Positions 1-64,000 of a stretch of 64,000 nt of DNA are shown piece by piece. This DNA is from Comamonas odontotermitis (GTDB lineage: Bacteria > Pseudomonadota > Gammaproteobacteria > Burkholderiales > Burkholderiaceae_C): contig NZ_JACHKZ010000003.1 in assembly GCF_014207855.1 (NCBI RefSeq), positions 124,001 to 188,000 of the forward strand, given 5' to 3'. The notes below the pieces were generated by a model. It made no database searches, had not been told where the DNA came from, and worked only from the letters and a program-made list of their open reading frames with translations. Position 1 is the stretch's first letter. Every line of letters starts with the position of its first letter. The position numbers and the translations under genes are program-made.

Positions 1-53
1 GCATCCGTTATGCGGATGAGAAGGTCACGATCAAAGAGACTAAGAAGAAATAA
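1..53 (+). CDS. rplF: 50S ribosomal protein L6, C-terminal end (partial)
   Basis: Only the last 16 or so codons are in the window, ending in a lysine-rich tail ([14 protein letters not shown]) and a TAA stop at 51-53. That tail is typical of bacterial L6, and L6 directly precedes L18 in the spc operon, as here. The assignment rests on the tail plus gene order. The next gene begins 11 bases after the stop. Confidence 0.85.
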
Positions 54-64
54 GGAGCTGCATG

Positions 65-430
65 ATGTTCAACAAGAAAGAGCAGCGTCTTCGTCGTTCC
101 CTGCAGACCCGCATCCGCATTGCCAACCAAGGCGTTGCGCGTTTGACGGTGAACCGTACGAACCTCCATATCTATGCCACGATCATTTCCGGCGACGGCA
201 CCAAGGTAATCGCTACTGCATCGACGGCCGAAGCCGAAGTGCGCAGCAACCTGGGCGCTTCCGGCAAGGGTGGCAATACCGCAGCAGCGACTCTCATCGG
301 CAAGCGCATCGCTGAAAAGGCGAAGGCAGCTGGCGTTGAAAAGGTTGCTTTCGACCGTGCAGGTTTTGCATACCACGGCCGCGTGAAGGCTCTGGCTGAT
401 GCAGCCCGCGAAGCCGGCCTGCAGTTCTAA
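65..430 (+). CDS. rplR: 50S ribosomal protein L18
   Basis: The 121-residue product is the full length of L18, the 5S rRNA-binding protein of the large subunit central protuberance. It begins [16 protein letters not shown] and carries the conserved stretch [26 protein letters not shown] at its C-terminus. There are two consecutive ATG codons at 62 and 65. The GGAG at 54-57 lies 7 bases before the second, so 65 is preferred. It sits between rplF and rpsE in the usual spc order and is surely co-transcribed. Confidence 0.97.
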
Positions 431-445
431 GCGGAGTGGATAGAA

Positions 446-964
446 ATGGCTAAATTTTCCCCCAAAGTGCAAGACGAAGGTCGTGACGACGGTTTGCGCG
501 AAAAAATGATCGCGGTGAACCGCGTCACCAAGGTTGTGAAGGGTGGTCGTATTCTCGGCTTCGCTGCACTGACCGTGGTTGGCGACGGTGATGGCCGCGT
601 TGGCATGGGCAAGGGCAAGTCCAAGGAAGTGCCTGCTGCTGTGCAGAAGGCTATGGAAGAAGCCCGTCGCAACATGATCAAGGTGTCGCTGAAAAACGGC
701 ACCCTGCATCACACCGTGATGGGTCACCATGGCGCTGCCAACGTGATGTTGGCTCCTGCTCCCAAGGGTACCGGTATCATTGCCGGCGGCCCGATGCGCG
801 CCGTTTTCGAAGTTCTGGGTATCACCGACATCGTGGCCAAGAGCCATGGTTCGTCGAATCCCTACAACATGGTTCGCGCCACTTTCGACGCTTTGAACAA
901 CTCCACAACCCCTTCGGAAGTGGCAGCAAAGCGTGGCAAGTCGGTTGAAGACCTGTTCGTCTGA
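446..964 (+). CDS. rpsE: 30S ribosomal protein S5
   Basis: The 172-residue product is S5, a small-subunit protein involved in decoding accuracy and mRNA unwinding at the entry channel. The N-terminal double-stranded-RNA-binding-like domain is visible at about residues 20-85 ([16 protein letters not shown], then the [18 protein letters not shown] loop), followed by the C-terminal alpha/beta domain. It follows rplR by 15 bases with a GGAG-type ribosome-binding site. Length and order match the family, and nothing is unusual. Confidence 0.97.
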
Positions 965-978
965 TCGGAGTCGTCACT

Positions 979-1161
979 ATGACAACGCAACAAACTGTGA
1001 AGGTCCAACTGGTGCGTAGCCCGATTGGTACCAAGCAAGATCACCGCGCCACCGTGCGTGGTCTGGGTCTGCGCAAGCTGAACAGCATCAGCGAACTGAA
1101 GGACACTCCCGAAGTGCGCGGCATGATTAACAAGATCGCCTACCTGGTGAAGGTTCTCTGA
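979..1161 (+). CDS. rpmD: 50S ribosomal protein L30
   Basis: The 60-residue product matches L30, a small large-subunit protein. The opening [28 protein letters not shown] is the diagnostic N-terminal half, and the protein ends in the hydrophobic YLVKVL typical of the family. It lies 14 bases after rpsE and 11 before rplO in conserved order. A GGAG-like site precedes the ATG. Confidence 0.96.
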
Positions 1162-1172
1162 AAGGATTGATG

Positions 1173-1604
1173 ATGGAACTCAATAGCATCAAGCCTGCAG
1201 CAGGTGCCAAGCACGCCAAGCGTCGCGTAGGTCGTGGTATCGGTTCGGGTCTGGGTAAGACCGCCGGCCGTGGTCACAAGGGTCAGAAGTCGCGTTCGGG
1301 TGGCTACCACAAGGTAGGCTTCGAAGGCGGTCAAATGCCTCTGCAGCGTCGTCTGCCCAAGCGCGGTTTCAAGTCGACCACGCTGAAGTTCAACGCTGAA
1401 GTGTCGCTGGCTGCTCTGGAGCGTCTGGGCGCTGCAGAAGTGGATCTGGCAGTGCTGAAGCAAGCTGGCCTGGTTGGTCAGTTGGCCAAGGTCGTGAAGG
1501 TGATCAAGGCTGGTGAACTCACCAAGGCCGTGAAGCTGAATGGCATCGGTGCCACCGCTGGCGCCAAGGCTGCGATCGAAGCCGCTGGCGGCAGCATCGC
1601 CTAA
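1173..1604 (+). CDS. rplO: 50S ribosomal protein L15
   Basis: The 143-residue protein is L15. It opens [34 protein letters not shown], with the glycine/arginine-rich N-terminal extension that threads into 23S rRNA, and continues with the globular C-terminal domain. TTG at 1167 and ATG at 1170 are also in frame. The family normally begins MELN, and AAAGGA at 1161-1166 is well placed for 1173. It lies between rpmD and secY as in other proteobacteria. Confidence 0.96.
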
Positions 1605-1625
1605 CCTTTTCTGAAAGAATCATCA

Positions 1626-2945
1626 GTGGCTACGAACACCGCAACCATTGCAAAGACCGGTAAGTACGGCGATTTGCGTCGTCGTTTGGTTTTTCTGTTG
1701 CTGGCGCTGATCGTCTACCGCATCGGGGCTCATATCCCGGTGCCTGGTATCGATCCAAACCAGTTGCAGCAGCTGTTCAATAGCCAACAGGGTGGCATTC
1801 TCAATCTGTTCAACATGTTCTCGGGCGGAGCGCTCTCGCGCTTCACCGTGTTTGCACTGGGGATCATGCCGTACATCTCGGCATCGATCATCATGCAATT
1901 GATGACTTATGTCGTCCCGACATTCGAGCAGATGAAGAAAGAGGGCGAAGCCGGCCGTCGCAAGATTACCCAGTACACCCGCTATGGTGCACTGGCCCTT
2001 GCATTGTTCCAGTCGCTTGGCATTGCCGTTGCACTGGAAGGCACTGCTGGTTTGGTTCTTAGCCCTGGATTCGGGTTCCGTCTTACTGCCGTGGTCAGCC
2101 TGACCGCCGGTACGATGTTCCTGATGTGGTTGGGTGAGCAGATCACAGAACGTGGTTTGGGCAACGGGATCTCGATCCTGATCTTCGCTGGTATTGCTGC
2201 GGGTCTTCCCAGCTCCATCGGCGGTTTGCTCGAATTGGTGCGCACTGGTGCGATGAGCATCATTGCCGCGATCTTCATCGTCCTCGTAGTGGCAGCCGTG
2301 ACGTACTTCGTCGTGTTTGTCGAGCGCGGTCAACGCAAGATCTTGGTGAATTACGCGCGCCGTCAGGTTGGAAACAAGGTGTATGGTGGCCAGTCTTCGC
2401 ACTTGCCCCTGAAGCTGAACATGGCAGGTGTGATTCCTCCCATCTTCGCTTCATCAATCATCTTGCTGCCTGCTACGGTTGTGAACTGGTTCAGCGCTGG
2501 CGAATCGATGCGTTGGCTCAAGGACATCGCTGGTACGTTGACTCCTGGTCAACCGATCTATGTGATGCTCTACGCCGCAGCGATCATCTTTTTCTGCTTC
2601 TTCTACACGGCCCTGGTTTTCAACAGCCGCGAAACGGCCGATAACCTGAAGAAGAGTGGTGCCTTTATTCCCGGTATCCGACCAGGGGATCAGACAGCAC
2701 GCTATATTGATAAGATTTTGGTGCGTTTGACACTTGCAGGGGCGATCTACATCACCTTTGTGTGTCTGCTGCCAGAGTTCTTGATCCTGAAGTACAACGT
2801 TCCGTTCTATTTCGGTGGCACTTCCTTGTTGATCATCGTGGTGGTGACCATGGACTTTATGGCCCAGGTACAAAACTACATGATGTCTCAGCAGTATGAG
2901 TCGCTTCTGAAGAAGGCGAACTTCAAGGCCTCAGCCAAAAACTGA
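1626..2945 (+). CDS. secY: preprotein translocase subunit SecY
   Basis: This 439-residue integral membrane protein is the pore-forming subunit of the SecYEG channel for protein export and membrane insertion. Ten hydrophobic segments can be read along it, with the plug-region sequence [30 protein letters not shown] near residue 65 and the cytoplasmic loop arginine motif [12 protein letters not shown] near 240. It starts with GTG at 1626, since no in-frame ATG lies nearby, after AGAAAGAATCATCA. It is the last spc-operon gene before rpmJ, and infA, which often follows secY, is absent here. Confidence 0.97.
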
Positions 2946-2965
2946 GATCGACAGGAAAGTGTGCC

Positions 2966-3013
2966 CTCCAGTCTGTTCGGGCTAAAAATTTGAAATGCCG
3001 TCACAGACTGGAG
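2966..3013 (+). promoter_or_regulatory. 11-bp inverted repeat between secY and rpmJ
   Basis: CTCCAGTCTGT (2966-2976) and ACAGACTGGAG (3003-3013) are perfectly complementary across a 26-base loop. The structure occupies most of the 93-base gap where many betaproteobacteria carry infA. It has no U-tract, so it is not a classical terminator. It may be an mRNA control or processing structure ahead of rpmJ. The sequence pairing is certain, the function is inferred. Confidence 0.5.
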
Positions 3014-3038
3014 CGGATGGAAGTTTTAGGAGAATGAA

Positions 3039-3152
3039 ATGAGAGTTTCAGCTTCGGTAAAGAAGATTTGCCGTAACTGCAAGATCATCCGTCGCAAGGG
3101 TGTCGTACGCGTGATCTGCACCGACCAGCGCCACAAGCAGCGCCAAGGTTGA
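3039..3152 (+). CDS. rpmJ: 50S ribosomal protein L36
   Basis: This 37-residue ORF encodes L36, the smallest large-subunit protein. It starts [21 protein letters not shown] and contains the zinc ligands of the C+ form: Cys-x2-Cys (CRNC), a later Cys (VICTD) and His (RHKQ). A strong ribosome-binding site (TTTAGGAG, 3025-3032) precedes the ATG. It lies between secY and rpsM. The cysteine-containing form suggests a zinc-replete paralogue, and a second copy elsewhere cannot be assessed. Confidence 0.96.
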
Positions 3153-3173
3153 TTGAAAGACTAGAGGACGCAA

Positions 3174-3539
3174 ATGGCACGTATTGCTGGTATTAACATT
3201 CCTCCGCACCAACATGCGGAGATCGGCCTGACCGCTATCTATGGCATTGGTCGTACCACCGCTCGCAAGATCTGCGAAACCACGGGTATCGACTACGCCA
3301 AGAAAGTGAAGGACTTCACGGACGCTGATCTGGAAAAGATCCGTGACGCGATTGCTCACCTGACCCTGGAAGGTGACCTGCGTCGTGAAACCACGATGAA
3401 CATCAAGCGTTTGATGGACATCGGCTGCTACCGCGGTTTCCGTCATCGTCGTGGCCTGCCCATGCGTGGTCAACGTACCCGCACCAATGCCCGCACCCGC
3501 AAGGGTCCGCGCAAGGGCGCAGCGGCTTTGAAGAAATAA
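3174..3539 (+). CDS. rpsM: 30S ribosomal protein S13
   Basis: The 121-residue S13 sits in the small-subunit head and contacts P-site tRNA and the large subunit. It opens [26 protein letters not shown] and carries the C-terminal basic tail [21 protein letters not shown] that reaches the P site. It begins the alpha-operon block (rpsM-rpsK-rpsD-rpoA-rplQ). Length and order are normal. Confidence 0.97.
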
Positions 3540-3556
3540 GAGATTGAAGGTACACA

Positions 3557-3961
3557 ATGGCTAAGTCTCCTGCAAACAACGCAGCTGCTCGTGTACGTAA
3601 GAAGGTTCGCAAGAACATTTCTGACGGTATTGCACACGTTCACGCTTCGTTCAACAACACCATCATCACGATCACCGACCGCCAAGGCAATGCTCTGTCT
3701 TGGGCTTCGTCTGGTGGCCAGGGTTTCAAGGGCTCGCGCAAGTCGACGCCTTTTGCTGCCCAGGTTGCTTCCGAAGTGGCCGGCCGTGCTGCCATGGAAC
3801 AAGGCATCAAGAATCTGGACGTCGAGATCAAGGGCCCTGGCCCAGGTCGCGAATCCTCGGTTCGCGCCTTGGGTGCGTTGGGCATCCGCATCACGTCGAT
3901 CTCCGATGTGACGCCAGTGCCTCACAACGGCTGCCGCCCTCAAAAGCGCCGTCGTATCTAA
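3557..3961 (+). CDS. rpsK: 30S ribosomal protein S11
   Basis: The 134-residue S11 forms part of the small-subunit platform near the E site. Diagnostic stretches are [28 protein letters not shown] and the C-terminal [18 protein letters not shown]. It follows rpsM by 17 bases with a ribosome-binding site (GAAGGT). A structured 82-base gap separates it from rpsD. Confidence 0.97.
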
Positions 3962-3978
3962 TTCACCATAAGCCCACC

Positions 3979-4021
3979 GCCGCCAGTGCATGGTGCTCTG
4001 GCGGCTCCCGCATTTATGCGG
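3979..4021 (+). promoter_or_regulatory. two stem-loops in the rpsK-rpsD gap
   Basis: GCCGCCAG (3979-3986) pairs with CTGGCGGC (3998-4005), and CCGCA (4008-4012) pairs with TGCGG (4017-4021). The two adjacent hairpins fill the gap just upstream of the rpsD ribosome-binding site (AAAAAAGGAT). S4, the rpsD product, is the feedback regulator of the alpha operon in Escherichia coli, so an S4-responsive or processing element is plausible but unproven. Confidence 0.45.
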
Positions 4022-4043
4022 TAGCTGAAAAAAGGATATTCAA

Positions 4044-4667
4044 GTGGCACGTTTTATTGGCCCTAAGGGCAAACTTTCCCGCCGCGAAGGCGTAGACCTG
4101 TTCCTCAAGAGCGCACGTCGCTCGATCGCGGACAAAGTCAAGCTGGACACCAAGCCAGGTCAACATGGCCGCACTTCTGGTGCTCGTACCTCTGACTACG
4201 GTCTGCAACTGCGTGAAAAGCAGAAGGTCAAGCGCATGTACGGCGTGCTGGAAAAGCAATTCCGCCGCTACTTCGCTGAAGCCGATCGTCGCCGTGGCAA
4301 CACCGGTGCCAATCTGCTGAGCCTGCTGGAAAGCCGTCTGGACAACGTGGTGTACCGTATGGGCTTCGGCTCGACCCGCTCCGAAGCGCGTCAGCTGGTG
4401 TCGCACAAGGCCATCACCGTGAACGGCCAATCCGTCAACATTCCTTCCTACCTGGTCAAGGACGGTGACGTGGTTGCCGTGCGTGAAAAGTCCAAGAAGC
4501 AAGCTCGCGTTGTGGAATCGCTGCAACTGGCTGGCCAAGTGGGTTTCCCTGCTTGGGTGGAAGTGTCGGCTGACAAGGCTGAAGGCGTCTTCAAGAAGGC
4601 TCCTGACCGCGACGAATTCGGTGCTGACATCAACGAATCGCTGATCGTCGAATTGTATTCTCGTTAA
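4044..4667 (+). CDS. rpsD: 30S ribosomal protein S4
   Basis: The 207-residue S4 is a primary 16S rRNA binder that nucleates small-subunit assembly, and in E. coli it represses its own operon. The N-terminal [15 protein letters not shown] stretch and the S4 RNA-binding domain (about residues 97-160, [31 protein letters not shown]) are clear. The start is GTG at 4044, placed by AAAGGAT 4 to 10 bases upstream. It lacks the zinc-binding N-terminal cysteines found in some S4 proteins. Confidence 0.96.
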
Positions 4668-4704
4668 TTTCCACGGTCGGTTTTCGACTGCAGAAGTATC
4701 CGTC

Positions 4705-4732
4705 CCAGAACCGCGAGGCATCGCGGTTCTGG
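4705..4732 (+). promoter_or_regulatory. 12-bp perfect hairpin between rpsD and rpoA
   Basis: CCAGAACCGCGA (4705-4716) and TCGCGGTTCTGG (4721-4732) form a perfect 12-bp stem closed by a GGCA tetraloop. No T-run follows, so it is more likely an mRNA stability or processing element, or a weak attenuator within the operon, than a full terminator. It lies 54 bases before the rpoA start. Confidence 0.5.
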
Positions 4733-4786
4733 TGCTTCACCAGCCTTACCGGTGTAACGAGCCGGGGGTATTGAGAGGAAGTTTGC

Positions 4787-5782
4787 ATGCAAACCAATTT
4801 GCTGAAACCCAAGACAATTAACGTAGAACAGCTGGGCCACAATCGTGCCGAGGTGGAGCTGGAGCCGTTCGAGCGTGGTTATGGCCACACTCTGGGCAAT
4901 GCCCTGCGCCGTGTTCTGTTGTCGTCCATGGTGGGTTATGCAGCGACGGAAGTAACCATTGCAGGCGTGCTGCACGAGTACTCGTCCATCGATGGCGTCC
5001 AGGAGGATGTGGTCAACATCTTGCTGAACCTCAAGGGCGTGGTCTTCAAGCTGCACAACCGTGATGAAGTCACCCTGAGCCTGCGCAAGGATGGCGAAGG
5101 TGTGGTGACGGCCGCTGATATCCAGACGCCGCACGACGTTGAAATCATCAACCCTGATCACGTGATTGCCAACCTGTCGCAAGGCGGCAAGCTGGACATG
5201 CAGATCAAGGTGGAAAAGGGCCGTGGTTACGTGCCCGGTAACGTTCGCCGCTACGGTGACGAGTCGACCAAGTCGATCGGCCGTATTGTGCTGGACGCTT
5301 CGTTCTCGCCCATCAAGCGCGTGAGCTACACGGTGGAATCCGCTCGTGTGGAGCAGCGCACCGATCTGGACAAGCTGGTTCTCGAGATCGAAACCAATGG
5401 CGCCATCGCTGCAGAAGATGCAGTGCGCTCGTCGGCCAAGATTCTGGTGGAACAGCTGGCTGTGTTTGCCCAACTGGAAGGCGGCGCGCTCGACGTGTTC
5501 GACCAGCCTGGTGGTCAGGCACGCAACAACGCCACGTTCGATCCAATTCTGCTGCGTCCTGTGGATGAGCTGGAATTGACCGTGCGTTCTGCCAACTGCC
5601 TGAAGGCTGAGAACATCTACTACATCGGTGATCTGATCCAGCGCACCGAGAACGAGTTGCTCAAGACGCCTAACCTGGGCCGCAAGTCGCTCAACGAGAT
5701 CAAGGAAGTACTGGCTTCCCGTGGTCTGACCCTGGGCATGAAGTTGGAAAACTGGCCTCCAGCCGGTTTGGAAAAGCGTTAA
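4787..5782 (+). CDS. rpoA: DNA-directed RNA polymerase subunit alpha
   Basis: The 331-residue alpha subunit dimerises to scaffold RNA polymerase, and its C-terminal domain binds UP elements and activators. The N-terminal domain (about 1-230) includes [22 protein letters not shown]. The C-terminal domain (about 250-320) includes [61 protein letters not shown] precedes the ATG. It is co-transcribed with the upstream ribosomal genes, and strong hairpins flank it on both sides. Confidence 0.98.
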
Positions 5783-5791
5783 GTTATAATG

Positions 5792-5820
5792 GTGGGCTTT
5801 CCCGTTTCGGGAAAGCCCAT
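5792..5820 (+). terminator. hairpin between rpoA and rplQ
   Basis: TGGGCTTTCCCG (5793-5804) pairs with CGGGAAAGCCCA (5808-5819) around a TTT loop, followed by TTTGT. It looks like an intra-operon terminator or attenuator that could lower rplQ expression relative to rpoA. A TATAAT occurs just upstream at 5785-5790, but I see no well-spaced -35 box, so I do not call a promoter. Confidence 0.55.
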
Positions 5821-5888
5821 TTGTAGTGCGTCAGACAGTACCTGATACGGCTGTTTGATTGAATCAATGATTTAAAAGGAAAAGCACC

Positions 5889-6275
5889 ATGCGTCACGGA
5901 CACGGCCTCCGTAAACTGAACCGCACCTCGTCTCACCGTAAGGCGATGCTGCAAAACATGATGAATTCGCTCATCGAGCACGAAGCCATCAAGACCACTG
6001 TGCCCAAGGCCAAAGAACTGCGCAAGGTGATCGAGCCCATGATCACTTTGGCCAAGGTGGACACCGTTGCCAACCGCCGTCTGGCATTTGACCGTCTGCG
6101 CGACCGCGACAGCGTGACCAAGCTGTTCAACGTGCTGGGCCCTCGCTCGGCCAACCGTCCTGGCGGTTACACCCGTATCCTGAAGATGGGTTACCGCGTG
6201 GGCGACAACGCTCCTATGGCGTATGTCGAGCTGGTGGACCGTGCTGAAGAAGCTGGCGAAGCTGCAGCTGAATAA
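5889..6275 (+). CDS. rplQ: 50S ribosomal protein L17
   Basis: The 128-residue L17 begins [37 protein letters not shown], the family signature, and ends in an acidic alanine-rich tail ([12 protein letters not shown]). It is the last gene of the alpha operon, preceded by AAAAGGAAA and followed by a strong terminator. It is 106 bases from rpoA with an intervening hairpin. Confidence 0.97.
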
Positions 6276-6296
6276 GCTTTTGTGAGCTGATGAGAG

Positions 6297-6319
6297 AGCC
6301 CACCTCGGTGGGCTTTTTC
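6297..6319 (+). terminator. rho-independent terminator of the ribosomal operon
   Basis: AGCCCACC (6297-6304) pairs with GGTGGGCT (6307-6314), followed by a T-rich tail (TTTTTCTTTTT). It lies 21 bases after the rplQ stop and ends the spc/alpha transcription unit. Confidence 0.9.
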
Positions 6320-6452
6320 TTTTTGGCGGATCGCATATTCGGGCATTGGAGTTGCTTTGGAGGCAGTTACTTTTGTCAGCCTGTCAGCAGCTGCGTGGAC
6401 AGAGTCCTCCTTGTGGTGCACTGCAAAATATTTCCAAAATGTGGCAATACGC

Positions 6453-6482
6453 TTCATATCAAGGAAATCCCTGGGTTATAAT
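6453..6482 (+). promoter_or_regulatory. promoter of the first tRNA-fMet copy
   Basis: A perfect -10 box TATAAT lies at 6477-6482. A plausible -35 TTCATA lies at 6453-6458 with an 18-bp spacer. The -10 box ends only 5 bases before the mature tRNA 5' base, so transcription should begin at or within a base or two of the tRNA end. Confidence 0.6.
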
Positions 6483-6487
6483 TGCGG

Positions 6488-6564
<77 letters not shown>

Positions 6565-6575
6565 GAACATCTAAG

Positions 6576-6599
6576 GCCAGCTTTTCAGCTGGCTTTTTT
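6576..6599 (+). terminator. terminator of tRNA-fMet copy 1
   Basis: GCCAGCT (6576-6582) pairs with AGCTGGC (6587-6593) around a 4-base loop, followed by six T residues. It lies 11 bases after the CCA end. Confidence 0.85.
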
Positions 6600-6739
6600 G
6601 TTGCTGCGGGGCAGCGAATGCGCGCCCAGACACGGACTGCAATCCCGTCCGTGCCATTGAGCTGCATGCTATAAGAATTGCAGCTAAGAAAATAAACAGG
6701 AAAAGCGTAAAACTGCAGAAATGCCATCCCGTATCGCGC

Positions 6740-6745
6740 TATAAT
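6740..6745 (+). promoter_or_regulatory. -10 box of tRNA-fMet copy 2
   Basis: TATAAT lies at 6740-6745, again 5 bases before the mature tRNA. No convincing -35 box is visible at normal spacing, so this copy may be weaker than copy 1 or rely on other upstream elements. Confidence 0.5.
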
Positions 6746-6750
6746 TGCGG

Positions 6751-6827
<77 letters not shown>

Positions 6828-6838
6828 GAACACCTAAA

Positions 6839-6863
6839 GCCAGCTTTTCAGCTGGCTTTTTTT
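6839..6863 (+). terminator. terminator of tRNA-fMet copy 2
   Basis: GCCAGCT (6839-6845) pairs with AGCTGGC (6850-6856), followed by seven T residues. It is the same structure as the copy 1 terminator. The minus-strand VOC gene ends about 70 bases downstream. Confidence 0.85.
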
Positions 6864-6931
6864 GTGCCCGCATTTTGGCAGGGCGGGCTACATTGGCAAG
6901 ACAACCCTGCAGGCTCGCTCCGCGCTTGCTG

Positions 6932-7345
6932 TCAGTTGGCGTAGAGCTGCTTCAGTGAGCGAAAGCCTTTGACCTCAATAGGGTTGCCGCTGGGGTCGTA
7001 GAAGAACATCGTCCACTGCTCGCCCGGCTGCCCTTCGAAGCGAACCTGGGGTTCCAGCACAAATCGGGTATGGGCGTCCCGCAGGCGCTGCGCCAGCTGC
7101 TGCCAGTCCTTTAGCTCCAGCACCAGGCCGAAATGCGGCATGGGCACCAGGTGGTCGCCCACGTGGCCCGTGTTGGTGGTCTCAAATGGTTTACCAAGGT
7201 GACAAGAGATCTGGTGGCCGAAGAAATCAAAATCTACCCATGTATCGGTGCTGCGGCCTTCAGTACAGCCCAGGGTGGTACCGTAAAACTGCCGGGCGGC
7301 ATTCAGGTCGTGGACGTGGAAAGCAAGGTGAAAAAGGCTTTGCAT
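6932..7345 (-). CDS. VOC family (glyoxalase/dioxygenase-fold) protein
   Basis: The 137-residue protein has the vicinal-oxygen-chelate fold pattern: two beta-alpha-beta-beta-beta modules beginning FHLAFHVHDLNAARQFYGTTLG and ending FFYDPSGNPIEVKGF. Candidate metal ligands are the His of the first module, a His in the middle (CHLGKPF) and the Glu of NPIEVKG. The reading frame extends upstream to 7438, but MQSLFHLAFHV at 7345 matches where such proteins begin. The substrate is unknown, and members include glyoxalases, extradiol dioxygenases and antibiotic-resistance proteins. It is a single gene between the tRNA units and divergent phaM. Confidence 0.8.
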   Translation of the reverse strand: MQSLFHLAFHVHDLNAARQFYGTTLGCTEGRSTDTWVDFDFFGHQISCHLGKPFETTNTGHVGDHLVPMPHFGLVLELKDWQQLAQRLRDAHTRFVLEPQVRFEGQPGEQWTMFFYDPSGNPIEVKGFRSLKQLYAN

Positions 7346-7453
7346 AGTGAACGATATGGGATGGGGAGTAGCGGATAGCCAGCGGCTGGCTGATCGGATA
7401 AGCTGCCACAACGCCTTGGGCGGAAACAGCGGTAACAACAGGAGGCTATTTTC

Positions 7454-8233
7454 ATGGCGACGAGCGGCGATTCATTCAATCCTTTTGCACCCGGCTTTGA
7501 TTTTTTGCAGAAACTGGCTCAGGGCGGGGTGGCAAGCAGTGCCTCGGCATTCCCCCAGTGGAGCGACTGGGTTGCACCGACCTTGAGCGTTGATGATCTG
7601 GAAAAGCGCATCAGCGAGCTCAAAACCGTGTTGTTTTGGCTGGAGCAGAACCAGCGCGCGTTGGCCGCCACTATCCAGGCAATGGAAGTGCAGAAGATGA
7701 CGCTTTCCGCGCTGCAGACGATGAATGTTCCTGTCGATAGCTGGGCTACTTCAGTGGTGCAGAACTGGCAGCAGTTTGCCAAAGGCTCGGCGGCGGGTGC
7801 CGCGGCGCCTGGGCAGGGGAGTGGAGCATCGAATGCTCCTGCCGCACAAGAGACTGCGCAGCCACCCGCTGCACAGCCGCCTGCGGCTGCAAGCACGCCT
7901 TCTGAAGCGTCTGCTAAAAAGGAAGCGTCCAGCGCTTCGGGCAGCGCAGGCGCAGATCCCCTGCAGTGGTGGAGTGCCCTGACCCAGCAGTTTCAGCATA
8001 TTGCGCAGCAGGCTGTGCAGGATGTGACCCAACACGCCATGCAGCACGCAGCCACCACCCAAGAAGCGGCAACTACGGCGATGGAGGCCATGGGTGCTGC
8101 AGGCGGTGTTTCCAAGGCCAAGAGGGGGGGCACCCAAAAACCAGCCGCCAAAGTACCTGCCAGCAAGAAGGCTGCGCAGCGCGCTCCCGCCAAGCGCGCT
8201 GCAGCAAAGAAGCCGCTGGCGGGCCGAAAATAG
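7454..8233 (+). CDS. phaM: PhaM-type polyhydroxyalkanoate granule protein
   Basis: The 259-residue protein matches the PhaM family, which in Ralstonia binds and activates PHA synthase and tethers granules to the nucleoid. The conserved N-terminal half includes DDLEKRISELKTVLFWLEQNQRALAATIQAMEVQKMTLSALQ (residues about 45-90, probably helical). The middle is Ala/Gln/Pro-rich low complexity. The C-terminal 45 residues form a Lys/Ala/Pro-rich PAKKA-like tail expected to bind DNA. CAGGAGG precedes the ATG. Function is transferred from family resemblance. No PHA biosynthesis gene is in the window. Confidence 0.75.
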   Translation: MATSGDSFNPFAPGFDFLQKLAQGGVASSASAFPQWSDWVAPTLSVDDLEKRISELKTVLFWLEQNQRALAATIQAMEVQKMTLSALQTMNVPVDSWATSVVQNWQQFAKGSAAGAAAPGQGSGASNAPAAQETAQPPAAQPPAAASTPSEASAKKEASSASGSAGADPLQWWSALTQQFQHIAQQAVQDVTQHAMQHAATTQEAATTAMEAMGAAGGVSKAKRGGTQKPAAKVPASKKAAQRAPAKRAAAKKPLAGRK

Positions 8234-8330
8234 GTCGCGGTTTGCGGATTGGTCATGGCTGTGATTCGGGTGGGTAGCGACCCCGAAGCGGTCATGGCTG
8301 ACACTGCGGTGTCGACGGACGGATCGTAGA

Positions 8331-9632
8331 ATGATCCGTATGAAACGGTTTCCCTATGGCCACGCAACCCATCCCGATTGGCGCATGGCTGTCTCGCTGG
8401 TGGTGGCCCAGATACGCGGGCGCATGGCGCAAAGCGGCTACGCCCGAAACCCCAGCCTGGGTGTTGCGTATTTCAGCGACGCCTTTGCCAGCTACGCCGA
8501 GGCGCTGCTTGAAGCCCTGCAGGATGAATTCCCCGAAGTGAGCGACTGGTCGGGTGCGGTGGGGGCCGGTGTCATGGCCACGCATGCCGAGTACCTGACA
8601 GAGCCCGCGCTTGCCGTGATGCTGCTGGATTTGCCGCGCCACGCCTATCGCGTGTTCTCTGGCATTGCGCCCTTGCGTGCAGAGGCGCTTCCCCAGGGTG
8701 CGTCGGCGGCCCTTTCAAGCACCTGGCAGCAGGCCCTGGTGCATGCGGATGCCAATCTGCCTGATTTGCCCGATCTGCTGCAAGAGCTGGCTGCGCGCAC
8801 GGGTGCTGGCCAATTGTTGGGAGGGCTGTGCTCCGCCTCGTTGGCTCCTGTGCAACTGGCATGGAGCAAGGCTTTGGAGCCCAGGCACAGCGGTGTTTTC
8901 CATGGCGGTATCTCGGGTCTGGCCTTCAGCGCCGATGCAGCGGCCCTGCAGTCCGTAACGCAGGGCTGTCAGCCGATTGGTGAGCGCATGCGCATCACTG
9001 CCTTGCAAGACAATGTGCTGCTGTCCCTGGATGGCCGCCCGGCGCTGGAGGTGCTGGAGGAGATCATGCTGGTGCGCATGGATACCCATCCGGAGCTGGC
9101 AACGCGCAAGATGCGTCACATGCAGGTGGCGCTGGAGAGCACGGACCGGCCTCCAAGCGTGTATGACGGCCAATTGGCGCCGCAGGCCCGCGTCTGCTCG
9201 CTGCTTGGCGTGGATATGCGCCGGGGTGGGATTGTGCTGCCCGAATCGGCACTGGAGCAGAAATATCTGCGCTTTTGCCAGCGCAACTGGACCGCAGCCC
9301 GCGCTGATCTGTTGCGCATGTGTGCCGAACTGCGTGAGTCTCTGGCGCCTGCCCATGGCCAGCCGTTGATGGCAGGCGGCCTGCAACTCGCCGCGGGGTC
9401 GGAAGGTATGCCGGACGCCGGGCAGGAGCGGGCCATCGCCGGTGCCATCTACATCAGCTGCACCGGCCGCGGTGGCGGCTACTTTGGCTCGGAAAACGGC
9501 GAGCTGGAGTTGCTGCACCATGTACTGGGCGATATCCCCTTGATCGGTTTTTTCAGCCAGGGCGAGATCGCGGGCCAGCAACTGCACCGCTACAGCGGCG
9601 CACTGCTGGTGTTTACGCAAGAAGTTGCGTGA
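8331..9632 (+). CDS. FIST domain protein (FIST_N plus FIST_C)
   Basis: The 433-residue soluble protein has the FIST architecture: an N-terminal domain (about 25-230, with LGVAYFSDAFASYAEALLEALQDEFPEVSDWSGAVGAGV) and a C-terminal domain ending in GDIPLIGFFSQGEIAG and YSGALLVFTQEVA. FIST proteins are thought to sense small ligands, possibly amino acids, in signalling. An alternative ATG lies at 8340. A 7-bp inverted repeat (8319-8325/8333-8339) overlaps the first ATG. No partner kinase or cyclase is adjacent, so its role here is unknown. Confidence 0.8.
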   Translation: MIRMKRFPYGHATHPDWRMAVSLVVAQIRGRMAQSGYARNPSLGVAYFSDAFASYAEALLEALQDEFPEVSDWSGAVGAGVMATHAEYLTEPALAVMLLDLPRHAYRVFSGIAPLRAEALPQGASAALSSTWQQALVHADANLPDLPDLLQELAARTGAGQLLGGLCSASLAPVQLAWSKALEPRHSGVFHGGISGLAFSADAAALQSVTQGCQPIGERMRITALQDNVLLSLDGRPALEVLEEIMLVRMDTHPELATRKMRHMQVALESTDRPPSVYDGQLAPQARVCSLLGVDMRRGGIVLPESALEQKYLRFCQRNWTAARADLLRMCAELRESLAPAHGQPLMAGGLQLAAGSEGMPDAGQERAIAGAIYISCTGRGGGYFGSENGELELLHHVLGDIPLIGFFSQGEIAGQQLHRYSGALLVFTQEVA

Positions 9633-9733
9633 AAAGCGCTGCTGACGCCTGAGTGGTCAGCACAATTTGTGTCAGCGCAATTTGCTATCGTTTTTGAAGT
9701 GTGCTTTGCAGATATGGGATGACAGCGCAGCGG

Positions 9734-10486
9734 TCACCGCTCGCCTCCGGTTCCGGTGCGGCGCATGGCGGTAAACACCGACAGTTCCCACCCCCGCATC
9801 GCCAGCAGCAGGGTGTAGCCTTCACGTTCCTTCTCGGACAGGCGCTGGTCGGTCAAATGCTGCTGGGCAAAGTCCTGCGCCACGCGCTGCAGCCGCTCCA
9901 GAAAGGCTGGGGCCAGGGTGCGGCTGATCGAGCCGTGCACCAGCATCAGGCCTTCGCCTGCCTTGTCAAAGGTGCCAGAGTAGTAATCGTGCAGCGCGTT
10001 CTCGCGGAAGTATTCCATCACCGGGCCATGGGGGCGCCAGCGGAAGGTTTTGGCGAGCTTGAGGCGGTAGCGGTTCATCGGCCGCAGCTCGATGATGCCG
10101 ATGCGATCCAGCTGTGCCAGGTACTTGATGCCTTCGGCCTCGGTCAGGCGGTAGGTGGCCAGCACCTGCTCCAGTGTCCACTGGCTGAGCACGCAGATCG
10201 CCATCAACAGCAGCTTTTTGTCGGCAATCACCGCCTGCTCCTGCTGCTGCGTCAGCTCCTTGATCAGCGGCTGGTTGTCGGCTACCCGCCGCGCCAGGTC
10301 GGCAAAATCCAGCCGCAGCACATGGCAGATGGCATCAATGCGCGACAGTGGCATATCGCCTTTGGCCAGCATGCGCTTGACGCTCGACTCTGCCATGCCC
10401 AGCGCATCGGCCAGGTCGGCGTAGGTCATTTGTGCGGCTTTGAGTTCCTTCTTCAGGGCAGTGACCAGGTCAGCAGTGGTGCTCAT
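9734..10486 (-). CDS. XRE-family HTH transcriptional regulator
   Basis: The 250-residue protein has an N-terminal helix-turn-helix of the Cro/CI type (residues about 5-60, LVTALKKELKAAQMTYADLADALGMAESSVKRMLAKG). A longer C-terminal region of unknown function follows, including a possible second winged-helix-like part (LEQVLATYRLTEAEGIKYLAQLDRIGIIEL, about 105-135). It is divergent from the frameshifted membrane gene at 10590, about 100 bases away, which makes that gene a candidate target. The effector is unknown. Confidence 0.8.
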   Translation of the reverse strand: MSTTADLVTALKKELKAAQMTYADLADALGMAESSVKRMLAKGDMPLSRIDAICHVLRLDFADLARRVADNQPLIKELTQQQEQAVIADKKLLLMAICVLSQWTLEQVLATYRLTEAEGIKYLAQLDRIGIIELRPMNRYRLKLAKTFRWRPHGPVMEYFRENALHDYYSGTFDKAGEGLMLVHGSISRTLAPAFLERLQRVAQDFAQQHLTDQRLSEKEREGYTLLLAMRGWELSVFTAMRRTGTGGER

Positions 10487-10589
10487 GGATTTGCGAAATA
10501 GTATCGAAAATTGCTACTCTGGGCGTCATCATAGGCGATCACTGCATGAATTCGAGACGCAATGATGGCGCCCCGCCACAGTTGCGGCC

Positions 10590-11446
10590 ATGACTGATAC
10601 ACCCATAACCTCATCCGTCTCACACGGCACAACATCTACCGAATGGCTGTTGTATGCGGGCTACGCCGTTTTGCTGGCGCTGGCCTGCCTGGGCCCCCAC
10701 GTGCCGCAGGCTGCGCATTACCATGACTTTGCAGACCAGCGTGCGCTAGGGGGCCTGCGCAACGCGCTGGACGTGCTCAGCAACCTGCCGTTTGCGATGG
10801 TCGGTGCGCTGGGTCTGTGGCGCGCTGTCCTGCAGGCTCCGGCTGCGGTGCGTGCCAGCGGCGCCCTGCCTTGGCTGGCTTTGGTGTTTGGCGGCCTGCT
10901 GCTCACTGCAGCTGGCTCCAGCTATTACCACCTGATGCCTGATGACTGGCGCGTGTTCTGGGATCGCCTGGGCATGGTGCCTGTGTTTGCCGGGGTATTG
11001 GGCCTGGCGCTGCAGTCGGTGCTTTCGCTGCGGGTGGCCGTGGTGACTGCCGTGCTGGTGTTGGTGCTCGGGCCGGTAGGCTGCAAACCGGCCAATTGCT
11101 GCCCTGGGCGGTGCTGCAGGGGGCGGGCATGGTGCTGCTGCTGGCGGTGGCGCTGTGGCAGCACTTCTCTGCAGCCGGTGTGGCGTCGGCTGCTGGGCGT
11201 GTGGTGTGGCCATGGGGAGCTGTCGTGGCCTGGTATGCATTGGCCAAGGTGCTGGAGTTGGGCGATTCCTTTGTCTGGAGCATCAGCCACCATTGGGTGG
11301 GTGGCCATGCGTTGAAGCATGTGGCGGCAGCGTTGGCACTGGTGCCGCTTTTGCTGATGGTGCGGCGTGTGCGCAACGCAGAGCGCCAGCCTGGGTCTGC
11401 CGCAGGCACAATCAGGCCCACGCTGGTGCAAGGGCCTCAGCCATGA
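10590..11446 (+). pseudogene. ceramidase-like membrane protein, frameshifted
   Basis: Two overlapping frames together make one membrane protein of about 285 residues. Frame one (10590 to about 11078) carries YHDFADQRALGGLRNALDVLSNLPF and YYHLMPDDWRVFWDRLGMVPVFAG. The second frame (about 11081-11446) carries LQTGQLLPWAVLQG, further transmembrane segments and GGHALKHVAAALA. These match the alkaline-ceramidase-like family with its conserved His/Asp/Ser positions. Beyond about 11080, frame one turns into implausible Cys/Trp-rich sequence. The total of 857 bases is one short of a multiple of three, so a one-base deletion (or a sequencing error) around 11070-11084 is likely. Confidence 0.75.
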
Positions 11447-13410
11447 TCGATACCACCAGCCAGGAGACCCCAGGAATGAGCCGTCAGGAAACAAGTGCCG
11501 CCGCTGCGGATGCGCCCGCCCACCCCAACCAGTTTGCCTTGCTGAGCCAACGCCGCTTTGCACCATTTTTCTGGACCCAGTTTGCGGGCGCCGCCAACGA
11601 CAACCTGTTCAAGTTCGCCTTCACGGTGATGGTGACCTATCAGTTGCAGGTGGCGTGGATGCCGCCCTCCATGGCGGGCCTGGTGATTGGCGCGCTGTTC
11701 ATTCTGCCGTTTCTGCTGCTGTCGGCCACGTCGGGGCAGCTCACCGACAAGTTTCCCAAGCACCGCATGATCCGCTTTGTAAAGGATCTGGAAATCGGCA
11801 TCATGCTGATTGCCGGCATCGGCTTCTGGATCGAGAGCCCGGTGATTCTGCTGGCCTGCGTGTTCCTGATGGGCATGCATTCCACTTTGTTCGGCCCGGT
11901 CAAATACGCCTATCTGCCCCAGGTGCTGCGCGATGACGAGTTGACGGGCGGCAATGGCATGGTAGAGATGGGCACGTTTGTCGCCATTCTGCTGGGCAAT
12001 GTGGTGGGTGGCCTGCTGGTGGCGCTGCCGCAAATCGGGCATGCATCGGTCGCCGTTGCCTGCATCGCATTGGCGCTGGTGGGCCGCCTGATGGCCCAGG
12101 GCGTGCCGGTGGCGGCGGCCACCGATCCGGGCCTGCAGATCAACTGGAACCCGCTGTCCGAGACCTGGCGCAACCTCAAGCTGGCCAAGGGCAATGTGGT
12201 GGTATTCCGCTCGCTGCTGGGCATCAGCTGGATGTGGTTCTTTGGCGCCGTGTTCCTGAGCCAGTTTCCCAGCTTTGCCAAGGAAGTGCTGCATGGCAAC
12301 GAGCATGTGGCATCGCTGCTGCTGGTGGTGTTTTCCATCGGCATTGGCATTGGTTCTTTGCTGTGTGAGGTGATGTCACGCCGTCAGGTGGAAATCGGCC
12401 TTGTGCCCATGGGGGCCATCGGCATGAGCGTGTTTGCGATTGATCTGTACTTTGCATCGCGCAGTCTGCCTGCGGCGCCGCTGATGGATATCGGCGCCTT
12501 CATGTCGCAGGCGGCGCACTGGCGGGTGATGGCCGATCTGCTGCTGCTGTCGCTGTTTGCCGGCCTCTACAGCGTGCCCATGTATGCGCTCATCCAGATG
12601 CGCAGCCAGCCCACGCACCGCGCCCGCATCATCGCAACCAACAATATTCTCAATGCGCTGTTCATGATTGCCAGCTCCGTCAGCGCGGGCGCATTGCTGG
12701 GTGCGGGTTTCAGCGTACCGCAGATTTTTTTGATGACCGGTATCGCCAATGCCATCGTGGCGGGCTACATCTTCTTTCTGGTGCCGGAGTATCTGCTGCG
12801 CTGCGTGGCCTGGGTGGCCACACACCTGGTCTACCGCTTCAAGGTGGAAGGCGCGCACCACATTCCCACCAGCGGGCCCGCGCTGCTTACCTGCAACCAT
12901 GTGAGCTTTGTCGACCCGATCCTGCTGATGGCAGCGAGCCCGCGCCCCATCCACTTCGTGATGGATTACCGCATCTTCCGCACTCCGCTGCTGGGGTGGT
13001 TGTTCCGCCTGTGCAAGGCCATTCCGATTGCGCCGCAGAAGGAAGACCCCGCCGTGTATGAGGCAGCTTTTGCCCGCGCCGCTCAGGTGTTGCGCGAAGG
13101 CGATCTGCTGGCCATCTTCCCGGAAGGAGCGATCACCCGCGACGGTCAGTTGCAGGAGTTCAAGGGCGGGATGATGAAGATTCTGGAGCAGGCGAAGGCC
13201 GACGGTCTGCAGGTTCCGGTGGTGCCGATGGCGCTGTCGAACCTGTGGGGTTCGTACTTCAGCAGGGTAGAGCCGCAGGGCGCCATGACCCGGCCTTTCC
13301 GCCGCGGCCTGTTCAACCGGGTGACGCTGCGTGTCGGCGAGCCATTGCCGCCCGAACAGTGCCAACCTGAGCGTCTGCAGCAAAGCGTGCGAAGTTTGCT
13401 GGACCGATGA
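11443..13410 (+). CDS. MFS transporter / 1-acylglycerol-3-phosphate acyltransferase fusion
   Basis: This 655-residue fusion has an LplT-like major-facilitator domain (about residues 30-440, roughly twelve hydrophobic segments, FWTQFAGAANDNLFKFAF near the start) joined to a PlsC-type acyltransferase. The acyltransferase has the H-x4-D motif (NHVSFVDP) near residue 485 and FPEGAITRDG near 558. In the related enterobacterial LplT-Aas pair, lysophospholipid import and re-acylation are coupled, so lysophospholipid recycling at the inner membrane is likely. The ATG at 11443 overlaps the upstream stop (ATGA). ATG 11476 has a better ribosome-binding site (AGGAG). No acyl-ACP synthetase domain is present. 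Confidence 0.85.
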   Translation: MIDTTSQETPGMSRQETSAAAADAPAHPNQFALLSQRRFAPFFWTQFAGAANDNLFKFAFTVMVTYQLQVAWMPPSMAGLVIGALFILPFLLLSATSGQLTDKFPKHRMIRFVKDLEIGIMLIAGIGFWIESPVILLACVFLMGMHSTLFGPVKYAYLPQVLRDDELTGGNGMVEMGTFVAILLGNVVGGLLVALPQIGHASVAVACIALALVGRLMAQGVPVAAATDPGLQINWNPLSETWRNLKLAKGNVVVFRSLLGISWMWFFGAVFLSQFPSFAKEVLHGNEHVASLLLVVFSIGIGIGSLLCEVMSRRQVEIGLVPMGAIGMSVFAIDLYFASRSLPAAPLMDIGAFMSQAAHWRVMADLLLLSLFAGLYSVPMYALIQMRSQPTHRARIIATNNILNALFMIASSVSAGALLGAGFSVPQIFLMTGIANAIVAGYIFFLVPEYLLRCVAWVATHLVYRFKVEGAHHIPTSGPALLTCNHVSFVDPILLMAASPRPIHFVMDYRIFRTPLLGWLFRLCKAIPIAPQKEDPAVYEAAFARAAQVLREGDLLAIFPEGAITRDGQLQEFKGGMMKILEQAKADGLQVPVVPMALSNLWGSYFSRVEPQGAMTRPFRRGLFNRVTLRVGEPLPPEQCQPERLQQSVRSLLDR

Positions 13411-13928
13411 GCGCTGGCGCCGCTGTCCTGAACGATGCGCAGATCACCGAGCGCATCCTGCAGTTTCTGCGGCAGATCGGACTGGAGGTGCGCGAGGAGT
13501 CTCTGCCCTGCGATTGCTTTCTGCCAGGCATGCGCATTGTGCAAGGCTGCCTGGTCGTGGATCGGCAGCAGCTGCGCTGGCCCGGTGACCTGCTGCACGA
13601 AGCGGGCCACCTGGCGGTCGTACCTGCAGCCTTGCGACCGTTCATGGATGACGCCCTGGAGCAGTTGCCCGCCATTGAGCATGGGGGCGAGATCGAGGCT
13701 ACCGCATGGGCCTGGGCGGCGCTCATGCACCTTCAACTGCCGCCGCAGGTGCTGTTCCACGAGGGCGGCTACCGCGGCCATGCCGCTGGCCTGCGCATCA
13801 ATTTTGAGATGGGCATCTATCTGGGAGCATCGGGCCTCGTGCATGCGGGGCTTGCTTGGCTGCCGGGGCCGGGGCTGGCGGCTGGCGCACCTGTATATCC
13901 GCGCATGCGGCAATGGCTCAGGGCCTGA
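13407..13928 (+). CDS. conserved hypothetical protein with HEAGH motif
   Basis: The 173-residue soluble protein overlaps the transporter-acyltransferase stop by four bases (ATGA), so it is probably translationally coupled. The middle contains DLLHEAGHLAVVPA, a zinc-metallopeptidase-like HExxH, and a downstream Glu-rich stretch (EHGGEIEATAWAWAA) could supply a third ligand. This resembles IrrE-type/M78 or similar zincin motifs, but I do not recognise the family. The C-terminus is Gly/Ala/Pro-rich. Substrate and role are unknown. The operon context suggests a link to envelope lipid metabolism, which is inference. Confidence 0.65.
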   Translation: MSAGAAVLNDAQITERILQFLRQIGLEVREESLPCDCFLPGMRIVQGCLVVDRQQLRWPGDLLHEAGHLAVVPAALRPFMDDALEQLPAIEHGGEIEATAWAWAALMHLQLPPQVLFHEGGYRGHAAGLRINFEMGIYLGASGLVHAGLAWLPGPGLAAGAPVYPRMRQWLRA

Positions 13929-14010
13929 TGCCGCTTTGGGATAATGGCTCCATTTGCAACGCAGTCTGCCTGGGCATTTCCATGCCTGGCCGCTGCAAGA
14001 AGGAATGGAG

Positions 14011-14304
14011 ATGATTTTGATCGCTCGCTTTGCAAAAGGCACTGCTGCGCTGCTGGCGCTTGCCGTGCTGGCAGCCTGTACCAGCTCCTCTGGACTCAAG
14101 CCGCTGGAAGACCCCGACGAGAAAAAGCAGGAGTCGTATGCCACCACCTACAAGGGCCCGCGCAGTCCGGCTTCGGCCTACTGCGTGCAGATGGGCGGCT
14201 CCCTGGTCGATACGCCCAAGGGCAAGAACACGCTGTGCCGCTGGCCAGATGGCAAGGAAATGGATCCGTGGGATCTGTTCTGGCGCGACAACCCGCTGAA
14301 TTGA
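14011..14304 (+). CDS. DUF333 family lipoprotein
   Basis: The 97-residue protein has a lipoprotein signal peptide (basic start MILIARFAKG, hydrophobic core, lipobox LAAC at about residue 21). A DUF333-type domain follows (SPASAYCVQMGGSLVDTP, then CRWPDGKEMDPWDLFWRDN). DUF333 proteins are small envelope lipoproteins of unknown function, some annotated as putative hemolysins. The ATG at 14011 is chosen because AAGAAGG lies 7 bases upstream. In-frame starts at 13954 and 14005 are poorer. A perfect 17-bp palindrome follows as terminator. Confidence 0.75.
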   Translation: MILIARFAKGTAALLALAVLAACTSSSGLKPLEDPDEKKQESYATTYKGPRSPASAYCVQMGGSLVDTPKGKNTLCRWPDGKEMDPWDLFWRDNPLN

Positions 14305-14368
14305 GCTTGCTGCAAATCCCAGGCTCGCCGCAGCCAGCAGGGGCGTGGGAATGCAATGATGTAAAAAC

Positions 14369-14409
14369 AATAGCTGTCAGCGCTTGATGGTAAAGCGCTG
14401 ACAGCTATT
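14369..14409. repeat. palindromic ATAGC-N5-GCGCTT element, full copy; bidirectional terminator
   Basis: AATAGCTGTCAGCGCTT (14369-14385) and AAGCGCTGACAGCTATT (14393-14409) form a perfect 17-bp stem with a 7-base loop. It lies between convergent genes (the lipoprotein and the dienelactone hydrolase) and has A/T flanks on both sides, so it can terminate both. It is the best copy of a dispersed family in this window. Other members are at 16863, 21712, 60971 and 62223, with half-sites at 9675-9688 and 23350-23363. Confidence 0.85.
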
Positions 14410-14434
14410 TTGTCTGAGCAGAGCTTGCTGCTGC

Positions 14435-15340
14435 CTATGCAACGCCCTTGGCCTTGAACCAATCCTGCATGCGCTTCCAGCCGTCCTCTGCGGCGTCCTT
14501 GCGGTAGCTGGGGCGGTAGTCGGCGTGGAAGGCATGGCCCGCATCGGGGTAGATGTGGAAGCTGGAGGCTCCAGCTGCTGCGTTGCCTGCGCTGGCGGCT
14601 TTTTGCAGGTCCTGCTTCATCACGTCGACGGAATCGAGCGGAATGCCCTGGTCCTTGCCGCCGTACAGACCCAGCACAGGGGCCTTCAGGTCTGCTGCAA
14701 TATCAGTGGGGTGCTTGGGTTGAAGGCTGCCTGCGGTGCCTTCCAGGCGGCCGTACCAGGCCACGCCGGCTTTCACCTTGCCGGTGGCCGCATACAGCCA
14801 GGTGATACGGCCACCCCAGCAAAAGCCGGTGATGCCTGCGCGGCTCACGTCGCCGCCATTGGTAGCGGCCCATTCCAGCGCACCATCCAGGTCTTTCATG
14901 ACTTGCGCGTCGGGCACCTTGCTGACCAGCTCGGCCTGCAACTGGCTGATTTCGGTGTACTTGCGCGGGTCGCCCTGCCGGGCAAACAGTTCGGGAGCGA
15001 TGGCCAGATATCCCAGTTTGGCCAGGCGCCTGCAGGTGTCGGCAATGTAGTCATGCACGCCAAAGATTTCCTGGATTACCAGGATCACAGGCAGGTTGGT
15101 TTTGCCTTGTGGCGCTGCACGGTAGGCGCTGACCTGAAAGCCATCGACCGTGTACTGGATGGTGCCTGCCGTCAGGCCTGCATCGGATGTCTTGATGGCC
15201 GTTTGTGCCATGACAGGCGCAGCGGCTGCGGCGTAACCTACGCCCAGCGCCATCTGGAGCGCGCTGCGGCGTGTGCTTCCAGCGGCAGTTGCGCGGCCGG
15301 GCAGGAGTGAGTCGAAATCGGCATTGGGAGAATGGGGCAT
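14435..15340 (-). CDS. dienelactone hydrolase family protein, exported
   Basis: The 301-residue alpha/beta hydrolase shows the dienelactone hydrolase pattern: nucleophile Cys in GFCWGG (about residue 165), catalytic Asp in the LGLYGGKDQGIP region, and His in PDAGHAFH (about 265). An N-terminal STRRSALQMALGVGYAAAAAPVMAQ segment resembles a twin-arginine signal, suggesting folded export to the periplasm. The start at 15340 follows AAGGAATTCCC. Classical family members hydrolyse dienelactone in chlorocatechol degradation, but the substrate here is unknown. It stands alone. Confidence 0.8.
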   Translation of the reverse strand: MPHSPNADFDSLLPGRATAAGSTRRSALQMALGVGYAAAAAPVMAQTAIKTSDAGLTAGTIQYTVDGFQVSAYRAAPQGKTNLPVILVIQEIFGVHDYIADTCRRLAKLGYLAIAPELFARQGDPRKYTEISQLQAELVSKVPDAQVMKDLDGALEWAATNGGDVSRAGITGFCWGGRITWLYAATGKVKAGVAWYGRLEGTAGSLQPKHPTDIAADLKAPVLGLYGGKDQGIPLDSVDVMKQDLQKAASAGNAAAGASSFHIYPDAGHAFHADYRPSYRKDAAEDGWKRMQDWFKAKGVA

Positions 15341-15522
15341 GGGAATTCCTTTTCTGCGGATTGCGGATCCATTATGGGGGACGATGAAAAAAGGCCTGTC
15401 ACCCGCCTCACAGGGCTGCTCTTGGTTCCATACCGCCTTGCGGGCGGGCTGTGTGCCATGGCAGGCCCTCAAGAAAAATGCCTGGCGGGTGCCAGGCATG
15501 GGTGGGCGGACGGCGCGTCAGA

Positions 15523-16728
15523 TCACTTCCACAGCGCGCACTTGGTTTCTTCCTTGGTGGTGAACACCTCGTCGCCGGGCAGCTTCTTGACGATCTTGTA
15601 GTAGTCCCAGGTGCCCTTGGATTCCTGTGGCGTCTTGACCTGGACGAGGTACATGTCGTGGATGTAGCTGCCGTCGGCGCGGATGGAGCCCGAGGCGAAG
15701 AAGTCGTCCATTTTCATGCCGCGCCAGGTCTCCATCACCTTGTCGGCATCGGTGGTGCCGGCGGCCTGCACGGCCTTCAGGTAGTTCATGGTGGCCGAGT
15801 AGTCGGCAGCCTGGATTTCGGTGGGGCGGCGCTGGGTTTTCTTCATGTAGGCGTCGGCAAACTTGCGCGATGCGTCGTTCATGTCCCAGTACCAGCTGGT
15901 GACGAACTGCATGCCCGCCGTGTTTTTCAGCCCCAGGCTGTGGATGTCGCTGTAGAAGACGAGCAGCGGGGCGATCTTCATCGTTTTGTCGATGCCAAAC
16001 TCCTTGGCTGCCTTGATGGCGTTGATGGTGTCGCCGCCCGCATTGGCCAGTGCCAGCACCTGGGCCTTGGAGCTCTGCGCCTGCAGCAGGAAGGAGGAGA
16101 AGTCCGAGGCATTGAGCGGGTGGCGCACGGCGCTTGCCACGGCACCGCCCTTGGCCTTGACGACCTTGGAGGCGTCGGCTTCCATCGCATGGCCGAAGGC
16201 ATAGTCGGCGGTCAGAAAGAACCAGTTCTTGCCGCCGTTGTCGACGATGGCACCGGCCGCGCCCTTGGACAGGGCCACGGTGTCGTAGGCATAGTGCACC
16301 GAGTAAGGGGTGCAGGCCTCATTCGTCAGGGCGGAGGAGCCAGCGCCGTTGTTGATCATCACGCGCTTTTTCTCATCGGCCACCTTGGCCAGCGCCAGGG
16401 CGGTGCCGGAGTTGGTGCCGCTGAAGATCATGGTCAGGTTCTGTGTATCGATCCACTCGCGCGCCTTGCTGGCGGCAATGTCGGCCTTGTTCTGGTGGTC
16501 GACGGTGAGCAGTTCGATGGGCTTGCCCAGCACCTTGCCGCCAAAATCGTCGATGGCCATCTGGATGGCGGTGGCGCCGCCCTTGCCTTCGAGGTCAGCG
16601 TACAGGCTGGACATGTCGGAGATATAGCCGATCTTGACTTTGTCCTGCGCATGGGCGGTACCCATGGCGGCTGTCAAACCCAGCAGTCCCAAAGTGGCCA
16701 AGGCCTGCGCCAGGCGTGTGCGTTGCAT
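15523..16728 (-). CDS. ABC transporter substrate-binding protein, branched-chain amino acid type
   Basis: The 401-residue periplasmic protein has a Sec signal peptide (MQRTRLAQALATLGLLGLTAAMGTAHA, cleavage near 27). A type I periplasmic-binding fold of the LivK/Peripla_BP_6 family follows (KVKIGYISDMSSLYADLEGKGGATAIQMAIDDFGG). The relatives bind amino acids, amides or aromatic acids. No permease or ATPase gene is adjacent, so it is an orphan receptor that must use components encoded elsewhere. The start was moved from the longer frame at 16773 to the signal-peptide methionine. Confidence 0.85.
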   Translation of the reverse strand: MQRTRLAQALATLGLLGLTAAMGTAHAQDKVKIGYISDMSSLYADLEGKGGATAIQMAIDDFGGKVLGKPIELLTVDHQNKADIAASKAREWIDTQNLTMIFSGTNSGTALALAKVADEKKRVMINNGAGSSALTNEACTPYSVHYAYDTVALSKGAAGAIVDNGGKNWFFLTADYAFGHAMEADASKVVKAKGGAVASAVRHPLNASDFSSFLLQAQSSKAQVLALANAGGDTINAIKAAKEFGIDKTMKIAPLLVFYSDIHSLGLKNTAGMQFVTSWYWDMNDASRKFADAYMKKTQRRPTEIQAADYSATMNYLKAVQAAGTTDADKVMETWRGMKMDDFFASGSIRADGSYIHDMYLVQVKTPQESKGTWDYYKIVKKLPGDEVFTTKEETKCALWK

Positions 16729-16862
16729 AGTTGCTCCTGATGTTGTGATGTTGTTCCAATGCGGCAGCCGCATGGCCTGATACTGGCACGCACAGCGACG
16801 GGCGGTATTGGGGCAATTACTGCGCTGTACACCAGGCAGTCGGCGGCAGAAATTGCATGAAA

Positions 16863-16901
16863 ATAGCCATTGATGCTTAACTGGTAAGCGTCAATAGCTA
16901 T
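16863..16901. repeat. palindromic ATAGC element, divergent copy
   Basis: ATAGC-CATTG-ATGCTTA (16863-16879) faces TAAGCGT-CAATA-GCTAT (16885-16901). It keeps the ATAGC/GCTAT ends, the N5 spacing and the loop position of the copy at 14369 but has mismatches. It lies between the binding-protein gene start and the aceE stop, both on the minus strand. Confidence 0.6.
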
Positions 16902-16981
16902 CAATTCAGGAGTTATCAGGAGTGGTGCACAGGCCTGGGCGGCTGCGCACAACGGCTTGGCTTTTTTGCCCAGATCAAGCT

Positions 16982-19630
16982 TTACTGTTGCTGGCTGCGC
17001 ACATAGGTCTGCACGATGGCTGCCGCATCCACCGCAAAGTGGCGGCGCAGGGCCGCGCGCGAATCGCTGCGGCCGAAACCATCGGTGCCCAGCGTGTAGT
17101 AGCGCTGGCGCGGCAGGCCCTGCGCATCGGCGGGCAGGTAGGCGCGCACCAGCTCGGGCAGGGCACGCACATAGTCGCTGGCGGCGATGATGGGGCCATG
17201 CGATTGCTGCAACTGCCGGGCAAACCAGCCCGCCTGCAGCGGCTGGCCATTCGGGGCATTGCGCCAGGCTTCGAGCTGGGCTTCTCCATCGCGCGCCAGT
17301 TCGGTGTAGCTGGTCACGCTCCAGACATCTGCGGCCACACCATGCGTTTCCTCCAGGATGCGGGCGGCTTTGAGCACTTCACCCATGATGGCGCCGCTGC
17401 CCAGGAGCTGCACGCGCTGCGTGCTCTCTTTTTTGCCCGCTTGCAGCAGGTACATGCCGCGCACCACGCCTTCATGCGCTTCAGGCGGCAGGCTGGGGTT
17501 GGCCACGTTTTCGTTGGTGACGGTGATGTAGTAGAACTCGTCGCACTGCTCTTTCAGCATGCGGTGCATGCCGTGGTCGATGATGACGGCCAGCTCTCCG
17601 GCAAAGGCCGGGTCGTAGCTTTTGCAGTTGGGTACGGTCGAGGCCGTCAGCAGGCTGCTGCCGTCCTGGTGCTGCAGGCCTTCGCCGCCCAGGGTGGTGC
17701 GGCCACTGGTGGCGCCGATCAGAAAGCCTCGGGCGCGCTGGTCGGCAGCGGCCCAGATCAGATCGCCCACGCGCTGGAAGCCGAACATGCTGTAGAAGAT
17801 GAAAAACGGCAGCATGGCAGTGCCGTGCGTGCTGTAGCTGGTGGCCGCGGCCGTCCACGAGGAGATGGCACCGGCCTCGCTGATGCCTTCTTCCAGGATC
17901 TGGCCCGTGGTCTCCTCGCGGTACAACAGCATCGATGCATTGTCTTCCGGCTGGTAGAGCTGGCCGAACGGCGCGTAGATGCCGACCTGGCGGAACAGCC
18001 CCGCCATGCCAAAGGTACGCGCTTCATCGGCCACGATGGGAACGATGCGCGGGCCCAGCTCCTTGTCCTTGAGCAGATTGCCCAACTGGCGCACAAAGGC
18101 CATGGTGGTACTCATGGGCTTGCCATCGGCCTCCAGCGCAAACTGCGCGGTGGCCTGCAGGCTGGGCACCGCCACCTGCGGGGCCTGGGTCTTGCGTGCG
18201 GGCAGAAAGCCGCCCAGCGCCCGGCGCCGCGCATGCAGGTAGCGCATCTCGGCGCTGCCGTCTGCGGGCTTGAGGAAAGCGGCGGAGGTTGCCTGTTCAT
18301 CGGTCAGCGGCAGGTTGAAGCGGTCGCGGAAGGCGAGCAGGTCTTCGGCGCCCAGTTTCTTTTGCTGGTGCGAAGTCATGCGGCCCTGGCCGATGCTGCC
18401 CATGCCGTAGCCCTTCATCGTCTTGGCCAGCACCACGGTGGGCTGGCCGCTGTGCGCGGCGGCGCTGGCAAAGGCGGCATGGATCTTGACCGGATCGTGC
18501 CCGCCCCGGCGCAGGCGGTCGATGTCACTGTCGGAGAGGTGGGCGACGAGGGCGGCCAGCTCGGGGCTCTGGTTGAAGAAATGCTCGCGGTTGAAGGCGC
18601 CGTCGTTGGCCGACAGGGTCTGGAACTCGCCATCGACCGTGTGTGCAAAGGTGCGCGCCAGCACATGGCTGTGGTCGCGCGCCAGAAGCGCATCCCACTC
18701 GGAGCCCCACAGACATTTGACGACATTCCAGCCCGCGCCACTGAAGAGCGATTCGAGCTCATCGACGATGCGGCCGTTGCCGCGCACCGGGCCATCGAGC
18801 CGCTGCAGGTTGCAGTTGATGACGAAGATGCAGTTGTCCAGCCCTTCCCGCGCAGCCAGGGTGAGGGCCGCGATGGATTCGGGTTCGTCCATCTCGCCGT
18901 CGCCAAAAAAACCCCACACCTTGCGGCCAGCGGTGTCGGCAAGGCCCCGGTGCGCCAGGTAGCGCATGAAACGCGCCTGGTAGATGGCGTTGATGGGGCC
19001 AATGCCCATCGAGCCGGTGGGAAACTGCCAGAACTGCGGCATCAGATAAGGGTGCGGATAGGAGCACAGGCCCTGGATGCCCTTGCTGGCGGCTACCAGC
19101 TCCTGGCGGTAGTGGCTGAGGTTGTCTTCACCCAGCCGCCCCTCCAGAAAGGCGCGCGCATAAACGCCGGGCGACGAATGCGGCTGAAAGTACACCAGGT
19201 CGGCTGCCTGGTGGCCGTCATCGGCGCGGAAGAAATGGTTGAAGCCGGTCTCGAACAGATCGGCCGCCGATGCATAGCTGGCGATATGGCCACCCAGCTC
19301 GCCGTGCGCGGCATTGGCGCGAACGACCATGGCCAGCGCATTCCAGCGCAGGATGGCCGAGAGCTTTTTTTCCAGTTCCACATCGCCCGGATAGGGCGGT
19401 TGCTCGTCCACGGTGATGGTGTTGACGTAGGGCGTATTGCCCGAGGGCTTCCACGCCACATGGCGCTTGCGGGCGTGGGCAAGCAGCGCATCCAGCAATG
19501 CGGCCGCTTGCTCCTTGCCCTGTGCTGCGCCATAGGCGGCAAGCAGCCCATCGAAGGCGTCACACCATTCGGCCAGTTCGGCGGGATCGGCTTGCGGGGT
19601 GGAGGGCAAGTGGGTAGGCGGCTGGCGCAC
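16982..19630 (-). CDS. aceE: pyruvate dehydrogenase E1 component, homodimeric type
   Basis: The 882-residue protein is a full-length AceE, the thiamine-diphosphate-dependent decarboxylase of the pyruvate dehydrogenase complex. The ThDP-binding motif GDGEMDEPES...NCNLQRLDGPVRGN is at about residues 250-285, and the substrate-channel and C-terminal transketolase-like domains follow. GTG at 19630 is preferred because AGGAGA lies six bases upstream. The frame extends to an ATG at 19660 without a good site. No aceF (E2) or lpd gene is adjacent, unusual for the main operon, so this may be a second, orphan E1. Confidence 0.85.
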   Translation of the reverse strand: MRQPPTHLPSTPQADPAELAEWCDAFDGLLAAYGAAQGKEQAAALLDALLAHARKRHVAWKPSGNTPYVNTITVDEQPPYPGDVELEKKLSAILRWNALAMVVRANAAHGELGGHIASYASAADLFETGFNHFFRADDGHQAADLVYFQPHSSPGVYARAFLEGRLGEDNLSHYRQELVAASKGIQGLCSYPHPYLMPQFWQFPTGSMGIGPINAIYQARFMRYLAHRGLADTAGRKVWGFFGDGEMDEPESIAALTLAAREGLDNCIFVINCNLQRLDGPVRGNGRIVDELESLFSGAGWNVVKCLWGSEWDALLARDHSHVLARTFAHTVDGEFQTLSANDGAFNREHFFNQSPELAALVAHLSDSDIDRLRRGGHDPVKIHAAFASAAAHSGQPTVVLAKTMKGYGMGSIGQGRMTSHQQKKLGAEDLLAFRDRFNLPLTDEQATSAAFLKPADGSAEMRYLHARRRALGGFLPARKTQAPQVAVPSLQATAQFALEADGKPMSTTMAFVRQLGNLLKDKELGPRIVPIVADEARTFGMAGLFRQVGIYAPFGQLYQPEDNASMLLYREETTGQILEEGISEAGAISSWTAAATSYSTHGTAMLPFFIFYSMFGFQRVGDLIWAAADQRARGFLIGATSGRTTLGGEGLQHQDGSSLLTASTVPNCKSYDPAFAGELAVIIDHGMHRMLKEQCDEFYYITVTNENVANPSLPPEAHEGVVRGMYLLQAGKKESTQRVQLLGSGAIMGEVLKAARILEETHGVAADVWSVTSYTELARDGEAQLEAWRNAPNGQPLQAGWFARQLQQSHGPIIAASDYVRALPELVRAYLPADAQGLPRQRYYTLGTDGFGRSDSRAALRRHFAVDAAAIVQTYVRSQQQ

Positions 19631-19855
19631 GGCGGTCTCCTGTCTGGCGCGGGGATGCAATGGGCTCGATCATGCCATGGAAGGCTTTCTCAACCCGATG
19701 ACCCTGCGACAGTTGAGTGGCTTAAAAGTATTGTTTTTTGATACTGATTTTGCTGAAAGCCGCTACCGGCATTAAACAGGGATGCTGGCGTGGCGGATCG
19801 ATTGCATGATGGCGCCGTGTTCAACCAACGCGGGGCCCGGATGCTCCGATCACAC

Positions 19856-20356
19856 ATGTCTCACTCATTCAACCCTGTTCAACGTGACACCCGTGCATGG
19901 CAATACCAGGTATGGATTTCGTTTGGTATTGCGATTGCAATGTGCGCAATCGGCCTGGCCTGGTTGCCAGGGCAACACCTGGAGCAGGCGTTCATGGTGA
20001 TGGGTTATATGTTCTGTCTCTCGGCGGCCTTTGTGCTGGCCAAGTTTGTGCGGGATAAGCAATCGGACAGCAGCAAGTCGGCTGGCGACACCCCGATGTG
20101 GCGCTTTGTGGTCTGGGGCGGTTTTGCCATCGCCATGGGGCTGACCGGCTGGGGTCTGCTGGGCATGGACATCAACCCCACGTACAAGGCTTTTCTGGGC
20201 GTGAGCTGGCTGTACATGATCACCACGGCCTTCACCCTGGCCAAGATGCTGCGCGACAAGCATGAATCGGATCTGGCTGCAGCCCTGTACAGCGCCCGCG
20301 CCATGCGCAGCGAGCAACGCAACCATGAAGTGAGCAACAGCCAGGAGCGCGTGTGA
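19856..20356 (+). CDS. YiaA/YiaB-type inner membrane protein
   Basis: The 166-residue protein contains two copies of the two-helix YiaAB domain, about residues 14-70 (VWISFGIAIAMCAIGLAWL...QAFMVMGYMFCLSAAFVLAKFVRDKQ) and 82-140 (VVWGGFAIAMGLTGWGLLG...GVSWLYMITTAFTLAKMLRDKH). Each ends in a charged K-x-RD segment. The family is an inner-membrane protein of unknown function. ATGs at 19790 and 19841 are also in frame with no better ribosome-binding site, so the start is uncertain. It is followed by two exported-protein genes, possibly as an operon. Confidence 0.75.
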   Translation: MSHSFNPVQRDTRAWQYQVWISFGIAIAMCAIGLAWLPGQHLEQAFMVMGYMFCLSAAFVLAKFVRDKQSDSSKSAGDTPMWRFVVWGGFAIAMGLTGWGLLGMDINPTYKAFLGVSWLYMITTAFTLAKMLRDKHESDLAAALYSARAMRSEQRNHEVSNSQERV

Positions 20357-20394
20357 ACGCGGGTCTCATGCATCAGCCAACACGGAAGCACACC

Positions 20395-20871
20395 ATGAAA
20401 AGCCCTGTCCTTGCCAGACTGCACCGTACTGCCACCGCCGCCATTGCGGGCGCCGCCCTGCTGCTGGGGCTGGCCGCGGCGCCTGCCGCCCATGCGCAAA
20501 GCGATGCTTCGCTGATGCTATCGGCGCTGCCCATTGCGTCGGTCGTGGTGGGAACTGCGGTGTCGGTGGGCGCATCCACCGCCGTTGTGGCGCTGCCCGT
20601 GGCTTTGTCGGTCGAAGGCTCCAAGCTGGTTGTCAAGGGCGTGAAGGCATCGGCCAAGGGCACGGTGTTGCTGCTGGAGAGTGCTTCGGATGGCGCAGCC
20701 GCCAGCATTGAGCTGTCGGCAGGCGCATTGGGCGCCAGTGCTGCGAGCGTGGGCACAACCATCTTGGTGAGCGTGGTCGGCGCGGGGGTGCTGCTGTCGA
20801 CAGCTGGTGAAGTGATCGCCTTCATCCCGAACGAAATCGGCAAGGCGCTGCTCTACAACGAGCGCCTGTAA
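20395..20871 (+). CDS. small exported hydrophobic protein of unknown function
   Basis: The 158-residue protein starts with a clear signal peptide (MKSPVLARLHRTATAAIAGAALLLGLAAAPAAHAQ, cleavage near 35). The rest is almost entirely small residues (Ala, Ser, Val, Gly) in long hydrophobic runs. I do not recognise a family. The ATG at 20395 has GGAAG upstream, and a GTG at 20353 overlapping the previous stop is also possible. Position between a YiaAB-type gene and a DUF2145 gene suggests a three-gene unit of envelope proteins. Confidence 0.6.
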   Translation: MKSPVLARLHRTATAAIAGAALLLGLAAAPAAHAQSDASLMLSALPIASVVVGTAVSVGASTAVVALPVALSVEGSKLVVKGVKASAKGTVLLLESASDGAAASIELSAGALGASAASVGTTILVSVVGAGVLLSTAGEVIAFIPNEIGKALLYNERL

Positions 20872-20892
20872 GTACGTTCCAAGGAGATAGCG

Positions 20893-21675
20893 ATGATGAA
20901 ACCATTCCGCATCACCCTCATGGCGGCGGCTCTGTTGGCCGCAGCGGGCGCCCAGGCCGGGCGCACCTGCGAAGCGCAGAATCCGACGGTAGAGAGCGTG
21001 CGCAAAAGCCTGAACCTGGCGCAACACGTGGCGCAGGCACTGGATGCCAGCGGCGCGCAGGTGGTACTGCTGGGCCGCCAGGGGCAGGATCTGAGCAAGT
21101 ACCAGCTGCAGTATTCGCACATGGGCTGGGCCTACAAATCGCCCACGGGCGCCTGGCGCGTGGTGCACAAGCTCAATGACTGCGGTACTGCCGCATCGCA
21201 TGTGTACCGGCAGGGCCTGGGGGAGTTCTTTCTGGACGATCTGTGGCGCTACCAGGCTGTGCTGATGGTGCCTGCGCCTGCCGTGCAGCAGAAACTGCTG
21301 CTCGCGCTTTCTGGCAATGAGCAGCCATTGCAGCTGCATGAGTCGCACTACAGCATGGTGGCCTATCCATGGAGCCAGCGTTACCAGCAAAGCAACCAAT
21401 GGGCGCTGGAAGCCTTGGCGCAGGCCATGGAGCCTGCCGTTCACAACCGCAGCCAGGCGCAGGCATGGCTGCAGCTGCAAGGCTACCAGCCCAGCGATTT
21501 GCGCATTGGCACCATGACGCGCCTGGGCGGCCGCATGACGCGCGCCAATATTGCCTTTGACGACCATCCGCCCGAGAAGCGCTTTGCGGGCCATATTGAA
21601 ACCACGACGGTGGATTCAGTTCTGCAGTTTTTGCAGCGGAGCGGTCTTGCGGCTGCACCGCAACTGGTGCAATAG
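20893..21675 (+). CDS. DUF2145 family exported protein
   Basis: The 260-residue protein has a signal peptide (MMKPFRITLMAAALLAAAGAQA) and matches the DUF2145 family as I know it: SGAQVVLLGRQGQDLSKYQLQYSHMGWAYK, then WRVVHKLNDCGTAASHVYRQGLGEFFLDD. The conserved SHMG and NDCG patterns suggest an N1pC/P60- or YiiX-like cysteine hydrolase fold, which is my inference. AAGGAGATAGCG precedes two ATGs (20893 and 20896). It ends at a palindromic terminator shared with the convergent diguanylate cyclase gene. Confidence 0.7.
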   Translation: MMKPFRITLMAAALLAAAGAQAGRTCEAQNPTVESVRKSLNLAQHVAQALDASGAQVVLLGRQGQDLSKYQLQYSHMGWAYKSPTGAWRVVHKLNDCGTAASHVYRQGLGEFFLDDLWRYQAVLMVPAPAVQQKLLLALSGNEQPLQLHESHYSMVAYPWSQRYQQSNQWALEALAQAMEPAVHNRSQAQAWLQLQGYQPSDLRIGTMTRLGGRMTRANIAFDDHPPEKRFAGHIETTTVDSVLQFLQRSGLAAAPQLVQ

Positions 21676-21711
21676 CCCGCTGAAACGATAAACAGATACG
21701 AAGAAAAACAT

Positions 21712-21747
21712 GCTGCCAGCGAGCGATTGACGTGCGCTGGCAGCTAT
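21712..21747. repeat. palindromic ATAGC element, near-full copy; bidirectional terminator
   Basis: GCTGCCAGCG (21712-21721) pairs with CGCTGGCAGC (21735-21744) over a 13-base loop. The right side continues into GCTATCGTTTTT, matching the family pattern GCGC-N5-GCTAT (21734-21747). It separates convergent DUF2145 and diguanylate cyclase genes and its T-run suits plus-strand termination. Confidence 0.75.
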
Positions 21748-21752
21748 CGTTT

Positions 21753-23165
21753 TTAGCGTGCAGGGCCGAGCATCACACAGTTGCGGCCGCGGCTCTTGGC
21801 CTGGTAGAGCGCCACATCGGCGTCACGCAGCAGGTTTTCGATGGAATCGCGCGGCGACAGCTGCGCCACATGGGCGACGCCAATACTGACGGTGGCGGAG
21901 AGTGGTTCATTGCTCAGGGTCTGGAACTTGCCCGCCCGAACCGCCAGGCAGAGCCGCTCGGCAATCGTGGCGGCGTCCTGGGCGCTGATGTGCGGGAGCA
22001 CCACAGCGAATTCTTCGCCGCCGATACGGCCAAACACATCCTGGGGACGCAAGGTATGGACCACAGTGCGGGCGAACTCGCACAGCAGGTGATCGCCTGT
22101 GCCATGGCCGTGGGTGTCGTTCACGCGCTTGAAATGATCCAAATCAAGCATTAGCACTGCCAGCGATCCGCGCTCGTGTGCCAGACGCTGAAGCACCAGG
22201 CTGCTTGCCTGCACGAAGCCATTGCGGCTGAGAACACCCGTCAGGCTGTCGTGGTGCGCCTGGTAGCGCAGGCGGTTGAGCAGCTCGGAGCGTGCGGCGT
22301 GCGCGCCCGCCACCGACAGCGGGCCCAGGATCAGCATGGTCACGCCCAGGCGAAAAGTGGCTACGTCCACGAAGTGCATCGGCGTGAAGTCGATCCAGGA
22401 GGCGATGATGATCTTCGTGGCAAACACCAGCATGGTGATGATGGTGGTGGTCAGAATACGGTAGCTGAGGGCACACCAAAGAAGGGCGGGCAGCGAAAAC
22501 GCCAGCGAGCCGATCTTGGCGCCTACGGCATAGCTGGCTGCCTCCAGCGCCACCACTGCAACGGCGGGCAGCACAATCGCAGGCAAGGGCAGTGCCTCCT
22601 GTGGCAATGTGGCTTTGCGCGCCGAAGGCAGTGCCAGCAGAAAAGGCAACAGAATCATTGCGTTCATCCACTCGCCGGTCCACCACATCATGGTGCCCTT
22701 GAGCAGCGGAACGCTGAATGCATAGGCACTGACGGGCCCGCCAATGGCTGCCGATACCGTGGCGGCCACGCCGCTGCCATACAACACCAGGAGGGCGGAG
22801 AACTGGCCTTCCATCTGCAGATCGCGCTTGGAGTGCTTGTGCATGACCCACCAGGCGGATACGGCTCCCACCATGTTGGCCACGGAAAAGCCCGTGGATA
22901 CCCAGAGGTTGCTGCCGGTGAGCACATCCGCCGCGACATAGCTCACAAAGATAGCCGCCATGCCCAGAGGCTGCAGCAGCACATGCGGATAGCGCAGAAG
23001 CAGCACCAGCAGCAACTGATTGGCTGGCCAGAACACAGAAAGGAAGCCAATCGGCCGCAGCACAATCCCCAGCAGGCATGCGGCAAACACTGCCGCGCAG
23101 GCGTAGGCCAGCAAGCGGCCACTATGCGGCTTGCTCATGGGGGTGGCGGAGGTAGTGAGCAACAT
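21753..23165 (-). CDS. diguanylate cyclase with MASE1-like membrane sensor
   Basis: The 470-residue protein has eight or so membrane segments in residues about 15-295, resembling the MASE1 integral membrane sensor. A GGDEF domain follows (about 305-465) with the intact active-site motif GGEEF (RIGGEEFAVVLP, near residue 382) and the substrate-binding HDSLTGVLSRNGF and DLDHFKRVND stretches. It should make cyclic di-GMP from GTP. I see no obvious RxxD inhibitory site immediately before GGEEF. An alternative start is ATG at 23138. The input signal is unknown. Confidence 0.85.
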   Translation of the reverse strand: MLLTTSATPMSKPHSGRLLAYACAAVFAACLLGIVLRPIGFLSVFWPANQLLLVLLLRYPHVLLQPLGMAAIFVSYVAADVLTGSNLWVSTGFSVANMVGAVSAWWVMHKHSKRDLQMEGQFSALLVLYGSGVAATVSAAIGGPVSAYAFSVPLLKGTMMWWTGEWMNAMILLPFLLALPSARKATLPQEALPLPAIVLPAVAVVALEAASYAVGAKIGSLAFSLPALLWCALSYRILTTTIITMLVFATKIIIASWIDFTPMHFVDVATFRLGVTMLILGPLSVAGAHAARSELLNRLRYQAHHDSLTGVLSRNGFVQASSLVLQRLAHERGSLAVLMLDLDHFKRVNDTHGHGTGDHLLCEFARTVVHTLRPQDVFGRIGGEEFAVVLPHISAQDAATIAERLCLAVRAGKFQTLSNEPLSATVSIGVAHVAQLSPRDSIENLLRDADVALYQAKSRGRNCVMLGPAR

Positions 23166-23622
23166 GGGGGTGTAAGCAGATGTTGGGAATATACATGCTT
23201 ACGAACATTTTGATGCACATCAGCCTTGGAGTGCAGTGCGCTTCTGAATGCATACCAGAAGGTGCATGGGGTAGATGCCGCCACAGCGCAACAGGAGCCA
23301 CCTGCTGCTGTTCCATCTTGCCATGAATGGTGATTTAGCTATGAAAAATATAGCTTCTTGCGCGTGCAGGTAGTGCCCCAGAGGCTTGCTGCACTTTCCG
23401 CATAACCAAAAGGGCGCGGATGCCCTAGGGCCAAAAGCCACAGCTTGCTCCTGGGTGATGTGCTCCACGCGGGCTTCAAAACAAGCCGGGCAGAAGGGGA
23501 GCGATTGCTTATTGACGAATGTCAATCCTTGTCAAACAGGTGCCGGCTGTATCGTGCAGGGCACAAAGATGGTTCCCCTGGTGTGCCAGCCACCGATGGG
23601 TTCATGGCAGTGGCTGGCGTAA
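23166..23622. other. gene-poor intergenic region with a degenerate repeat and an FNR-like palindrome
   Basis: No convincing gene is present. It holds a half copy of the palindromic family (ATAGC-TTCTT-GCGC, 23350-23363, next to AGCTAT-GAAAA-ATAGCT) and a perfect ATTGAC-GAAT-GTCAAT palindrome (23511-23526) resembling an FNR/FixK box. A minus-strand frame (23525-23220) encodes two Cys-x2-Cys pairs but would start at a TTG overlapping its own ribosome-binding site, so I do not call it. Confidence 0.5.
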
Positions 23623-23802
23623 GAACGTGTTTACGATCTCCTCGCGCTGCGACAGTGGCTTTGCGGGGCGCCCCTAGCCGGGCGCCCCCAAACCCACTGT
23701 CCCTACGGGTTGGAGTGAAATCGGGCGATTGCTGCGGCCCAGCGTTTCGAACGCATCCCGATTGCACTCCAATGCGGCTGCGTAGAGATCGTCAACACGT
23801 TC
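23623..23802. mobile_element. 180-bp MITE-like element with 18-bp terminal inverted repeats
   Basis: GAACGTGTTTACGATCTC (23623-23640) and its inverted partner at 23785-23802 differ at one base. The element is flanked on both sides by TAA (23620-23622 and 23803-23805), consistent with a 3-bp target duplication. Two internal hairpins nearly fill it: GGGGCGCCC/GGGCGCCCC (23665-23673/23680-23688) nested inside GACAGTGG/CCACTGTC, and TTGGAGTG-A-AATCGGG (23710-23725) against 23757-23772 with one mismatch. It has no transposase. It ends 8 bp from the tgt stop codon, so it may also supply the 3' end of tgt mRNA. TNA-type duplications occur in some IS5-family groups; the parent is unknown. Confidence 0.8.
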
Positions 23803-23810
23803 TAAGGGGC

Positions 23811-25070
<1,260 letters not shown>

Positions 25071-25109
25071 CTACACTGGGCCCATTGCCATCAGAAAAAG
25101 GAGCGAGCC

Positions 25110-25550
25110 ATGTTGACCATGATGATTGCGGTAGACGGATCCGAGCATTCGCTGGAGGCCGTGCGCCACGGGCTGCATCTGATCGGCCAGGGTCTGCGCG
25201 CCCAGGTGGTGCTCGGCCATGTGCAGGAAAGTGCAACCCTGACGGAGCTGGCCACTGTCGGGCCCGCAGCGGCTGCCAATGCGAGTGTGGATGCGGGCAT
25301 GGATTTGCTGGCACCGGCCGTCGCGCTTTTGCGTGCCGCTGGTGTCGAATACGAGGTGGACGTGCGCATCGGCGATGTCTACCCGACGCTGTTGGATATT
25401 GCCGAAGAGCACGAATCCGCCATGATCCTGATCGGCTCTACTGGTGAAGGCACGCTCTCGCGCATCTTCCTGGGCTCGGTGGGCAGCGACCTTGTGCGCC
25501 ACAGCCAGGTGCCTGTCACCATCGTGAAAGTGCCGTTTACAGACGATTGA
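25110..25550 (+). CDS. universal stress protein (UspA family)
   Basis: The 146-residue single-domain Usp starts MLTMMIAVDGSEHSLEAV. It contains the ATP-binding signature G-x2-G-x9-G-S as GSTGEGTLSRIFLGSVGSDLV (about 109-129), ending in the typical PVTIVKVP strand. The motif predicts ATP binding. AAAAAGGAG lies 7 bases before the ATG. It is divergent from tgt and convergent with the sulfur-salvage operon, so it is transcribed alone. Confidence 0.9.
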   Translation: MLTMMIAVDGSEHSLEAVRHGLHLIGQGLRAQVVLGHVQESATLTELATVGPAAAANASVDAGMDLLAPAVALLRAAGVEYEVDVRIGDVYPTLLDIAEEHESAMILIGSTGEGTLSRIFLGSVGSDLVRHSQVPVTIVKVPFTDD

Positions 25551-25576
25551 AGCCACCGGCACGCGCTTTGCTGCGC

Positions 25577-26614
25577 TCAGCCGCCCACGGTCTGCTGCGC
25601 GTGGGTGTGCTGCCAGCCCAGGGCGGGCGCAATGCGCTCGGTGAAATCACTCAGGATCTGCAGGTAATCCTCATGGGGCAGGTTGTAGGGCAGCTCCAGC
25701 CGCAGCTCGTCAACCAAAGGCAGTACCGGGTCGACCAGGAGCGATTCCAGAATCTGCGCACTGCTCCCTACCAGATCGCGTGCAAACAACACCCGGCGCT
25801 CGCCCTGCGGTGCCAGCGTGCGCGCATGGCGGCTTTCGGCAAAGGTTTGGTAGCGTTTGCGGCTGGTCGCATCGGCGCTGTCGGTGGGCACGATCACCCG
25901 GCCCAGGGCCACCCGTGGGGCGTGTGGCGCCGTCCAGTGATTGCGAAAGCGCTGCAGTTGGGCCAGCTGCGTCTCGAAGAAATGGTCGCTGTGCTCGCCC
26001 CGGTTCAGATTGCCGATCAGCAGATGCAAGCCGTTGCGACCGGCCCACTCGGCCGAATGCAGGGAGCCGCCGCCATACCACAGCCGGTGCGCCAGGCCCG
26101 CTGCGTGTGGATAGATGCGCGCAGTGTGCTGGCCGGCGGGCGATTGCACCACGGCACCGTCAGGCCCCAAGGGCAGCCCTTGCAGGTTGCGGCGCAGGCG
26201 CGCGACGCGCTCGTGCGAGAAGTCGATGTGAGCGGGATCTCCGTCATACAGGTGCGCGCCCAGCAGGTCGCCGTGGTTGGGCGCCCCGGCGCTTACCCCG
26301 ACCTGCAGCCTGCCTTGCGAGAGCACATCGACGGTGGAGAGATCTTCGGCCAGGCGGAAAGGGTTCTCGTACCCCAGCTGAATGACGGCGCAGCCCAGCT
26401 CCATGCGTTGTGTGCGCTGGGTTGCCGCAGCCAGCAGCGTGGCGGCAGAGGACACGGCGGGCTCCAGATGGCGCTGGCGCACCCAGCCTCCATCAAAGCC
26501 CAGCTGCTCACCATGTTCGAACAGTTGCAGCGTGTGCTCCAGTCCTGACCAGGGCGCGTTTTCCGCATAGTTGCCCGGTGTGAGGAATGCGATGCGGGAG
26601 ATATGAATGCTCAT
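25577..26614 (-). CDS. luciferase-like (LLM class) flavin-dependent oxidoreductase
   Basis: The 345-residue protein is a TIM-barrel luciferase-like monooxygenase: LFEHGEQLGFDGGWVRQRH, then YENPFRLAEDLSTVDVLSQGRLQVGVSAGAP, the FMN-binding and active-site half. Such enzymes use reduced FMN supplied by a partner reductase. It is the last gene of an eight-gene minus-strand operon with two more LLM enzymes, a GNAT, an M20 amidohydrolase and an amino-acid ABC transporter, so oxidation of an organosulfur or N-acylated substrate is likely. The substrate itself is not visible from sequence. Confidence 0.8.
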   Translation of the reverse strand: MSIHISRIAFLTPGNYAENAPWSGLEHTLQLFEHGEQLGFDGGWVRQRHLEPAVSSAATLLAAATQRTQRMELGCAVIQLGYENPFRLAEDLSTVDVLSQGRLQVGVSAGAPNHGDLLGAHLYDGDPAHIDFSHERVARLRRNLQGLPLGPDGAVVQSPAGQHTARIYPHAAGLAHRLWYGGGSLHSAEWAGRNGLHLLIGNLNRGEHSDHFFETQLAQLQRFRNHWTAPHAPRVALGRVIVPTDSADATSRKRYQTFAESRHARTLAPQGERRVLFARDLVGSSAQILESLLVDPVLPLVDELRLELPYNLPHEDYLQILSDFTERIAPALGWQHTHAQQTVGG

Positions 26615-26649
26615 GGAGAGACCTGCATAAAGAAGGTTGAAGGCATGGG

Positions 26650-27600
26650 TCAGAACTTGGGCAATCCCGGTGGATTGGTTTCCGAGCGGGGCAGGGCCTC
26701 TTCAGCGAGCTTCCAGCGGTCCAGCACCTGCGCGTACTGGCCGCTTTTGATCAGGCCGTTGGCGGCCTGCGTCAAAGCATCAGCCAGGCCACTGCCTTTG
26801 CGGGTGGTGATGGCCACATCCGACTTGTTGGGCCAGCCTGCGTTGACGGTGCCCACGAGGCGTATCTGCCCATCCCTGGCCGCCTGGTAGGCCTGCGGCG
26901 CGTTGGGGTTGAAGTTCACATCTGCCCGGCCGGATACCAGGGCGAGCGTGCGGGCGGTTTCATCGTCGTAGTACTGCAGCTCGGCCGGTTTCAGGCCTGC
27001 GGCAATGTTCAGGCGGTTCCATTCCAGTGCAATGCGTTCCTGGTTGGTGCCCGATGCCGATATCACGCGCAGGCCTGCAATGTCCTTGGGCTCCTTGATC
27101 GAGGTGATCTTGCTGCCAGCTTTGACATAGAAGCCGTGCAGGCCCAGGCGGTAGGTCGAAAAATCGAACTTCTCCTTGCGTTGCTCGGTCACGCCGACGT
27201 TGGAGATCACCGCATCGTATTTGCCCGAAGTCAACCCAAGCGGCCAGTCTGCCCAGGCAATCGGCTGCAGATCCAGCTTCAGCCCCAGCGCATCGGCGAT
27301 GAGCAGGATGAAGTCGGGGTCAAAGCCCACGATGGTTTTTGCATCGGTGGCATAGGTGCCGGTAGGCGGCGCGGCCGGATGGATGGCCACGGTCAGCACG
27401 CCGGGTTTCACGAATTTGAAGTCCTTGGAGAGGGCTGCAATTGCGGCCTCGTCCTTGGGCGCGCGCAGGCGCCCCTTTTGCTCGGGGCTCAGGTCCACCG
27501 TGGTCTGGGCATGCAAGGCGCTGCAGACTGACAGAACGGCGAACAAGGCGAGGCGGTGGTGGAGATTCTTGAGGGTGGGCATGGTGGGTGCGGGCTTCAT
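26650..27600 (-). CDS. amino-acid ABC transporter substrate-binding protein, copy 2
   Basis: The 316-residue periplasmic protein has a signal peptide (to about residue 31, CSALHAQ) and a type II (SBP_bac_3) polar-amino-acid-binding fold (GFDPDFILLIADALGLKLDLQPIAWADWPLGLTSGKYDAVISNVGVTEQRKEKFDFSTYR). Its ATG overlaps the stop of the upstream binding protein by four bases (ATGA). The two are paralogues, sharing SPEQ-x-GR near the N-terminus and TNPPGLP at the C-terminus. It probably delivers an alternative ligand to the fused permease-ATPase upstream. Confidence 0.85.
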   Translation of the reverse strand: MKPAPTMPTLKNLHHRLALFAVLSVCSALHAQTTVDLSPEQKGRLRAPKDEAAIAALSKDFKFVKPGVLTVAIHPAAPPTGTYATDAKTIVGFDPDFILLIADALGLKLDLQPIAWADWPLGLTSGKYDAVISNVGVTEQRKEKFDFSTYRLGLHGFYVKAGSKITSIKEPKDIAGLRVISASGTNQERIALEWNRLNIAAGLKPAELQYYDDETARTLALVSGRADVNFNPNAPQAYQAARDGQIRLVGTVNAGWPNKSDVAITTRKGSGLADALTQAANGLIKSGQYAQVLDRWKLAEEALPRSETNPPGLPKF

Positions 27601-28523
27601 TTCCGAGGCAGGCCGGGCGGGTTGGTGCGTGATGTGGTGATGGCTTCGGACTGCAGGCTCCAGCGCTCCAGCGCCTTGGCGTAGTTGCCGTTGCCGATCT
27701 GCGCATTGAGTGCGGTGGTGATGGCATCAGCAATGCCCGAGCCTTTGCGCGAGGTGACTGCGATTTCTGCCGACTGCGGCCAGCCGCCCGAGAACAGGCC
27801 AACGAGTCGTGTCTTTCCATCGCGGGCGTTGTAGGCCGCAATGCCATTGGGCGCGAAATAGGTATCTGCGCGGCCCGAGGCCAGTGCCAGATACAGCACC
27901 ACGTCATCGTCGTAGTACTGCACTTCCACCGGTTTGAGGCCGGCCTTGATGTTCTGCTCATTCCAGCGCAGCAGCACCTGCTCCTGGTTGGTGCTGGCGC
28001 CGACGATCACCTTGAGACCGGCGACGTCCTTGGGCTCCTTGATGGCCTGGACCTTGCTGTTCTTGGCCACGTAAAAGCCCAGGGTGTCGTTGCGGTAGGT
28101 CGAGAAATCGAATTTCTCCTTGCGCTCTTCGGTCACCGTGACGTTGGAGATCACCACATCGAACTTGCCCGATTGCAGACCCAGCGGCCAGTCGGCCCAG
28201 GCCACCGATACCAGCTCCAGCCTGCGGCCCAGGCTGTCGGCCACCAGTTGCGCAATATCCGGGGCATTGCCCACCGGGGTTTTGTTGTCGGTGGCATAGG
28301 CACCAAACGGCAGGCGGCCCGTGGTGGTGCCAACCACCAGAGCGCCCTCCTTGGCAAACTTGAATTGCGGGTTGAGTTGGCGGATGGCTTCTTCTACCTT
28401 GCCAGACCGGGGGCGGCCAGCCTGCTCGGGGCTCAGGTCAGGAGCGGCGGGCTGCGCCCAGGCAGGCAGTGCAAGCAGGGACAGCGCAGCGACTGTGGTG
28501 TGGATCAGATGACGACGTTGCAT
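27597..28523 (-). CDS. amino-acid ABC transporter substrate-binding protein, copy 1
   Basis: The 308-residue paralogue of the next gene has a signal peptide MQRRHLIHTTVAALSLLALPAWAQ and the same SBP_bac_3 core (ADWPLGLQSGKFDVVISNVTVTEERKEKFDFSTYRNDTLGFYV). It lies 44 bases after the fused permease-ATPase gene and is translationally coupled to copy 2. The tandem duplication followed by divergence suggests broadened substrate range. Relatives bind polar or sulfur-containing amino acids such as cystine. Confidence 0.85.
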   Translation of the reverse strand: MQRRHLIHTTVAALSLLALPAWAQPAAPDLSPEQAGRPRSGKVEEAIRQLNPQFKFAKEGALVVGTTTGRLPFGAYATDNKTPVGNAPDIAQLVADSLGRRLELVSVAWADWPLGLQSGKFDVVISNVTVTEERKEKFDFSTYRNDTLGFYVAKNSKVQAIKEPKDVAGLKVIVGASTNQEQVLLRWNEQNIKAGLKPVEVQYYDDDVVLYLALASGRADTYFAPNGIAAYNARDGKTRLVGLFSGGWPQSAEIAVTSRKGSGIADAITTALNAQIGNGNYAKALERWSLQSEAITTSRTNPPGLPRK

Positions 28524-28567
28524 GTTCTCGATTCTTCGATGTCAGTGAAAGGGAATGGTCTGGCGAT

Positions 28568-30373
28568 CTACAGCACTTTGGCGAGGAACTCGCGCAGGCG
28601 GGGGTGGTCGGGGTGCTGCAGCACTTTGTGGGGAGAGCCGCTTTCGATGATGCGGCCCTGGTCCATGAAGACCACGGTGTCCGCCACCTCACGGGCAAAG
28701 CCGATTTCATGGGTAACGATGAGCAAGGTGGTGCCAGTGCGGGCCAGTTCCTTGATCACATCGAGTACCTCGTTGACCAGCTCGGGATCGAGGGCCGAGG
28801 TGGGCTCGTCAAACAACAGCACCTTGGGCTTGAGCGCCAATGCCCGGGCGATGGCCACACGCTGCTGCTGGCCGCCGGACAGCTGGCGGGGGAAAGCGTC
28901 TGCCTTGTGAGCAAGGCCGACACGGGCCAGCAGTTCGCGGGCCAGTGCCTCGGCTTCGGCACGGGGCAGGCCACGCACCGAGACAGGTGCTTCCGCCACG
29001 TTGTCCAGCACGCTCAGGTGCGGGAAGAGGTTGAAGTTCTGGAACACCATGCCCACATCGGCGCGGCGGGCGAGAATGTCTTTTTCCTTGAGTTCGTACA
29101 GGGTGTCACCTTCCTGGCGGTAGCCCACCAGGTCTCCATCAATGGCGATGAATCCGCTGTCCACCCGCTCCAGGTGGTTGATGGAGCGCAGCAAGGTGGA
29201 CTTGCCGGAGCCCGACTGGCCCAGGATGACCGTTACGCTGCCCGAAGGAACGTGCAGCGACACATTGTTGAGCACGCGAACGCCGTTGTAGCTTTTGGAG
29301 ACGGCTTGCACCTCGACATGTCCGCCAACGGTGTTGGAGTGGGTCCATGCAGCGGTGCGCGCCGGGGGCTCTTCGGTGGCTGCCGGGGCTGCGTGTGCCG
29401 AAGGCGCTGCTGCCGGGCGCAACCAGGCCCAGGCGCGCCCCAGCAGGGTGGGCGGCAGCTGGCGTAGCGCGCCGCGCGCATAGTGGCGCTCCACCTGCGC
29501 CTGGATGACGGAGAGCACCGAGAGAATGATCAGGTACCAGACGGTCGCCACCATCAGCAGCGGAATCACCTCCAGGTTGCGGCGGTAGATGATCTGGATG
29601 GTGTAGAACAGCTCGGGCAGGGCCAGGATGTAGGCATTGGATGTGCCCTTGGCCAGACCGATGATGTCGTTGAACGCAGAAGGCAGGATGGAGCGCATGG
29701 CCTGTGGCAGCACAATGCGGAAGGCCTGGCGGCGGCGCGGTAGGCCCAGCGCGGCAGCGGCCTCATGCTGGCCCTGGTCCACCGACAGAATGCCGCCACG
29801 GATGATCTCGGAGGAATAGGCTGCCTGGTTCAGCGTCAGCCCGATCACCGCTGCCAGAAACGGGGTGACCAGCTGCGTGGTGCTCCACTCGGCCCAGGTG
29901 ATGCCGGTAAAAGGCACACCCAGCCATACGGTCTCGTACAGGTAGCCCAGGTTGTTCAGAATGAGCAGCAGCACGATGAGCGGGATGGAGCGGAAGATCC
30001 ACACAAACGTCCAGGCCAGCGCGCGCAGCAAGGGCGAGCGCGAGACGCGGGCCAATGCCAGGCCGGTGCCCAGCGTGAAGCCCAGCGCAGCCCCCAGCGC
30101 TGTCAGGATGAGTGTGCGGCCCAGCCCCACCAGCACGGGTTCGGCAAAAAACCATTCTGCAAAGACCGGCCAGCCCCAGCGTGGGTTGCCGAGTACGGAG
30201 TTGAGGACGGCGCCAATCAGAATCAGCGAAATGATGGTGCCAATGGTGCGTGCAGGGTAGCGCGCCGGAACAATGCGCAGCGATGCATAGTCGCGGCGAC
30301 GGAATGCAGGCGCTGCAGCTGTGGGCGCCTCATCAATGGCGGCGTTGGGTGGTGCCAGGGTGGTGGTGTTCAT
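28568..30373 (-). CDS. amino-acid ABC transporter permease-ATPase fusion
   Basis: This 601-residue protein joins a HisM/GlnP-type permease (about residues 40-300, with EAA-loop sequence HEAAAALGLPRRRQAFRIVLPQAM at 203-226) to a GlnQ/HisP-type ATPase (about 352-601). The ATPase has Walker A GQSGSGKST (385-393), signature LSGGQQQRVAIARAL and Walker B VLLFDEPTSALDPE. A Pro/Ala-rich linker (about 315-345) connects them. These are normally two genes. Fusion fixes a 1:1 ratio and should dimerise as a full importer with the binding proteins downstream. It is in the centre of the operon, 24 bases after the GNAT gene. Confidence 0.9.
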   Translation of the reverse strand: MNTTTLAPPNAAIDEAPTAAAPAFRRRDYASLRIVPARYPARTIGTIISLILIGAVLNSVLGNPRWGWPVFAEWFFAEPVLVGLGRTLILTALGAALGFTLGTGLALARVSRSPLLRALAWTFVWIFRSIPLIVLLLILNNLGYLYETVWLGVPFTGITWAEWSTTQLVTPFLAAVIGLTLNQAAYSSEIIRGGILSVDQGQHEAAAALGLPRRRQAFRIVLPQAMRSILPSAFNDIIGLAKGTSNAYILALPELFYTIQIIYRRNLEVIPLLMVATVWYLIILSVLSVIQAQVERHYARGALRQLPPTLLGRAWAWLRPAAAPSAHAAPAATEEPPARTAAWTHSNTVGGHVEVQAVSKSYNGVRVLNNVSLHVPSGSVTVILGQSGSGKSTLLRSINHLERVDSGFIAIDGDLVGYRQEGDTLYELKEKDILARRADVGMVFQNFNLFPHLSVLDNVAEAPVSVRGLPRAEAEALARELLARVGLAHKADAFPRQLSGGQQQRVAIARALALKPKVLLFDEPTSALDPELVNEVLDVIKELARTGTTLLIVTHEIGFAREVADTVVFMDQGRIIESGSPHKVLQHPDHPRLREFLAKVL

Positions 30374-30397
30374 GGTGTAGCTCGGTTCTCAGAGGGC

Positions 30398-30955
30398 TCA
30401 GGCACGGGCGAGCTGGGACGCTTGCAGTGCGTTGGTGGAGGGCCTGTGTGCATGGCTGCTGGGCACGGATGTCAGGTGTTTTTCAAAAGGCAGTTTTCGC
30501 AACGCCTGCAGATCGGCACGCGGGTCGAACAGGCGCTGGTAGCCATGGCCCAGGTACAGCCCCACGGCTTCGGGTTGGCGAAAACCCGTGGTGAGAAAAA
30601 CCCGTTGGTAGCCCTGGCGCAGGGCCTGCGCTTCCAGCTCAGCCAGGACTGAACTTGCCAATCCCTGGCGACGCAGGCGGCTGTCCGTCCAGATGCGTTT
30701 GAACTCTGCGGTGTTCGCATCCAATCGCTTGAACGCGCCACCCGCGACCGCGTGGCCGCTGCGCAGCAGCAGCAGAAAGTTGCCGCCCTGGGCCGGTGTG
30801 AATACCTCGGCGGGGTAGCGCTGGATTTCTGGCACGCCAGATTCCTGCAGATAGAAATCGCCATAGCGGCTTTCATACTCCCGCCCCAATTCCTCGATCA
30901 AAGGCTGGGCGCGCGGGTCTTGCAAGCTGGTGTAGACAAAGATGTCAGAGCGCAT
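30398..30955 (-). CDS. GNAT family N-acetyltransferase
   Basis: The 185-residue protein has the GNAT core: AEFKRIWTDSRLRRQGLASSVLAELEAQA contains the acetyl-CoA-binding R/Q-x-x-G-x-A/G pattern (RRQGLA), followed by GYQRVFLTTGFRQPEAVGLYLGHGYQ. ATG 30955 is preferred for its GAGGAG site 6 bases upstream. ATG 30973 overlapping the amidohydrolase stop is also in frame. In the operon it sits between an M20 amidohydrolase and an amino-acid importer, as snaB does in the Bacillus yxe operon. N-acetylation of an imported S-substituted cysteine is therefore a reasonable inference. Confidence 0.8.
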   Translation of the reverse strand: MRSDIFVYTSLQDPRAQPLIEELGREYESRYGDFYLQESGVPEIQRYPAEVFTPAQGGNFLLLLRSGHAVAGGAFKRLDANTAEFKRIWTDSRLRRQGLASSVLAELEAQALRQGYQRVFLTTGFRQPEAVGLYLGHGYQRLFDPRADLQALRKLPFEKHLTSVPSSHAHRPSTNALQASQLARA

Positions 30956-30969
30956 GAAAACTCCTCGAA

Positions 30970-32181
30970 TCATGGGGCAAGAAAGCGCTCTACCAGGTGC
31001 ACCCAGTAGGCAGCGGCCGGTGCCAGAATGGCGTCGTTGAAGTCATACCGCGGGTTGTGCAGTGAGGCGCTATCGCCATTGCCCAGAAACAGGAAGCTGC
31101 CGGGCCGCGCCTGCAGCAGGTAGGCAAAGTCCTCGCTGGCCGTGCGTGGGCGAAAGTGCGAATCCACAAAATCCTCACCCAGCGCATCCACGGCTACATC
31201 GCGCGCAAACTGCGTCTCCTGCGGGTGGTTGATGACAGGCGGAAAACCATTCTTGAAATCCACATGGGCTTGCGCCCCCAGACTTTCCGCCTGGGCTTGC
31301 GCCAATGCCCGCAGGCGGTTTTTCAGCGTACTGCGCACCTCGGGCTTGAACGAGCGCGCCGTGAGCTGCAGCTCCACCTGATCGGGGATGACATTGGCCG
31401 CATGGCCACCGTGGATGGAGCCCACCGTGACCACGCCCATCTCCAGCGGATCGACGTTGCGGGAGACCACGCTTTGCAAGGCGGTGATCACGTGCGCGCT
31501 CGCCAGCACGGGATCGACGGCCTGGTGCGGCTCGGCACCGTGGCCACCTTGGCCGGTGATGGTGACCTTGGCGTAGTCGATGGAGGCCATGGCCGGGCCT
31601 TCCACGCAGCCCAGGTGCCCGGCGCCGACGCCGGGCCAGTTGTGCAGGCCATAGATGGCGTCGCAGGGAAAGCGTTCGAACAAGCCTTCGCTGATCATCT
31701 TTTTGGCGCCTGCGCCTAGCTCTTCCGCAGGCTGAAAAATCAGGTGCAGCGTGCCATCGAACGCGCCTTGCTCGGCCAGAAAGCGGGCCGCTGCCAACAG
31801 AATGGCGGTGTGGCCGTCGTGGCCGCAGGCATGCATCACACCTGCGTTCTGGCTTGCATAGGGCAGGCCGGTGGCCTCCTGGATCGGCAGCGCATCCATG
31901 TCGGCGCGCAGGCCCAGGGTTTTGTTGCCCTGGCCCTTTTTCAGACGGCCAACCACCCCCGTGCCGGCAATGCCGGGGAATACCTCGTAGCCCCATTCGG
32001 TCAGAACCTTGGCCACCAGGGCGGAGGTTCGATGCTCCTGAAACGATAGCTCGGGGTGCTGGTGGATATCGCGGCGCAGGGCGATGAAGCTCTGCGCATG
32101 GCGGGCAATGCCGTTTTCCACCCGCAGGCGGTGTGCGCTGCGTGGCTGGGCGACGGGTTCGGTGATGGTGGCGCTGTTCAT
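30970..32181 (-). CDS. M20 family amidohydrolase (N-acyl-amino acid deacylase type)
   Basis: The 403-residue enzyme belongs to the M20D peptidase/hippurate hydrolase group. It shows RRDIHQHPELSFQE, GLRADMDALPI, GVMHACGHDGHTAILLAAA and FQPAEELGAGAKKM (metal ligands and the catalytic Glu region), the lid domain, and RTASEDFAYLL. It should remove acyl groups from N-acyl amino acids using two metal ions. It starts one base into the stop of the upstream monooxygenase (TGATG). A deacetylase beside an acetyltransferase implies acetylation is a transient protecting step. Confidence 0.85.
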   Translation of the reverse strand: MNSATITEPVAQPRSAHRLRVENGIARHAQSFIALRRDIHQHPELSFQEHRTSALVAKVLTEWGYEVFPGIAGTGVVGRLKKGQGNKTLGLRADMDALPIQEATGLPYASQNAGVMHACGHDGHTAILLAAARFLAEQGAFDGTLHLIFQPAEELGAGAKKMISEGLFERFPCDAIYGLHNWPGVGAGHLGCVEGPAMASIDYAKVTITGQGGHGAEPHQAVDPVLASAHVITALQSVVSRNVDPLEMGVVTVGSIHGGHAANVIPDQVELQLTARSFKPEVRSTLKNRLRALAQAQAESLGAQAHVDFKNGFPPVINHPQETQFARDVAVDALGEDFVDSHFRPRTASEDFAYLLQARPGSFLFLGNGDSASLHNPRYDFNDAILAPAAAYWVHLVERFLAP

Positions 32182-33524
32182 CAGGCGACCCGTCGGGATT
32201 CGAGCGTGTCTTCCGCCGCTTCGTACCGGCTGGCCTTGCGCGGCAGGCCGAGATGGTCGCGCAAGGTCTGGCCGGTCAGCGTGCGTTCATAGCGGCCACT
32301 GGCTTCGAGCACAGGCAGCACGTGCGTGACGAAGTCATCCAGGCCTTCGGTACTGACGGGGAACTGGAGGATGAAGCCGTCTGCGGCGCCTGCGTCCACC
32401 CAATGGGTGATTTGCTCGGCAATCTGCTTGCCGGAGCCCACGAAGTTGGATTTGGGCGTAGCCGCCTGTAGGGCCACCTGGCGCAGGGTCAGCCCCTGCG
32501 CCTTGGCATCGGCCTTGATGCGGTCGGTGGTGGAGCGGAAGCTGTTGCGGCCGATGTCGCCCAGCTCGGGGAAGGGCGCATCCAGCGGGTATTGGGTGAA
32601 ATCGTGGTGATCAAAGTAGCGGCCCAGGTAGGCCAGCGCTTCGTCAATACCCAGCAGGTTGCGCACGCGTTCGTATTTGGCGTTGGCCTCTTCATCGGTG
32701 GCGGCGGTCACCACGTTGATGCCTGGGAATATCTTCACATCGCTGGCCAGTCGGCCATGGCTGATGGCACTGGCCTTGACTTTGCGCGAGAACTCGCGGG
32801 TTTCCTCCAGCGATGGCGAATGCGTGAAGACGGCGTCGGCATATTTGCCAGCAAGATCGATACCCGCATCCGATGAGCCTGCCTGGAAGATCACGGGCTG
32901 GCCCTGGGGCGAGCGCTGGATGTTGAGGGGCCCTGCCACCTGGAAGAAGCGGCCTTCGTGATCGAGCGTGTGCAGCTTGCTGCGGTCAAAGAACTGGCCG
33001 CTATCACGGTTGCGGACAAAGGCACCGTCGTCCCAGCTGTCCCACAAGCCTTGGGTGACTTGCAGGTACTCGTCGGCGATCTGGTAGCGCAGCGCATGCT
33101 CGGGGTGCTTGCGGCTGTAGTTCAGCGCCGAGCCTTCGAGCGGTGTGGTGACCACATTCCAGCCTGCGCGGCCCCCGCTGATCAGATCGAGCGAGGCGAA
33201 CTGCCGTGCGATGGTGAAGGGGTCGCTGTAGGAGGTGGATACCGTGCCTGCGAGGCCGATCTTGCTGGTGACTGTGGCCAGCGCCGAGAGGACGGAAATG
33301 GGCTCGAAACGGTTGAGGAAGTGCGGAATGGATTTTTCGTTGATGTAGAGGCCATCGGCGACAAACGCAAAGGCAATGCCATGGGCTTCGGCCTTTTGGG
33401 TGAGTGAGATGTAGTGCTGCAGGTTGACGCTGGCGTCCGCCGGTACGCTGGGGTGGCGCCAGGCATTCATGTGGGCGCCTGCGCCGTGCAGCATCAGGCC
33501 AAAACGGATGGGGGATTTGCTCAT
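32181..33524 (-). CDS. NtaA/SnaA/DszA-family FMN-dependent monooxygenase
   Basis: The 447-residue LLM enzyme is of the nitrilotriacetate/dibenzothiophene monooxygenase type: MNAWRHPSVPADASVNLQHYISLTQKAE, ATVTSKIGLAGTVSTSYSDPFTIARQFASLDLISGGRAGWNVVTT and EYLQVTQGLWDSWDDGAF are family hallmarks. It uses FMNH2 from a separate reductase. The Bacillus homologue of this gene group (SnaA/YxeK) cleaves N-acetyl-S-(2-succino)cysteine, and the neighbouring GNAT, M20 and amino-acid transporter genes match that pathway. The true substrate could be another thioether. Confidence 0.85.
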   Translation of the reverse strand: MSKSPIRFGLMLHGAGAHMNAWRHPSVPADASVNLQHYISLTQKAEAHGIAFAFVADGLYINEKSIPHFLNRFEPISVLSALATVTSKIGLAGTVSTSYSDPFTIARQFASLDLISGGRAGWNVVTTPLEGSALNYSRKHPEHALRYQIADEYLQVTQGLWDSWDDGAFVRNRDSGQFFDRSKLHTLDHEGRFFQVAGPLNIQRSPQGQPVIFQAGSSDAGIDLAGKYADAVFTHSPSLEETREFSRKVKASAISHGRLASDVKIFPGINVVTAATDEEANAKYERVRNLLGIDEALAYLGRYFDHHDFTQYPLDAPFPELGDIGRNSFRSTTDRIKADAKAQGLTLRQVALQAATPKSNFVGSGKQIAEQITHWVDAGAADGFILQFPVSTEGLDDFVTHVLPVLEASGRYERTLTGQTLRDHLGLPRKASRYEAAEDTLESRRVA

Positions 33525-33544
33525 GGTGGACTTTCGGTAAAACG

Positions 33545-34558
33545 TCAGGCGGCCGCCAGCTCGGCAACGGCGGGTTGCGCCTTGGCTATCAGCTCTATCG
33601 ATGCCAGGCGTTCTTCAAAAAATGGAACCGGCGTGTCGATGACGAATTCATCGATGCCGTGTTGCTGGTGCAAGGCCGTCAGCGCTTCGTGCACGTCATC
33701 AGCGGTGCCCGCAATGACATGGGGGCGGGTCTCTTCCAGCCGGTAGTCGCTGATTCCGGCTTGCTGTGCAAACTCTGCGGCAGCTTCACGGCTTTGCAGG
33801 TTGAAGCTTTGGCCGGTGGGCAAATGCAGCTTGAAGATGCGCACGTTTGCAACCAGCTCTTCAGCCTTGGCGCGGTCATAGGCAGCAAAGGCATAGACGG
33901 CCATCGAGGGCGCGCGGCCGCTGCTCGTGCGGTAGGCGGCCGTGGTGCGGGTGAGCAGGGCCGGGTCGTCGTTGAAGTGCCCTGCGTAGGAAAAGCCCCA
34001 GCCCAGGCGCGATGCGAGGTGGGCGCTGTCGGGAGAGGCTCCGAGCAGCACGCATTGGGGCAAGGTGCCAGGCGCAGGCAGCGCGCGCGATGCCGCCAAC
34101 GGGTGCCCGGCGGGCAAGTCGTCACGCAGAAAGCCGTCCAGATCGCTGAGCAGGCTGTCGAAGCCCTGCGGCTGCGACCGGTCGTGGCGCGCTTGCAGGG
34201 CGCGTGTGGACTGCGGCAGACCGCCAGGCGCCTTGCCAATGCCCAGGTCCACCCGGTCAGGCGCCAGGGCCGATAGCAACCTGAAAACTTCGGCCACTTT
34301 GTAGGGGCTGTAGTGCTGCAGCATGACGCCGCCCGAGCCGATGCGGATGCGCCTGGTATGCGCCAGCAGCCAGGCGACCAGGATTTCGGGGGCGGAGCCC
34401 GCCACCTGGGGGTTGCCATGGTGCTCTGCCACCCAGAACCGGTGGTAGCCCAGCGCTTCGGCGCGCTGCGCCATGGCCAGGGTGGATCGAAGCGCCAAGG
34501 CGGCGGTGGCGCCCGGCGGAATAGGGCTTTTGTCGAGCAGCGAGAGGCGGTATGTCAT
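33545..34558 (-). CDS. MsnO8-like LLM class oxidoreductase
   Basis: The 337-residue protein is a luciferase-like oxidoreductase: LSLLDKSPIPPGATAALALRSTLAMAQRAEALGYHRFWVAEHHGNPQVAGSAPEILVAWLLAHTRRIRIGSGGVMLQHYSPYKVAE is characteristic of the MsnO8-type subfamily, with the AEHH segment. It is the first gene of the sulfur-salvage-like operon, 20 bases before the NtaA-type gene. With the LLM enzyme at the operon end this makes three distinct flavin monooxygenases in one transcript, suggesting several related substrates or sequential oxidations. Confidence 0.85.
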   Translation of the reverse strand: MTYRLSLLDKSPIPPGATAALALRSTLAMAQRAEALGYHRFWVAEHHGNPQVAGSAPEILVAWLLAHTRRIRIGSGGVMLQHYSPYKVAEVFRLLSALAPDRVDLGIGKAPGGLPQSTRALQARHDRSQPQGFDSLLSDLDGFLRDDLPAGHPLAASRALPAPGTLPQCVLLGASPDSAHLASRLGWGFSYAGHFNDDPALLTRTTAAYRTSSGRAPSMAVYAFAAYDRAKAEELVANVRIFKLHLPTGQSFNLQSREAAAEFAQQAGISDYRLEETRPHVIAGTADDVHEALTALHQQHGIDEFVIDTPVPFFEERLASIELIAKAQPAVAELAAA

Positions 34559-34755
34559 GAAAAAGTAGCGCTAGGCTGGTAGCGGTGAATATGTCAAAAA
34601 TAATATCTTTCAATATTCATTGCTGCTGCTACTTATTCGCAGATGGTCATGCGTAAATTGATTTATATGTTTGAATTGAGTAGTTTTTGGTATTTGGTTA
34701 TTCGTTAAGGTTTTATGCGGATCTTGATTAATTTTTGATAATGCTAGCCCATAGA
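34559..34755 (-). promoter_or_regulatory. AT-rich leader upstream of the eight-gene minus-strand operon
   Basis: This 197-bp AT-rich stretch precedes the first operon gene (ATG at 34558) and must contain its promoter. I see no unambiguous -35/-10 pair or riboswitch. A sulfur-limitation regulator such as CysB or a CysB-like protein would be the expected binder, which is inference. No regulator gene is adjacent on this side. Confidence 0.35.
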
Positions 34756-34788
34756 AAAAAGCCTTGAGCATGGGGCTCAAGGCTTTTT
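34756..34788 (-). terminator. terminator of the FMN reductase gene
   Basis: AAAAAGCCTTGAGC (34756-34769) pairs with GCTCAAGGCTTTTT (34775-34788), a 14-bp stem with a 5-base loop and T-runs on both strands. It lies 20 bases past the reductase stop on the minus strand, so it separates that gene from the downstream operon. Confidence 0.9.
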
Positions 34789-34808
34789 GAAGAGGTGCTG
34801 GTGGGGCT

Positions 34809-35378
34809 TTATGCCGCTGCGGGTGTCTGATCCTTGGCGGCGCTGTAGATGTAGGGCCGTGCCTGGGTCAGCAGAGCAAGAGACTCATCAAGGCGGGCGT
34901 GGATGTCGTGTGCAATCTGGTAGCCGCCCAAGGTCTGGGCGGTGATCTGTGCATCGGTGGCATACACGCTGGGCAGCACCAACCGCGGGCCCATGGACTG
35001 CAGAACCGGGCGCAGCGCATAGTCGAGTGCGAGCATGTGGTGGGGGCTGCCGCCCGTTGCCAGCGGTAGAACGGCTTTGTCTCGCAACCCGTATTGCGGC
35101 AGCAGATCCAGAAATGCCTTGAGCAGGCCGCTGTAGGCCGCTTTGTAGATGGGCGTGGCAATGACCAGGGCATCGGCTGCATCTACCGCTGCAATGGCCT
35201 GGGCCAGGAGGGCGTTGTTCCAGTCGGCGTGCAGCAGGCTTTGCGGGGGCAGGTCGCGGATGGACAGTGATGAGGTGTGGATGCCTGCGATGCTTTTGAG
35301 CTTTTCACCAAAGCTTGCCAATAATGCGGTAGAGCGGGAGGGCAGCGTCGGACTGCTGCTGATCAGGAGGATATTCAT
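34809..35378 (-). CDS. NADPH-dependent FMN reductase (SsuE/MsuE family)
   Basis: The 189-residue flavodoxin-fold reductase starts MNILLISSSPTLPSRSTALL and contains VIATPIYKAAYSGLLKAFLDLLPQYGLRDKAVLPLATGGSPHHMLALDYAL, the SsuE signature. It would supply FMNH2 to the three LLM monooxygenases downstream. A strong terminator separates it from them, so it is probably expressed from its own promoter. The longer frame to 35432 has no better start, and 35378 begins at the canonical MNIL strand. Confidence 0.85.
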   Translation of the reverse strand: MNILLISSSPTLPSRSTALLASFGEKLKSIAGIHTSSLSIRDLPPQSLLHADWNNALLAQAIAAVDAADALVIATPIYKAAYSGLLKAFLDLLPQYGLRDKAVLPLATGGSPHHMLALDYALRPVLQSMGPRLVLPSVYATDAQITAQTLGGYQIAHDIHARLDESLALLTQARPYIYSAAKDQTPAAA

Positions 35379-35549
35379 GCTGATATTGCCATGGGCACCC
35401 ATTGGATGGCGAATTCCCATGTTGAAAATCAATATGAATTATTTTGAGAGGCCTGCCAGGTAAATGCAACGAAGCTTATTGCATATCTAATGGCGAAAAA
35501 TGCGTATGCCGTGAAATATCCCGAAAATGAGCGATTGCCAGGGCACCCA

Positions 35550-36077
35550 TCAGTTGGAAGAGGCGAGGCCATCTGTCTGTGCCAGGGTCTGGCGCAGTTT
35601 GCCGAGCTGGTCATACAGGTCGCGCGCTGCTTGCGTACCCAGTGGGGCCAGCAGCTGGTCGAGCCACTGCTCATGGGCTTGCGCCATGGTGCTGAAGTGT
35701 TTCTTACCGTCGCGCGTCATGCGCACGATCATGGCGCGCCGGTCATCGCCATCCGCCACTCTTTCCACCCAGCCTTCGGCCACGAGCTGGTCGGTCAGGC
35801 CGGTGATGTTGCCGCCGGTCACCATCAGGTATTCCGACAAGGTGCTCATGCGCAGGCCCTTGGGAAAGCGGCTGAGCTGCGCCAGGTAGTCAAAGCGCGG
35901 CAAGGTGGTGCCGAACTGCGTGCGCAGGTTGCTGCGGATCACTTGCTCTATCTGGGTGCTGCAGGTGAGCAGGCGCAGCCACAGGCGTACGGCCTGGTGG
36001 TCGTCGTGTGACAAACCGGCTTCGCGCCCGGGCGCATCGGTAGCAGCAATCGAATGCATATCTGGAATGGCGGCCAT
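35550..36077 (-). CDS. MarR family transcriptional regulator
   Basis: The 175-residue protein has the MarR winged helix-turn-helix: TTLPRFDYLAQLSRFPKGLRMSTLSEYLMVTGGNITGLTDQLVAEGWVERVADGDDRRAMIVRMTRDGKKHF (about residues 57-128) between dimerisation helices. It is divergent from the 2-aminobenzoyl-CoA operon, 114 bases away, so it is the likely repressor, relieved by an aromatic CoA thioester or acid. The start is uncertain: ATG 36077 has no clear ribosome-binding site, and an ATG near 36147 is also in frame. Confidence 0.85.
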   Translation of the reverse strand: MAAIPDMHSIAATDAPGREAGLSHDDHQAVRLWLRLLTCSTQIEQVIRSNLRTQFGTTLPRFDYLAQLSRFPKGLRMSTLSEYLMVTGGNITGLTDQLVAEGWVERVADGDDRRAMIVRMTRDGKKHFSTMAQAHEQWLDQLLAPLGTQAARDLYDQLGKLRQTLAQTDGLASSN

Positions 36078-36191
36078 AGGGATATCGTGCCTCAACGCGG
36101 GCACAGGAGACTCAGGGTTACTTCGTATTCTATTCAAATATTCATTCATAAATAATTTAGACATAAAGCAATTTGAAGGAGCTCGGTCGCG
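36078..36191. promoter_or_regulatory. divergent promoter/operator region between marR and the aminobenzoyl-CoA operon
   Basis: The 114-bp gap contains an AT-rich core (about 36122-36165) with an imperfect inverted repeat, AAATATT (36139-36145) facing AATAATTT (36151-36158), that could serve as a MarR operator. GAAGGAG (36175-36181) is the ribosome-binding site of the plus-strand gene. Promoter boxes cannot be fixed by eye. Confidence 0.5.
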
Positions 36192-38546
36192 ATGAAAATT
36201 GTCTGCATCGGTGGCGGTCCCGCAGGTTTGTACTTTGCACTGCTGATGAAGCAGATGGACGCTTCGCACGACGTGACCGTCGTGGAACGCAACAAGCCCT
36301 ATGACACCTTTGGCTGGGGTGTGGTGTTTTCCGACGCAACCATGGACAACATGCGCGAATGGGATCCGGCCACGGCTGCGCAGATCGAGGAGGCCTTCAA
36401 CCACTGGGACGACATCGAGCTGCTGTTCAAGGGCCGCAGGATTCGCTCTGGCGGCCACGGCTTTGTCGGTATTGGCCGCAAGCACCTGCTCAACATCCTG
36501 CAGGCGCGCTGCGAGCAACTGGGTGTGAAGCTGGTATTCGAGACCGATGTGCAGTCCGATGAAGACTATCCCGATGCCGACCTCATCATCGCCAGCGACG
36601 GCGTGAACTCGCGCATCCGCACCCGATATGCCGACACTTTCAGGCCAGACATCGTCACCCGCCCCAATCGTTTCATCTGGCTGGGCACGAACAAGGTCTA
36701 CGAGGCCTTCACCTTCGATTTCGTGCGTACGGAGCATGGCTGGTTCCAGGCGCACATCTACAAGTTCGACGACAAGACTTCAACCTTCATCGTCGAGACC
36801 ACCGAAGACACCTGGAAGGCCAGTGGTCTCGATACGGCTGACCAGCAGCAATCCATCGACTTCTGTGAAAAGCTCTTTGCGGACAACCTGCAGGGCGAGA
36901 AGCTGATGACCAATGCGCGCCATCTGCGTGGCTCGGCGTGGATCAACTTCCAGCGCGTGGTGTGCGACCAGTGGTGGCTCCAGAATACCAAGGGCAGCCA
37001 TGTGGTGCTGATGGGCGATGCCGTGCACACGGCGCACTTTGCCATTGGCTCGGGCACCAAGCTGGCGATTGAAGACGCGATCGAGCTGGCGCGCCAGTTC
37101 AAGGCCCTGGGTGCTGCGCCATCGCGTATCCCCGAAGTACTCGCTGCCTACCAGGAAGCGCGCCGTGTGGAGACACTGCGCATTCAGAACGCAGCCTGGA
37201 ATGCGATGGAGTGGTTCGAGGCCTGTGGCCGCCGCTACTGCGACCAGTTCGAGCCCGAGCAGTTCATGTACTCCATGCTCACGCGCAGCCAGCGCATCAG
37301 CCACGAGAATCTGCGCCTGCGCGATGCGGCATGGCTGGGTGGCTATGAGCGATGGCTGGCCGAGAAGAATGGTGTGCACATCGATGACGGCAAGGCAGGC
37401 AAGGCGCCGCCGCCGATGTTTCTGCCTTATACGCTACGCGGTCTCACGCTCAAGAACCGTATCGTGGTATCGCCCATGGCCCAATACTCGGCGGTGGATG
37501 GCGTGCCCGGCGACTACCACCTGGTGCACCTGGGTGCGCGTGCCATGGGTGGCGCAGGGCTGGTGTTTGCCGAGATGGCCTGCGTGAGCCCTGAGGGGCG
37601 TATCACTCCCGGTTGCCCCGGTACGTATAGCGAAGCGCAGAAAGTGGCCTGGAAGCGCATTGCTGACTGGATCCATGCCCATACCGATGCCAAGTTCGCC
37701 ATGCAGATCGGCCACGCGGGCGCCAAGGCATCGACGCGCCTGGCCTGGGATGGCACCGATCTGCCGCTGCCCGAGGGCAACTGGCCCATCTTCTCTGCCT
37801 CGCCCCAGCAATACCTGGAAGGCGTGAGCCAGATATCCCGGCAGATGACACGCGCGGACATGGACGAAGTCAAAGCCCAGTTCGTGCATGGCGCGCAGAT
37901 GGCGGCCGATATCGGCGCCGATTGGCTGGAGCTGCACTGCGCCCACGGCTACCTGCTCTCCAGCTTCATCTCGCCACTGACGAATCACCGCGACGACGAA
38001 TATGGCGGCAGTCTGGAAAACCGGCTGCGCTATCCGCTCGAAGTGTTCCGCGCAGTGCGCGTCGTCTGGCCCGAAGACCGACCCATGTCCGTGCGCATTT
38101 CGGCCCACGATTGGGTGCCGGGCGGTGTCACACCCGAAGAGGCGGTAGAAATTGCCAAGGCCTTCAAGGCCGCAGGTGCGGATCTGATCGACTGCTCGTC
38201 CGGCCAGGTCAGCAAGCAGGAAAAGCCGGTGTATGGCCGTATGTTCCAGACGCCATTCGCTGACCGCATTCGCCAGGAGGCAGGCATTGCCACCATGGCC
38301 GTGGGGGCGATCAGTGAGGCAGACCACGCCAACTCCATCATCGCAGCGGGCCGCGCTGATCTGTGCGCCGTAGCCCGCCCGCACCTGGCCAACCCGGCCT
38401 GGACGCTGACCGAGGCGGCCAAGATCGGCTACACCGCCATCGCCTGGCCCAAGCCGTACTATCAGGGCAAACGCCAGATGGAAACCCTGTTCGAGCGCGA
38501 GAAGGCGCAGCAAGCTGGCGCGGTGGCTCCGGCCGGGGGGCACTGA
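36192..38546 (+). CDS. 2-aminobenzoyl-CoA monooxygenase/reductase (salicylyl-CoA 5-hydroxylase-like fusion)
   Basis: The 784-residue bifunctional flavoprotein has an N-terminal FAD-dependent aromatic hydroxylase domain ([10 protein letters not shown] at 7-16; [22 protein letters not shown] near 275). It is fused to a C-terminal old-yellow-enzyme-type NADH:FMN oxidoreductase (about 408-770; [40 protein letters not shown]). This architecture is that of Azoarcus 2-aminobenzoyl-CoA monooxygenase/reductase, which hydroxylates C5 and then reduces the ring. Databases often label it salicylyl-CoA 5-hydroxylase. The downstream ligase, dehydrogenase, hydratase and RidA genes favour the aminobenzoyl substrate. 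Confidence 0.88.
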
Positions 38547-38547
38547 G

Positions 38548-39318
38548 ATGAGCGGTGATCTGAACGATCAACACGCGTTGGTGACCGGCGCGGGCCAGGG
38601 CATTGGCGAGGCGATTGCGCGGCAATTGCTGGCGCGTGGAGCCAGGGTTACGGTGCTGGGGCGCAGGGCCGAGCCGCTGCGCAGGCTCGTGGATGAATTC
38701 CCCGGGCAATGCCGCATGGAGCTGGCCGATGTCGCCCAGGAATCTGAGGTGAAGACGGCTTTTGCGCAGGCTGTGCATGCGCAAGGCGCTGTCAATATCC
38801 TCGTCAACAATGCAGGCCAGGCGCAGAGCGCTCCGTTCATGAAGATGGATACGGCGCTGTGGCAGCGCATGCTGGCCGTCAACCTGACGGGCTCCATGCT
38901 GTGCATGCAGCAGGTGCTGCCCGCGATGGCGGCAGCGGGCTATGGGCGCATCGTCAATGTGGCGAGCACGGCGGGGCTGGCGGGCTACGCCTACGTGGCG
39001 GCGTACTGTGCGGCCAAGCACGGTGTGGTGGGATTGACCCGCTCGCTGGCGCTGGAGTTTGCCACCAAGGGCGTGACGGTCAATGCGGTCTGCCCCGGCT
39101 ATACCGAGACCGAAATCGTGCGAGAGAGCATTGCGCGCGTGGTGGAAAAGACCGGTCGTTCGCCCGAGCAGGCAATGGCTGAATTCGTCAAAAGCAACCC
39201 CCAGGGCAGGCTGGTGCAGCCGCAGGAGGTGGCCGACGCCGTGCTGTGGCTGTGCGGCCCGGGCGCTGGCGCCGTCACCGGCCAGGCCATTGCGGTGGCA
39301 GGCGGCGAAGTGATGTGA
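38548..39318 (+). CDS. SDR family oxidoreductase
   Basis: The 256-residue short-chain dehydrogenase has the NAD(P)-binding TGAGQGIGEAIA (about 13-24), NNAG (about 90) and the catalytic Ser/Tyr/Lys set (STAGLAGYAYVAAYCAAKHG, Y-x3-K at about 156-160). It starts one base after the monooxygenase stop, so it is in the same operon. A 3-hydroxyacyl-CoA dehydrogenase step or oxidation of the reduced ring in aminobenzoyl-CoA breakdown is likely, but not proven. Confidence 0.85.
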   Translation: MSGDLNDQHALVTGAGQGIGEAIARQLLARGARVTVLGRRAEPLRRLVDEFPGQCRMELADVAQESEVKTAFAQAVHAQGAVNILVNNAGQAQSAPFMKMDTALWQRMLAVNLTGSMLCMQQVLPAMAAAGYGRIVNVASTAGLAGYAYVAAYCAAKHGVVGLTRSLALEFATKGVTVNAVCPGYTETEIVRESIARVVEKTGRSPEQAMAEFVKSNPQGRLVQPQEVADAVLWLCGPGAGAVTGQAIAVAGGEVM

Positions 39319-39330
39319 ATGGAGACCAAG

Positions 39331-40185
39331 ATGAGTGAATACACAATCGATCCTGCCCTGGTGGCGGGTAATCACCAGCAGCTGGCGGGCTACCAGGCAC
39401 AGCACTTTCTGTGGCAGGTGGAAGGCGGCGTCGCCACGATCACGCTCAACCGCGCCGAGCGCAAGAACCCGCTGACTTTCGAGTCCTACGCCGAGCTGCG
39501 CGATCTGTTCCACAACCTCAAGTGGGCGCAGGATGTCAAGGCGGTGGTGCTGGTGGGGGCGGGCGGCAATTTCTGCTCGGGCGGTGATGTGCACGAGATC
39601 ATCGGCCCGCTGGTGCAGCTCAAGGCGCCTGAGCTTTTGATGTTCACCCGCATGACGGGCGAGCTGGTCAAGACCATGCGCGCCTGCCCGCAGCCCATCG
39701 TTGCTGCCGTCGATGGTGTCTGCGCCGGTGCAGGCGCCATCATGGCGATGGCTTCTGACATGCGGCTGGGCACGGCGCGCAGCAAGACGGCCTTTCTCTT
39801 CAACCGCGTGGGTCTGGCGGGCTGCGACATGGGCGCCTGCGCCATCTTGCCGCGCCTCATCGGCCAGGGCCGGGCGAGCGAGCTGCTCTATACAGGCCGC
39901 AGTCTGGGCGGCGAAGAGGGCGAGCGCTGGGGTTTCTTCAACCGCCTGTGCGAACCCGATGCCTTGCTGGAGCAGGCGCACAGGCTGGCCAGCGATCTGG
40001 CTGCCGGCCCGACCTTTGCCAATGGCATCACCAAGACCATGCTGCACCAGGAATGGGCGATGACGGTGGAGCAGGCCATCGAAGCTGAAGCCCAGGCCCA
40101 GGCCCTTTGCATGCTGACCGAAGATTTCTCGCGTGCCTACCATGCGTTCGTCGCCAAGCAAAAGCCGCAATTCCAAGGAAACTGA
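39331..40185 (+). CDS. enoyl-CoA hydratase/isomerase family protein
   Basis: The 284-residue crotonase-fold protein contains [22 protein letters not shown], the oxyanion-hole stretch [16 protein letters not shown] and the [21 protein letters not shown] segment. The family hydrates, isomerises or hydrolyses C-C bonds in acyl-CoAs. ATG 39331 has GGAGA six bases upstream. ATG 39319 directly abuts the SDR stop without a good site. In this operon it probably acts on the reduced or opened ring CoA thioester. Confidence 0.85.
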
Positions 40186-40186
40186 C

Positions 40187-41353
40187 ATGGCAGACAGTAG
40201 CTATCTGAAGTGGCCTTTCTTTGAGGCCCGCCACGCGCTACTGGCGCAGGAGCTCGATGCCTGGGCGGCCCGGCATGCAGCGCATGTGCACAGCAGCGAC
40301 ACCGACGGTGATTGCCGCCAGTTGGTCAAGGCTCTGGGCGCTGGCGGCTGGTTGCGCCATGCGGTGGCAGGGGCTGCGCATGGTGGCGCAGGCCCGCAGA
40401 TCGACACGCGCGCCATCTGCCTGATCCGCGAAACACTGGCGCGTCACAATGGCCTGGCCGACTTTGCTTTTGCCATGCAGGGCCTGGGCTCCGGCGCCAT
40501 CAGCTTGGCAGGCACGCCAGATCAGAAGCAGCGTTATCTGGGCAAGGTGGCGACGGGCGAGGCGATTGCTGCCTTCGCGCTGTCCGAGCCCGAGGCTGGA
40601 TCGGATGTGGCGGCCATGGCCTGCGAGGCACGGCTCGATGGCGACCACTATGTGATCAATGGCGAGAAGACCTGGATATCCAACGGTGGCATCGCAGATT
40701 TCTACGTGGTTTTTGTGCGCACGGGCGAGGCACCGGGCTCGCGCGGCATCTCGGCGTTGATCGTCGATGCGGGTACGCCGGGTTTCGAGATCGCCGAGCG
40801 CATCGATGTGATCGCGCCGCACCCGCTGGCGCGGCTGAAATTCACCGATTGCCGGGTGCCTGTGGCCCAGCGCGTGGGCGCGGGCGGCGAAGGCTTCAAG
40901 GTGGCCATGCGCACACTGGACGTGTTTCGCACCTCGGTGGCTGCAGCCGCACTTGGTTTTGCACGCCGCGCGCTGGATGAGGCGCTGCAGCGTGCCACCG
41001 CGCGCAAGATGTTCGGCGGCGTGCTTGCTGATTTTCAGCTCACCCAGGCCAAACTCGCGCAGATGGCCACGCAGATCGACAGCGCGGCGCTGCTCACCTA
41101 CCGCGCGGCCTGGCAACGTGACCAGGGCGAGAACGTGACGCGCGAAGCGGCAATGGCCAAGATGACGGCCACTGAGAACGCGCAGCAGGTCATCGACGCG
41201 GCGGTGCAGATCTGGGGCGGGCTGGGCGTGGTCAGCGATCAGCCGGTGGAGCGTCTGTACCGCGAGATTCGTGCGCTGCGCATCTACGAAGGCGCCACCG
41301 AGGTGCAGCAGCTCATCATTGCACGCGAGCTGCTCAAGAGCGTACAGGCCTAG
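40187..41353 (+). CDS. acyl-CoA dehydrogenase family protein
   Basis: The 388-residue flavoprotein shows the ACAD pattern: [51 protein letters not shown] (FAD/substrate-binding middle domain), [43 protein letters not shown] (C-terminal helices with the catalytic Glu in YEGATE). It would introduce a double bond in a cyclic or opened intermediate of the pathway, passing electrons to ETF. AAGGAA lies just before the ATG. The preceding hydratase stop is one base away. Confidence 0.87.
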
Positions 41354-41364
41354 GAGACCAAGCC

Positions 41365-42984
41365 ATGCCCTACACCGCCCATATCGACACTTTTGCTGCC
41401 GACAATCTGCCACCCGCCGAGCTGCAGCCCGACTATGTGTTTGAACTGCCCGAGCTGCAGTTTCCTGAACGACTGAACTGTGCGGCTGAGTTACTGGACC
41501 GCCATGTGAGAGAAGGACGCGGCGACCGGCTGTGCATACAGGCCGAGGGCGTGCGATGGAGCTATGCCGATTTGCAGGACCGGGCCAACCGCATCGCCAG
41601 CGTACTCACCGGGGCGATGGGGCTGGTGCCTGGCAACCGTGTGCTGCTGTGTGGCCCCAACAACCCCATGTTGGTGGCTTGCTGGTTCGGTGTGGTCAAG
41701 GCCGGTGGCATTGCGGTGGCGGCCATGCCCCTGTTGCGTGCCAAGGAGCTGTCTACCATCGCCGATATCGCCAAGATCAGCCATGCGCTGTGTGACGACG
41801 CGCAGCGCGCCGAGGTGCTGGGGGCGCAGCAGAAGAGCCCGGCTCTGCAATCGATCCGCTTTTTCAATGTTCGGGCCGAGGGCGACGATTCGCTCGAAGC
41901 GCTCATGGCACAAGCCTCGCCGCATTTCGACGCCGTGGAGACGGCGGCCACCGATACCTGTCTGCTGGGCTTTACCTCGGGCACCACGGGCGTGCCCAAG
42001 GCAACCATGCATTTCCACCGCGACGTGATGGCCATCTGCGCTTGCTGGCCGCAAAGCATATTGCGCGCCCATGCCGACGATGTGTTTGTTGGCAGCCCTC
42101 CGATTGCCTTCACCTTCGGGCTGGGCGGCCAGGTGCTGTTTCCCATGTCCATCGGTGCATCGATGGTGTTGCTGGAGAAGGCGGGACCGGCCCAGCTGGC
42201 GGACGGCATAGAGCGCTTTGGCGCCACGGTGGTGTTCACGGCGCCCACGTCGTACCGCGTCATGGCCCAGCAGGGCGAGCTCATCCGCAGTACCCCGCTG
42301 CGCAAATGTGTCTCGGCGGGCGAGGCGCTGACGGCATCCACGCGCGCATTGTGGAAGGATGCGACGGGCATCGAGATCATCGATGGCATTGGTTCCACCG
42401 AGATGCTGCATATCTTCATCTCGCACCGCGAGGAAGACACGCGGCCCGGCGCCACGGGCAAGGCCGTGCCCGGCTACCATGCCAAGGTGGTGGACGAGCA
42501 GGGCAACGAGGTGCCGCCTGGCACCGTGGGCCGGCTGGCCGTGTTGGGCCCCACGGGGTGCCGCTACCTGGCTGACAGCCGTCAGACCCAATATGTGCAG
42601 CATGGCTGGAATCTCACGGGTGACGCATATCTGATGGATGCCGACGGCTACTTCATCTACCAGGCGCGCACCGATGACATGATCATCTCTGCGGGCTACA
42701 ACATCGCAGCTCCCGAGGTGGAAGACGCCCTCATGGCCCATGCTGCCGTCGCCGAATGTGCAGTGATTGGCGTGCCCGACAGCGAGCGTGGCCAGATCGT
42801 CAAGGCCTTTGTAGTGTTGCGTTCTGGGCACGCGGGGGGCGAAGCCATGGTCAAAGAGCTGCAAGACTTCGTCAAGCGCACCGTCGCGCCCTACAAATAC
42901 CCGCGTGCCATAGCCTTTGTAGATCAATTGCCGCGCACGGCTACGGGAAAACTACAACGGTTTCGGCTGCACAGCCCGGCATAG
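41365..42984 (+). CDS. 2-aminobenzoate/benzoate-CoA ligase family protein
   Basis: The 539-residue AMP-forming ligase activates an aromatic acid to its CoA thioester. It has the P-loop TSGTTGVPK (204-212), GIGSTEMLHIFIS, the adenylate-binding GDAYLMDADGYFIYQARTDDMIISAGYNIAAPEVEDAL, and the C-terminal catalytic Lys in PRTATGKLQRF. It belongs to the benzoate-CoA ligase group, and in Azoarcus the equivalent abmG product is specific for 2-aminobenzoate. It is the entry enzyme of this operon, placed before the transporter genes. Confidence 0.87.
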   Translation: MPYTAHIDTFAADNLPPAELQPDYVFELPELQFPERLNCAAELLDRHVREGRGDRLCIQAEGVRWSYADLQDRANRIASVLTGAMGLVPGNRVLLCGPNNPMLVACWFGVVKAGGIAVAAMPLLRAKELSTIADIAKISHALCDDAQRAEVLGAQQKSPALQSIRFFNVRAEGDDSLEALMAQASPHFDAVETAATDTCLLGFTSGTTGVPKATMHFHRDVMAICACWPQSILRAHADDVFVGSPPIAFTFGLGGQVLFPMSIGASMVLLEKAGPAQLADGIERFGATVVFTAPTSYRVMAQQGELIRSTPLRKCVSAGEALTASTRALWKDATGIEIIDGIGSTEMLHIFISHREEDTRPGATGKAVPGYHAKVVDEQGNEVPPGTVGRLAVLGPTGCRYLADSRQTQYVQHGWNLTGDAYLMDADGYFIYQARTDDMIISAGYNIAAPEVEDALMAHAAVAECAVIGVPDSERGQIVKAFVVLRSGHAGGEAMVKELQDFVKRTVAPYKYPRAIAFVDQLPRTATGKLQRFRLHSPA

Positions 42985-43029
42985 TATCGGCTCGGTGAAA
43001 TTTTCACGAACAGCAACGAGGAGAAAACC

Positions 43030-44217
43030 ATGAAGCGCCATTCCTTGCAACACAGTCTGGTGGCCCTGTCCATCGGTGCCCTGATGGCTGGCAGTGCCTA
43101 CGCGGCAGACCAGGTGAAAGTCGGCCTGCTCAGCACGCTCTCCGGGCCGGGCGCGGGGCTGGGCGTCGATATCCGCGACGGGTTCAACCTGGCCGTCAAG
43201 CACATGAACGGCAAGATCGGCAATCTGCCAGCCGAGGTGGTGGTGGTTGACGACCAGCAGAACCCTGAAGTGGCCAAGCAGACTGCAGAACGTCTGCTCA
43301 AGCGCGACAAGGTGGACTTCATGACGGGTACGGTGTTCTCGAACGTGATGCTGGCCGTCGGGCAACCGGCCTTTCAGAACAAGACTTTCTTCATCAGCCC
43401 CAATGCAGGCCCATCGCAATACGCCGGGGCGCAGTGCAATCCCTACTTCTTCAATGTGTCGCAGCAAAACGACGCACTGCATGAGGCGGCTGGCAAGACC
43501 ATGCAGGACAAGGGTTTCAAGCGCGTGGCGCTGATTGCGCCCAATTACCCGGCAGGCAAGGATTCGATCGCGGGCTTCAAGCGCTTCTACAAGGGCGAGA
43601 TTGGCATGGAGACCTATACCGCGCTCAACCAGCTCGACTACGGCGCGGAGCTCTCCAAGATGCGCGCGGCCAATGTCGACGGCGTGTATATCTTTCTGCC
43701 CGGCGGTCTGGGTGTGAACTTCATCAAGCAGTTCGTCGGCGCTGGTCTGTCCAAGGACATGACCCTGTACGCCCCGGGCTTCTCGGCGGATGAAGACGTG
43801 ATCCGAGCGGTGGGTGAGTCGATGCTGGGCACCTTCAACACCTCGCAATGGGCGCATGACCTGGACAACGCGGCAAACAAGAAGTTTGTGGCGGATTTCC
43901 AGAAGGAGTTTGGCCGCATGCCGTCTCTGTATGCATCGCACGGCTATGACGCTGCAAAGCTGATGGATGCTGCCGTGCGCGATGTCAAGGGCAAGCTCGA
44001 CGACAAGGCTGCACTGCGCAAGGCGCTGGAGGCGGCCAAATTCGAATCGGTGCGTGGTGCGTTCAAGTTCAACACCAACCACTTTCCGGTGCAGGATTAC
44101 TACCTGCGTGTGGTGACCAAGGATGCCCAGGGCAAACTGACCAACCGCACGGTGGGCACGGTGTTCAAGAACCACCAGGATGCCTACGTCAAGGACTGCA
44201 AGATGCAGAACTTATGA
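43030..44217 (+). CDS. Liv-type ABC transporter substrate-binding protein
   Basis: The 395-residue periplasmic protein has a signal peptide ending SAYAAD (about residue 27) and the Peripla_BP_6 core (VKVGLLSTLSGPGAGLGVDIRDGFNLAVKHMNGKIGNLPAEVVVVDDQQNPEVAKQTAERLLKRDKVDFMTGTVFSNV). In this operon it is probably the receptor for 2-aminobenzoate or a related aromatic acid. AACGAGGAG precedes the ATG. A GC-rich hairpin follows the stop, so it may be produced in excess over the membrane components. Confidence 0.87.
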   Translation: MKRHSLQHSLVALSIGALMAGSAYAADQVKVGLLSTLSGPGAGLGVDIRDGFNLAVKHMNGKIGNLPAEVVVVDDQQNPEVAKQTAERLLKRDKVDFMTGTVFSNVMLAVGQPAFQNKTFFISPNAGPSQYAGAQCNPYFFNVSQQNDALHEAAGKTMQDKGFKRVALIAPNYPAGKDSIAGFKRFYKGEIGMETYTALNQLDYGAELSKMRAANVDGVYIFLPGGLGVNFIKQFVGAGLSKDMTLYAPGFSADEDVIRAVGESMLGTFNTSQWAHDLDNAANKKFVADFQKEFGRMPSLYASHGYDAAKLMDAAVRDVKGKLDDKAALRKALEAAKFESVRGAFKFNTNHFPVQDYYLRVVTKDAQGKLTNRTVGTVFKNHQDAYVKDCKMQNL

Positions 44218-44227
44218 GCAAGCTCCC

Positions 44228-44244
44228 GGGCCGCTGTGCGGCCC
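44228..44244 (+). promoter_or_regulatory. GC hairpin after the binding-protein gene
   Basis: GGGCCGC (44228-44234) pairs with GCGGCCC (44238-44244) over a TGT loop, 10 bases after the binding-protein stop. It has no T-run. Such hairpins after binding-protein genes commonly protect the upstream mRNA, and I infer that role here. Confidence 0.5.
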
Positions 44245-44318
44245 TTGCCCGGTGCCCGCATGTGGGTCACGCCAGTCGCATGTGCCCTGGGCCCTGTCTT
44301 CATGAATAGCCGACTTCG

Positions 44319-45239
44319 ATGAACGCCATCTTGATTTTGGAGCAATCGCTCAACGGACTGCAGTTCGGTCTGATGCTTTTCCTGCTCGCAGCCGGGCTGA
44401 CGCTCGTCTTCGGCATCATGGACATGATCAACCTGGCCCATGGCTCGCTCTACATGATTGGGGCCTATCTGGTGGCCACCTTCAGCCAGGCCACGGGCTC
44501 GTTCTGGCTGGGCCTGGGCTTGGGCGTGCTGGCCACGGTGGTGGTGGGCGTGCTGTTGGAGTGCACCATTTTGCGCAGGCTCTACCACCGCGACCATCTG
44601 TCGCAGGTGATGGGCACCTTTGCCATCTTGCTGATGAGCAACGAAATCGTGCGCATCATCTGGGGAGCGCAGCCCTTGATGCTGAACCCGCCTGCGGCCC
44701 TGGCCGGACCGGTGGAGCTGATGAGCGGCTTCTCCTACCCTGCATACCGCCTGCTGATCATCGGCGTAGGCCTGCTGGTTGCTTTGCTGCTGTGGTTGCT
44801 GGTCACGCGGACCCGCTTTGGCATGCAGGTGCGCGCCGGTGCCGCCAACCGCGAAATGGCAACCGCCATGGGGGCCAACGTGCGTCGCCTGTTCACTCTG
44901 GTGTTTGCGCTCGGTGCAGCCCTGTGCGCCGTGGCGGGCGGGATGCTCGGCCCGCTGCTGGCGGTGCAGGTGGGCATGGGCGAGAGCATTCTGATTCTGG
45001 CGTTCGTGGTGATCGTGATTGGCGGCATTGGTTCGATACGGGGCGCACTGCTGGGTGCCTTGCTGGTGGGCGTTGTCGACACGGCGGGCCGAACCCTGGT
45101 GCCTCTGCTGTTCGCGAAAACCATGGGGCCGGACGTTGCCGCGAATGCGGGCCCGGCTGTGGCTTCGATTCTGATTTATGTGCTGATGGCAGCCGTGCTG
45201 TTCTACAAACCCCAAGGCCTGTTTCCCGCCCATGACTGA
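44319..45239 (+). CDS. livH: Liv-type ABC transporter permease LivH
   Basis: The 306-residue permease has about eight membrane segments and the LivH hallmarks LTLVFGIMDMINLAHGSLYMIGAY near residue 28 and VVIVIGGIGSIRGALLGALLVGVVDTAGR near 230. It forms the translocation pore with LivM. It lies about 100 bases after the binding-protein gene and overlaps livM by eight bases. The gene symbol denotes the family only, and the cargo is likely an aromatic acid. Confidence 0.88.
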   Translation: MNAILILEQSLNGLQFGLMLFLLAAGLTLVFGIMDMINLAHGSLYMIGAYLVATFSQATGSFWLGLGLGVLATVVVGVLLECTILRRLYHRDHLSQVMGTFAILLMSNEIVRIIWGAQPLMLNPPAALAGPVELMSGFSYPAYRLLIIGVGLLVALLLWLLVTRTRFGMQVRAGAANREMATAMGANVRRLFTLVFALGAALCAVAGGMLGPLLAVQVGMGESILILAFVVIVIGGIGSIRGALLGALLVGVVDTAGRTLVPLLFAKTMGPDVAANAGPAVASILIYVLMAAVLFYKPQGLFPAHD

Positions 45240-46233
45240 CACCTCTGCTCCCTATTCGGCTGCCAGCGGCCCCGCGCGGCACAGCATCCTGGACCATCGC
45301 CTCCACTGGCGGGTGATGCTGCCTGTTTTTCTGCTGCTCGTGGCCTTGCCCCTGCTCGCCCGCGCGATGAACGAGGATTTCTATATTGGCGTGGCCAGCC
45401 GCGTGCTGGTGTTTGCGTTGGCCGCAGCAAGCCTCAACTTCATCCTCGGGTTTGGTGGCATGGTCAGCTTCGGCCACGCGGCCTTCATGGGCCTGGGCGC
45501 CTACACGGTCGGCGTGCTGATGCAGCAAGGCGTGGCTTCCGCCTGGCTGGCCTGGCCGCTGGCGATGCTGCTGGGGGCAGGCTTTGCTCTGGTGGTGGGC
45601 GCGATCAGCCTGCGCACGCAAGGGGTGTACTTCATCATGATCACGCTGGCATTTGCGCAGATGCTGTATTACCTGATCATGTCGTTCAAGGCCCTGGGCG
45701 GAGACGATGGCCTGTCGCTGCCTGCCCGTTCGCACATCGGCCTGGGGCTGGATCTGGGCGACGACACGACTTTCTACTATGTGGTGCTGGCGCTGGTGAG
45801 CCTCTGCGTGCTGCTGATGGCGCGCATGCTCAATGCGCGGTTTGGTCATGTGCTGCAGGCGATCAAGGAAAACGAGATCCGCATGTCCGCGATTGGATTT
45901 CCGGTCTATCGCTACAAACTGGCGGCTTTCACGATTGCGGGCGCCTTTGCCGGGCTGGCGGGCGCCATGCTGGCCAACCAGAGCAGCTTTGTGGGGCCGG
46001 GCATGCTGCAGTGGACGCAGTCCGGCATTCTGCTGATCATGGTCATTCTGGGTGGGGTGGGGCATCTGTATGGCGGCCTGCTGGGTGCAGCCGTGTTTTT
46101 GCTGCTGGAAGAGGTGCTGGCGGCCTATACCATGCATTGGCAACTGGGCCTGGGCGCGGTATTGCTAATCGTGGTGCTGGTGGCTCCCAATGGATTGCTG
46201 AGCCTGCGGCGCGGCATGTGGAGAAAACCATGA
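45232..46233 (+). CDS. livM: Liv-type ABC transporter permease LivM
   Basis: The 333-residue permease contains the LivM signature ASLNFILGFGGMVSFGHAAFMGLGAYTVGVLM and QAIKENEIRMSAIGFPVYRYKLAAFTIAGAFAGLAGAM, with about nine membrane segments. It overlaps livH by eight bases and livG by four (ATGA), so the transporter genes are translationally coupled. Confidence 0.88.
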   Translation: MTDTSAPYSAASGPARHSILDHRLHWRVMLPVFLLLVALPLLARAMNEDFYIGVASRVLVFALAAASLNFILGFGGMVSFGHAAFMGLGAYTVGVLMQQGVASAWLAWPLAMLLGAGFALVVGAISLRTQGVYFIMITLAFAQMLYYLIMSFKALGGDDGLSLPARSHIGLGLDLGDDTTFYYVVLALVSLCVLLMARMLNARFGHVLQAIKENEIRMSAIGFPVYRYKLAAFTIAGAFAGLAGAMLANQSSFVGPGMLQWTQSGILLIMVILGGVGHLYGGLLGAAVFLLLEEVLAAYTMHWQLGLGAVLLIVVLVAPNGLLSLRRGMWRKP

Positions 46234-47003
46234 AAACAGTGGCGACGCCTTTGCTGCAGGTGCAGGGTCTGGTCAAGCGCTTTGGCGGGCTCACGGCCAC
46301 CGACCATGCCAGCTTTGATGTGCATGCTGGCGAAATCCATGCGCTGATCGGCCCCAATGGTGCAGGCAAGACCACTCTGATCCATCAGCTGTCGGGGGCT
46401 CTCGCGTCCGATGAAGGCCGGATTCTTTTTGCGGGTGATGCCATCCACGCCGTGGCGATGCCCGCGCGGGTGCAGCGCGGACTGGTGCGCTCCTACCAGA
46501 TCACCAGTATTTTCAAGCGCCTGTCGGTGCTGGAGAACATTGCGCTGGCCGTGCAGGCGCGCGATGGCTCCAGCTGGCGCTTCTGGCGTCCCGCGCGCCA
46601 TGAAAGCGCACGCTACGCGCTGGCTGCCGAGGTGGCGGCGCGGGTGGGGCTGGCGGCCCAGCTGCAGCAGCCGGCCGGCCTGCTTGCGCATGGCGAGCAG
46701 CGCCAGCTGGAAGTGGGGCTGGCTCTTGCCACGCGGCCGCGCATGTTGCTGCTTGACGAGCCCATGGCAGGCATGGGGCCCGAAGAATCCGAAAGCATGG
46801 TGACGCTGTTGCAACAGCTGCGGCGGGATACGACGATCCTGCTGGTCGAGCATGACATGGATGCGGTGTTCCGCCTGGCCGACCGCATATCGACCCTGGT
46901 GTTTGGCAAGGTGATTGCCAGCGGTACGCCCCAAGAGATTCGCAACCATGCCGAGGTCAAACGCGCCTATCTGGGCGATGAGGCAGAGGAGGTGGCGCCA
47001 TGA
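46230..47003 (+). CDS. livG: Liv-type ABC transporter ATPase LivG
   Basis: The 257-residue ATPase has Walker A GPNGAGKTT (near residue 45), Walker B MLLLDEPMAGMGPEE, and the LivG-type SYQITSIFKRLSVLENIALAVQ. The signature motif is LLAHGEQRQLEVGLAL, where LSHG-type sequence replaces LSGG, as usual for this family. The start at 46230 overlaps the livM stop. The longer frame upstream (from 46011) is out of context within livM. Confidence 0.88.
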   Translation: MKTVATPLLQVQGLVKRFGGLTATDHASFDVHAGEIHALIGPNGAGKTTLIHQLSGALASDEGRILFAGDAIHAVAMPARVQRGLVRSYQITSIFKRLSVLENIALAVQARDGSSWRFWRPARHESARYALAAEVAARVGLAAQLQQPAGLLAHGEQRQLEVGLALATRPRMLLLDEPMAGMGPEESESMVTLLQQLRRDTTILLVEHDMDAVFRLADRISTLVFGKVIASGTPQEIRNHAEVKRAYLGDEAEEVAP

Positions 47004-47710
47004 CGGCTCTGCTGGAAGTTGAGCAGCTGCAGACCAGCTACGGCAGCAGCCAGGTGCTGTTTGGCATGCATATGCAGATTGGAGCGGGCGAGGTGGCCAC
47101 CTTGCTCGGGCGCAACGGCATGGGCAAGACCACGACGGTGCGCAGCCTGCTGGGCATCACCCCGGCGAGCAGCGGCAGCATCCGTTTTCGGGGCGAGCGC
47201 ATCGAGCGGCTGGCGGCTGATCGCATTGCACGCATGGGCATGGCCGTGGTGCCTGAAGGGCGGCAGATTTTTGCGAATCTGACCGTGCAGGAGAACTTGC
47301 TGGCCTTTGCCGCCAACCGCAACGCCTCGGAAAACCCCTGGTCGCTGGAGCGGGTGTACACGCTGTTTCCGCGTCTGGCGGAGCGCTCGGGCAATCTGGG
47401 CAACCGGCTGTCGGGCGGAGAGCAGCAGATGCTGGCCGTTGGGCGGGCGTTGATGACGAACCCACACCTATTGATTCTGGACGAAGCCACCGAGGGCCTG
47501 GCGCCATTGATCCGCGAAGAAATCTGGAGCTGTCTTGCTGCCCTGCGTGCACAGGGGCAGACCATTCTGGTGATTGACAAGTACGTCAAGCGCCTGATGG
47601 GTCTGGCCGATCGCCACACGATCATCGAGCGCGGTCAGGTGGTGTGGCAGGGCCCTTCTGCGCAATTGCAAGACCAGCCCGAGGTCTGGCAGCGCTATAT
47701 CGGAATCTGA
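47000..47710 (+). CDS. livF: Liv-type ABC transporter ATPase LivF
   Basis: The 236-residue ATPase has Walker A GRNGMGKTT (near 37), signature LSGGEQQMLAVGRALMTNP and Walker B LLILDEATEGLAPLIREE. It pairs with LivG to power the importer. It overlaps livG by four bases and is followed one base later by a thioesterase gene. Confidence 0.88.
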   Translation: MTALLEVEQLQTSYGSSQVLFGMHMQIGAGEVATLLGRNGMGKTTTVRSLLGITPASSGSIRFRGERIERLAADRIARMGMAVVPEGRQIFANLTVQENLLAFAANRNASENPWSLERVYTLFPRLAERSGNLGNRLSGGEQQMLAVGRALMTNPHLLILDEATEGLAPLIREEIWSCLAALRAQGQTILVIDKYVKRLMGLADRHTIIERGQVVWQGPSAQLQDQPEVWQRYIGI

Positions 47711-47711
47711 G

Positions 47712-48167
47712 ATGGCAGCCCTGACCTGGCCCGAGCAAGGCCCGTTTTTCCGCAGCAGCCTGGGTATCCGCTTTGCACACTGCGATCCGGCGGGCATCAT
47801 TTTCTTCCCGCAGTACCTGGTGCTGTTCAACGGGCTGGTGGAAGACTGGTTCAACGAGGCGCTCATGCACCCCTACGCGCAGATGCTGGGGCCTGAGCGA
47901 ACGGGCCTGCCCATCGTGCATCTGGAATGCGATTTTCGCGCCATTGCCCGCATGGGCGATGCCGTGCACCTGGATCTGGCTGTGCAGAGGTTGGGCAGCC
48001 GCTCGCTGGAGCTGGTGCTGCGCTGCGTGGGCAGAGATGGTGTGCTGCGTGCCATGGCTCGCAAGGTGCTGGTCTTTACCAACCTGGACAGCCACGCAGC
48101 TGTGGCCGTGCCCGGTCCCATACGCGCGGCGATTGAGCGCTGGATGGCGGGCGACGGCGCGCAATAG
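47712..48167 (+). CDS. 4-hydroxybenzoyl-CoA thioesterase-like hotdog protein
   Basis: The 151-residue hotdog-fold thioesterase shows the 4HBT motif IRFAHCDPAGIIFFPQYLVLFNGLVEDWFNEAL, with the catalytic Asp in HCDPAGI (about residue 26). It would hydrolyse aromatic or ring-derived CoA thioesters, releasing CoA from dead-end intermediates of the pathway. It begins two bases after the livF stop in the same operon. Confidence 0.85.
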   Translation: MAALTWPEQGPFFRSSLGIRFAHCDPAGIIFFPQYLVLFNGLVEDWFNEALMHPYAQMLGPERTGLPIVHLECDFRAIARMGDAVHLDLAVQRLGSRSLELVLRCVGRDGVLRAMARKVLVFTNLDSHAAVAVPGPIRAAIERWMAGDGAQ

Positions 48168-48192
48168 TTTTTTGATCTGGAAAGGAATCGCT

Positions 48193-48591
48193 ATGCAAGT
48201 ACTACTTCCCCAGGGGTGGCCCCGGCCCAAGGGCTATGCCAATGGCGTGACGGTCACCGGGCGCCAGCTGTTCGTGGCCGGCATGATCGGCTGGGATGCG
48301 CAAGGCGTGTTCCACACCGATGATCTGGCGGGGCAGGTGCGTCAGGCATTGCAGAACATTGTGGCCGTGCTCGAAGAAGGCGGCGCCAGGCCCGAACACA
48401 TCGTGCGCATGACCTGGTACATCACCGACAAGAAAGAATACCTGGCCCAGCAGGCCGAGATCGGCAAGGCCTACCGTGAGTTGATCGGCAGCTTCAACGC
48501 CGCCATGACGGCGGTGCAGGTGGCGGCCTTGATTGAAGACCGTGCCAAGGTCGAGATCGAGGTGACGGCCGTGGTGCCGGATGCGAGCTGA
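48193..48591 (+). CDS. RidA family enamine/imine deaminase
   Basis: The 132-residue RidA/YjgF-type protein has a typical core: GYANGVTVTGRQLFVAGMIGWDAQGVFHTDDLAGQVRQALQNIVAVLEEGGARPEHIVRMTWYITDKKEYL. The family hydrolyses reactive enamines/imines, releasing ammonia. In 2-aminobenzoyl-CoA breakdown the amino group becomes an enamine after ring reduction, so a dedicated deaminase fits well. The usual catalytic Arg is not obvious by eye and should be checked. AAAGGAATC precedes the ATG. Confidence 0.85.
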   Translation: MQVLLPQGWPRPKGYANGVTVTGRQLFVAGMIGWDAQGVFHTDDLAGQVRQALQNIVAVLEEGGARPEHIVRMTWYITDKKEYLAQQAEIGKAYRELIGSFNAAMTAVQVAALIEDRAKVEIEVTAVVPDAS

Positions 48592-49480
48592 ACAGGCGGT
48601 TGCCGTGGCCATCTCGCCCCCCAGGCTCTACCGCGATTTTGAATCGCAGACGCAGATCGATGCAGCCTACGATCCGCTGCGGCCCGTGGCAGACCCGGTA
48701 GCAGCGCGCCAGCATTTTGTGCAGCGCAGCGCCCTTGCCCGGGCGCAACTGCGCTGTGAGCTGGACATTGCATTTGGAGCCACCCTGGCCGAGACGCTGG
48801 ATATTTTCCCCGCGCCCGGCGGTGCGGCGGCGCCGGTGTTCATCTTCTTCCACGGCGGGTACTGGCGGGCCAATACTTCCAAAGAATTCAGCTGCGTCGC
48901 CTGGGGGCCGCAGGCCTTGGGTTTTTGCACGGTGGTGGTGAACTATGCCCTGTGTCCGCAGGTCGGCATCGATGAAATCGTGCGCCAGTGTCGCGCCAGT
49001 CTGGCATGGGTTTTTCGTCATATCGAAGCCTATGGCGGCGACCCTGGCCGGGTGGTGGTGGGAGGTCACTCTGCTGGCGGCCAGCTGGGCGCCATGTGCC
49101 TGCAAACGCCTTGGGCCAGAGACTATGGTCTGCCCGATGACCCGTTGCGCGGTGCGCTGTTGATCAGCGGTATCTACGACATCGCTCCGCTACGCTACAG
49201 CTACTTGCAGCCCCTGATTCAGCTTGATGAGGGGGTAATCGTTCGCAACTCTCCCGCGTTTGGCGCCCGCAGCTGTGCCACGCCCATACACCTGGTGTGG
49301 GGCGAGCGCGAGCAAAGCGAGTTCGAGCGCCAGTCCCTGCTGATGCATGCAGCCTGGCAGGCCGTGGGCAATGTGTCGGGGCACGCAGCCTTGCCCGGGT
49401 GCGATCATTTTTCGGTGCTGCACGGGCTGGAAGATCCGCAATCGGATCTGTGCCAGCAGCTGGTGCGGTTGTCAGCCTAA
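48581..49480 (+). CDS. kynurenine formamidase-like alpha/beta hydrolase
   Basis: The 299-residue alpha/beta hydrolase has the arylformamidase (AFMID-type) pattern: oxyanion motif FFHGGYWRANTSKEF (near residue 88), nucleophile GHSAGG (about 162-167) and His in GCDHFSVL (about 278). Its ATG overlaps ridA by 11 bases, so it is coupled to the operon. It could convert N-formylkynurenine or N-formylanthranilate upstream of anthranilate, or hydrolyse a ring-derived amide. The sequence does not decide between them. Confidence 0.75.
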   Translation: MRAEQAVAVAISPPRLYRDFESQTQIDAAYDPLRPVADPVAARQHFVQRSALARAQLRCELDIAFGATLAETLDIFPAPGGAAAPVFIFFHGGYWRANTSKEFSCVAWGPQALGFCTVVVNYALCPQVGIDEIVRQCRASLAWVFRHIEAYGGDPGRVVVGGHSAGGQLGAMCLQTPWARDYGLPDDPLRGALLISGIYDIAPLRYSYLQPLIQLDEGVIVRNSPAFGARSCATPIHLVWGEREQSEFERQSLLMHAAWQAVGNVSGHAALPGCDHFSVLHGLEDPQSDLCQQLVRLSA

Positions 49481-49489
49481 AAAAGACTT

Positions 49490-50704
49490 TTAGAAGTCCA
49501 GCAGGCTGAAGCCCAGCGAGAACACCGTGCGCTTGTAGTTGTAGTCGATCAGGCTGTCGCCATAGCCGTGGAACAACTGGGCGTGCAGGCGCAGATTGCT
49601 CTTGCCGCCCATCCAGCCTTCGCCCAGCGTGTGCATCCACTCCACGCGCCCCGATCCCTTGCCATGGCCGTTGAGCGAACCTCGGGCGGTGAGGCCCATC
49701 CAGTTGCGCTGGTTCACGTTCCAGCCGAGCTTCAACTCGCCGCGGCCAATGTAGTTCTGGATGCCGGGGTTGTTGTCGTCCTCGGCGCTTTCCTTGATGC
49801 GGTGCCAGACCTTGGCCTGCAGCTGCAGCCGGTTGTCCAGCTCAAGCCCGGTCATCAGGTAGGTGCGGTTCCAGCTGCGCGAGAGCGGATCGCTCTGGCC
49901 ATTGGACTGGTGCACGAGGCCCACCCCGCTGTAGCGCCAGCGCCAGCCAAACGGCAATTGCGCCGTGGTGGGGTAGACGTAGAAGATCTCGGGCTCATGG
50001 TCGGTGGTGCGAAAGGGGCGCGACATGTCCGAGTTGAACACCTGCCAGTACGACAGGCCGGTGTAGCCGATCCACAGCGAATCGCGCAGCTTGCCGTTGG
50101 GATCGGTCAGCAGATTTTGAGCGAGCTTGGTGCGTACCGACAGCTGGATACGCATCTCCTGCTTCTGGTAAGGCTCGGCGGTGGGGGCCGAGTTGGCGGG
50201 GTTGCCAGAGGTTGGCTGCTGGTTGACATGGTCTGCCGCCGCAACCGACACGGACAGCGGCCGGTAACCGCGGAAGCTGAATTTGCCGCAATCGGTGCCT
50301 GCTTCCAGTTCCCAGAAGCGTGACATCTCGGTGTAGGCATTGTTACGGCAGCCACCGATGGAAGGCGGAAGGTCTTCAGCCGCAGCCAGCGCGGTGGGTG
50401 GTACTCGCAGACCCGTGCTGGCAGATGCGGGCTCAGCAGCCGAAGCCGTTGCTGCAGCCATGGATGGGGCTGGTGTGGGCTCCATCGCCGCAGGCTTGCC
50501 GCTTTGCTGCTGCGCCCATTGGTCAAAGCAGGCCAGGCGTGCGCTGCCGTCCTGCTGCAAGGTGCATTGGCGCCAGGCTGCATCCGTGGTATTGGCCGCA
50601 AAGGCCGGGGCGTTTTGCGCCCAGGCTGCGGGCAGGCCCAGGCAGGCGCCCAGGGCAGAGCTGGCCAGCGCCAGCGGGGTGCGCGCAAAGAAAATGGTTT
50701 TCAT
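49490..50704 (-). CDS. pldA: outer membrane phospholipase A
   Basis: The 404-residue precursor has a signal peptide (to about residue 29, PAAWAQ), an N-terminal Ala/Pro-rich region of about 100 residues, then a 12-strand beta-barrel ending in Phe (FSLGFSLLDF). The PldA active-site motif HQSNGQS (VHQSNGQSDPLSRSWNRTYL) supplies the catalytic His and Ser. It hydrolyses outer-leaflet phospholipids, maintaining lipid asymmetry. It converges with the hydrolase gene, stop codons 10 bases apart. The start at 50704 is set by the signal peptide. Confidence 0.9.
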   Translation of the reverse strand: MKTIFFARTPLALASSALGACLGLPAAWAQNAPAFAANTTDAAWRQCTLQQDGSARLACFDQWAQQQSGKPAAMEPTPAPSMAAATASAAEPASASTGLRVPPTALAAAEDLPPSIGGCRNNAYTEMSRFWELEAGTDCGKFSFRGYRPLSVSVAAADHVNQQPTSGNPANSAPTAEPYQKQEMRIQLSVRTKLAQNLLTDPNGKLRDSLWIGYTGLSYWQVFNSDMSRPFRTTDHEPEIFYVYPTTAQLPFGWRWRYSGVGLVHQSNGQSDPLSRSWNRTYLMTGLELDNRLQLQAKVWHRIKESAEDDNNPGIQNYIGRGELKLGWNVNQRNWMGLTARGSLNGHGKGSGRVEWMHTLGEGWMGGKSNLRLHAQLFHGYGDSLIDYNYKRTVFSLGFSLLDF

Positions 50705-50756
50705 GGGTGTTTGAGCAAGGTGCGCGCAGATGCGAGTGGGGTTGCGCGGTCGCACA

Positions 50757-51179
50757 TTATTGCGGCTGTTTGCGCATGACGAAAGGGACGGTGTTGTCTT
50801 GGTCATCCAGCCAGTCACCCCGGATCTCACGGCCGCAGCTGCCTTCCACCACATCACCGAGCCATGTGCCGCTTACTTTTTTTCCATCAGCTGATTCTTC
50901 CATCGTCAGCTTGCCCTGGTTGACATCTCCCACGACGACAGAGCGACCCGCAGGGCGCGCAATGCTTCCTTTGACCGTGCCATTCCATTCGGGGTGAGGC
51001 GCCAGCTGCAGCTGGATCGGGCCGGGCTGGCCTGCCATGGTGGCTGTCCAGCGGCCTAGCAGCTCGGGCTGATCGGTTTGGGCCGCCGTGGGGCAAGCGG
51101 GGCGCGGTTTTTGCTGATTTGTGGCGCAGGCGCTTAACAATAATGCAGTGGCAGCTATTAAAAATATAGTGTTTTTCAT
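50757..51179 (-). CDS. lipoprotein of unknown function
   Basis: The 140-residue protein has a lipoprotein signal (MKNTIFLIAATALLLSACA, lipobox LSAC) and a beta-rich domain (ELLGRWTATMAGQPGPIQLQLAPHPEWNGTVKGS...VSGTWLGDVVEGSCGREIRGDW) that resembles small beta-sandwich lipocalin-like lipoproteins. No function can be named. It starts five bases after the rep stop and lies upstream of pldA, so it may be co-transcribed with rep. Confidence 0.7.
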   Translation of the reverse strand: MKNTIFLIAATALLLSACATNQQKPRPACPTAAQTDQPELLGRWTATMAGQPGPIQLQLAPHPEWNGTVKGSIARPAGRSVVVGDVNQGKLTMEESADGKKVSGTWLGDVVEGSCGREIRGDWLDDQDNTVPFVMRKQPQ

Positions 51180-51184
51180 GTCAA

Positions 51185-53266
<2,082 letters not shown>

Positions 53267-53533
53267 GGAGCGATGAAACCTTGCAGATAAGAATGCGGAA
53301 AGTGCAGAAGAATAGCCGCAAGCCTGGCCGATTGCAGGTACGGGACTTTGTATATATTTTTGTTACAAAAAGCACACAATTCGCAGGGCGGAATGTCAAT
53401 CAATGTAGGTAGAGGCAATGCACATTGACGAAAGGCTTGCATGCAACTTACAAGCTTTTAGAATGTGCGATAGTGTCGTTGTTGTTCGACGAAAGTACTA
53501 ATAAATTTAGACAATAAGTTACGAGTCACATCC

Positions 53534-54241
53534 ATGCAGACCGCCGGTATTTCCGCAGATTTGCTCACCCCCAACGTCAGGCACCGCTTTGTGCAGCTGT
53601 TCGGGGTGGCTGCACGCAAGTCGGTGCTCCCCTGGAAAGAGGTGCCTCGAGATCGTGCCCAATTGGTGTTGGTAGACCAGGGCATGGCCGATGTCGTTTC
53701 GTCTTTGGGCAACAGTCCTTGTGTGGTCACCGTGGGCCATGTGGGGGGCAACCTCACGGGCAATGCCTCCTGGGCCGGACGCCTGGAAGTGAACTACACG
53801 CTCAGCGACCTGATTGATACCCTGGACCGTGCAGCCGTGTTTCTGCTGGACTGGGAGGCGCGGCAAAAAGTGATCGCCAGGAGCGAACGCGCCCAGCCTA
53901 CGCCAGCCGAGGCTGCGCCAGCAGCCAAGCAGGAATACCTTCACCAGCTCAAGTCCTGGGTGTCGATGGGTGCGCCATTCAACACCGGTGCCTGCATCCG
54001 GGCGCTGGCCCTGCTGTCGCGCGAGCCCGTGTCCCTGGCCCAGATCTGTACCCATAGCGGGCTCGATTCTGCGACTGCCCGCCATCTGCTGGTGGAGCTG
54101 GGGCAGCGCGGTGTCCTGCGTGGCGTGGCCATCTCGTCACAGCGCCCAATTGCTTCTTCGGTACGCCGTGAGCCGGTACACTCCAACGGATTACTTGGCC
54201 GTTTGAGCCGATGGATCCGCGGAGGAGGTAAGGCGGCATGA
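53534..54241 (+). CDS. hypothetical protein with C-terminal winged-helix domain, GTPase/roadblock cluster
   Basis: The 235-residue protein is unrecognised in its N-terminal part (about 1-115), which is mixed alpha/beta with LVLVDQGMADVVSSLGNSPCVVTVGHVGG. After a Pro/Ala linker (118-132), the C-terminal part has a winged-helix-like segment, GACIRALALLSREPVSLAQICTHSGLDSATARHLLVELGQRGVLRG (about 152-197), and a basic tail. That segment resembles the DUF742 (CvnC) proteins of actinobacterial conservons. The gene overlaps the GTPase gene by four bases. The upstream 267-bp AT-rich gap should hold the promoter. Confidence 0.65.
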   Translation: MQTAGISADLLTPNVRHRFVQLFGVAARKSVLPWKEVPRDRAQLVLVDQGMADVVSSLGNSPCVVTVGHVGGNLTGNASWAGRLEVNYTLSDLIDTLDRAAVFLLDWEARQKVIARSERAQPTPAEAAPAAKQEYLHQLKSWVSMGAPFNTGACIRALALLSREPVSLAQICTHSGLDSATARHLLVELGQRGVLRGVAISSQRPIASSVRREPVHSNGLLGRLSRWIRGGGKAA

Positions 54242-54810
54242 TTCAGGAACTGGACTGGGGCGCGCGGCAAAAGCTGGCGTTGCCCCGCATTGCCCTGTGC
54301 GGGCCCATGGGCATTGGCAAGACCACTGCTGTGCGTTCGCTGTGTGGCGAGCTGATGTCTCATTCGGACGTACGCAATCTCGATCTTGCGGCCCATACCA
54401 AGGATTTCACCACGGTAGGCACCGAATTTGGCGAGATTGACCTCGGCGAGGGCGAGCGTGTTCAGATCTGTGGCTGCCCCGGGCAGGAGCGGTTCAGCTT
54501 TGTGCGCCAATGGGTGCTGTCGGTGTCCATGGGTGTTTTCATCATGACCGATGTGAACGCGACGAGCAGCCTTGCAGAAACCACGCATATCCTCGGTGAA
54601 ATCAGCAAGCTGGAGACGGCACCTGTCACCTTGATTCTGAGCGCGCGTGACGCCGGTGCTACACAAATTGAAACATTCGCGCAGGGCGTGTATTCTGCCG
54701 GCTATGGCGTGATTCCCGTGCTGCAAGCCGACCCCCGGGATCGCGCCCAGATGTTGGAAGTAATGAGTGTTCTAGTTTCCATGCTGTCTTTGCAAAGCGA
54801 GAATTCATGA
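54238..54810 (+). CDS. small Ras-like GTPase (MglA/CvnD type)
   Basis: The 190-residue G protein has P-loop GPMGIGKT (22-29), candidate switch I Thr in KDFTTVGTEFGEI (55-67), and a G3 motif GCPGQERFSFVRQW (79-92) in which Pro-Gly-Gln is present but the usual Asp is replaced. The G4 position reads SARD instead of NKxD (136-139), retaining Asp. This is the pattern of MglA/CvnD prokaryotic GTPases paired with roadblock proteins. It overlaps genes on both sides by four bases, giving a coupled set. Confidence 0.8.
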   Translation: MIQELDWGARQKLALPRIALCGPMGIGKTTAVRSLCGELMSHSDVRNLDLAAHTKDFTTVGTEFGEIDLGEGERVQICGCPGQERFSFVRQWVLSVSMGVFIMTDVNATSSLAETTHILGEISKLETAPVTLILSARDAGATQIETFAQGVYSAGYGVIPVLQADPRDRAQMLEVMSVLVSMLSLQSENS

Positions 54811-55205
54811 CCGCATCACAACCCATGATCCCTGCCCAGGTTGTCACCGCTGGTCAACAGGCACTCGAAAAATTGATTGGCCCCGTGGACGGGGTTCGTG
54901 TTGCTCTGCTCAGCACCCCTGATGGTTTTGAAATCGCGTCGCTGCGCACGAACAGCGAACTGCAGCTCAACCGCCTGTCGGCCATGGCCGGTTCGCTGAT
55001 GGCCATGGCTCGCGCTGTGGGCCGGGAAATCAACCACGCCGGCTGCAAGCGCCTCACATTTGAAACAGACAGTGGCGTAGTTGTGTTTCAATCGGTATCA
55101 TCCGAATTCCCATGTATCTTGTGCATGGTGCTCGACACCAGCGCAATCCTCGGCCGTGTGCTATGGGCGGCAGCGGAAGTCGGTGCAGAGATGAACAAAA
55201 CCTGA
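54807..55205 (+). CDS. Roadblock/LC7 domain protein, GTPase partner
   Basis: The 132-residue protein has a single roadblock/LC7 fold (about 15-125): LEKLIGPVDGVRVALLSTPDGFEIASL, then LSAMAGSLMAMARAVGREINHAGCKRLTFETDSGVVVFQSV. MglB/CvnB proteins of this fold act as GTPase-activating or docking partners of the adjacent GTPase. Its ATG overlaps the GTPase stop (ATGA). A second, more divergent roadblock-like gene follows after about 100 bases. Confidence 0.8.
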   Translation: MTASQPMIPAQVVTAGQQALEKLIGPVDGVRVALLSTPDGFEIASLRTNSELQLNRLSAMAGSLMAMARAVGREINHAGCKRLTFETDSGVVVFQSVSSEFPCILCMVLDTSAILGRVLWAAAEVGAEMNKT

Positions 55206-55308
55206 TGGCGGCGCCAACCTGGCGTCGGCAGGGGAGGAGCTGGCCCATGCGTTGCATTGGCCGAATGCGCCAGCGACGATAATCAGCCAGTGTGTAAAGG
55301 GGAGATAA

Positions 55309-55668
55309 ATGGCATCGGTACAAGAAGCTTTGACACAACTGCTCACCGTTGATGGCGCCATGTGTGCGGCACTGGTGGACAGTGCCAGCGGCATGTTGCT
55401 GGGCAGCGCGGGCTCAGGTCTGGATCTGGAGCTGGCTGCAGCGGGCAATACCGAAGTAGTACGCGCCAAGCTCAAGACGATGAAGTCGCTCGGTCTCAAT
55501 GACTCGATTGACGACATTCTGATCACATTGGGCACCCAATACCACATCATCCGCCCCATGGCGCAAAAGGAAGGCCTCTTCCTGTATCTGGTGCTTGACA
55601 AGCAGCGCAGCAATCTGGCGCTGTCCCGCCGCAAATGCGCGGAGGTCGAAAAGCTCGTGTCGATCTGA
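55309..55668 (+). CDS. Roadblock/LC7-like protein, second copy
   Basis: The 119-residue protein has the roadblock layout: VQEALTQLLTVDGAMCAALVDSASGMLLGSAG, then a helix (LAAAGNTEVVRAKLKTMKSL), and beta strands (DILITLGTQYHIIRPMAQKEGLFLYLVLD). It is divergent from the first copy and may heterodimerise with it or sense a different partner. AAAGGGGAGATAA precedes the ATG. It ends at a strong terminator, closing the four-gene cluster. Confidence 0.75.
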   Translation: MASVQEALTQLLTVDGAMCAALVDSASGMLLGSAGSGLDLELAAAGNTEVVRAKLKTMKSLGLNDSIDDILITLGTQYHIIRPMAQKEGLFLYLVLDKQRSNLALSRRKCAEVEKLVSI

Positions 55669-55709
55669 CCCGGCCCGGCAGCGCCTGTCGCTGCGCCCAT
55701 CTCCCAAAC

Positions 55710-55738
55710 CTGCCAGTGCTTCGCTGGCAGTTTTTTTT
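55710..55738 (+). terminator. terminator of the GTPase/roadblock cluster
   Basis: CTGCCAG (55710-55716) pairs with CTGGCAG (55724-55730) over a 7-base loop, followed by eight T residues. Confidence 0.88.
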
Positions 55739-55895
55739 GTTGGTATGTGGGTTGTCCTCGTCGCGTGCGATTCTTCTTTCTGCGATGCAGATGTGCCGCG
55801 TGAGCGGCTCCAGCCCCATCGCCCCGCGTGCCTGAAAACGCACGCTGGTCCCTCGCGCTACAGCAGCAGGCCAGAGGCGTCGGCACAATACGCCG

Positions 55896-56858
55896 GTGCT
55901 CTCTGTCTTTCTTGTCACCTTTCCATTCTTTGCGCTCGTGCTGTGCGGCTATCTGGCTACGCGCCGCGGCGTATTCCCGTTGCCAGCCATTGCGGGGATG
56001 AATGCCTTTGTGCTGTTTTTTGCGCTCCCGTGCATGCTGTACAAGGCAGGTTCATCGCTGCCGTTTGCGCAGTTGATGAATATTCCAACGCTGCTGCTGT
56101 ACATGCTGGTGCAGCTGTTGATGGTGGGCGGCTGCGTATTTTTCTCGCGCAAAGGCGGACTGGACTGGAACAACAGCGCCTCTGGCGCCCTGGTCACGGC
56201 GTTCCCCAATACCGGGTTCATGGGGCTGCCGCTTCTGGTGGCGCTGCTGGGCGAGGCTGCCGCAGGGCCCGCGATCCTGTCGATGCTGGTGGACATGGTG
56301 ATGACGACCTCGCTGGGCCTGGCACTCTCCCGCATGGATGGCGCTGCGGGCAATATCCGCCCGGCGCTGGGCAAGGCGCTCAAGGGCGTGCTCTCCAACC
56401 CCATGCCCTGGTCGATTCTGCTGGGTGCGCTTGCTTCCTACCAGCAGTGGCAACTGCCCGTAGCCATCGACAAGACGGTGGGACTGCTGGCGAGCGCGGC
56501 CACGCCGGTCGCGTTGTTTGCCGTGGGGGCGGTGCTTGCGCGCTCCAAGATGGTGCAGGCCGAATACGCCGCGCCGCGCAGCTATGTGCCGCTGGCGCTG
56601 GTCAAGTTGTTTGTGCACCCCATGCTGGTGCTGGGGCTGGGTCATGCCGCCATTGCGCTGGGCCTGCCAATGCCGCCCTTTGCGGTGTTGGTGCTGGCGC
56701 TGGTGGCTGCGCTGCCCAGCGCCAGTAACGTCACCCTGCTGGCTGAGCGCTATGGCGCGCATAACGGCCGTATTGCACACATCATTCTTGTGAGTACGGC
56801 GCTGGCCTTTGTCAGCTTTTCGCTGGCGGTCAGCGGTTTTGGAGAATTCTTTCAATAA
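55896..56858 (+). CDS. AEC family transporter (auxin efflux carrier type)
   Basis: The 320-residue membrane protein has about ten hydrophobic segments in the two-bundle arrangement of the AEC family (VTFPFFALVLCGYLATRRG...LPAIAGMNAFVLFFALPCMLYK; SASGALVTAFPNTGFMGLPLLVALLGE; VLALVAALPSASNVTLLAERYG). Bacterial members carry malonate, malate or other carboxylates. It starts with GTG at 55896 with only a weak upstream purine stretch. The substrate is unknown. Confidence 0.85.
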   Translation: MLSVFLVTFPFFALVLCGYLATRRGVFPLPAIAGMNAFVLFFALPCMLYKAGSSLPFAQLMNIPTLLLYMLVQLLMVGGCVFFSRKGGLDWNNSASGALVTAFPNTGFMGLPLLVALLGEAAAGPAILSMLVDMVMTTSLGLALSRMDGAAGNIRPALGKALKGVLSNPMPWSILLGALASYQQWQLPVAIDKTVGLLASAATPVALFAVGAVLARSKMVQAEYAAPRSYVPLALVKLFVHPMLVLGLGHAAIALGLPMPPFAVLVLALVAALPSASNVTLLAERYGAHNGRIAHIILVSTALAFVSFSLAVSGFGEFFQ

Positions 56859-56895
56859 GAGGGCCGGTAGCGCGGGCCTGGAGAGCGCCCAATGT

Positions 56896-56921
56896 CATGG
56901 ATCAGATCCATGGATCAGATC
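56896..56921. repeat. 13-bp tandem duplication with four GATC sites over the priA stop
   Basis: CATGGATCAGATC occurs at 56896-56908 and again at 56909-56921, spanning the priA stop codon (56915-56917 on the minus strand). The junction forms the 12-bp palindrome GATCCATGGATC (56905-56916). It contains four GATC tetramers in 26 bp. Confidence 0.85.
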
Positions 56922-59110
56922 GCTTGCGGATCGACATCCACCAGCCAGCGCACCAAGGCCTTGTGCTCGGGGTGGCTGCGCAGCCAGTGCAGTGTGGGCT
57001 GCCAGGCGCGCAGGAATTGTTGCAAGGCCTTGCGCGACGGGCTCTCGATCAGCATCTGCGCCCGCTCTATATTGGCCACGCGCTGCACGGCCAGCGGGAT
57101 GGGCGGGTAGACAAATACGTCGTCCGCTCCGGGCAGTGGCTGGCTCGCTGCGGCAGCTGCAGCGGCCCGCAAAAAGCCCTGCGCCACTTCCTGTGTACGG
57201 GCATCGGCACGGATGATGGCCTGGTGGGCAAATGGCGGCATGGCCGCATCGCGCCGCTCTGCCAGTTGCTGGGCAGCAAAGCCTGCGTAGTCCCAGCGGC
57301 GCAGCGCCTGGTACACGGCATGGTCGGGCTGCAGGGTCTGCAGCCACATCTCCACCTTGCTGCCTTGCGCCGCCACGTAGGCCGCATCACGCCCGGCACG
57401 GCCCGCTGCCTGCAGCAGCAATGAAAAAAGTCGTTCTGGCGCACGAAAATCGCTGGACATCAGCGCGCCATCAGGTTGCACGGCTGCCACGAGGGTGACG
57501 CGCCGGAAATCATGCCCCTTGGCCACCATCTGGGTGCCAACCAGCACGTCGACATCGCCCGCATGCATATGGGCCAGTTTTTCTTCCAGCGCGCCCTTGG
57601 CCCTGGTGGTGTCGGCATCGATGCGTGCGATACGGGCCGGGTCGCCGTCGGGACGCTGCACGTTGCGCAGCAGGCGCTCCAGCTCTTCTTCGAGCTGCTC
57701 GGTACCCTTGCCCAGCGGCAGGATGTCAGGGTTGCCGCAGCTGGGGCAGGCGTGCGGCACGCGCTGGGTGTAACCGCAGTGGTGGCAGCGCAGGGTGCGG
57801 TCATTCTTGTGAAAGACCTGGTGCGCGCTGCAATGGGGGCAATCGCTTTTCCAGCCGCAATCGCCGCAGAAGAGTACCGGGGCAAAACCGCGCCGGTTGA
57901 GCAGGATCAAGGCCTGCTCGCCGCGCTCCACACGTTCTGTAATGGCTTGCAGCAGCGCCTCGGAAAACACCGTGCGGCGCGGCTGCTGCCGCATGTCTAC
58001 CATTCGCAGGCGAGGCATGGCGCCCGCCGCAGAGCCGGTGGCAACTGCGCCGGTAGCACCTATGCCGGCCGCACCTATGCCGGCCGCACCTATGCCGGCC
58101 GCACCGATACGGCTGGGCATGACCAGTCGCAGGTAACGGCCACCGCCATCCTGCGGCCCTGCGGTTCCTGCAGGGCGGCTTGCCCACCAGCTCTCCAGCG
58201 ACGGGGTGGCCGATCCCAGTATGACCTTGGCACCGAGATCATGGCCGCGCCAGATGGCCAGGTCGCGTGCCGAGTACCGTGCGCCCTCCTGTTGTTTGTA
58301 GCTGGGGTCGTGCTCTTCATCGACGATGATGAGCTGGAGCTGCGGCATGGATGCGAACACCGCCATGCGCGTACCCAGCACGATGCGGGCCTGGCCCGTA
58401 TGGGCGGCGAGCCAGCTTTTCAGGCGCTGAGGGGGCGTCATGCCGCTGTGCATGCTGACGACGGAGCCTTGGCCCAACTGCGTTGTAAAGCGTGCCTGAA
58501 AGCGGGCTTCCAGCTGCGGGGTCAGGTTGATTTCGGGCACCATCACCAGCACCTGGGCAGTTGGATCGCGCTGCAGCAACTGTGCAGCCTGGTGCAGGTA
58601 GACCTCGGTCTTGCCGCTACCGGTGCTGCCAAAAAGCAGAAACGGGCCTTCATTGGTGCTGATCTGTGCGCAAACCGCAGCCTGTTCTGGGTTGAGGGCC
58701 AGCGCTGTGTCGGCAGTGGTGCTCTCTGGCTGCACCTGGCTTTTGCGTTTGAGCCGGCGGGTTAATTGCTCTGTCGTCAGATCACGCAAGGCGGGTGGCA
58801 GCGCGGTAATGGCCATCTCACCCAGGCTGCGTTGGTAGTAGCGTGCGGCAAACTGCACCAGACGCAGCCAACTCTCTGGCAAAGCGGCAATGCCTTCGAG
58901 CACGGCTGCAACAGATTTGAGTGCGCTTGCCTCGCCGGCATAGTCGGTGTCTTCTCCCCAGACAACGCCCAGCACTTCGCGTTTGCCCAGCGGCACGCGC
59001 ACCAGGCTGCCACGAGGGAGCAACTGCTCGCTGCGGTAGCTGAGCAGTTCGCTGGCGGCGCTGATGGCGCTATGGGCAGGCGTGTGAACGGCGATGTGGA
59101 GCAGAGGCAC
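56915..59110 (-). CDS. priA: primosomal protein N' (PriA helicase)
   Basis: The protein, about 731 residues, is the replication-restart helicase PriA. It has an N-terminal DNA-binding domain (HIAVHTPAHSAISAASELL...LPRGSLVRVPLGKREVLGVVW), Walker A FGSTGSGKTEVYL, DEEHD box, zinc-binding Cys pairs (FCGDCGWKSDCPHCSAHQVF, HHCGYTQRVPHACPSCG) and helicase C-terminal motifs. The start is uncertain. GTG at 59110 gives the family's usual beginning, while the frame is open to 59233. A low-complexity Gly-Ala-Ile insertion from a DNA minisatellite lies before PRLRMVDMRQQ. Confidence 0.92.
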   Translation of the reverse strand: MPLLHIAVHTPAHSAISAASELLSYRSEQLLPRGSLVRVPLGKREVLGVVWGEDTDYAGEASALKSVAAVLEGIAALPESWLRLVQFAARYYQRSLGEMAITALPPALRDLTTEQLTRRLKRKSQVQPESTTADTALALNPEQAAVCAQISTNEGPFLLFGSTGSGKTEVYLHQAAQLLQRDPTAQVLVMVPEINLTPQLEARFQARFTTQLGQGSVVSMHSGMTPPQRLKSWLAAHTGQARIVLGTRMAVFASMPQLQLIIVDEEHDPSYKQQEGARYSARDLAIWRGHDLGAKVILGSATPSLESWWASRPAGTAGPQDGGGRYLRLVMPSRIGAAGIGAAGIGAAGIGATGAVATGSAAGAMPRLRMVDMRQQPRRTVFSEALLQAITERVERGEQALILLNRRGFAPVLFCGDCGWKSDCPHCSAHQVFHKNDRTLRCHHCGYTQRVPHACPSCGNPDILPLGKGTEQLEEELERLLRNVQRPDGDPARIARIDADTTRAKGALEEKLAHMHAGDVDVLVGTQMVAKGHDFRRVTLVAAVQPDGALMSSDFRAPERLFSLLLQAAGRAGRDAAYVAAQGSKVEMWLQTLQPDHAVYQALRRWDYAGFAAQQLAERRDAAMPPFAHQAIIRADARTQEVAQGFLRAAAAAAASQPLPGADDVFVYPPIPLAVQRVANIERAQMLIESPSRKALQQFLRAWQPTLHWLRSHPEHKALVRWLVDVDPQAI
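58056..58100 (-). repeat. 15-bp minisatellite inside priA
   Basis: GCACCTATGCCGGCC is repeated three times without change (58056-58070, 58071-58085, 58086-58100), followed by a partial degenerate fourth unit. It adds GAAGI pentapeptide repeats to PriA between the SLESWW helicase region and PRLRMVDMRQQ. It stays in frame, so its copy number may vary among strains without loss of function. Confidence 0.9.
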
Positions 59111-59349
59111 GAAATGCAGAGAGATGCGGGCAAAGGAGCCGAAGCACCAAGTGTAGGGCTTGGTGCCCTTTGTTGGAGATGGATGCCAATGTGAGGGTAC
59201 TGGGCCAGGGAGCCCCTGCAAGACCCTTGCCAACTGGGATGGTCTCGGATCGCCCGAGACCGCGTTCAGACCACGGCAGGGAGTTTTGCTGAGGATCCCT
59301 AGGTATTTTTACCAGTTGTGTAGCCCCGGCAGGATGTCCAGAAAATTGT

Positions 59350-59830
59350 AGGACAACTTACCCACAAGGCAAATTTCGAGGTAAATCAACAATCGGCGAT
59401 GGATTTGTGGATAACTTTGTTGAAATACATGCAATCCTCGGGAGGTCAAGCGCTTAGCACAGATTGTCTCCCTGTCATGGGCTCAGAATGACAAAAATTT
59501 TTATTCCTATTTATCAATAAGTTATATGCGGGCCTGAGGAGCGTTCAAAATCACGTGCCTTGTTTTGTGCTATCAGGTCTGCTTTCCACATTGTGTGCAT
59601 AAGTGCTCGCTCACCGCGCGGGTGAAGTTGGGCTTGACGGTATCTTTCAGCACTATTTATTCACAATTATTATTGAAACAGCTGATTTATCCACGATAAA
59701 TTATTGATGCGTAATCGATTTGTGGAAATTTTGGGTTGTTTGAAGAATCTGTGTGCAAGTCTGTGAATATTGCTGAATATATTGTGGGTAGATGAATTTA
59801 TTTCTATATTTATCAATGTATTGTGTGTAT
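59350..59830. other. AT-rich, ORF-free region dense in DnaA-box-like 9-mers (oriC-like)
   Basis: Between priA and the acyltransferase gene, 59111-60082 is gene-free, and 59352-59887 lacks any long ORF. Exact TTATNCACA boxes occur at 59406-59414 (minus), 59594-59602 (minus) and 59657-59665 (plus). One-mismatch boxes lie at 59358-59366, 59687-59695 and 59762-59770. TATTTATCAAT is repeated at 59508-59518 and 59807-59817 in AT-rich flanks that could melt. This resembles a bacterial origin or a DnaA-titration site. dnaA is not in the window, so the identity is open. Confidence 0.5.
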
Positions 59831-60082
59831 TCGGTCGTTCTTGGGTGCAGGCGGAATGATCAGCAAGTGCAGATTGCCTGCTCTGGGTCAGGCCCTGCGC
59901 CTGAGGACTGCCGGGCGGTTGAATGGTTCAAGGTCCTTCGTATCGCAAGTCAATGAGGGTTCGCTTCCGATATGATCATGCGCTGACGACCGCGTGTCCG
60001 GGCCGCGCCCGCCCATTGGCGGATGCTGCCGACCTGCGCGCCTGCTCTGGCGCCCGCTGTGTACCGCTTTTCCACTTGACCC

Positions 60083-60901
60083 ATGTCCCTGATTCGATCG
60101 ATCTTGCATACGCTCTTTATGAGCCTGACGGTGATTCCATTCACCCTGACCATTCTGTTGCTGCGCGTATGCGGCGCCAACAGCATGGCGCGCTATACAG
60201 TGGCGCGGCGCTGGCTCAAGCTGGCGGCTGATAGCGCAGGCTGGTTCTGTGGCATCAAGGTGCGTACGCAGGGGATGGAGAATCTTCCCGTGAGCGGCCA
60301 ACCCGGCAGCGAAAAGGGGGTGGTGCTGCTGTGCAAGCACCAGTCCACGTTCGAGACCTTTCTGATGCCGGCCATCATGCCGGTACCACTTGCCTATGTG
60401 TTCAAGAAAGAGCTGTTGAAGATTCCCTTCTTTGGCTGGTCGATCGGCAGCCTGGACATGATCCACATCGACCGCAAGGACGGCAGCCGTGCCTTCCATA
60501 AGGTGGTGGAACAGGGCAAGCGCCTGCTGGGGCAGGGTATCTGGGTGATTATGTTTCCAGAAGGCACACGTATTCCTCGGGGAGAGGCTGGCGACTACAA
60601 GACGGGCGCCACCCGCCTGGCCATCATGACGGGGGCGCAGGTGGTGCCGATTGCGGTGACTTCGGCCAAGTGCTGGCCACGCAAGGCATTTGTGAAAACA
60701 CCTGGCACGGTGGATGTATCGGTCGGCAAGCCCATCGACAGCAAGGGCCGCAAGCATGACGAGTTGATGGCCGAGGTGGAGTTCTGGATCGAATCAGAAA
60801 TGCGTCGCCTAGACCCGGATGCCTATGTGGGCAAGCCGCCGCTGTCTGCGCGTGCTCCCCAAGCGACTGCCGCGCCCGCTGCCGATATGGCCGCCGATTG
60901 A
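60083..60901 (+). CDS. 1-acyl-sn-glycerol-3-phosphate acyltransferase (PlsC family)
   Basis: The 272-residue membrane-associated protein has an N-terminal hydrophobic anchor and the PlsC acyltransferase core: motif I reads KHQSTFET (H-x4-E rather than the usual H-x4-D), FFGWSIGSLDMIHIDRKDGSRAF, and FPEGTRIPRGE. It would make phosphatidic acid from lysophosphatidic acid. The C-terminus has an Ala/Pro tail. The second acyltransferase domain in the window is in the fusion at 11443. Confidence 0.88.
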   Translation: MSLIRSILHTLFMSLTVIPFTLTILLLRVCGANSMARYTVARRWLKLAADSAGWFCGIKVRTQGMENLPVSGQPGSEKGVVLLCKHQSTFETFLMPAIMPVPLAYVFKKELLKIPFFGWSIGSLDMIHIDRKDGSRAFHKVVEQGKRLLGQGIWVIMFPEGTRIPRGEAGDYKTGATRLAIMTGAQVVPIAVTSAKCWPRKAFVKTPGTVDVSVGKPIDSKGRKHDELMAEVEFWIESEMRRLDPDAYVGKPPLSARAPQATAAPAADMAAD

Positions 60902-60970
60902 TTTTTACCGGAGAACGCCCACTTGCCTGTTTGCGATACTTCCATTTCGTCGCAGATCACTATAAAAATA

Positions 60971-61009
60971 ATAGCTATTTGCGCTTGTAAAACAAGCGCT
61001 GCTGGCTAT
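60971..61009. repeat. palindromic ATAGC element, imperfect full copy
   Basis: ATAGC-TATTT-GCGCTTGT (60971-60988) faces ACAAGCGC-TGCTG-GCTAT (60992-61009) over a 3-base loop. The outer ATAGC/GCTAT and inner GCGCTTGT/ACAAGCGC stems are perfect, and the N5 segments do not pair. It lies in the 218-bp gap between the acyltransferase and the metallopeptidase genes. Confidence 0.75.
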
Positions 61010-61119
61010 ATCTCGCCAAAAAAGCGCTGCAAGCTGAAAAAAGCGTCATCCAGGAGGCGACAGCGATTCTCCTGGGGTGGGCAGGCGGATGGCACATCCA
61101 TGGTGCGGCGGAGGCTGGC

Positions 61120-62196
61120 ATGATTGCAGACGTACGCCGCCTCGTGCAGTTGGCGCTGGATTTGTGGGAGCGCAGCGAGCCCAAGGCGCCTGCGCAGACG
61201 CCTGTGGCGGGGCTGGAGAGGGTGGAGCAGACCTCGTCCACGGTGCCGCCAGCAAACGCCGCACCCGCAGCAACCATGCCGCAAAAATGGCTGGATTCGG
61301 CCACTCCACATGCGCAGGCTGCCCCTGTTTCAGAAGCTGATTCGGGATTGGCGCTGCCGCCTGTCCCACCCGCACGCACGCTGGCACCGGCAACTGAGCC
61401 GCTGGTGCACACCTTGCTGCCCCAGGCGTTCGAGCATCCGGCTGCCAACCGTGCTGTCCTCTTGGGTGACACCCATGTCGCCTACCTGCTTCAGCGTGCC
61501 AAGCGGCGCAGCATTGGATTTTTGGTGGGGGAAGACGGTTTGGTGGTGCGTGCGCCGCGTTGGGTCACTCAGAATGGCATTGACGAAGCCTTGCAGGAAA
61601 AGAGTGCCTGGATTGTGCGCAAGCTGGGTGAAATGCAGCGCCGCCGCGCCCATAGCCTGAACGCGACCATCCATTGGGAAGATGGCGCAACGCTGCCCTT
61701 TCTGGGGCAGCCGCTGCAATTGGTGATCGACAGCGAGCAGCGCGTAGCGCGTGCCGGCGCCGTCTGGCGTGTGGAGAGCGAGCTGCCCGGCAGCCCCTCG
61801 CGCCTGTACCTGGCGCTGCCGCGCGCAGCGGGGCGGGCGCAGATCCGGGATCTGGTGCAGGCATGGTTCATGAAAAGCGCGCGCCAGCATTTCCTCTCGC
61901 GCCTCGCGCACTTTGCGCCGCTTTTGCGCGTGCATTACACAAGCCTGCGGCTGTCGAGCGCCGAAACCCGCTGGGGAAGCGCCAAATCCGATGGCTCCAT
62001 CCGTCTGAACTGGCGGCTGATGCACTACACGCCAGCCATCATCGACTATGTGGTGGCACACGAGCTGGCCCACTTGCGTGTGATGGACCACAGCCCGCGG
62101 TTCTGGGACACTGTGGCGGAGGTGGTGCCCGATCACCGGGCGTTGCGCGAGCAGCTCAAATCCATTCCTGCACCCCCCTGGGATCTGGCCGCTTGA
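61120..62196 (+). CDS. YgjP-type (DUF45/M48-like) metallopeptidase
   Basis: The 358-residue protein has a variable Ala/Pro-rich N-terminus (about 1-110) and a YgjP-like C-terminal domain: IGFLVGEDGLVVRAPRWVTQNGIDEALQEKSAWIVRKL, RLSSAETRWGSAKSDGSIRLNWRLMHYTPAIIDYVVAHELAHLRVMDHSPRFWDTVAEVVPDH. HELAH plus a downstream His gives the zinc site. The family is a SprT-like putative protease whose substrates are unknown. No signal peptide is seen, so it is cytoplasmic. Confidence 0.85.
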   Translation: MIADVRRLVQLALDLWERSEPKAPAQTPVAGLERVEQTSSTVPPANAAPAATMPQKWLDSATPHAQAAPVSEADSGLALPPVPPARTLAPATEPLVHTLLPQAFEHPAANRAVLLGDTHVAYLLQRAKRRSIGFLVGEDGLVVRAPRWVTQNGIDEALQEKSAWIVRKLGEMQRRRAHSLNATIHWEDGATLPFLGQPLQLVIDSEQRVARAGAVWRVESELPGSPSRLYLALPRAAGRAQIRDLVQAWFMKSARQHFLSRLAHFAPLLRVHYTSLRLSSAETRWGSAKSDGSIRLNWRLMHYTPAIIDYVVAHELAHLRVMDHSPRFWDTVAEVVPDHRALREQLKSIPAPPWDLAA

Positions 62197-62222
62197 GCAC
62201 TGTTTTTCTCATCAAACCATGC

Positions 62223-62257
62223 GATAGCGCACAACGCAGTCAAAGCGGTCAGCTATC
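62223..62257. repeat. palindromic ATAGC element, degenerate copy
   Basis: GATAGC (62223-62228) and GCTATC (62252-62257) form the outer stem, and AAGC-GGTCA-GCTAT on the right keeps the family N5 spacing. The inner stem is lost. It lies just after the metallopeptidase stop. Confidence 0.4.
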
Positions 62258-62375
62258 ATATTTGTAGTAATTTGTGCGTACGGATGAGGCGTGCACGCGG
62301 TGCATCCTCGCCAAGCCAGCATTGTGTGTAGAGCGGGCGCGCCTGGGCCCGCATGGAGACTGAAAAGGTACCGCC

Positions 62376-62807
62376 ATGACATTGACCGCAGAGCAGCAAA
62401 CGATCCATCCCGCCACCGGCTATGCCGGCGACATTGCACCAGAGCTGGCGTGGCACTGGGTGCAGAGTGGCGAGGCCGTGCTGGTGGACGTGCGCACCGA
62501 TGCCGAGCGCGCCTGGGTGGGGCAGGTGCCGGGCGCTGTGCCACTCGCCTGGAAGCAATGGCCCAGCATGGCAATGAACCCTGACTTTGACGCCCAGTTG
62601 CAGGCGGTTGCCCAGAAGGAGGCGGGGAAAAAAGTCGTGCTCCTGTGCCGAAGTGGCGTGCGCTCTGTGGCCGCCGCAAAACGCGCTACCGAGCTGGGGC
62701 TAGCGGCATATAACATCCTCGAAGGCTTCGAGGGTGACGCAAACAGCCAGGGCCAGCGAGGCGGATTGGGTGGCTGGCGCCTGCATGGTCTGCCTTGGTT
62801 TCAATAA
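62376..62807 (+). CDS. rhodanese-like sulfurtransferase
   Basis: The 143-residue single-domain rhodanese has VLVDVRTDAERAWVGQVPGAVPLAW, and the active-site loop CRSGVRS (Cys at about residue 91) of six residues fits sulfur transfer. The C-terminal GFEGDANSQGQRGGLGGWRLHGLPW is typical of small betaproteobacterial rhodaneses. It would move sulfane sulfur from thiosulfate or a persulfide donor to an acceptor that is not visible here. Confidence 0.88.
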   Translation: MTLTAEQQTIHPATGYAGDIAPELAWHWVQSGEAVLVDVRTDAERAWVGQVPGAVPLAWKQWPSMAMNPDFDAQLQAVAQKEAGKKVVLLCRSGVRSVAAAKRATELGLAAYNILEGFEGDANSQGQRGGLGGWRLHGLPWFQ

Positions 62808-62922
62808 AATCAATAATTTGGCAGCATAAGCGTGGCTAGGTGTAACCGCAGCTCCGATAAAGGCCACGCTGGGCTTGTCTCGCCGGTAAACTTGCCCCCT
62901 CAATAGTTAACGGAGTTTTACA

Positions 62923-63750
62923 TTGACAGCTCGTGCTGGCAGCGCAGCGTCTGCTGCGGCCATGGTTGCCAGCGTTCGCACGCATTGGCCATTGATCAAG
63001 AAGATGACGCGCCGCGATGTGAGCGAGCGCTACACGGGTTCGGTCGTGGGGTGGCTGTGGTCGCTCATCATTCCACTGTGCATGCTGGTGATCTATACCT
63101 TTGTGTTCTCGGTGGTGTTCAAGGCGCGCTGGGGTGACCTGAACGAATCCAAGACGCAATTTGCGATGGTGCTGTTTTCGGGCCTCATCGTGTACAGCTT
63201 CTTCTCCGACGTCTTCAACCGCGTCCCGCAACTGATTCTGGGTAATGTGAGCTACGTCAAGCGCGTGGTGTTTCCGCTGGAGATTCTGGTGATCGTGGCC
63301 GTATGCTCGGCGCTGATCCAGTCGCTGGCCAGCCTGGCCGTGCTGCTGCTGGCCTTGCTGGTGCTCAACGGCGGGGTGCCGCCCACGGCCTTGCTGCTGC
63401 CGCTGATCTGGTTGCCGCTGGTGTTGCTGACGTTGGGGGTGGGCTGGTTTTTTGCGTCGCTGGGCGTTTTTGCCCGCGATCTCAAGCAAATCACCGGTGT
63501 GTTGACGACCATGCTGATGTTCGTGTCTCCGATTTTTTTTCCCGTCAAGGCATTGCCGCCAGAGTTCCAGGCCGTGATGTGGCTCAATCCGCTGACCTTT
63601 TTCATCGAACAGTCGCGTGAAGTGCTGATCTGGGGGCGCGCGCCGGATTGGGCAGCGTGGGCCATCAGTGTGGCGGTCTGTGCCATCGTGGCCTGGCTGG
63701 GGTTTGCCTGGTTCCAGAAGACACGCAAGGGATTTGCCGATGTCCTCTGA
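62923..63750 (+). CDS. ABC-2 type exporter permease (Wzm-like polysaccharide transport)
   Basis: The 275-residue membrane protein has about six hydrophobic segments after an amphipathic N-terminal region (LIKKMTRRDVSERYTGSVVGWLWSLIIPLCMLVIYTFVFSVVF), matching the O-antigen/capsule exporter permease family. The start is TTG at 62923 with CGGAG seven bases upstream. An ATG 13 codons in is an alternative. It overlaps the ATPase gene by 11 bases. It is probably the first gene of a surface polysaccharide locus continuing past the window. Confidence 0.85.
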   Translation: MTARAGSAASAAAMVASVRTHWPLIKKMTRRDVSERYTGSVVGWLWSLIIPLCMLVIYTFVFSVVFKARWGDLNESKTQFAMVLFSGLIVYSFFSDVFNRVPQLILGNVSYVKRVVFPLEILVIVAVCSALIQSLASLAVLLLALLVLNGGVPPTALLLPLIWLPLVLLTLGVGWFFASLGVFARDLKQITGVLTTMLMFVSPIFFPVKALPPEFQAVMWLNPLTFFIEQSREVLIWGRAPDWAAWAISVAVCAIVAWLGFAWFQKTRKGFADVL

Positions 63751-64000
63751 AACGATGGCGCTCGAGATCGACGGCCTGGGCAAGTGTTTTCACGTCTACG
63801 ACAAGCCGGGCGACCGGCTGCGGCAGTTTGTGCTGCCGCGCCTGTCGCGCATGGTGGGGCGCCCTGCGCGGGATTACTACCGGGAGTTCTGGGCGCTGCA
63901 CCACCTCGACCTGCGCGTGCGCAAGGGCGAGACGGTCGGCATCATCGGCCGCAATGGCTCGGGCAAATCCACCCTGTTGCAGATGGTGTGCGGCACGCTG
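63740..64000 (+). CDS. ABC exporter ATPase (Wzt-like), 5' end
   Basis: The first 87 residues are visible before the window ends. They begin MALEIDGLGKCFHVYDKPGDRLRQFVLPRLSRMVGR and reach Walker A GRNGSGKST. The insertion before the Walker A (PARDYYREFWALHHLDLRVRKGETVGI) is typical of polysaccharide-export ATPases of the Wzt/TagH type. It should pair with the permease gene it overlaps by 11 bases. The C-terminal carbohydrate-binding domain, if any, lies outside. Confidence 0.8.
   Translation, partial: MSSETMALEIDGLGKCFHVYDKPGDRLRQFVLPRLSRMVGRPARDYYREFWALHHLDLRVRKGETVGIIGRNGSGKSTLLQMVCGTL

Follow-up and report, generated by a model that had tools for sequence, protein, structure and literature searches.

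A four-gene unit that fits a Group 3 MglA system, with a conserved second roadblock-fold protein, in Comamonas odontotermitis

Group 3 MglA systems have been in print since 2014, when Wuichet and Sogaard-Andersen catalogued them without a function (PMC4316618; cited here and below as far as its accessible text goes). As described there, such a system has, besides an MglA GTPase, a receiver-like/winged-helix protein and either one or two MglB proteins, and is found mostly in beta- and gamma-Proteobacteria. The GTPases carry GTPGQ in G3, a Thr in place of the Arg finger in G2, an odd G4 and an Arg-bearing G5. According to the accessible part of a second paper, the mgl locus of Snodgrassella comprises a Group 3 mglA, two coupled mglB and an orphan 121-aa mglB, and orphan mglB mutants form motile flares on soft agar (PMC11112851). 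A limited literature search (Xanthomonas, Lysobacter, Neisseria, Acinetobacter and BLUF links) returned no direct study of the module beyond these two papers.

Here we analysed a window of 64,000 nucleotides, the whole stretch of DNA presented above, in which a unit fitting this description was found. Its features are as follows.

53534..54241, forward strand: gene A, an open reading frame of 235 aa with a receiver-like domain (about residues 1-120), a Pro/Ala linker, a winged helix (about 135-200), a linker and a C-terminal cationic amphipathic helix (about 219-231)
54238..54810, forward strand: gene G, a small GTPase of 190 aa, Ras-like and from the MglA family (Group 3 type)
54807..55205, forward strand: gene B, a 132-aa MglB-like roadblock protein, presumed GAP
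55309..55668, forward strand: gene R, a protein of 119 aa with a predicted roadblock fold, from a strongly conserved family for which Pfam has no model
55710..55740, forward strand: terminator-like element closing the unit after R, a hairpin (55710-55730) followed by eight T

The A/G and G/B junctions are 4-base ATGA overlaps, and B and R are separated by a gap of 103 bases. The window holds five terminator-like sites (shuffle mean 2.5, sd 1.5), and the hairpin after R is the sole one of them with an unbroken T run. A single promoter-like site, at 54668-54696 inside G, was no excess over shuffles (0.9). Next to the unit lie genes for a UvrD-type helicase and an AEC transporter, and priA. The open reading frame calls and the hairpin confirm the four-gene unit with overlaps and closing terminator that the original prediction had described. 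A Comamonas odontotermitis record carries all four genes, likewise arranged A-G-B-R, at 88.7% DNA identity over 9.9 kb. The module was also present in C. testosteroni ATCC 11996. In a scan of genome records the 80 best R loci were kept; 63 of them also contained A, G and B (two A matches weak, E 2.8e-5 and 1e-3), and 62 of these 63 four-gene loci had the order A-G-B-R. Across the host family, R followed G within 3 kb in 25/299 genomes and at 30/54 G loci, so that the order is not missing from relatives, an absence that would have counted against the original prediction. The A-G-B-R layout is not due to chance. Median identity over 64 four-gene loci was 65% for R, 39% for G, 26% for B and 19% for A.

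Judged by motifs, domains and gene content, the unit fits a Group 3 MglA system. G matched Pfam Ras at 25.6 bits (cut-off 21.6; E 1e-5), its 190 aa lie below the 240-aa limit for Group 3 MglA GTPases, and it carries a P-loop, TT in switch I, PGQ and DxR. In an alignment of 40 rows the switch I TT (58-59) is invariant, and D165 and R167 are at least 90% conserved. The G3 motif of the window protein is GCPGQ, whereas the published Group 3 form is GTPGQ; the 40 rows divide into GTPGQ (24), GCPGQ (5), GVPGQ (5), GSPGQ (4), GIPGQ (1) and GLPGQ (1). G4, SARD, departs from [NT]KxD, and G5 is DPR (DxR). An MglB gene lies within four genes of the GTPase, B overlapping G by 4 bases, and the adjacent protein A joins a receiver-like N-terminus to a winged-helix C-terminus. 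The unit thus has in common with the systems of PMC4316618 the receiver-like/winged-helix protein, the MglA GTPase, the roadblock protein(s), the odd G4 and the Arg-bearing G5. R is not named in the accessible text of that paper, which speaks of "one or two MglB"; R, which Robl_LC7 does not match, could have been counted among those or not. Also absent from that account, within its accessible part, are the C-terminal helix of A, a BLUF variant, members in Microbacteriaceae and Croceicoccus, and a link to PilT.

The unit had been taken for the conservon layout minus the histidine kinase. It does share with actinobacterial conservons (Cvn/AGPS; mfp) an MglA-family GTPase, a roadblock protein as presumed GAP and a winged-helix gene upstream of the GTPase, and the proposed relation to Mgl and conservons as one broad family of GTPase, roadblock and winged-helix partner holds. 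The layout, however, differs. Six Streptomyces conservons have the order CvnA-type gene, roadblock, DUF742, GTPase, in contrast to winged-helix, GTPase, roadblock, R in the window; the window unit has no CvnA histidine kinase gene, its winged-helix protein bears a receiver-like domain, and the R model found no match in the six Streptomyces conservon stretches. Nor did the HMM search uphold the claimed resemblance of the C-terminus of A to DUF742: window A did not match Pfam DUF742 at E up to 1, one of 41 A members did (E 0.026), and the genome held no DUF742 at E <= 0.001. A profile of the A winged helix gave Prob 93.5 with six DUF742 proteins together and 19-77 with single ones, and four other HTH controls stayed below 7. 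A single ArsR protein reached 85.9, close to the 93.5 for DUF742, and assigning the winged helix to DUF742 by this unspecific comparison was rejected.

The Myxococcus MglA/MglB system, with RomR/RomX (GEF) and RomY, has a GTPase and a roadblock protein as GAP (presumed for B) in common with the unit. RomR is a response regulator; the Myxococcus mgl genes are not known to lie near those of the response regulators, and no winged-helix partner of Myxococcus MglA/MglB is known. Myxococcus MglA belongs to the Group 1 GTPases and carries an intrinsic Arg finger (PMC4316618), the GAP complex is bipartite, and type IV pili are controlled by the MglA/MglB system (PMC9481161, accessible part).

The C-terminal part of A matched Pfam HTH_IclR (E 5.8e-5, above cut-off). 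Its N-terminal part had been described as a Pro/Ala-linked domain, which it is, and as unrecognised, which no longer applies: a receiver-like domain was predicted in the accessible text of PMC4316618 and is supported by the model obtained here, a REC fold (Z 12.0, rmsd 2.1, 103 residues aligned; Foldseek itself gave E 4e-3 at best). At position 48, the end of strand 3, D is present in 15 and G in 12 of 41 members. Because D is found in so few of them, phosphorylation of A is unlikely, and reading A as a phospho-receiver was set aside. The recognition helix had a mean net charge of -0.56 in the 41 members and no position that was basic in the majority; the charge control was one ArsR protein only (+1). 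The last 17 residues of A (54188..54238, forward strand) read as a Leu/Arg amphipathic helix, modelled with low confidence (pLDDT about 50-60). In 63 relatives, the window protein left out, the C-termini had a mean maximal hydrophobic moment of 0.653 versus 0.562 (sd 0.017) after shuffling, a value reached in 0/500 shuffles. Such a composition suggests a membrane-targeting or partner-binding tail.

B matched Pfam Robl_LC7 at 32.3 bits (cut-off 23; E 8.4e-8) and the genome holds no other Robl_LC7 match at E <= 0.01. R matched no Pfam family (best E 0.097, Spore_YunB) and no NCBIfam model above its cut-off, and a sequence comparison with solved structures gave nothing convincing. Robl_LC7 did not match window R and, among 47 R members, matched one at E 0.091 and none over the cut-off. 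The predicted structure of R (pLDDT 93) has a roadblock fold (3kye, Z 17.4; MglB 6hjm, Z 16.9), and R is therefore roadblock-like at the level of the predicted fold, not through a Pfam match. With the HTH_IclR, Ras and Robl_LC7 matches, this agrees with the proposed winged-helix protein, MglA/CvnD-type GTPase, roadblock protein and second roadblock-like protein in one unit.

R is conserved across phyla, with relatives in Actinomycetota, Deinococcota and Bacteroidota. In 27 records of a plasmid collection it was annotated 20 times as "hypothetical protein", the other seven listing no gene there, and phage records gave no match. R-type domains were found in one open frame with BLUF and also with REC-DUF4388 domains. 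In Agarilytica a BLUF protein lies directly upstream of G and, in this one relative, takes the place of the receiver-like input of A. G was present in 30/33 host-family genomes with a strong R (base rate 39/299), in 10/12 in a second survey (31/300) and in 14/18 in Microbacteriaceae (20/239). In these surveys, G091 (58-67 bits) was excluded from the order count. R is also met on its own, Streptomyces and Deinococcus being examples, and is not bound to the A-G-B-R module. In the host family, 22 of 52 strong R loci (matches below 55% identity left out) had no G upstream within 3 kb, and five R stretches from Streptomyces, Deinococcus, Hymenobacter and Tsukamurella held no G match.

We then compared the distances of the four proteins over the 63 loci plus the window, using the last 200, 140 and 120 residues of G, B and R, which removes extensions from alternative starts. 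Mantel rho was 0.76 for A-G, 0.44 for B-R, 0.43 for B-G, 0.42 for A-B, 0.26 for G-R and 0.25 for A-R. All six pairs beat permutations, A-G being set apart by the size of rho only and with A aligned at 19% identity. The strongest co-variation together with a 4-base overlap is as expected for a GTPase and its direct regulator, and supports A as a regulator of G.

Surface motility had been suggested by analogy with Mgl, and here the evidence is divided. Of the 239 Microbacteriaceae genomes, 117 have PilT overall; it was present in 18/20 genomes with G versus 99/219 others, a moderate excess (Fisher 9e-5, ignoring relatedness). PilT accompanied R plus G in 14/14 genomes and R alone in 0/4. In a test against the pilus idea, PilT was expected to be missing from Microbacteriaceae carriers and was above the cut-off in 5/5 searched. 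For PilT distances, one G locus was used for genomes with two. In two Microbacteriaceae loci, G770 and G820, the module is divergent from an adjoining type IV pilus cluster with a T2SSE/MshEN ATPase, PilT, prepilins and PilM (T2SSF and PilO checked in G820); because their aligned pieces are 82-93% identical in DNA, this adjacency counts as one event. Against the suggestion, PilT above the curated cut-off was absent from 3/3 Croceicoccus genomes with the module. Among 110 stretches (the 80 best R loci, 19 others, 10 short ones and the window, two being the short G770/G820 pieces), queries for a pilus ATPase, PilM and pilin genes gave no match beside the module at E 1e-8; they did find their positive controls, the PilC query being partly out of frame.

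Gene order, folds, conservation, A-G co-variation and PilT co-occurrence in one family come from sequence, prediction or statistics, and on them we base the following reading, at a probability of about 0.5. The four genes would form a Group 3 MglA-type switch in which A reads an input through its receiver-like N-terminal domain, probably without being phosphorylated, and acts on G through its winged helix, most likely as an exchange factor (GEF). The same role has been proposed for the DUF742 protein MfpC; in conservons, the accessible part of one report holds, the DUF742 protein is likely the GEF and the roadblock protein the GAP (PMC13343842). The C-terminal amphipathic helix may tether A to the membrane or a partner, and B would be the GTPase-activating protein for G. 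R, a nearly invariant second roadblock protein, may pair with B, with itself or with a target, as a shared co-regulator. The output would most likely be a type IV pilus-dependent surface behaviour.

Other explanations have to be weighed. A could be a transcription factor: with its receiver-like and winged-helix parts it would bind DNA under the control of the GTPase and the roadblock partners, as the accessible text of PMC4316618 suggested for Group 3 and as the HTH_IclR match and the REC fold would allow. The slightly acidic recognition helix, if set against one control only, and the variable position 48 speak against DNA binding and against a phosphorylated regulator, respectively, and the cationic tail and A-G co-variation suggest that the partner of A is a protein or the membrane; we consider this explanation improbable, though worth keeping in mind. 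That the unit is a true conservon whose histidine kinase has been lost is far less probable still. The shared GTPase family, roadblock protein and upstream winged-helix gene, and the weak profile similarity to DUF742, are outweighed by the missing kinase gene, gene order, added receiver-like domain, lack of a DUF742 match and absence of R from the six conservon stretches, and PMC4316618 places Groups 2 and 3 in clades of their own; conservon membership was rejected on kinase gene, gene order and DUF742.

R might also stand outside the switch, as a roadblock protein that is conserved in general, has no relation to the switch and is often located downstream. The R loci without G and the low correlation of R distances with those of G and A are in line with this, but the strong R-G co-occurrence in three surveys, the adjacency at over half of the G loci and the sensory domains in frame with R-type domains argue for a part in the switch, and we hold separateness to be rather unlikely. 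Finally, the module may control another envelope process, such as secretion or adhesion, with control of pili in some cases only. The Croceicoccus carriers without a PilT-grade match and the 2/20 Microbacteriaceae carriers without PilT favour such an output, whereas the PilT association and the single case of adjacency to a type IV pilus cluster, both in Microbacteriaceae, and the soft-agar phenotype of the Snodgrassella mutants (PMC11112851, accessible part) favour pili; this output, too, we think improbable, to much the same degree as a transcription factor.

In summary, the type of system has been known since 2014, and what is added here to the Group 3 MglA-type switch is the R family and its conservation, the C-terminal helix of A, a winged helix without conserved basic residues, the frames joining BLUF or REC-DUF4388 to R, and the PilT link. 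The analysis offers a testable division of labour into input/GEF, switch, GAP and shared roadblock, with type IV pili as the first candidate for the output. More tentatively, and with rather less confidence than in the switch itself, the unnamed roadblock family of R may be a near-invariant hub in several phyla, to which exchangeable sensors (pseudo-receiver, BLUF, REC-DUF4388) and GTPase/GAP pairs that evolve fast connect, and which in A-G-B-R operons would act at the membrane to set the activity of type IV pili. If R is such a hub, this would help explain how bacterial Ras-like switches are coupled to different sensors.

The unit at 53534-55668 of the window comprises four co-directional genes:

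Genes of the A-G-B-R unit, all on the same strand
A, 235 aa, winged-helix protein, first gene of 53534-55668
G, 190 aa, MglA-type GTPase, overlaps A by 4 bases
B, 132 aa, MglB-like roadblock protein, overlaps G by 4 bases
R, 119 aa, roadblock-fold protein, 103 bases beyond B

The 4-base overlaps originally noted were borne out at A/G and G/B, and the second roadblock-like gene, R, is followed by a terminator-like hairpin with a T run, which ends the unit. A divergent UvrD-type helicase gene lies 5' and an AEC transporter gene (Mem_trans, Pfam) 3', with priA also downstream according to a relative's annotation. C. odontotermitis strain WLL carries the identical gene set and order, at 88.7% DNA identity over 9.9 kb. 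A-G-B-R is a genuine operon, and its type has been published before. Separately, a 373-kb record with a plasmid label (NZ_CP083452.1, 277623-289979) holds priA and a UvrD-type helicase gene and could therefore be a chromosomal fragment or a chromid.

Wuichet and Sogaard-Andersen (2014; PMC4316618) describe Group 3 MglA systems as almost confined to beta- and gamma-Proteobacteria. Such a system combines an uncharacterised protein, receiver-like at its N-terminus and winged-helix at its C-terminus, with an MglA whose G4 is unusual and whose G5 contains an Arg, and with one MglB or two. Judged by these published features, the window unit fits the Group 3 type. It had previously been read as a conservon layout minus the histidine kinase, which did not hold. 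In six Streptomyces plasmid conservons, a CvnA-type first gene is followed by roadblock, DUF742 and GTPase genes, in contrast to the order A-G-B-R, and the R model found no match in these six stretches; the first gene was assigned to CvnA by its place in the layout known from print, its annotation being ATP-binding in three, nitrate/nitrite sensing in two and hypothetical in one. On this comparison the unit is not a conservon.

Pfam recognised G as Ras (25.6 bits, cut-off 21.6), B as Robl_LC7 (32.3 bits, cut-off 23) and a winged helix near the A C-terminus (HTH_IclR, 5.8e-5). R matched no Pfam family and no NCBIfam model above its own cut-off; its model predicts a roadblock fold with high confidence (pLDDT 93.4), matching a roadblock protein of S. 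avermitilis (3kye) at Z 17.4, MglB of M. xanthus (6hjm) at Z 16.9 and Ragulator subunits at Z up to 16.6. The linked N-terminal domain of A, originally called unrecognised, is present but recognisable as receiver-like in the AlphaFold2 model (pLDDT 86): Foldseek returned weak matches (best E 4e-3), and a second structural comparison found REC domains with Z up to 12.0 (rmsd 2.1, 103 residues). Among 41 members, 15 have D at the strand 3 end, the position that would take the phosphate in a receiver, so the modelled domain is likely a pseudo-receiver.

The C-terminal end of A is a cationic amphipathic helix (GLLxRLRxRLGL-like). Across 63 proteins the mean maximal hydrophobic moment of the A tails was 0.653, a value reached in 0 of 500 shuffles, which gave 0.562 (sd 0.017); for the other module proteins it was 0.415 (G), 0.533 (B) and 0.542 (R). 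Over the last 25 residues the net charge was +4.0 for A, -2.1 for G, +1.0 for B and +1.9 for R. In this the A tail is similar to tails that direct proteins to the membrane, MinD's for example. Within the winged helix, the recognition helix carries a slightly acidic charge, with a basic majority at no position among A members. Co-variation was highest for A-G (rho 0.76), all six gene pairs exceeding 500 permutations.

Recurrence in relatives was confirmed: among 299 family genomes, 39 have G, at 54 loci, and 33 have strong R (at least 55% identity), at 52 loci; R lies downstream of G, on the same strand and within 3 kb, at 30 of the 54 G loci (25 genomes). Of 300 genomes drawn from the order, 31 have G and 13 have R, one of the latter only as a distant fused relative. 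A scan of genome records matched R in at least 592 stretches; among the best 80 of these loci, 63 also have A, G and B, 62 in the order A-G-B-R and one (L176) with A downstream, while 14 show no G in the stretch read, some through a contig end, and 11 have an extra roadblock gene directly 5' of R. Carriers among these best 80 include Comamonadaceae, Xanthomonadales, Pseudomonas, Alcanivorax, Croceicoccus and Microbacteriaceae. In the window genome B is the single Robl_LC7 match at E <= 0.01. A second A'-G' pair (contig C9, 132472-132990 and the gene before; L038:5046-6509) has no B or R adjoining; we also observed that G' is 43% identical to G and that the A' tail is similar to that of A. Two tandem orphan R genes (contig C14, L090:7808-8996) are 66-68% identical to R and have no GTPase match nearby.

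R is the most conserved component: across 64 loci, the window's and 63 others, the median identity between pairs is 65%, compared with 39% (G), 26% (B) and 19% (A). Its longest conserved block is within helix 2, around AAAGNTEVVRAK. Relatives at 40-61% identity were found in Streptomyces, Nocardia, Nonomuraea, Tsukamurella, Deinococcus and Hymenobacter records, the Hymenobacter match spanning half of the length. Five of eight opened relatives (two Streptomyces, Deinococcus, Hymenobacter, Tsukamurella) had no G match in the stretch; those of Comamonas and Agarilytica did, and for an Acinetobacter plasmid relative the GTPase match spans the record's start. On that A. wuhouensis plasmid (NZ_CP033119.1, typed conjugative), three consecutive genes encode a roadblock protein, an unannotated protein of 321 aa whose C-terminal tail is A-like, and R; this is the module in a different order on a mobile element. 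Agarilytica has the order R, BLUF protein, G, B, and its BLUF protein ends in an A-like tail, SFYSKMKNFLRLG. The R-type domain shares one open frame with BLUF in L205 and with REC-DUF4388 in L200; the R portion retains an internal Met in both, which allows for a lost stop or a start of its own. We further observed Comamonadaceae proteins (L096, L103, L105, L204; 55-61% identity to R) with about 170 unrecognised residues before the R domain, and, in other family members (L100, L101), proteins of about 430-710 aa by frame length with a C-terminal R-like domain and ComFB genes nearby; Pfam gave no convincing match for two of these frames.

A search for the pilus marker PilT, meant to break the idea of a type IV pilus link, found it above the curated cut-off in 12 of 15 genomes, including 5/5 Microbacteriaceae with the module; no match above that cut-off came from 3/3 Croceicoccus genomes with the module. 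Among 239 Microbacteriaceae genomes (G in 20, PilT in 117), PilT accompanied G in 18/20 against 99/219 of the others (Fisher 9e-5, a statistic that ignores kinship), and was present in 14/14 genomes with R and G and 0/4 with R alone. Two genomes, G820 and G770, have the module oriented divergently from a type IV pilus cluster with a T2SSE/MshEN ATPase and PilT, together with prepilins, T2SSF, PilM and PilO by Pfam (G820) or pilin, PilM and PilC by similarity (G770); as the aligned pieces are 82-93% identical, this adjacency counts as one event. PilT lies 19.7 kb from the module in a Curtobacterium and 0.28-1.8 Mb away, in linear distance, in ten further carriers on one contig; in five it is on a separate contig. 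In Snodgrassella, which has a Group 3 mgl locus, mutation of an orphan mglB produced motile flares on soft agar and improved colonisation of a non-native host (PMC11112851).

Among conservon proteins, MfpD, of the roadblock type, is a GAP, and MfpC, a homologue of CvnC, is a likely GEF (PMC13343842). The GEF of Myxococcus is the RomR/RomX complex, and MglB, which RomY stimulates, is its GAP (PMC9481161). From position, co-variation and fold we infer that A is the best candidate for the GEF of G, that B would be its GAP, and that R would be a second roadblock working with B or with the target. Collectively, four things are new here, each within its stated limits: R as a conserved component, the tail of A, the variants in the sensor and the link to pili.
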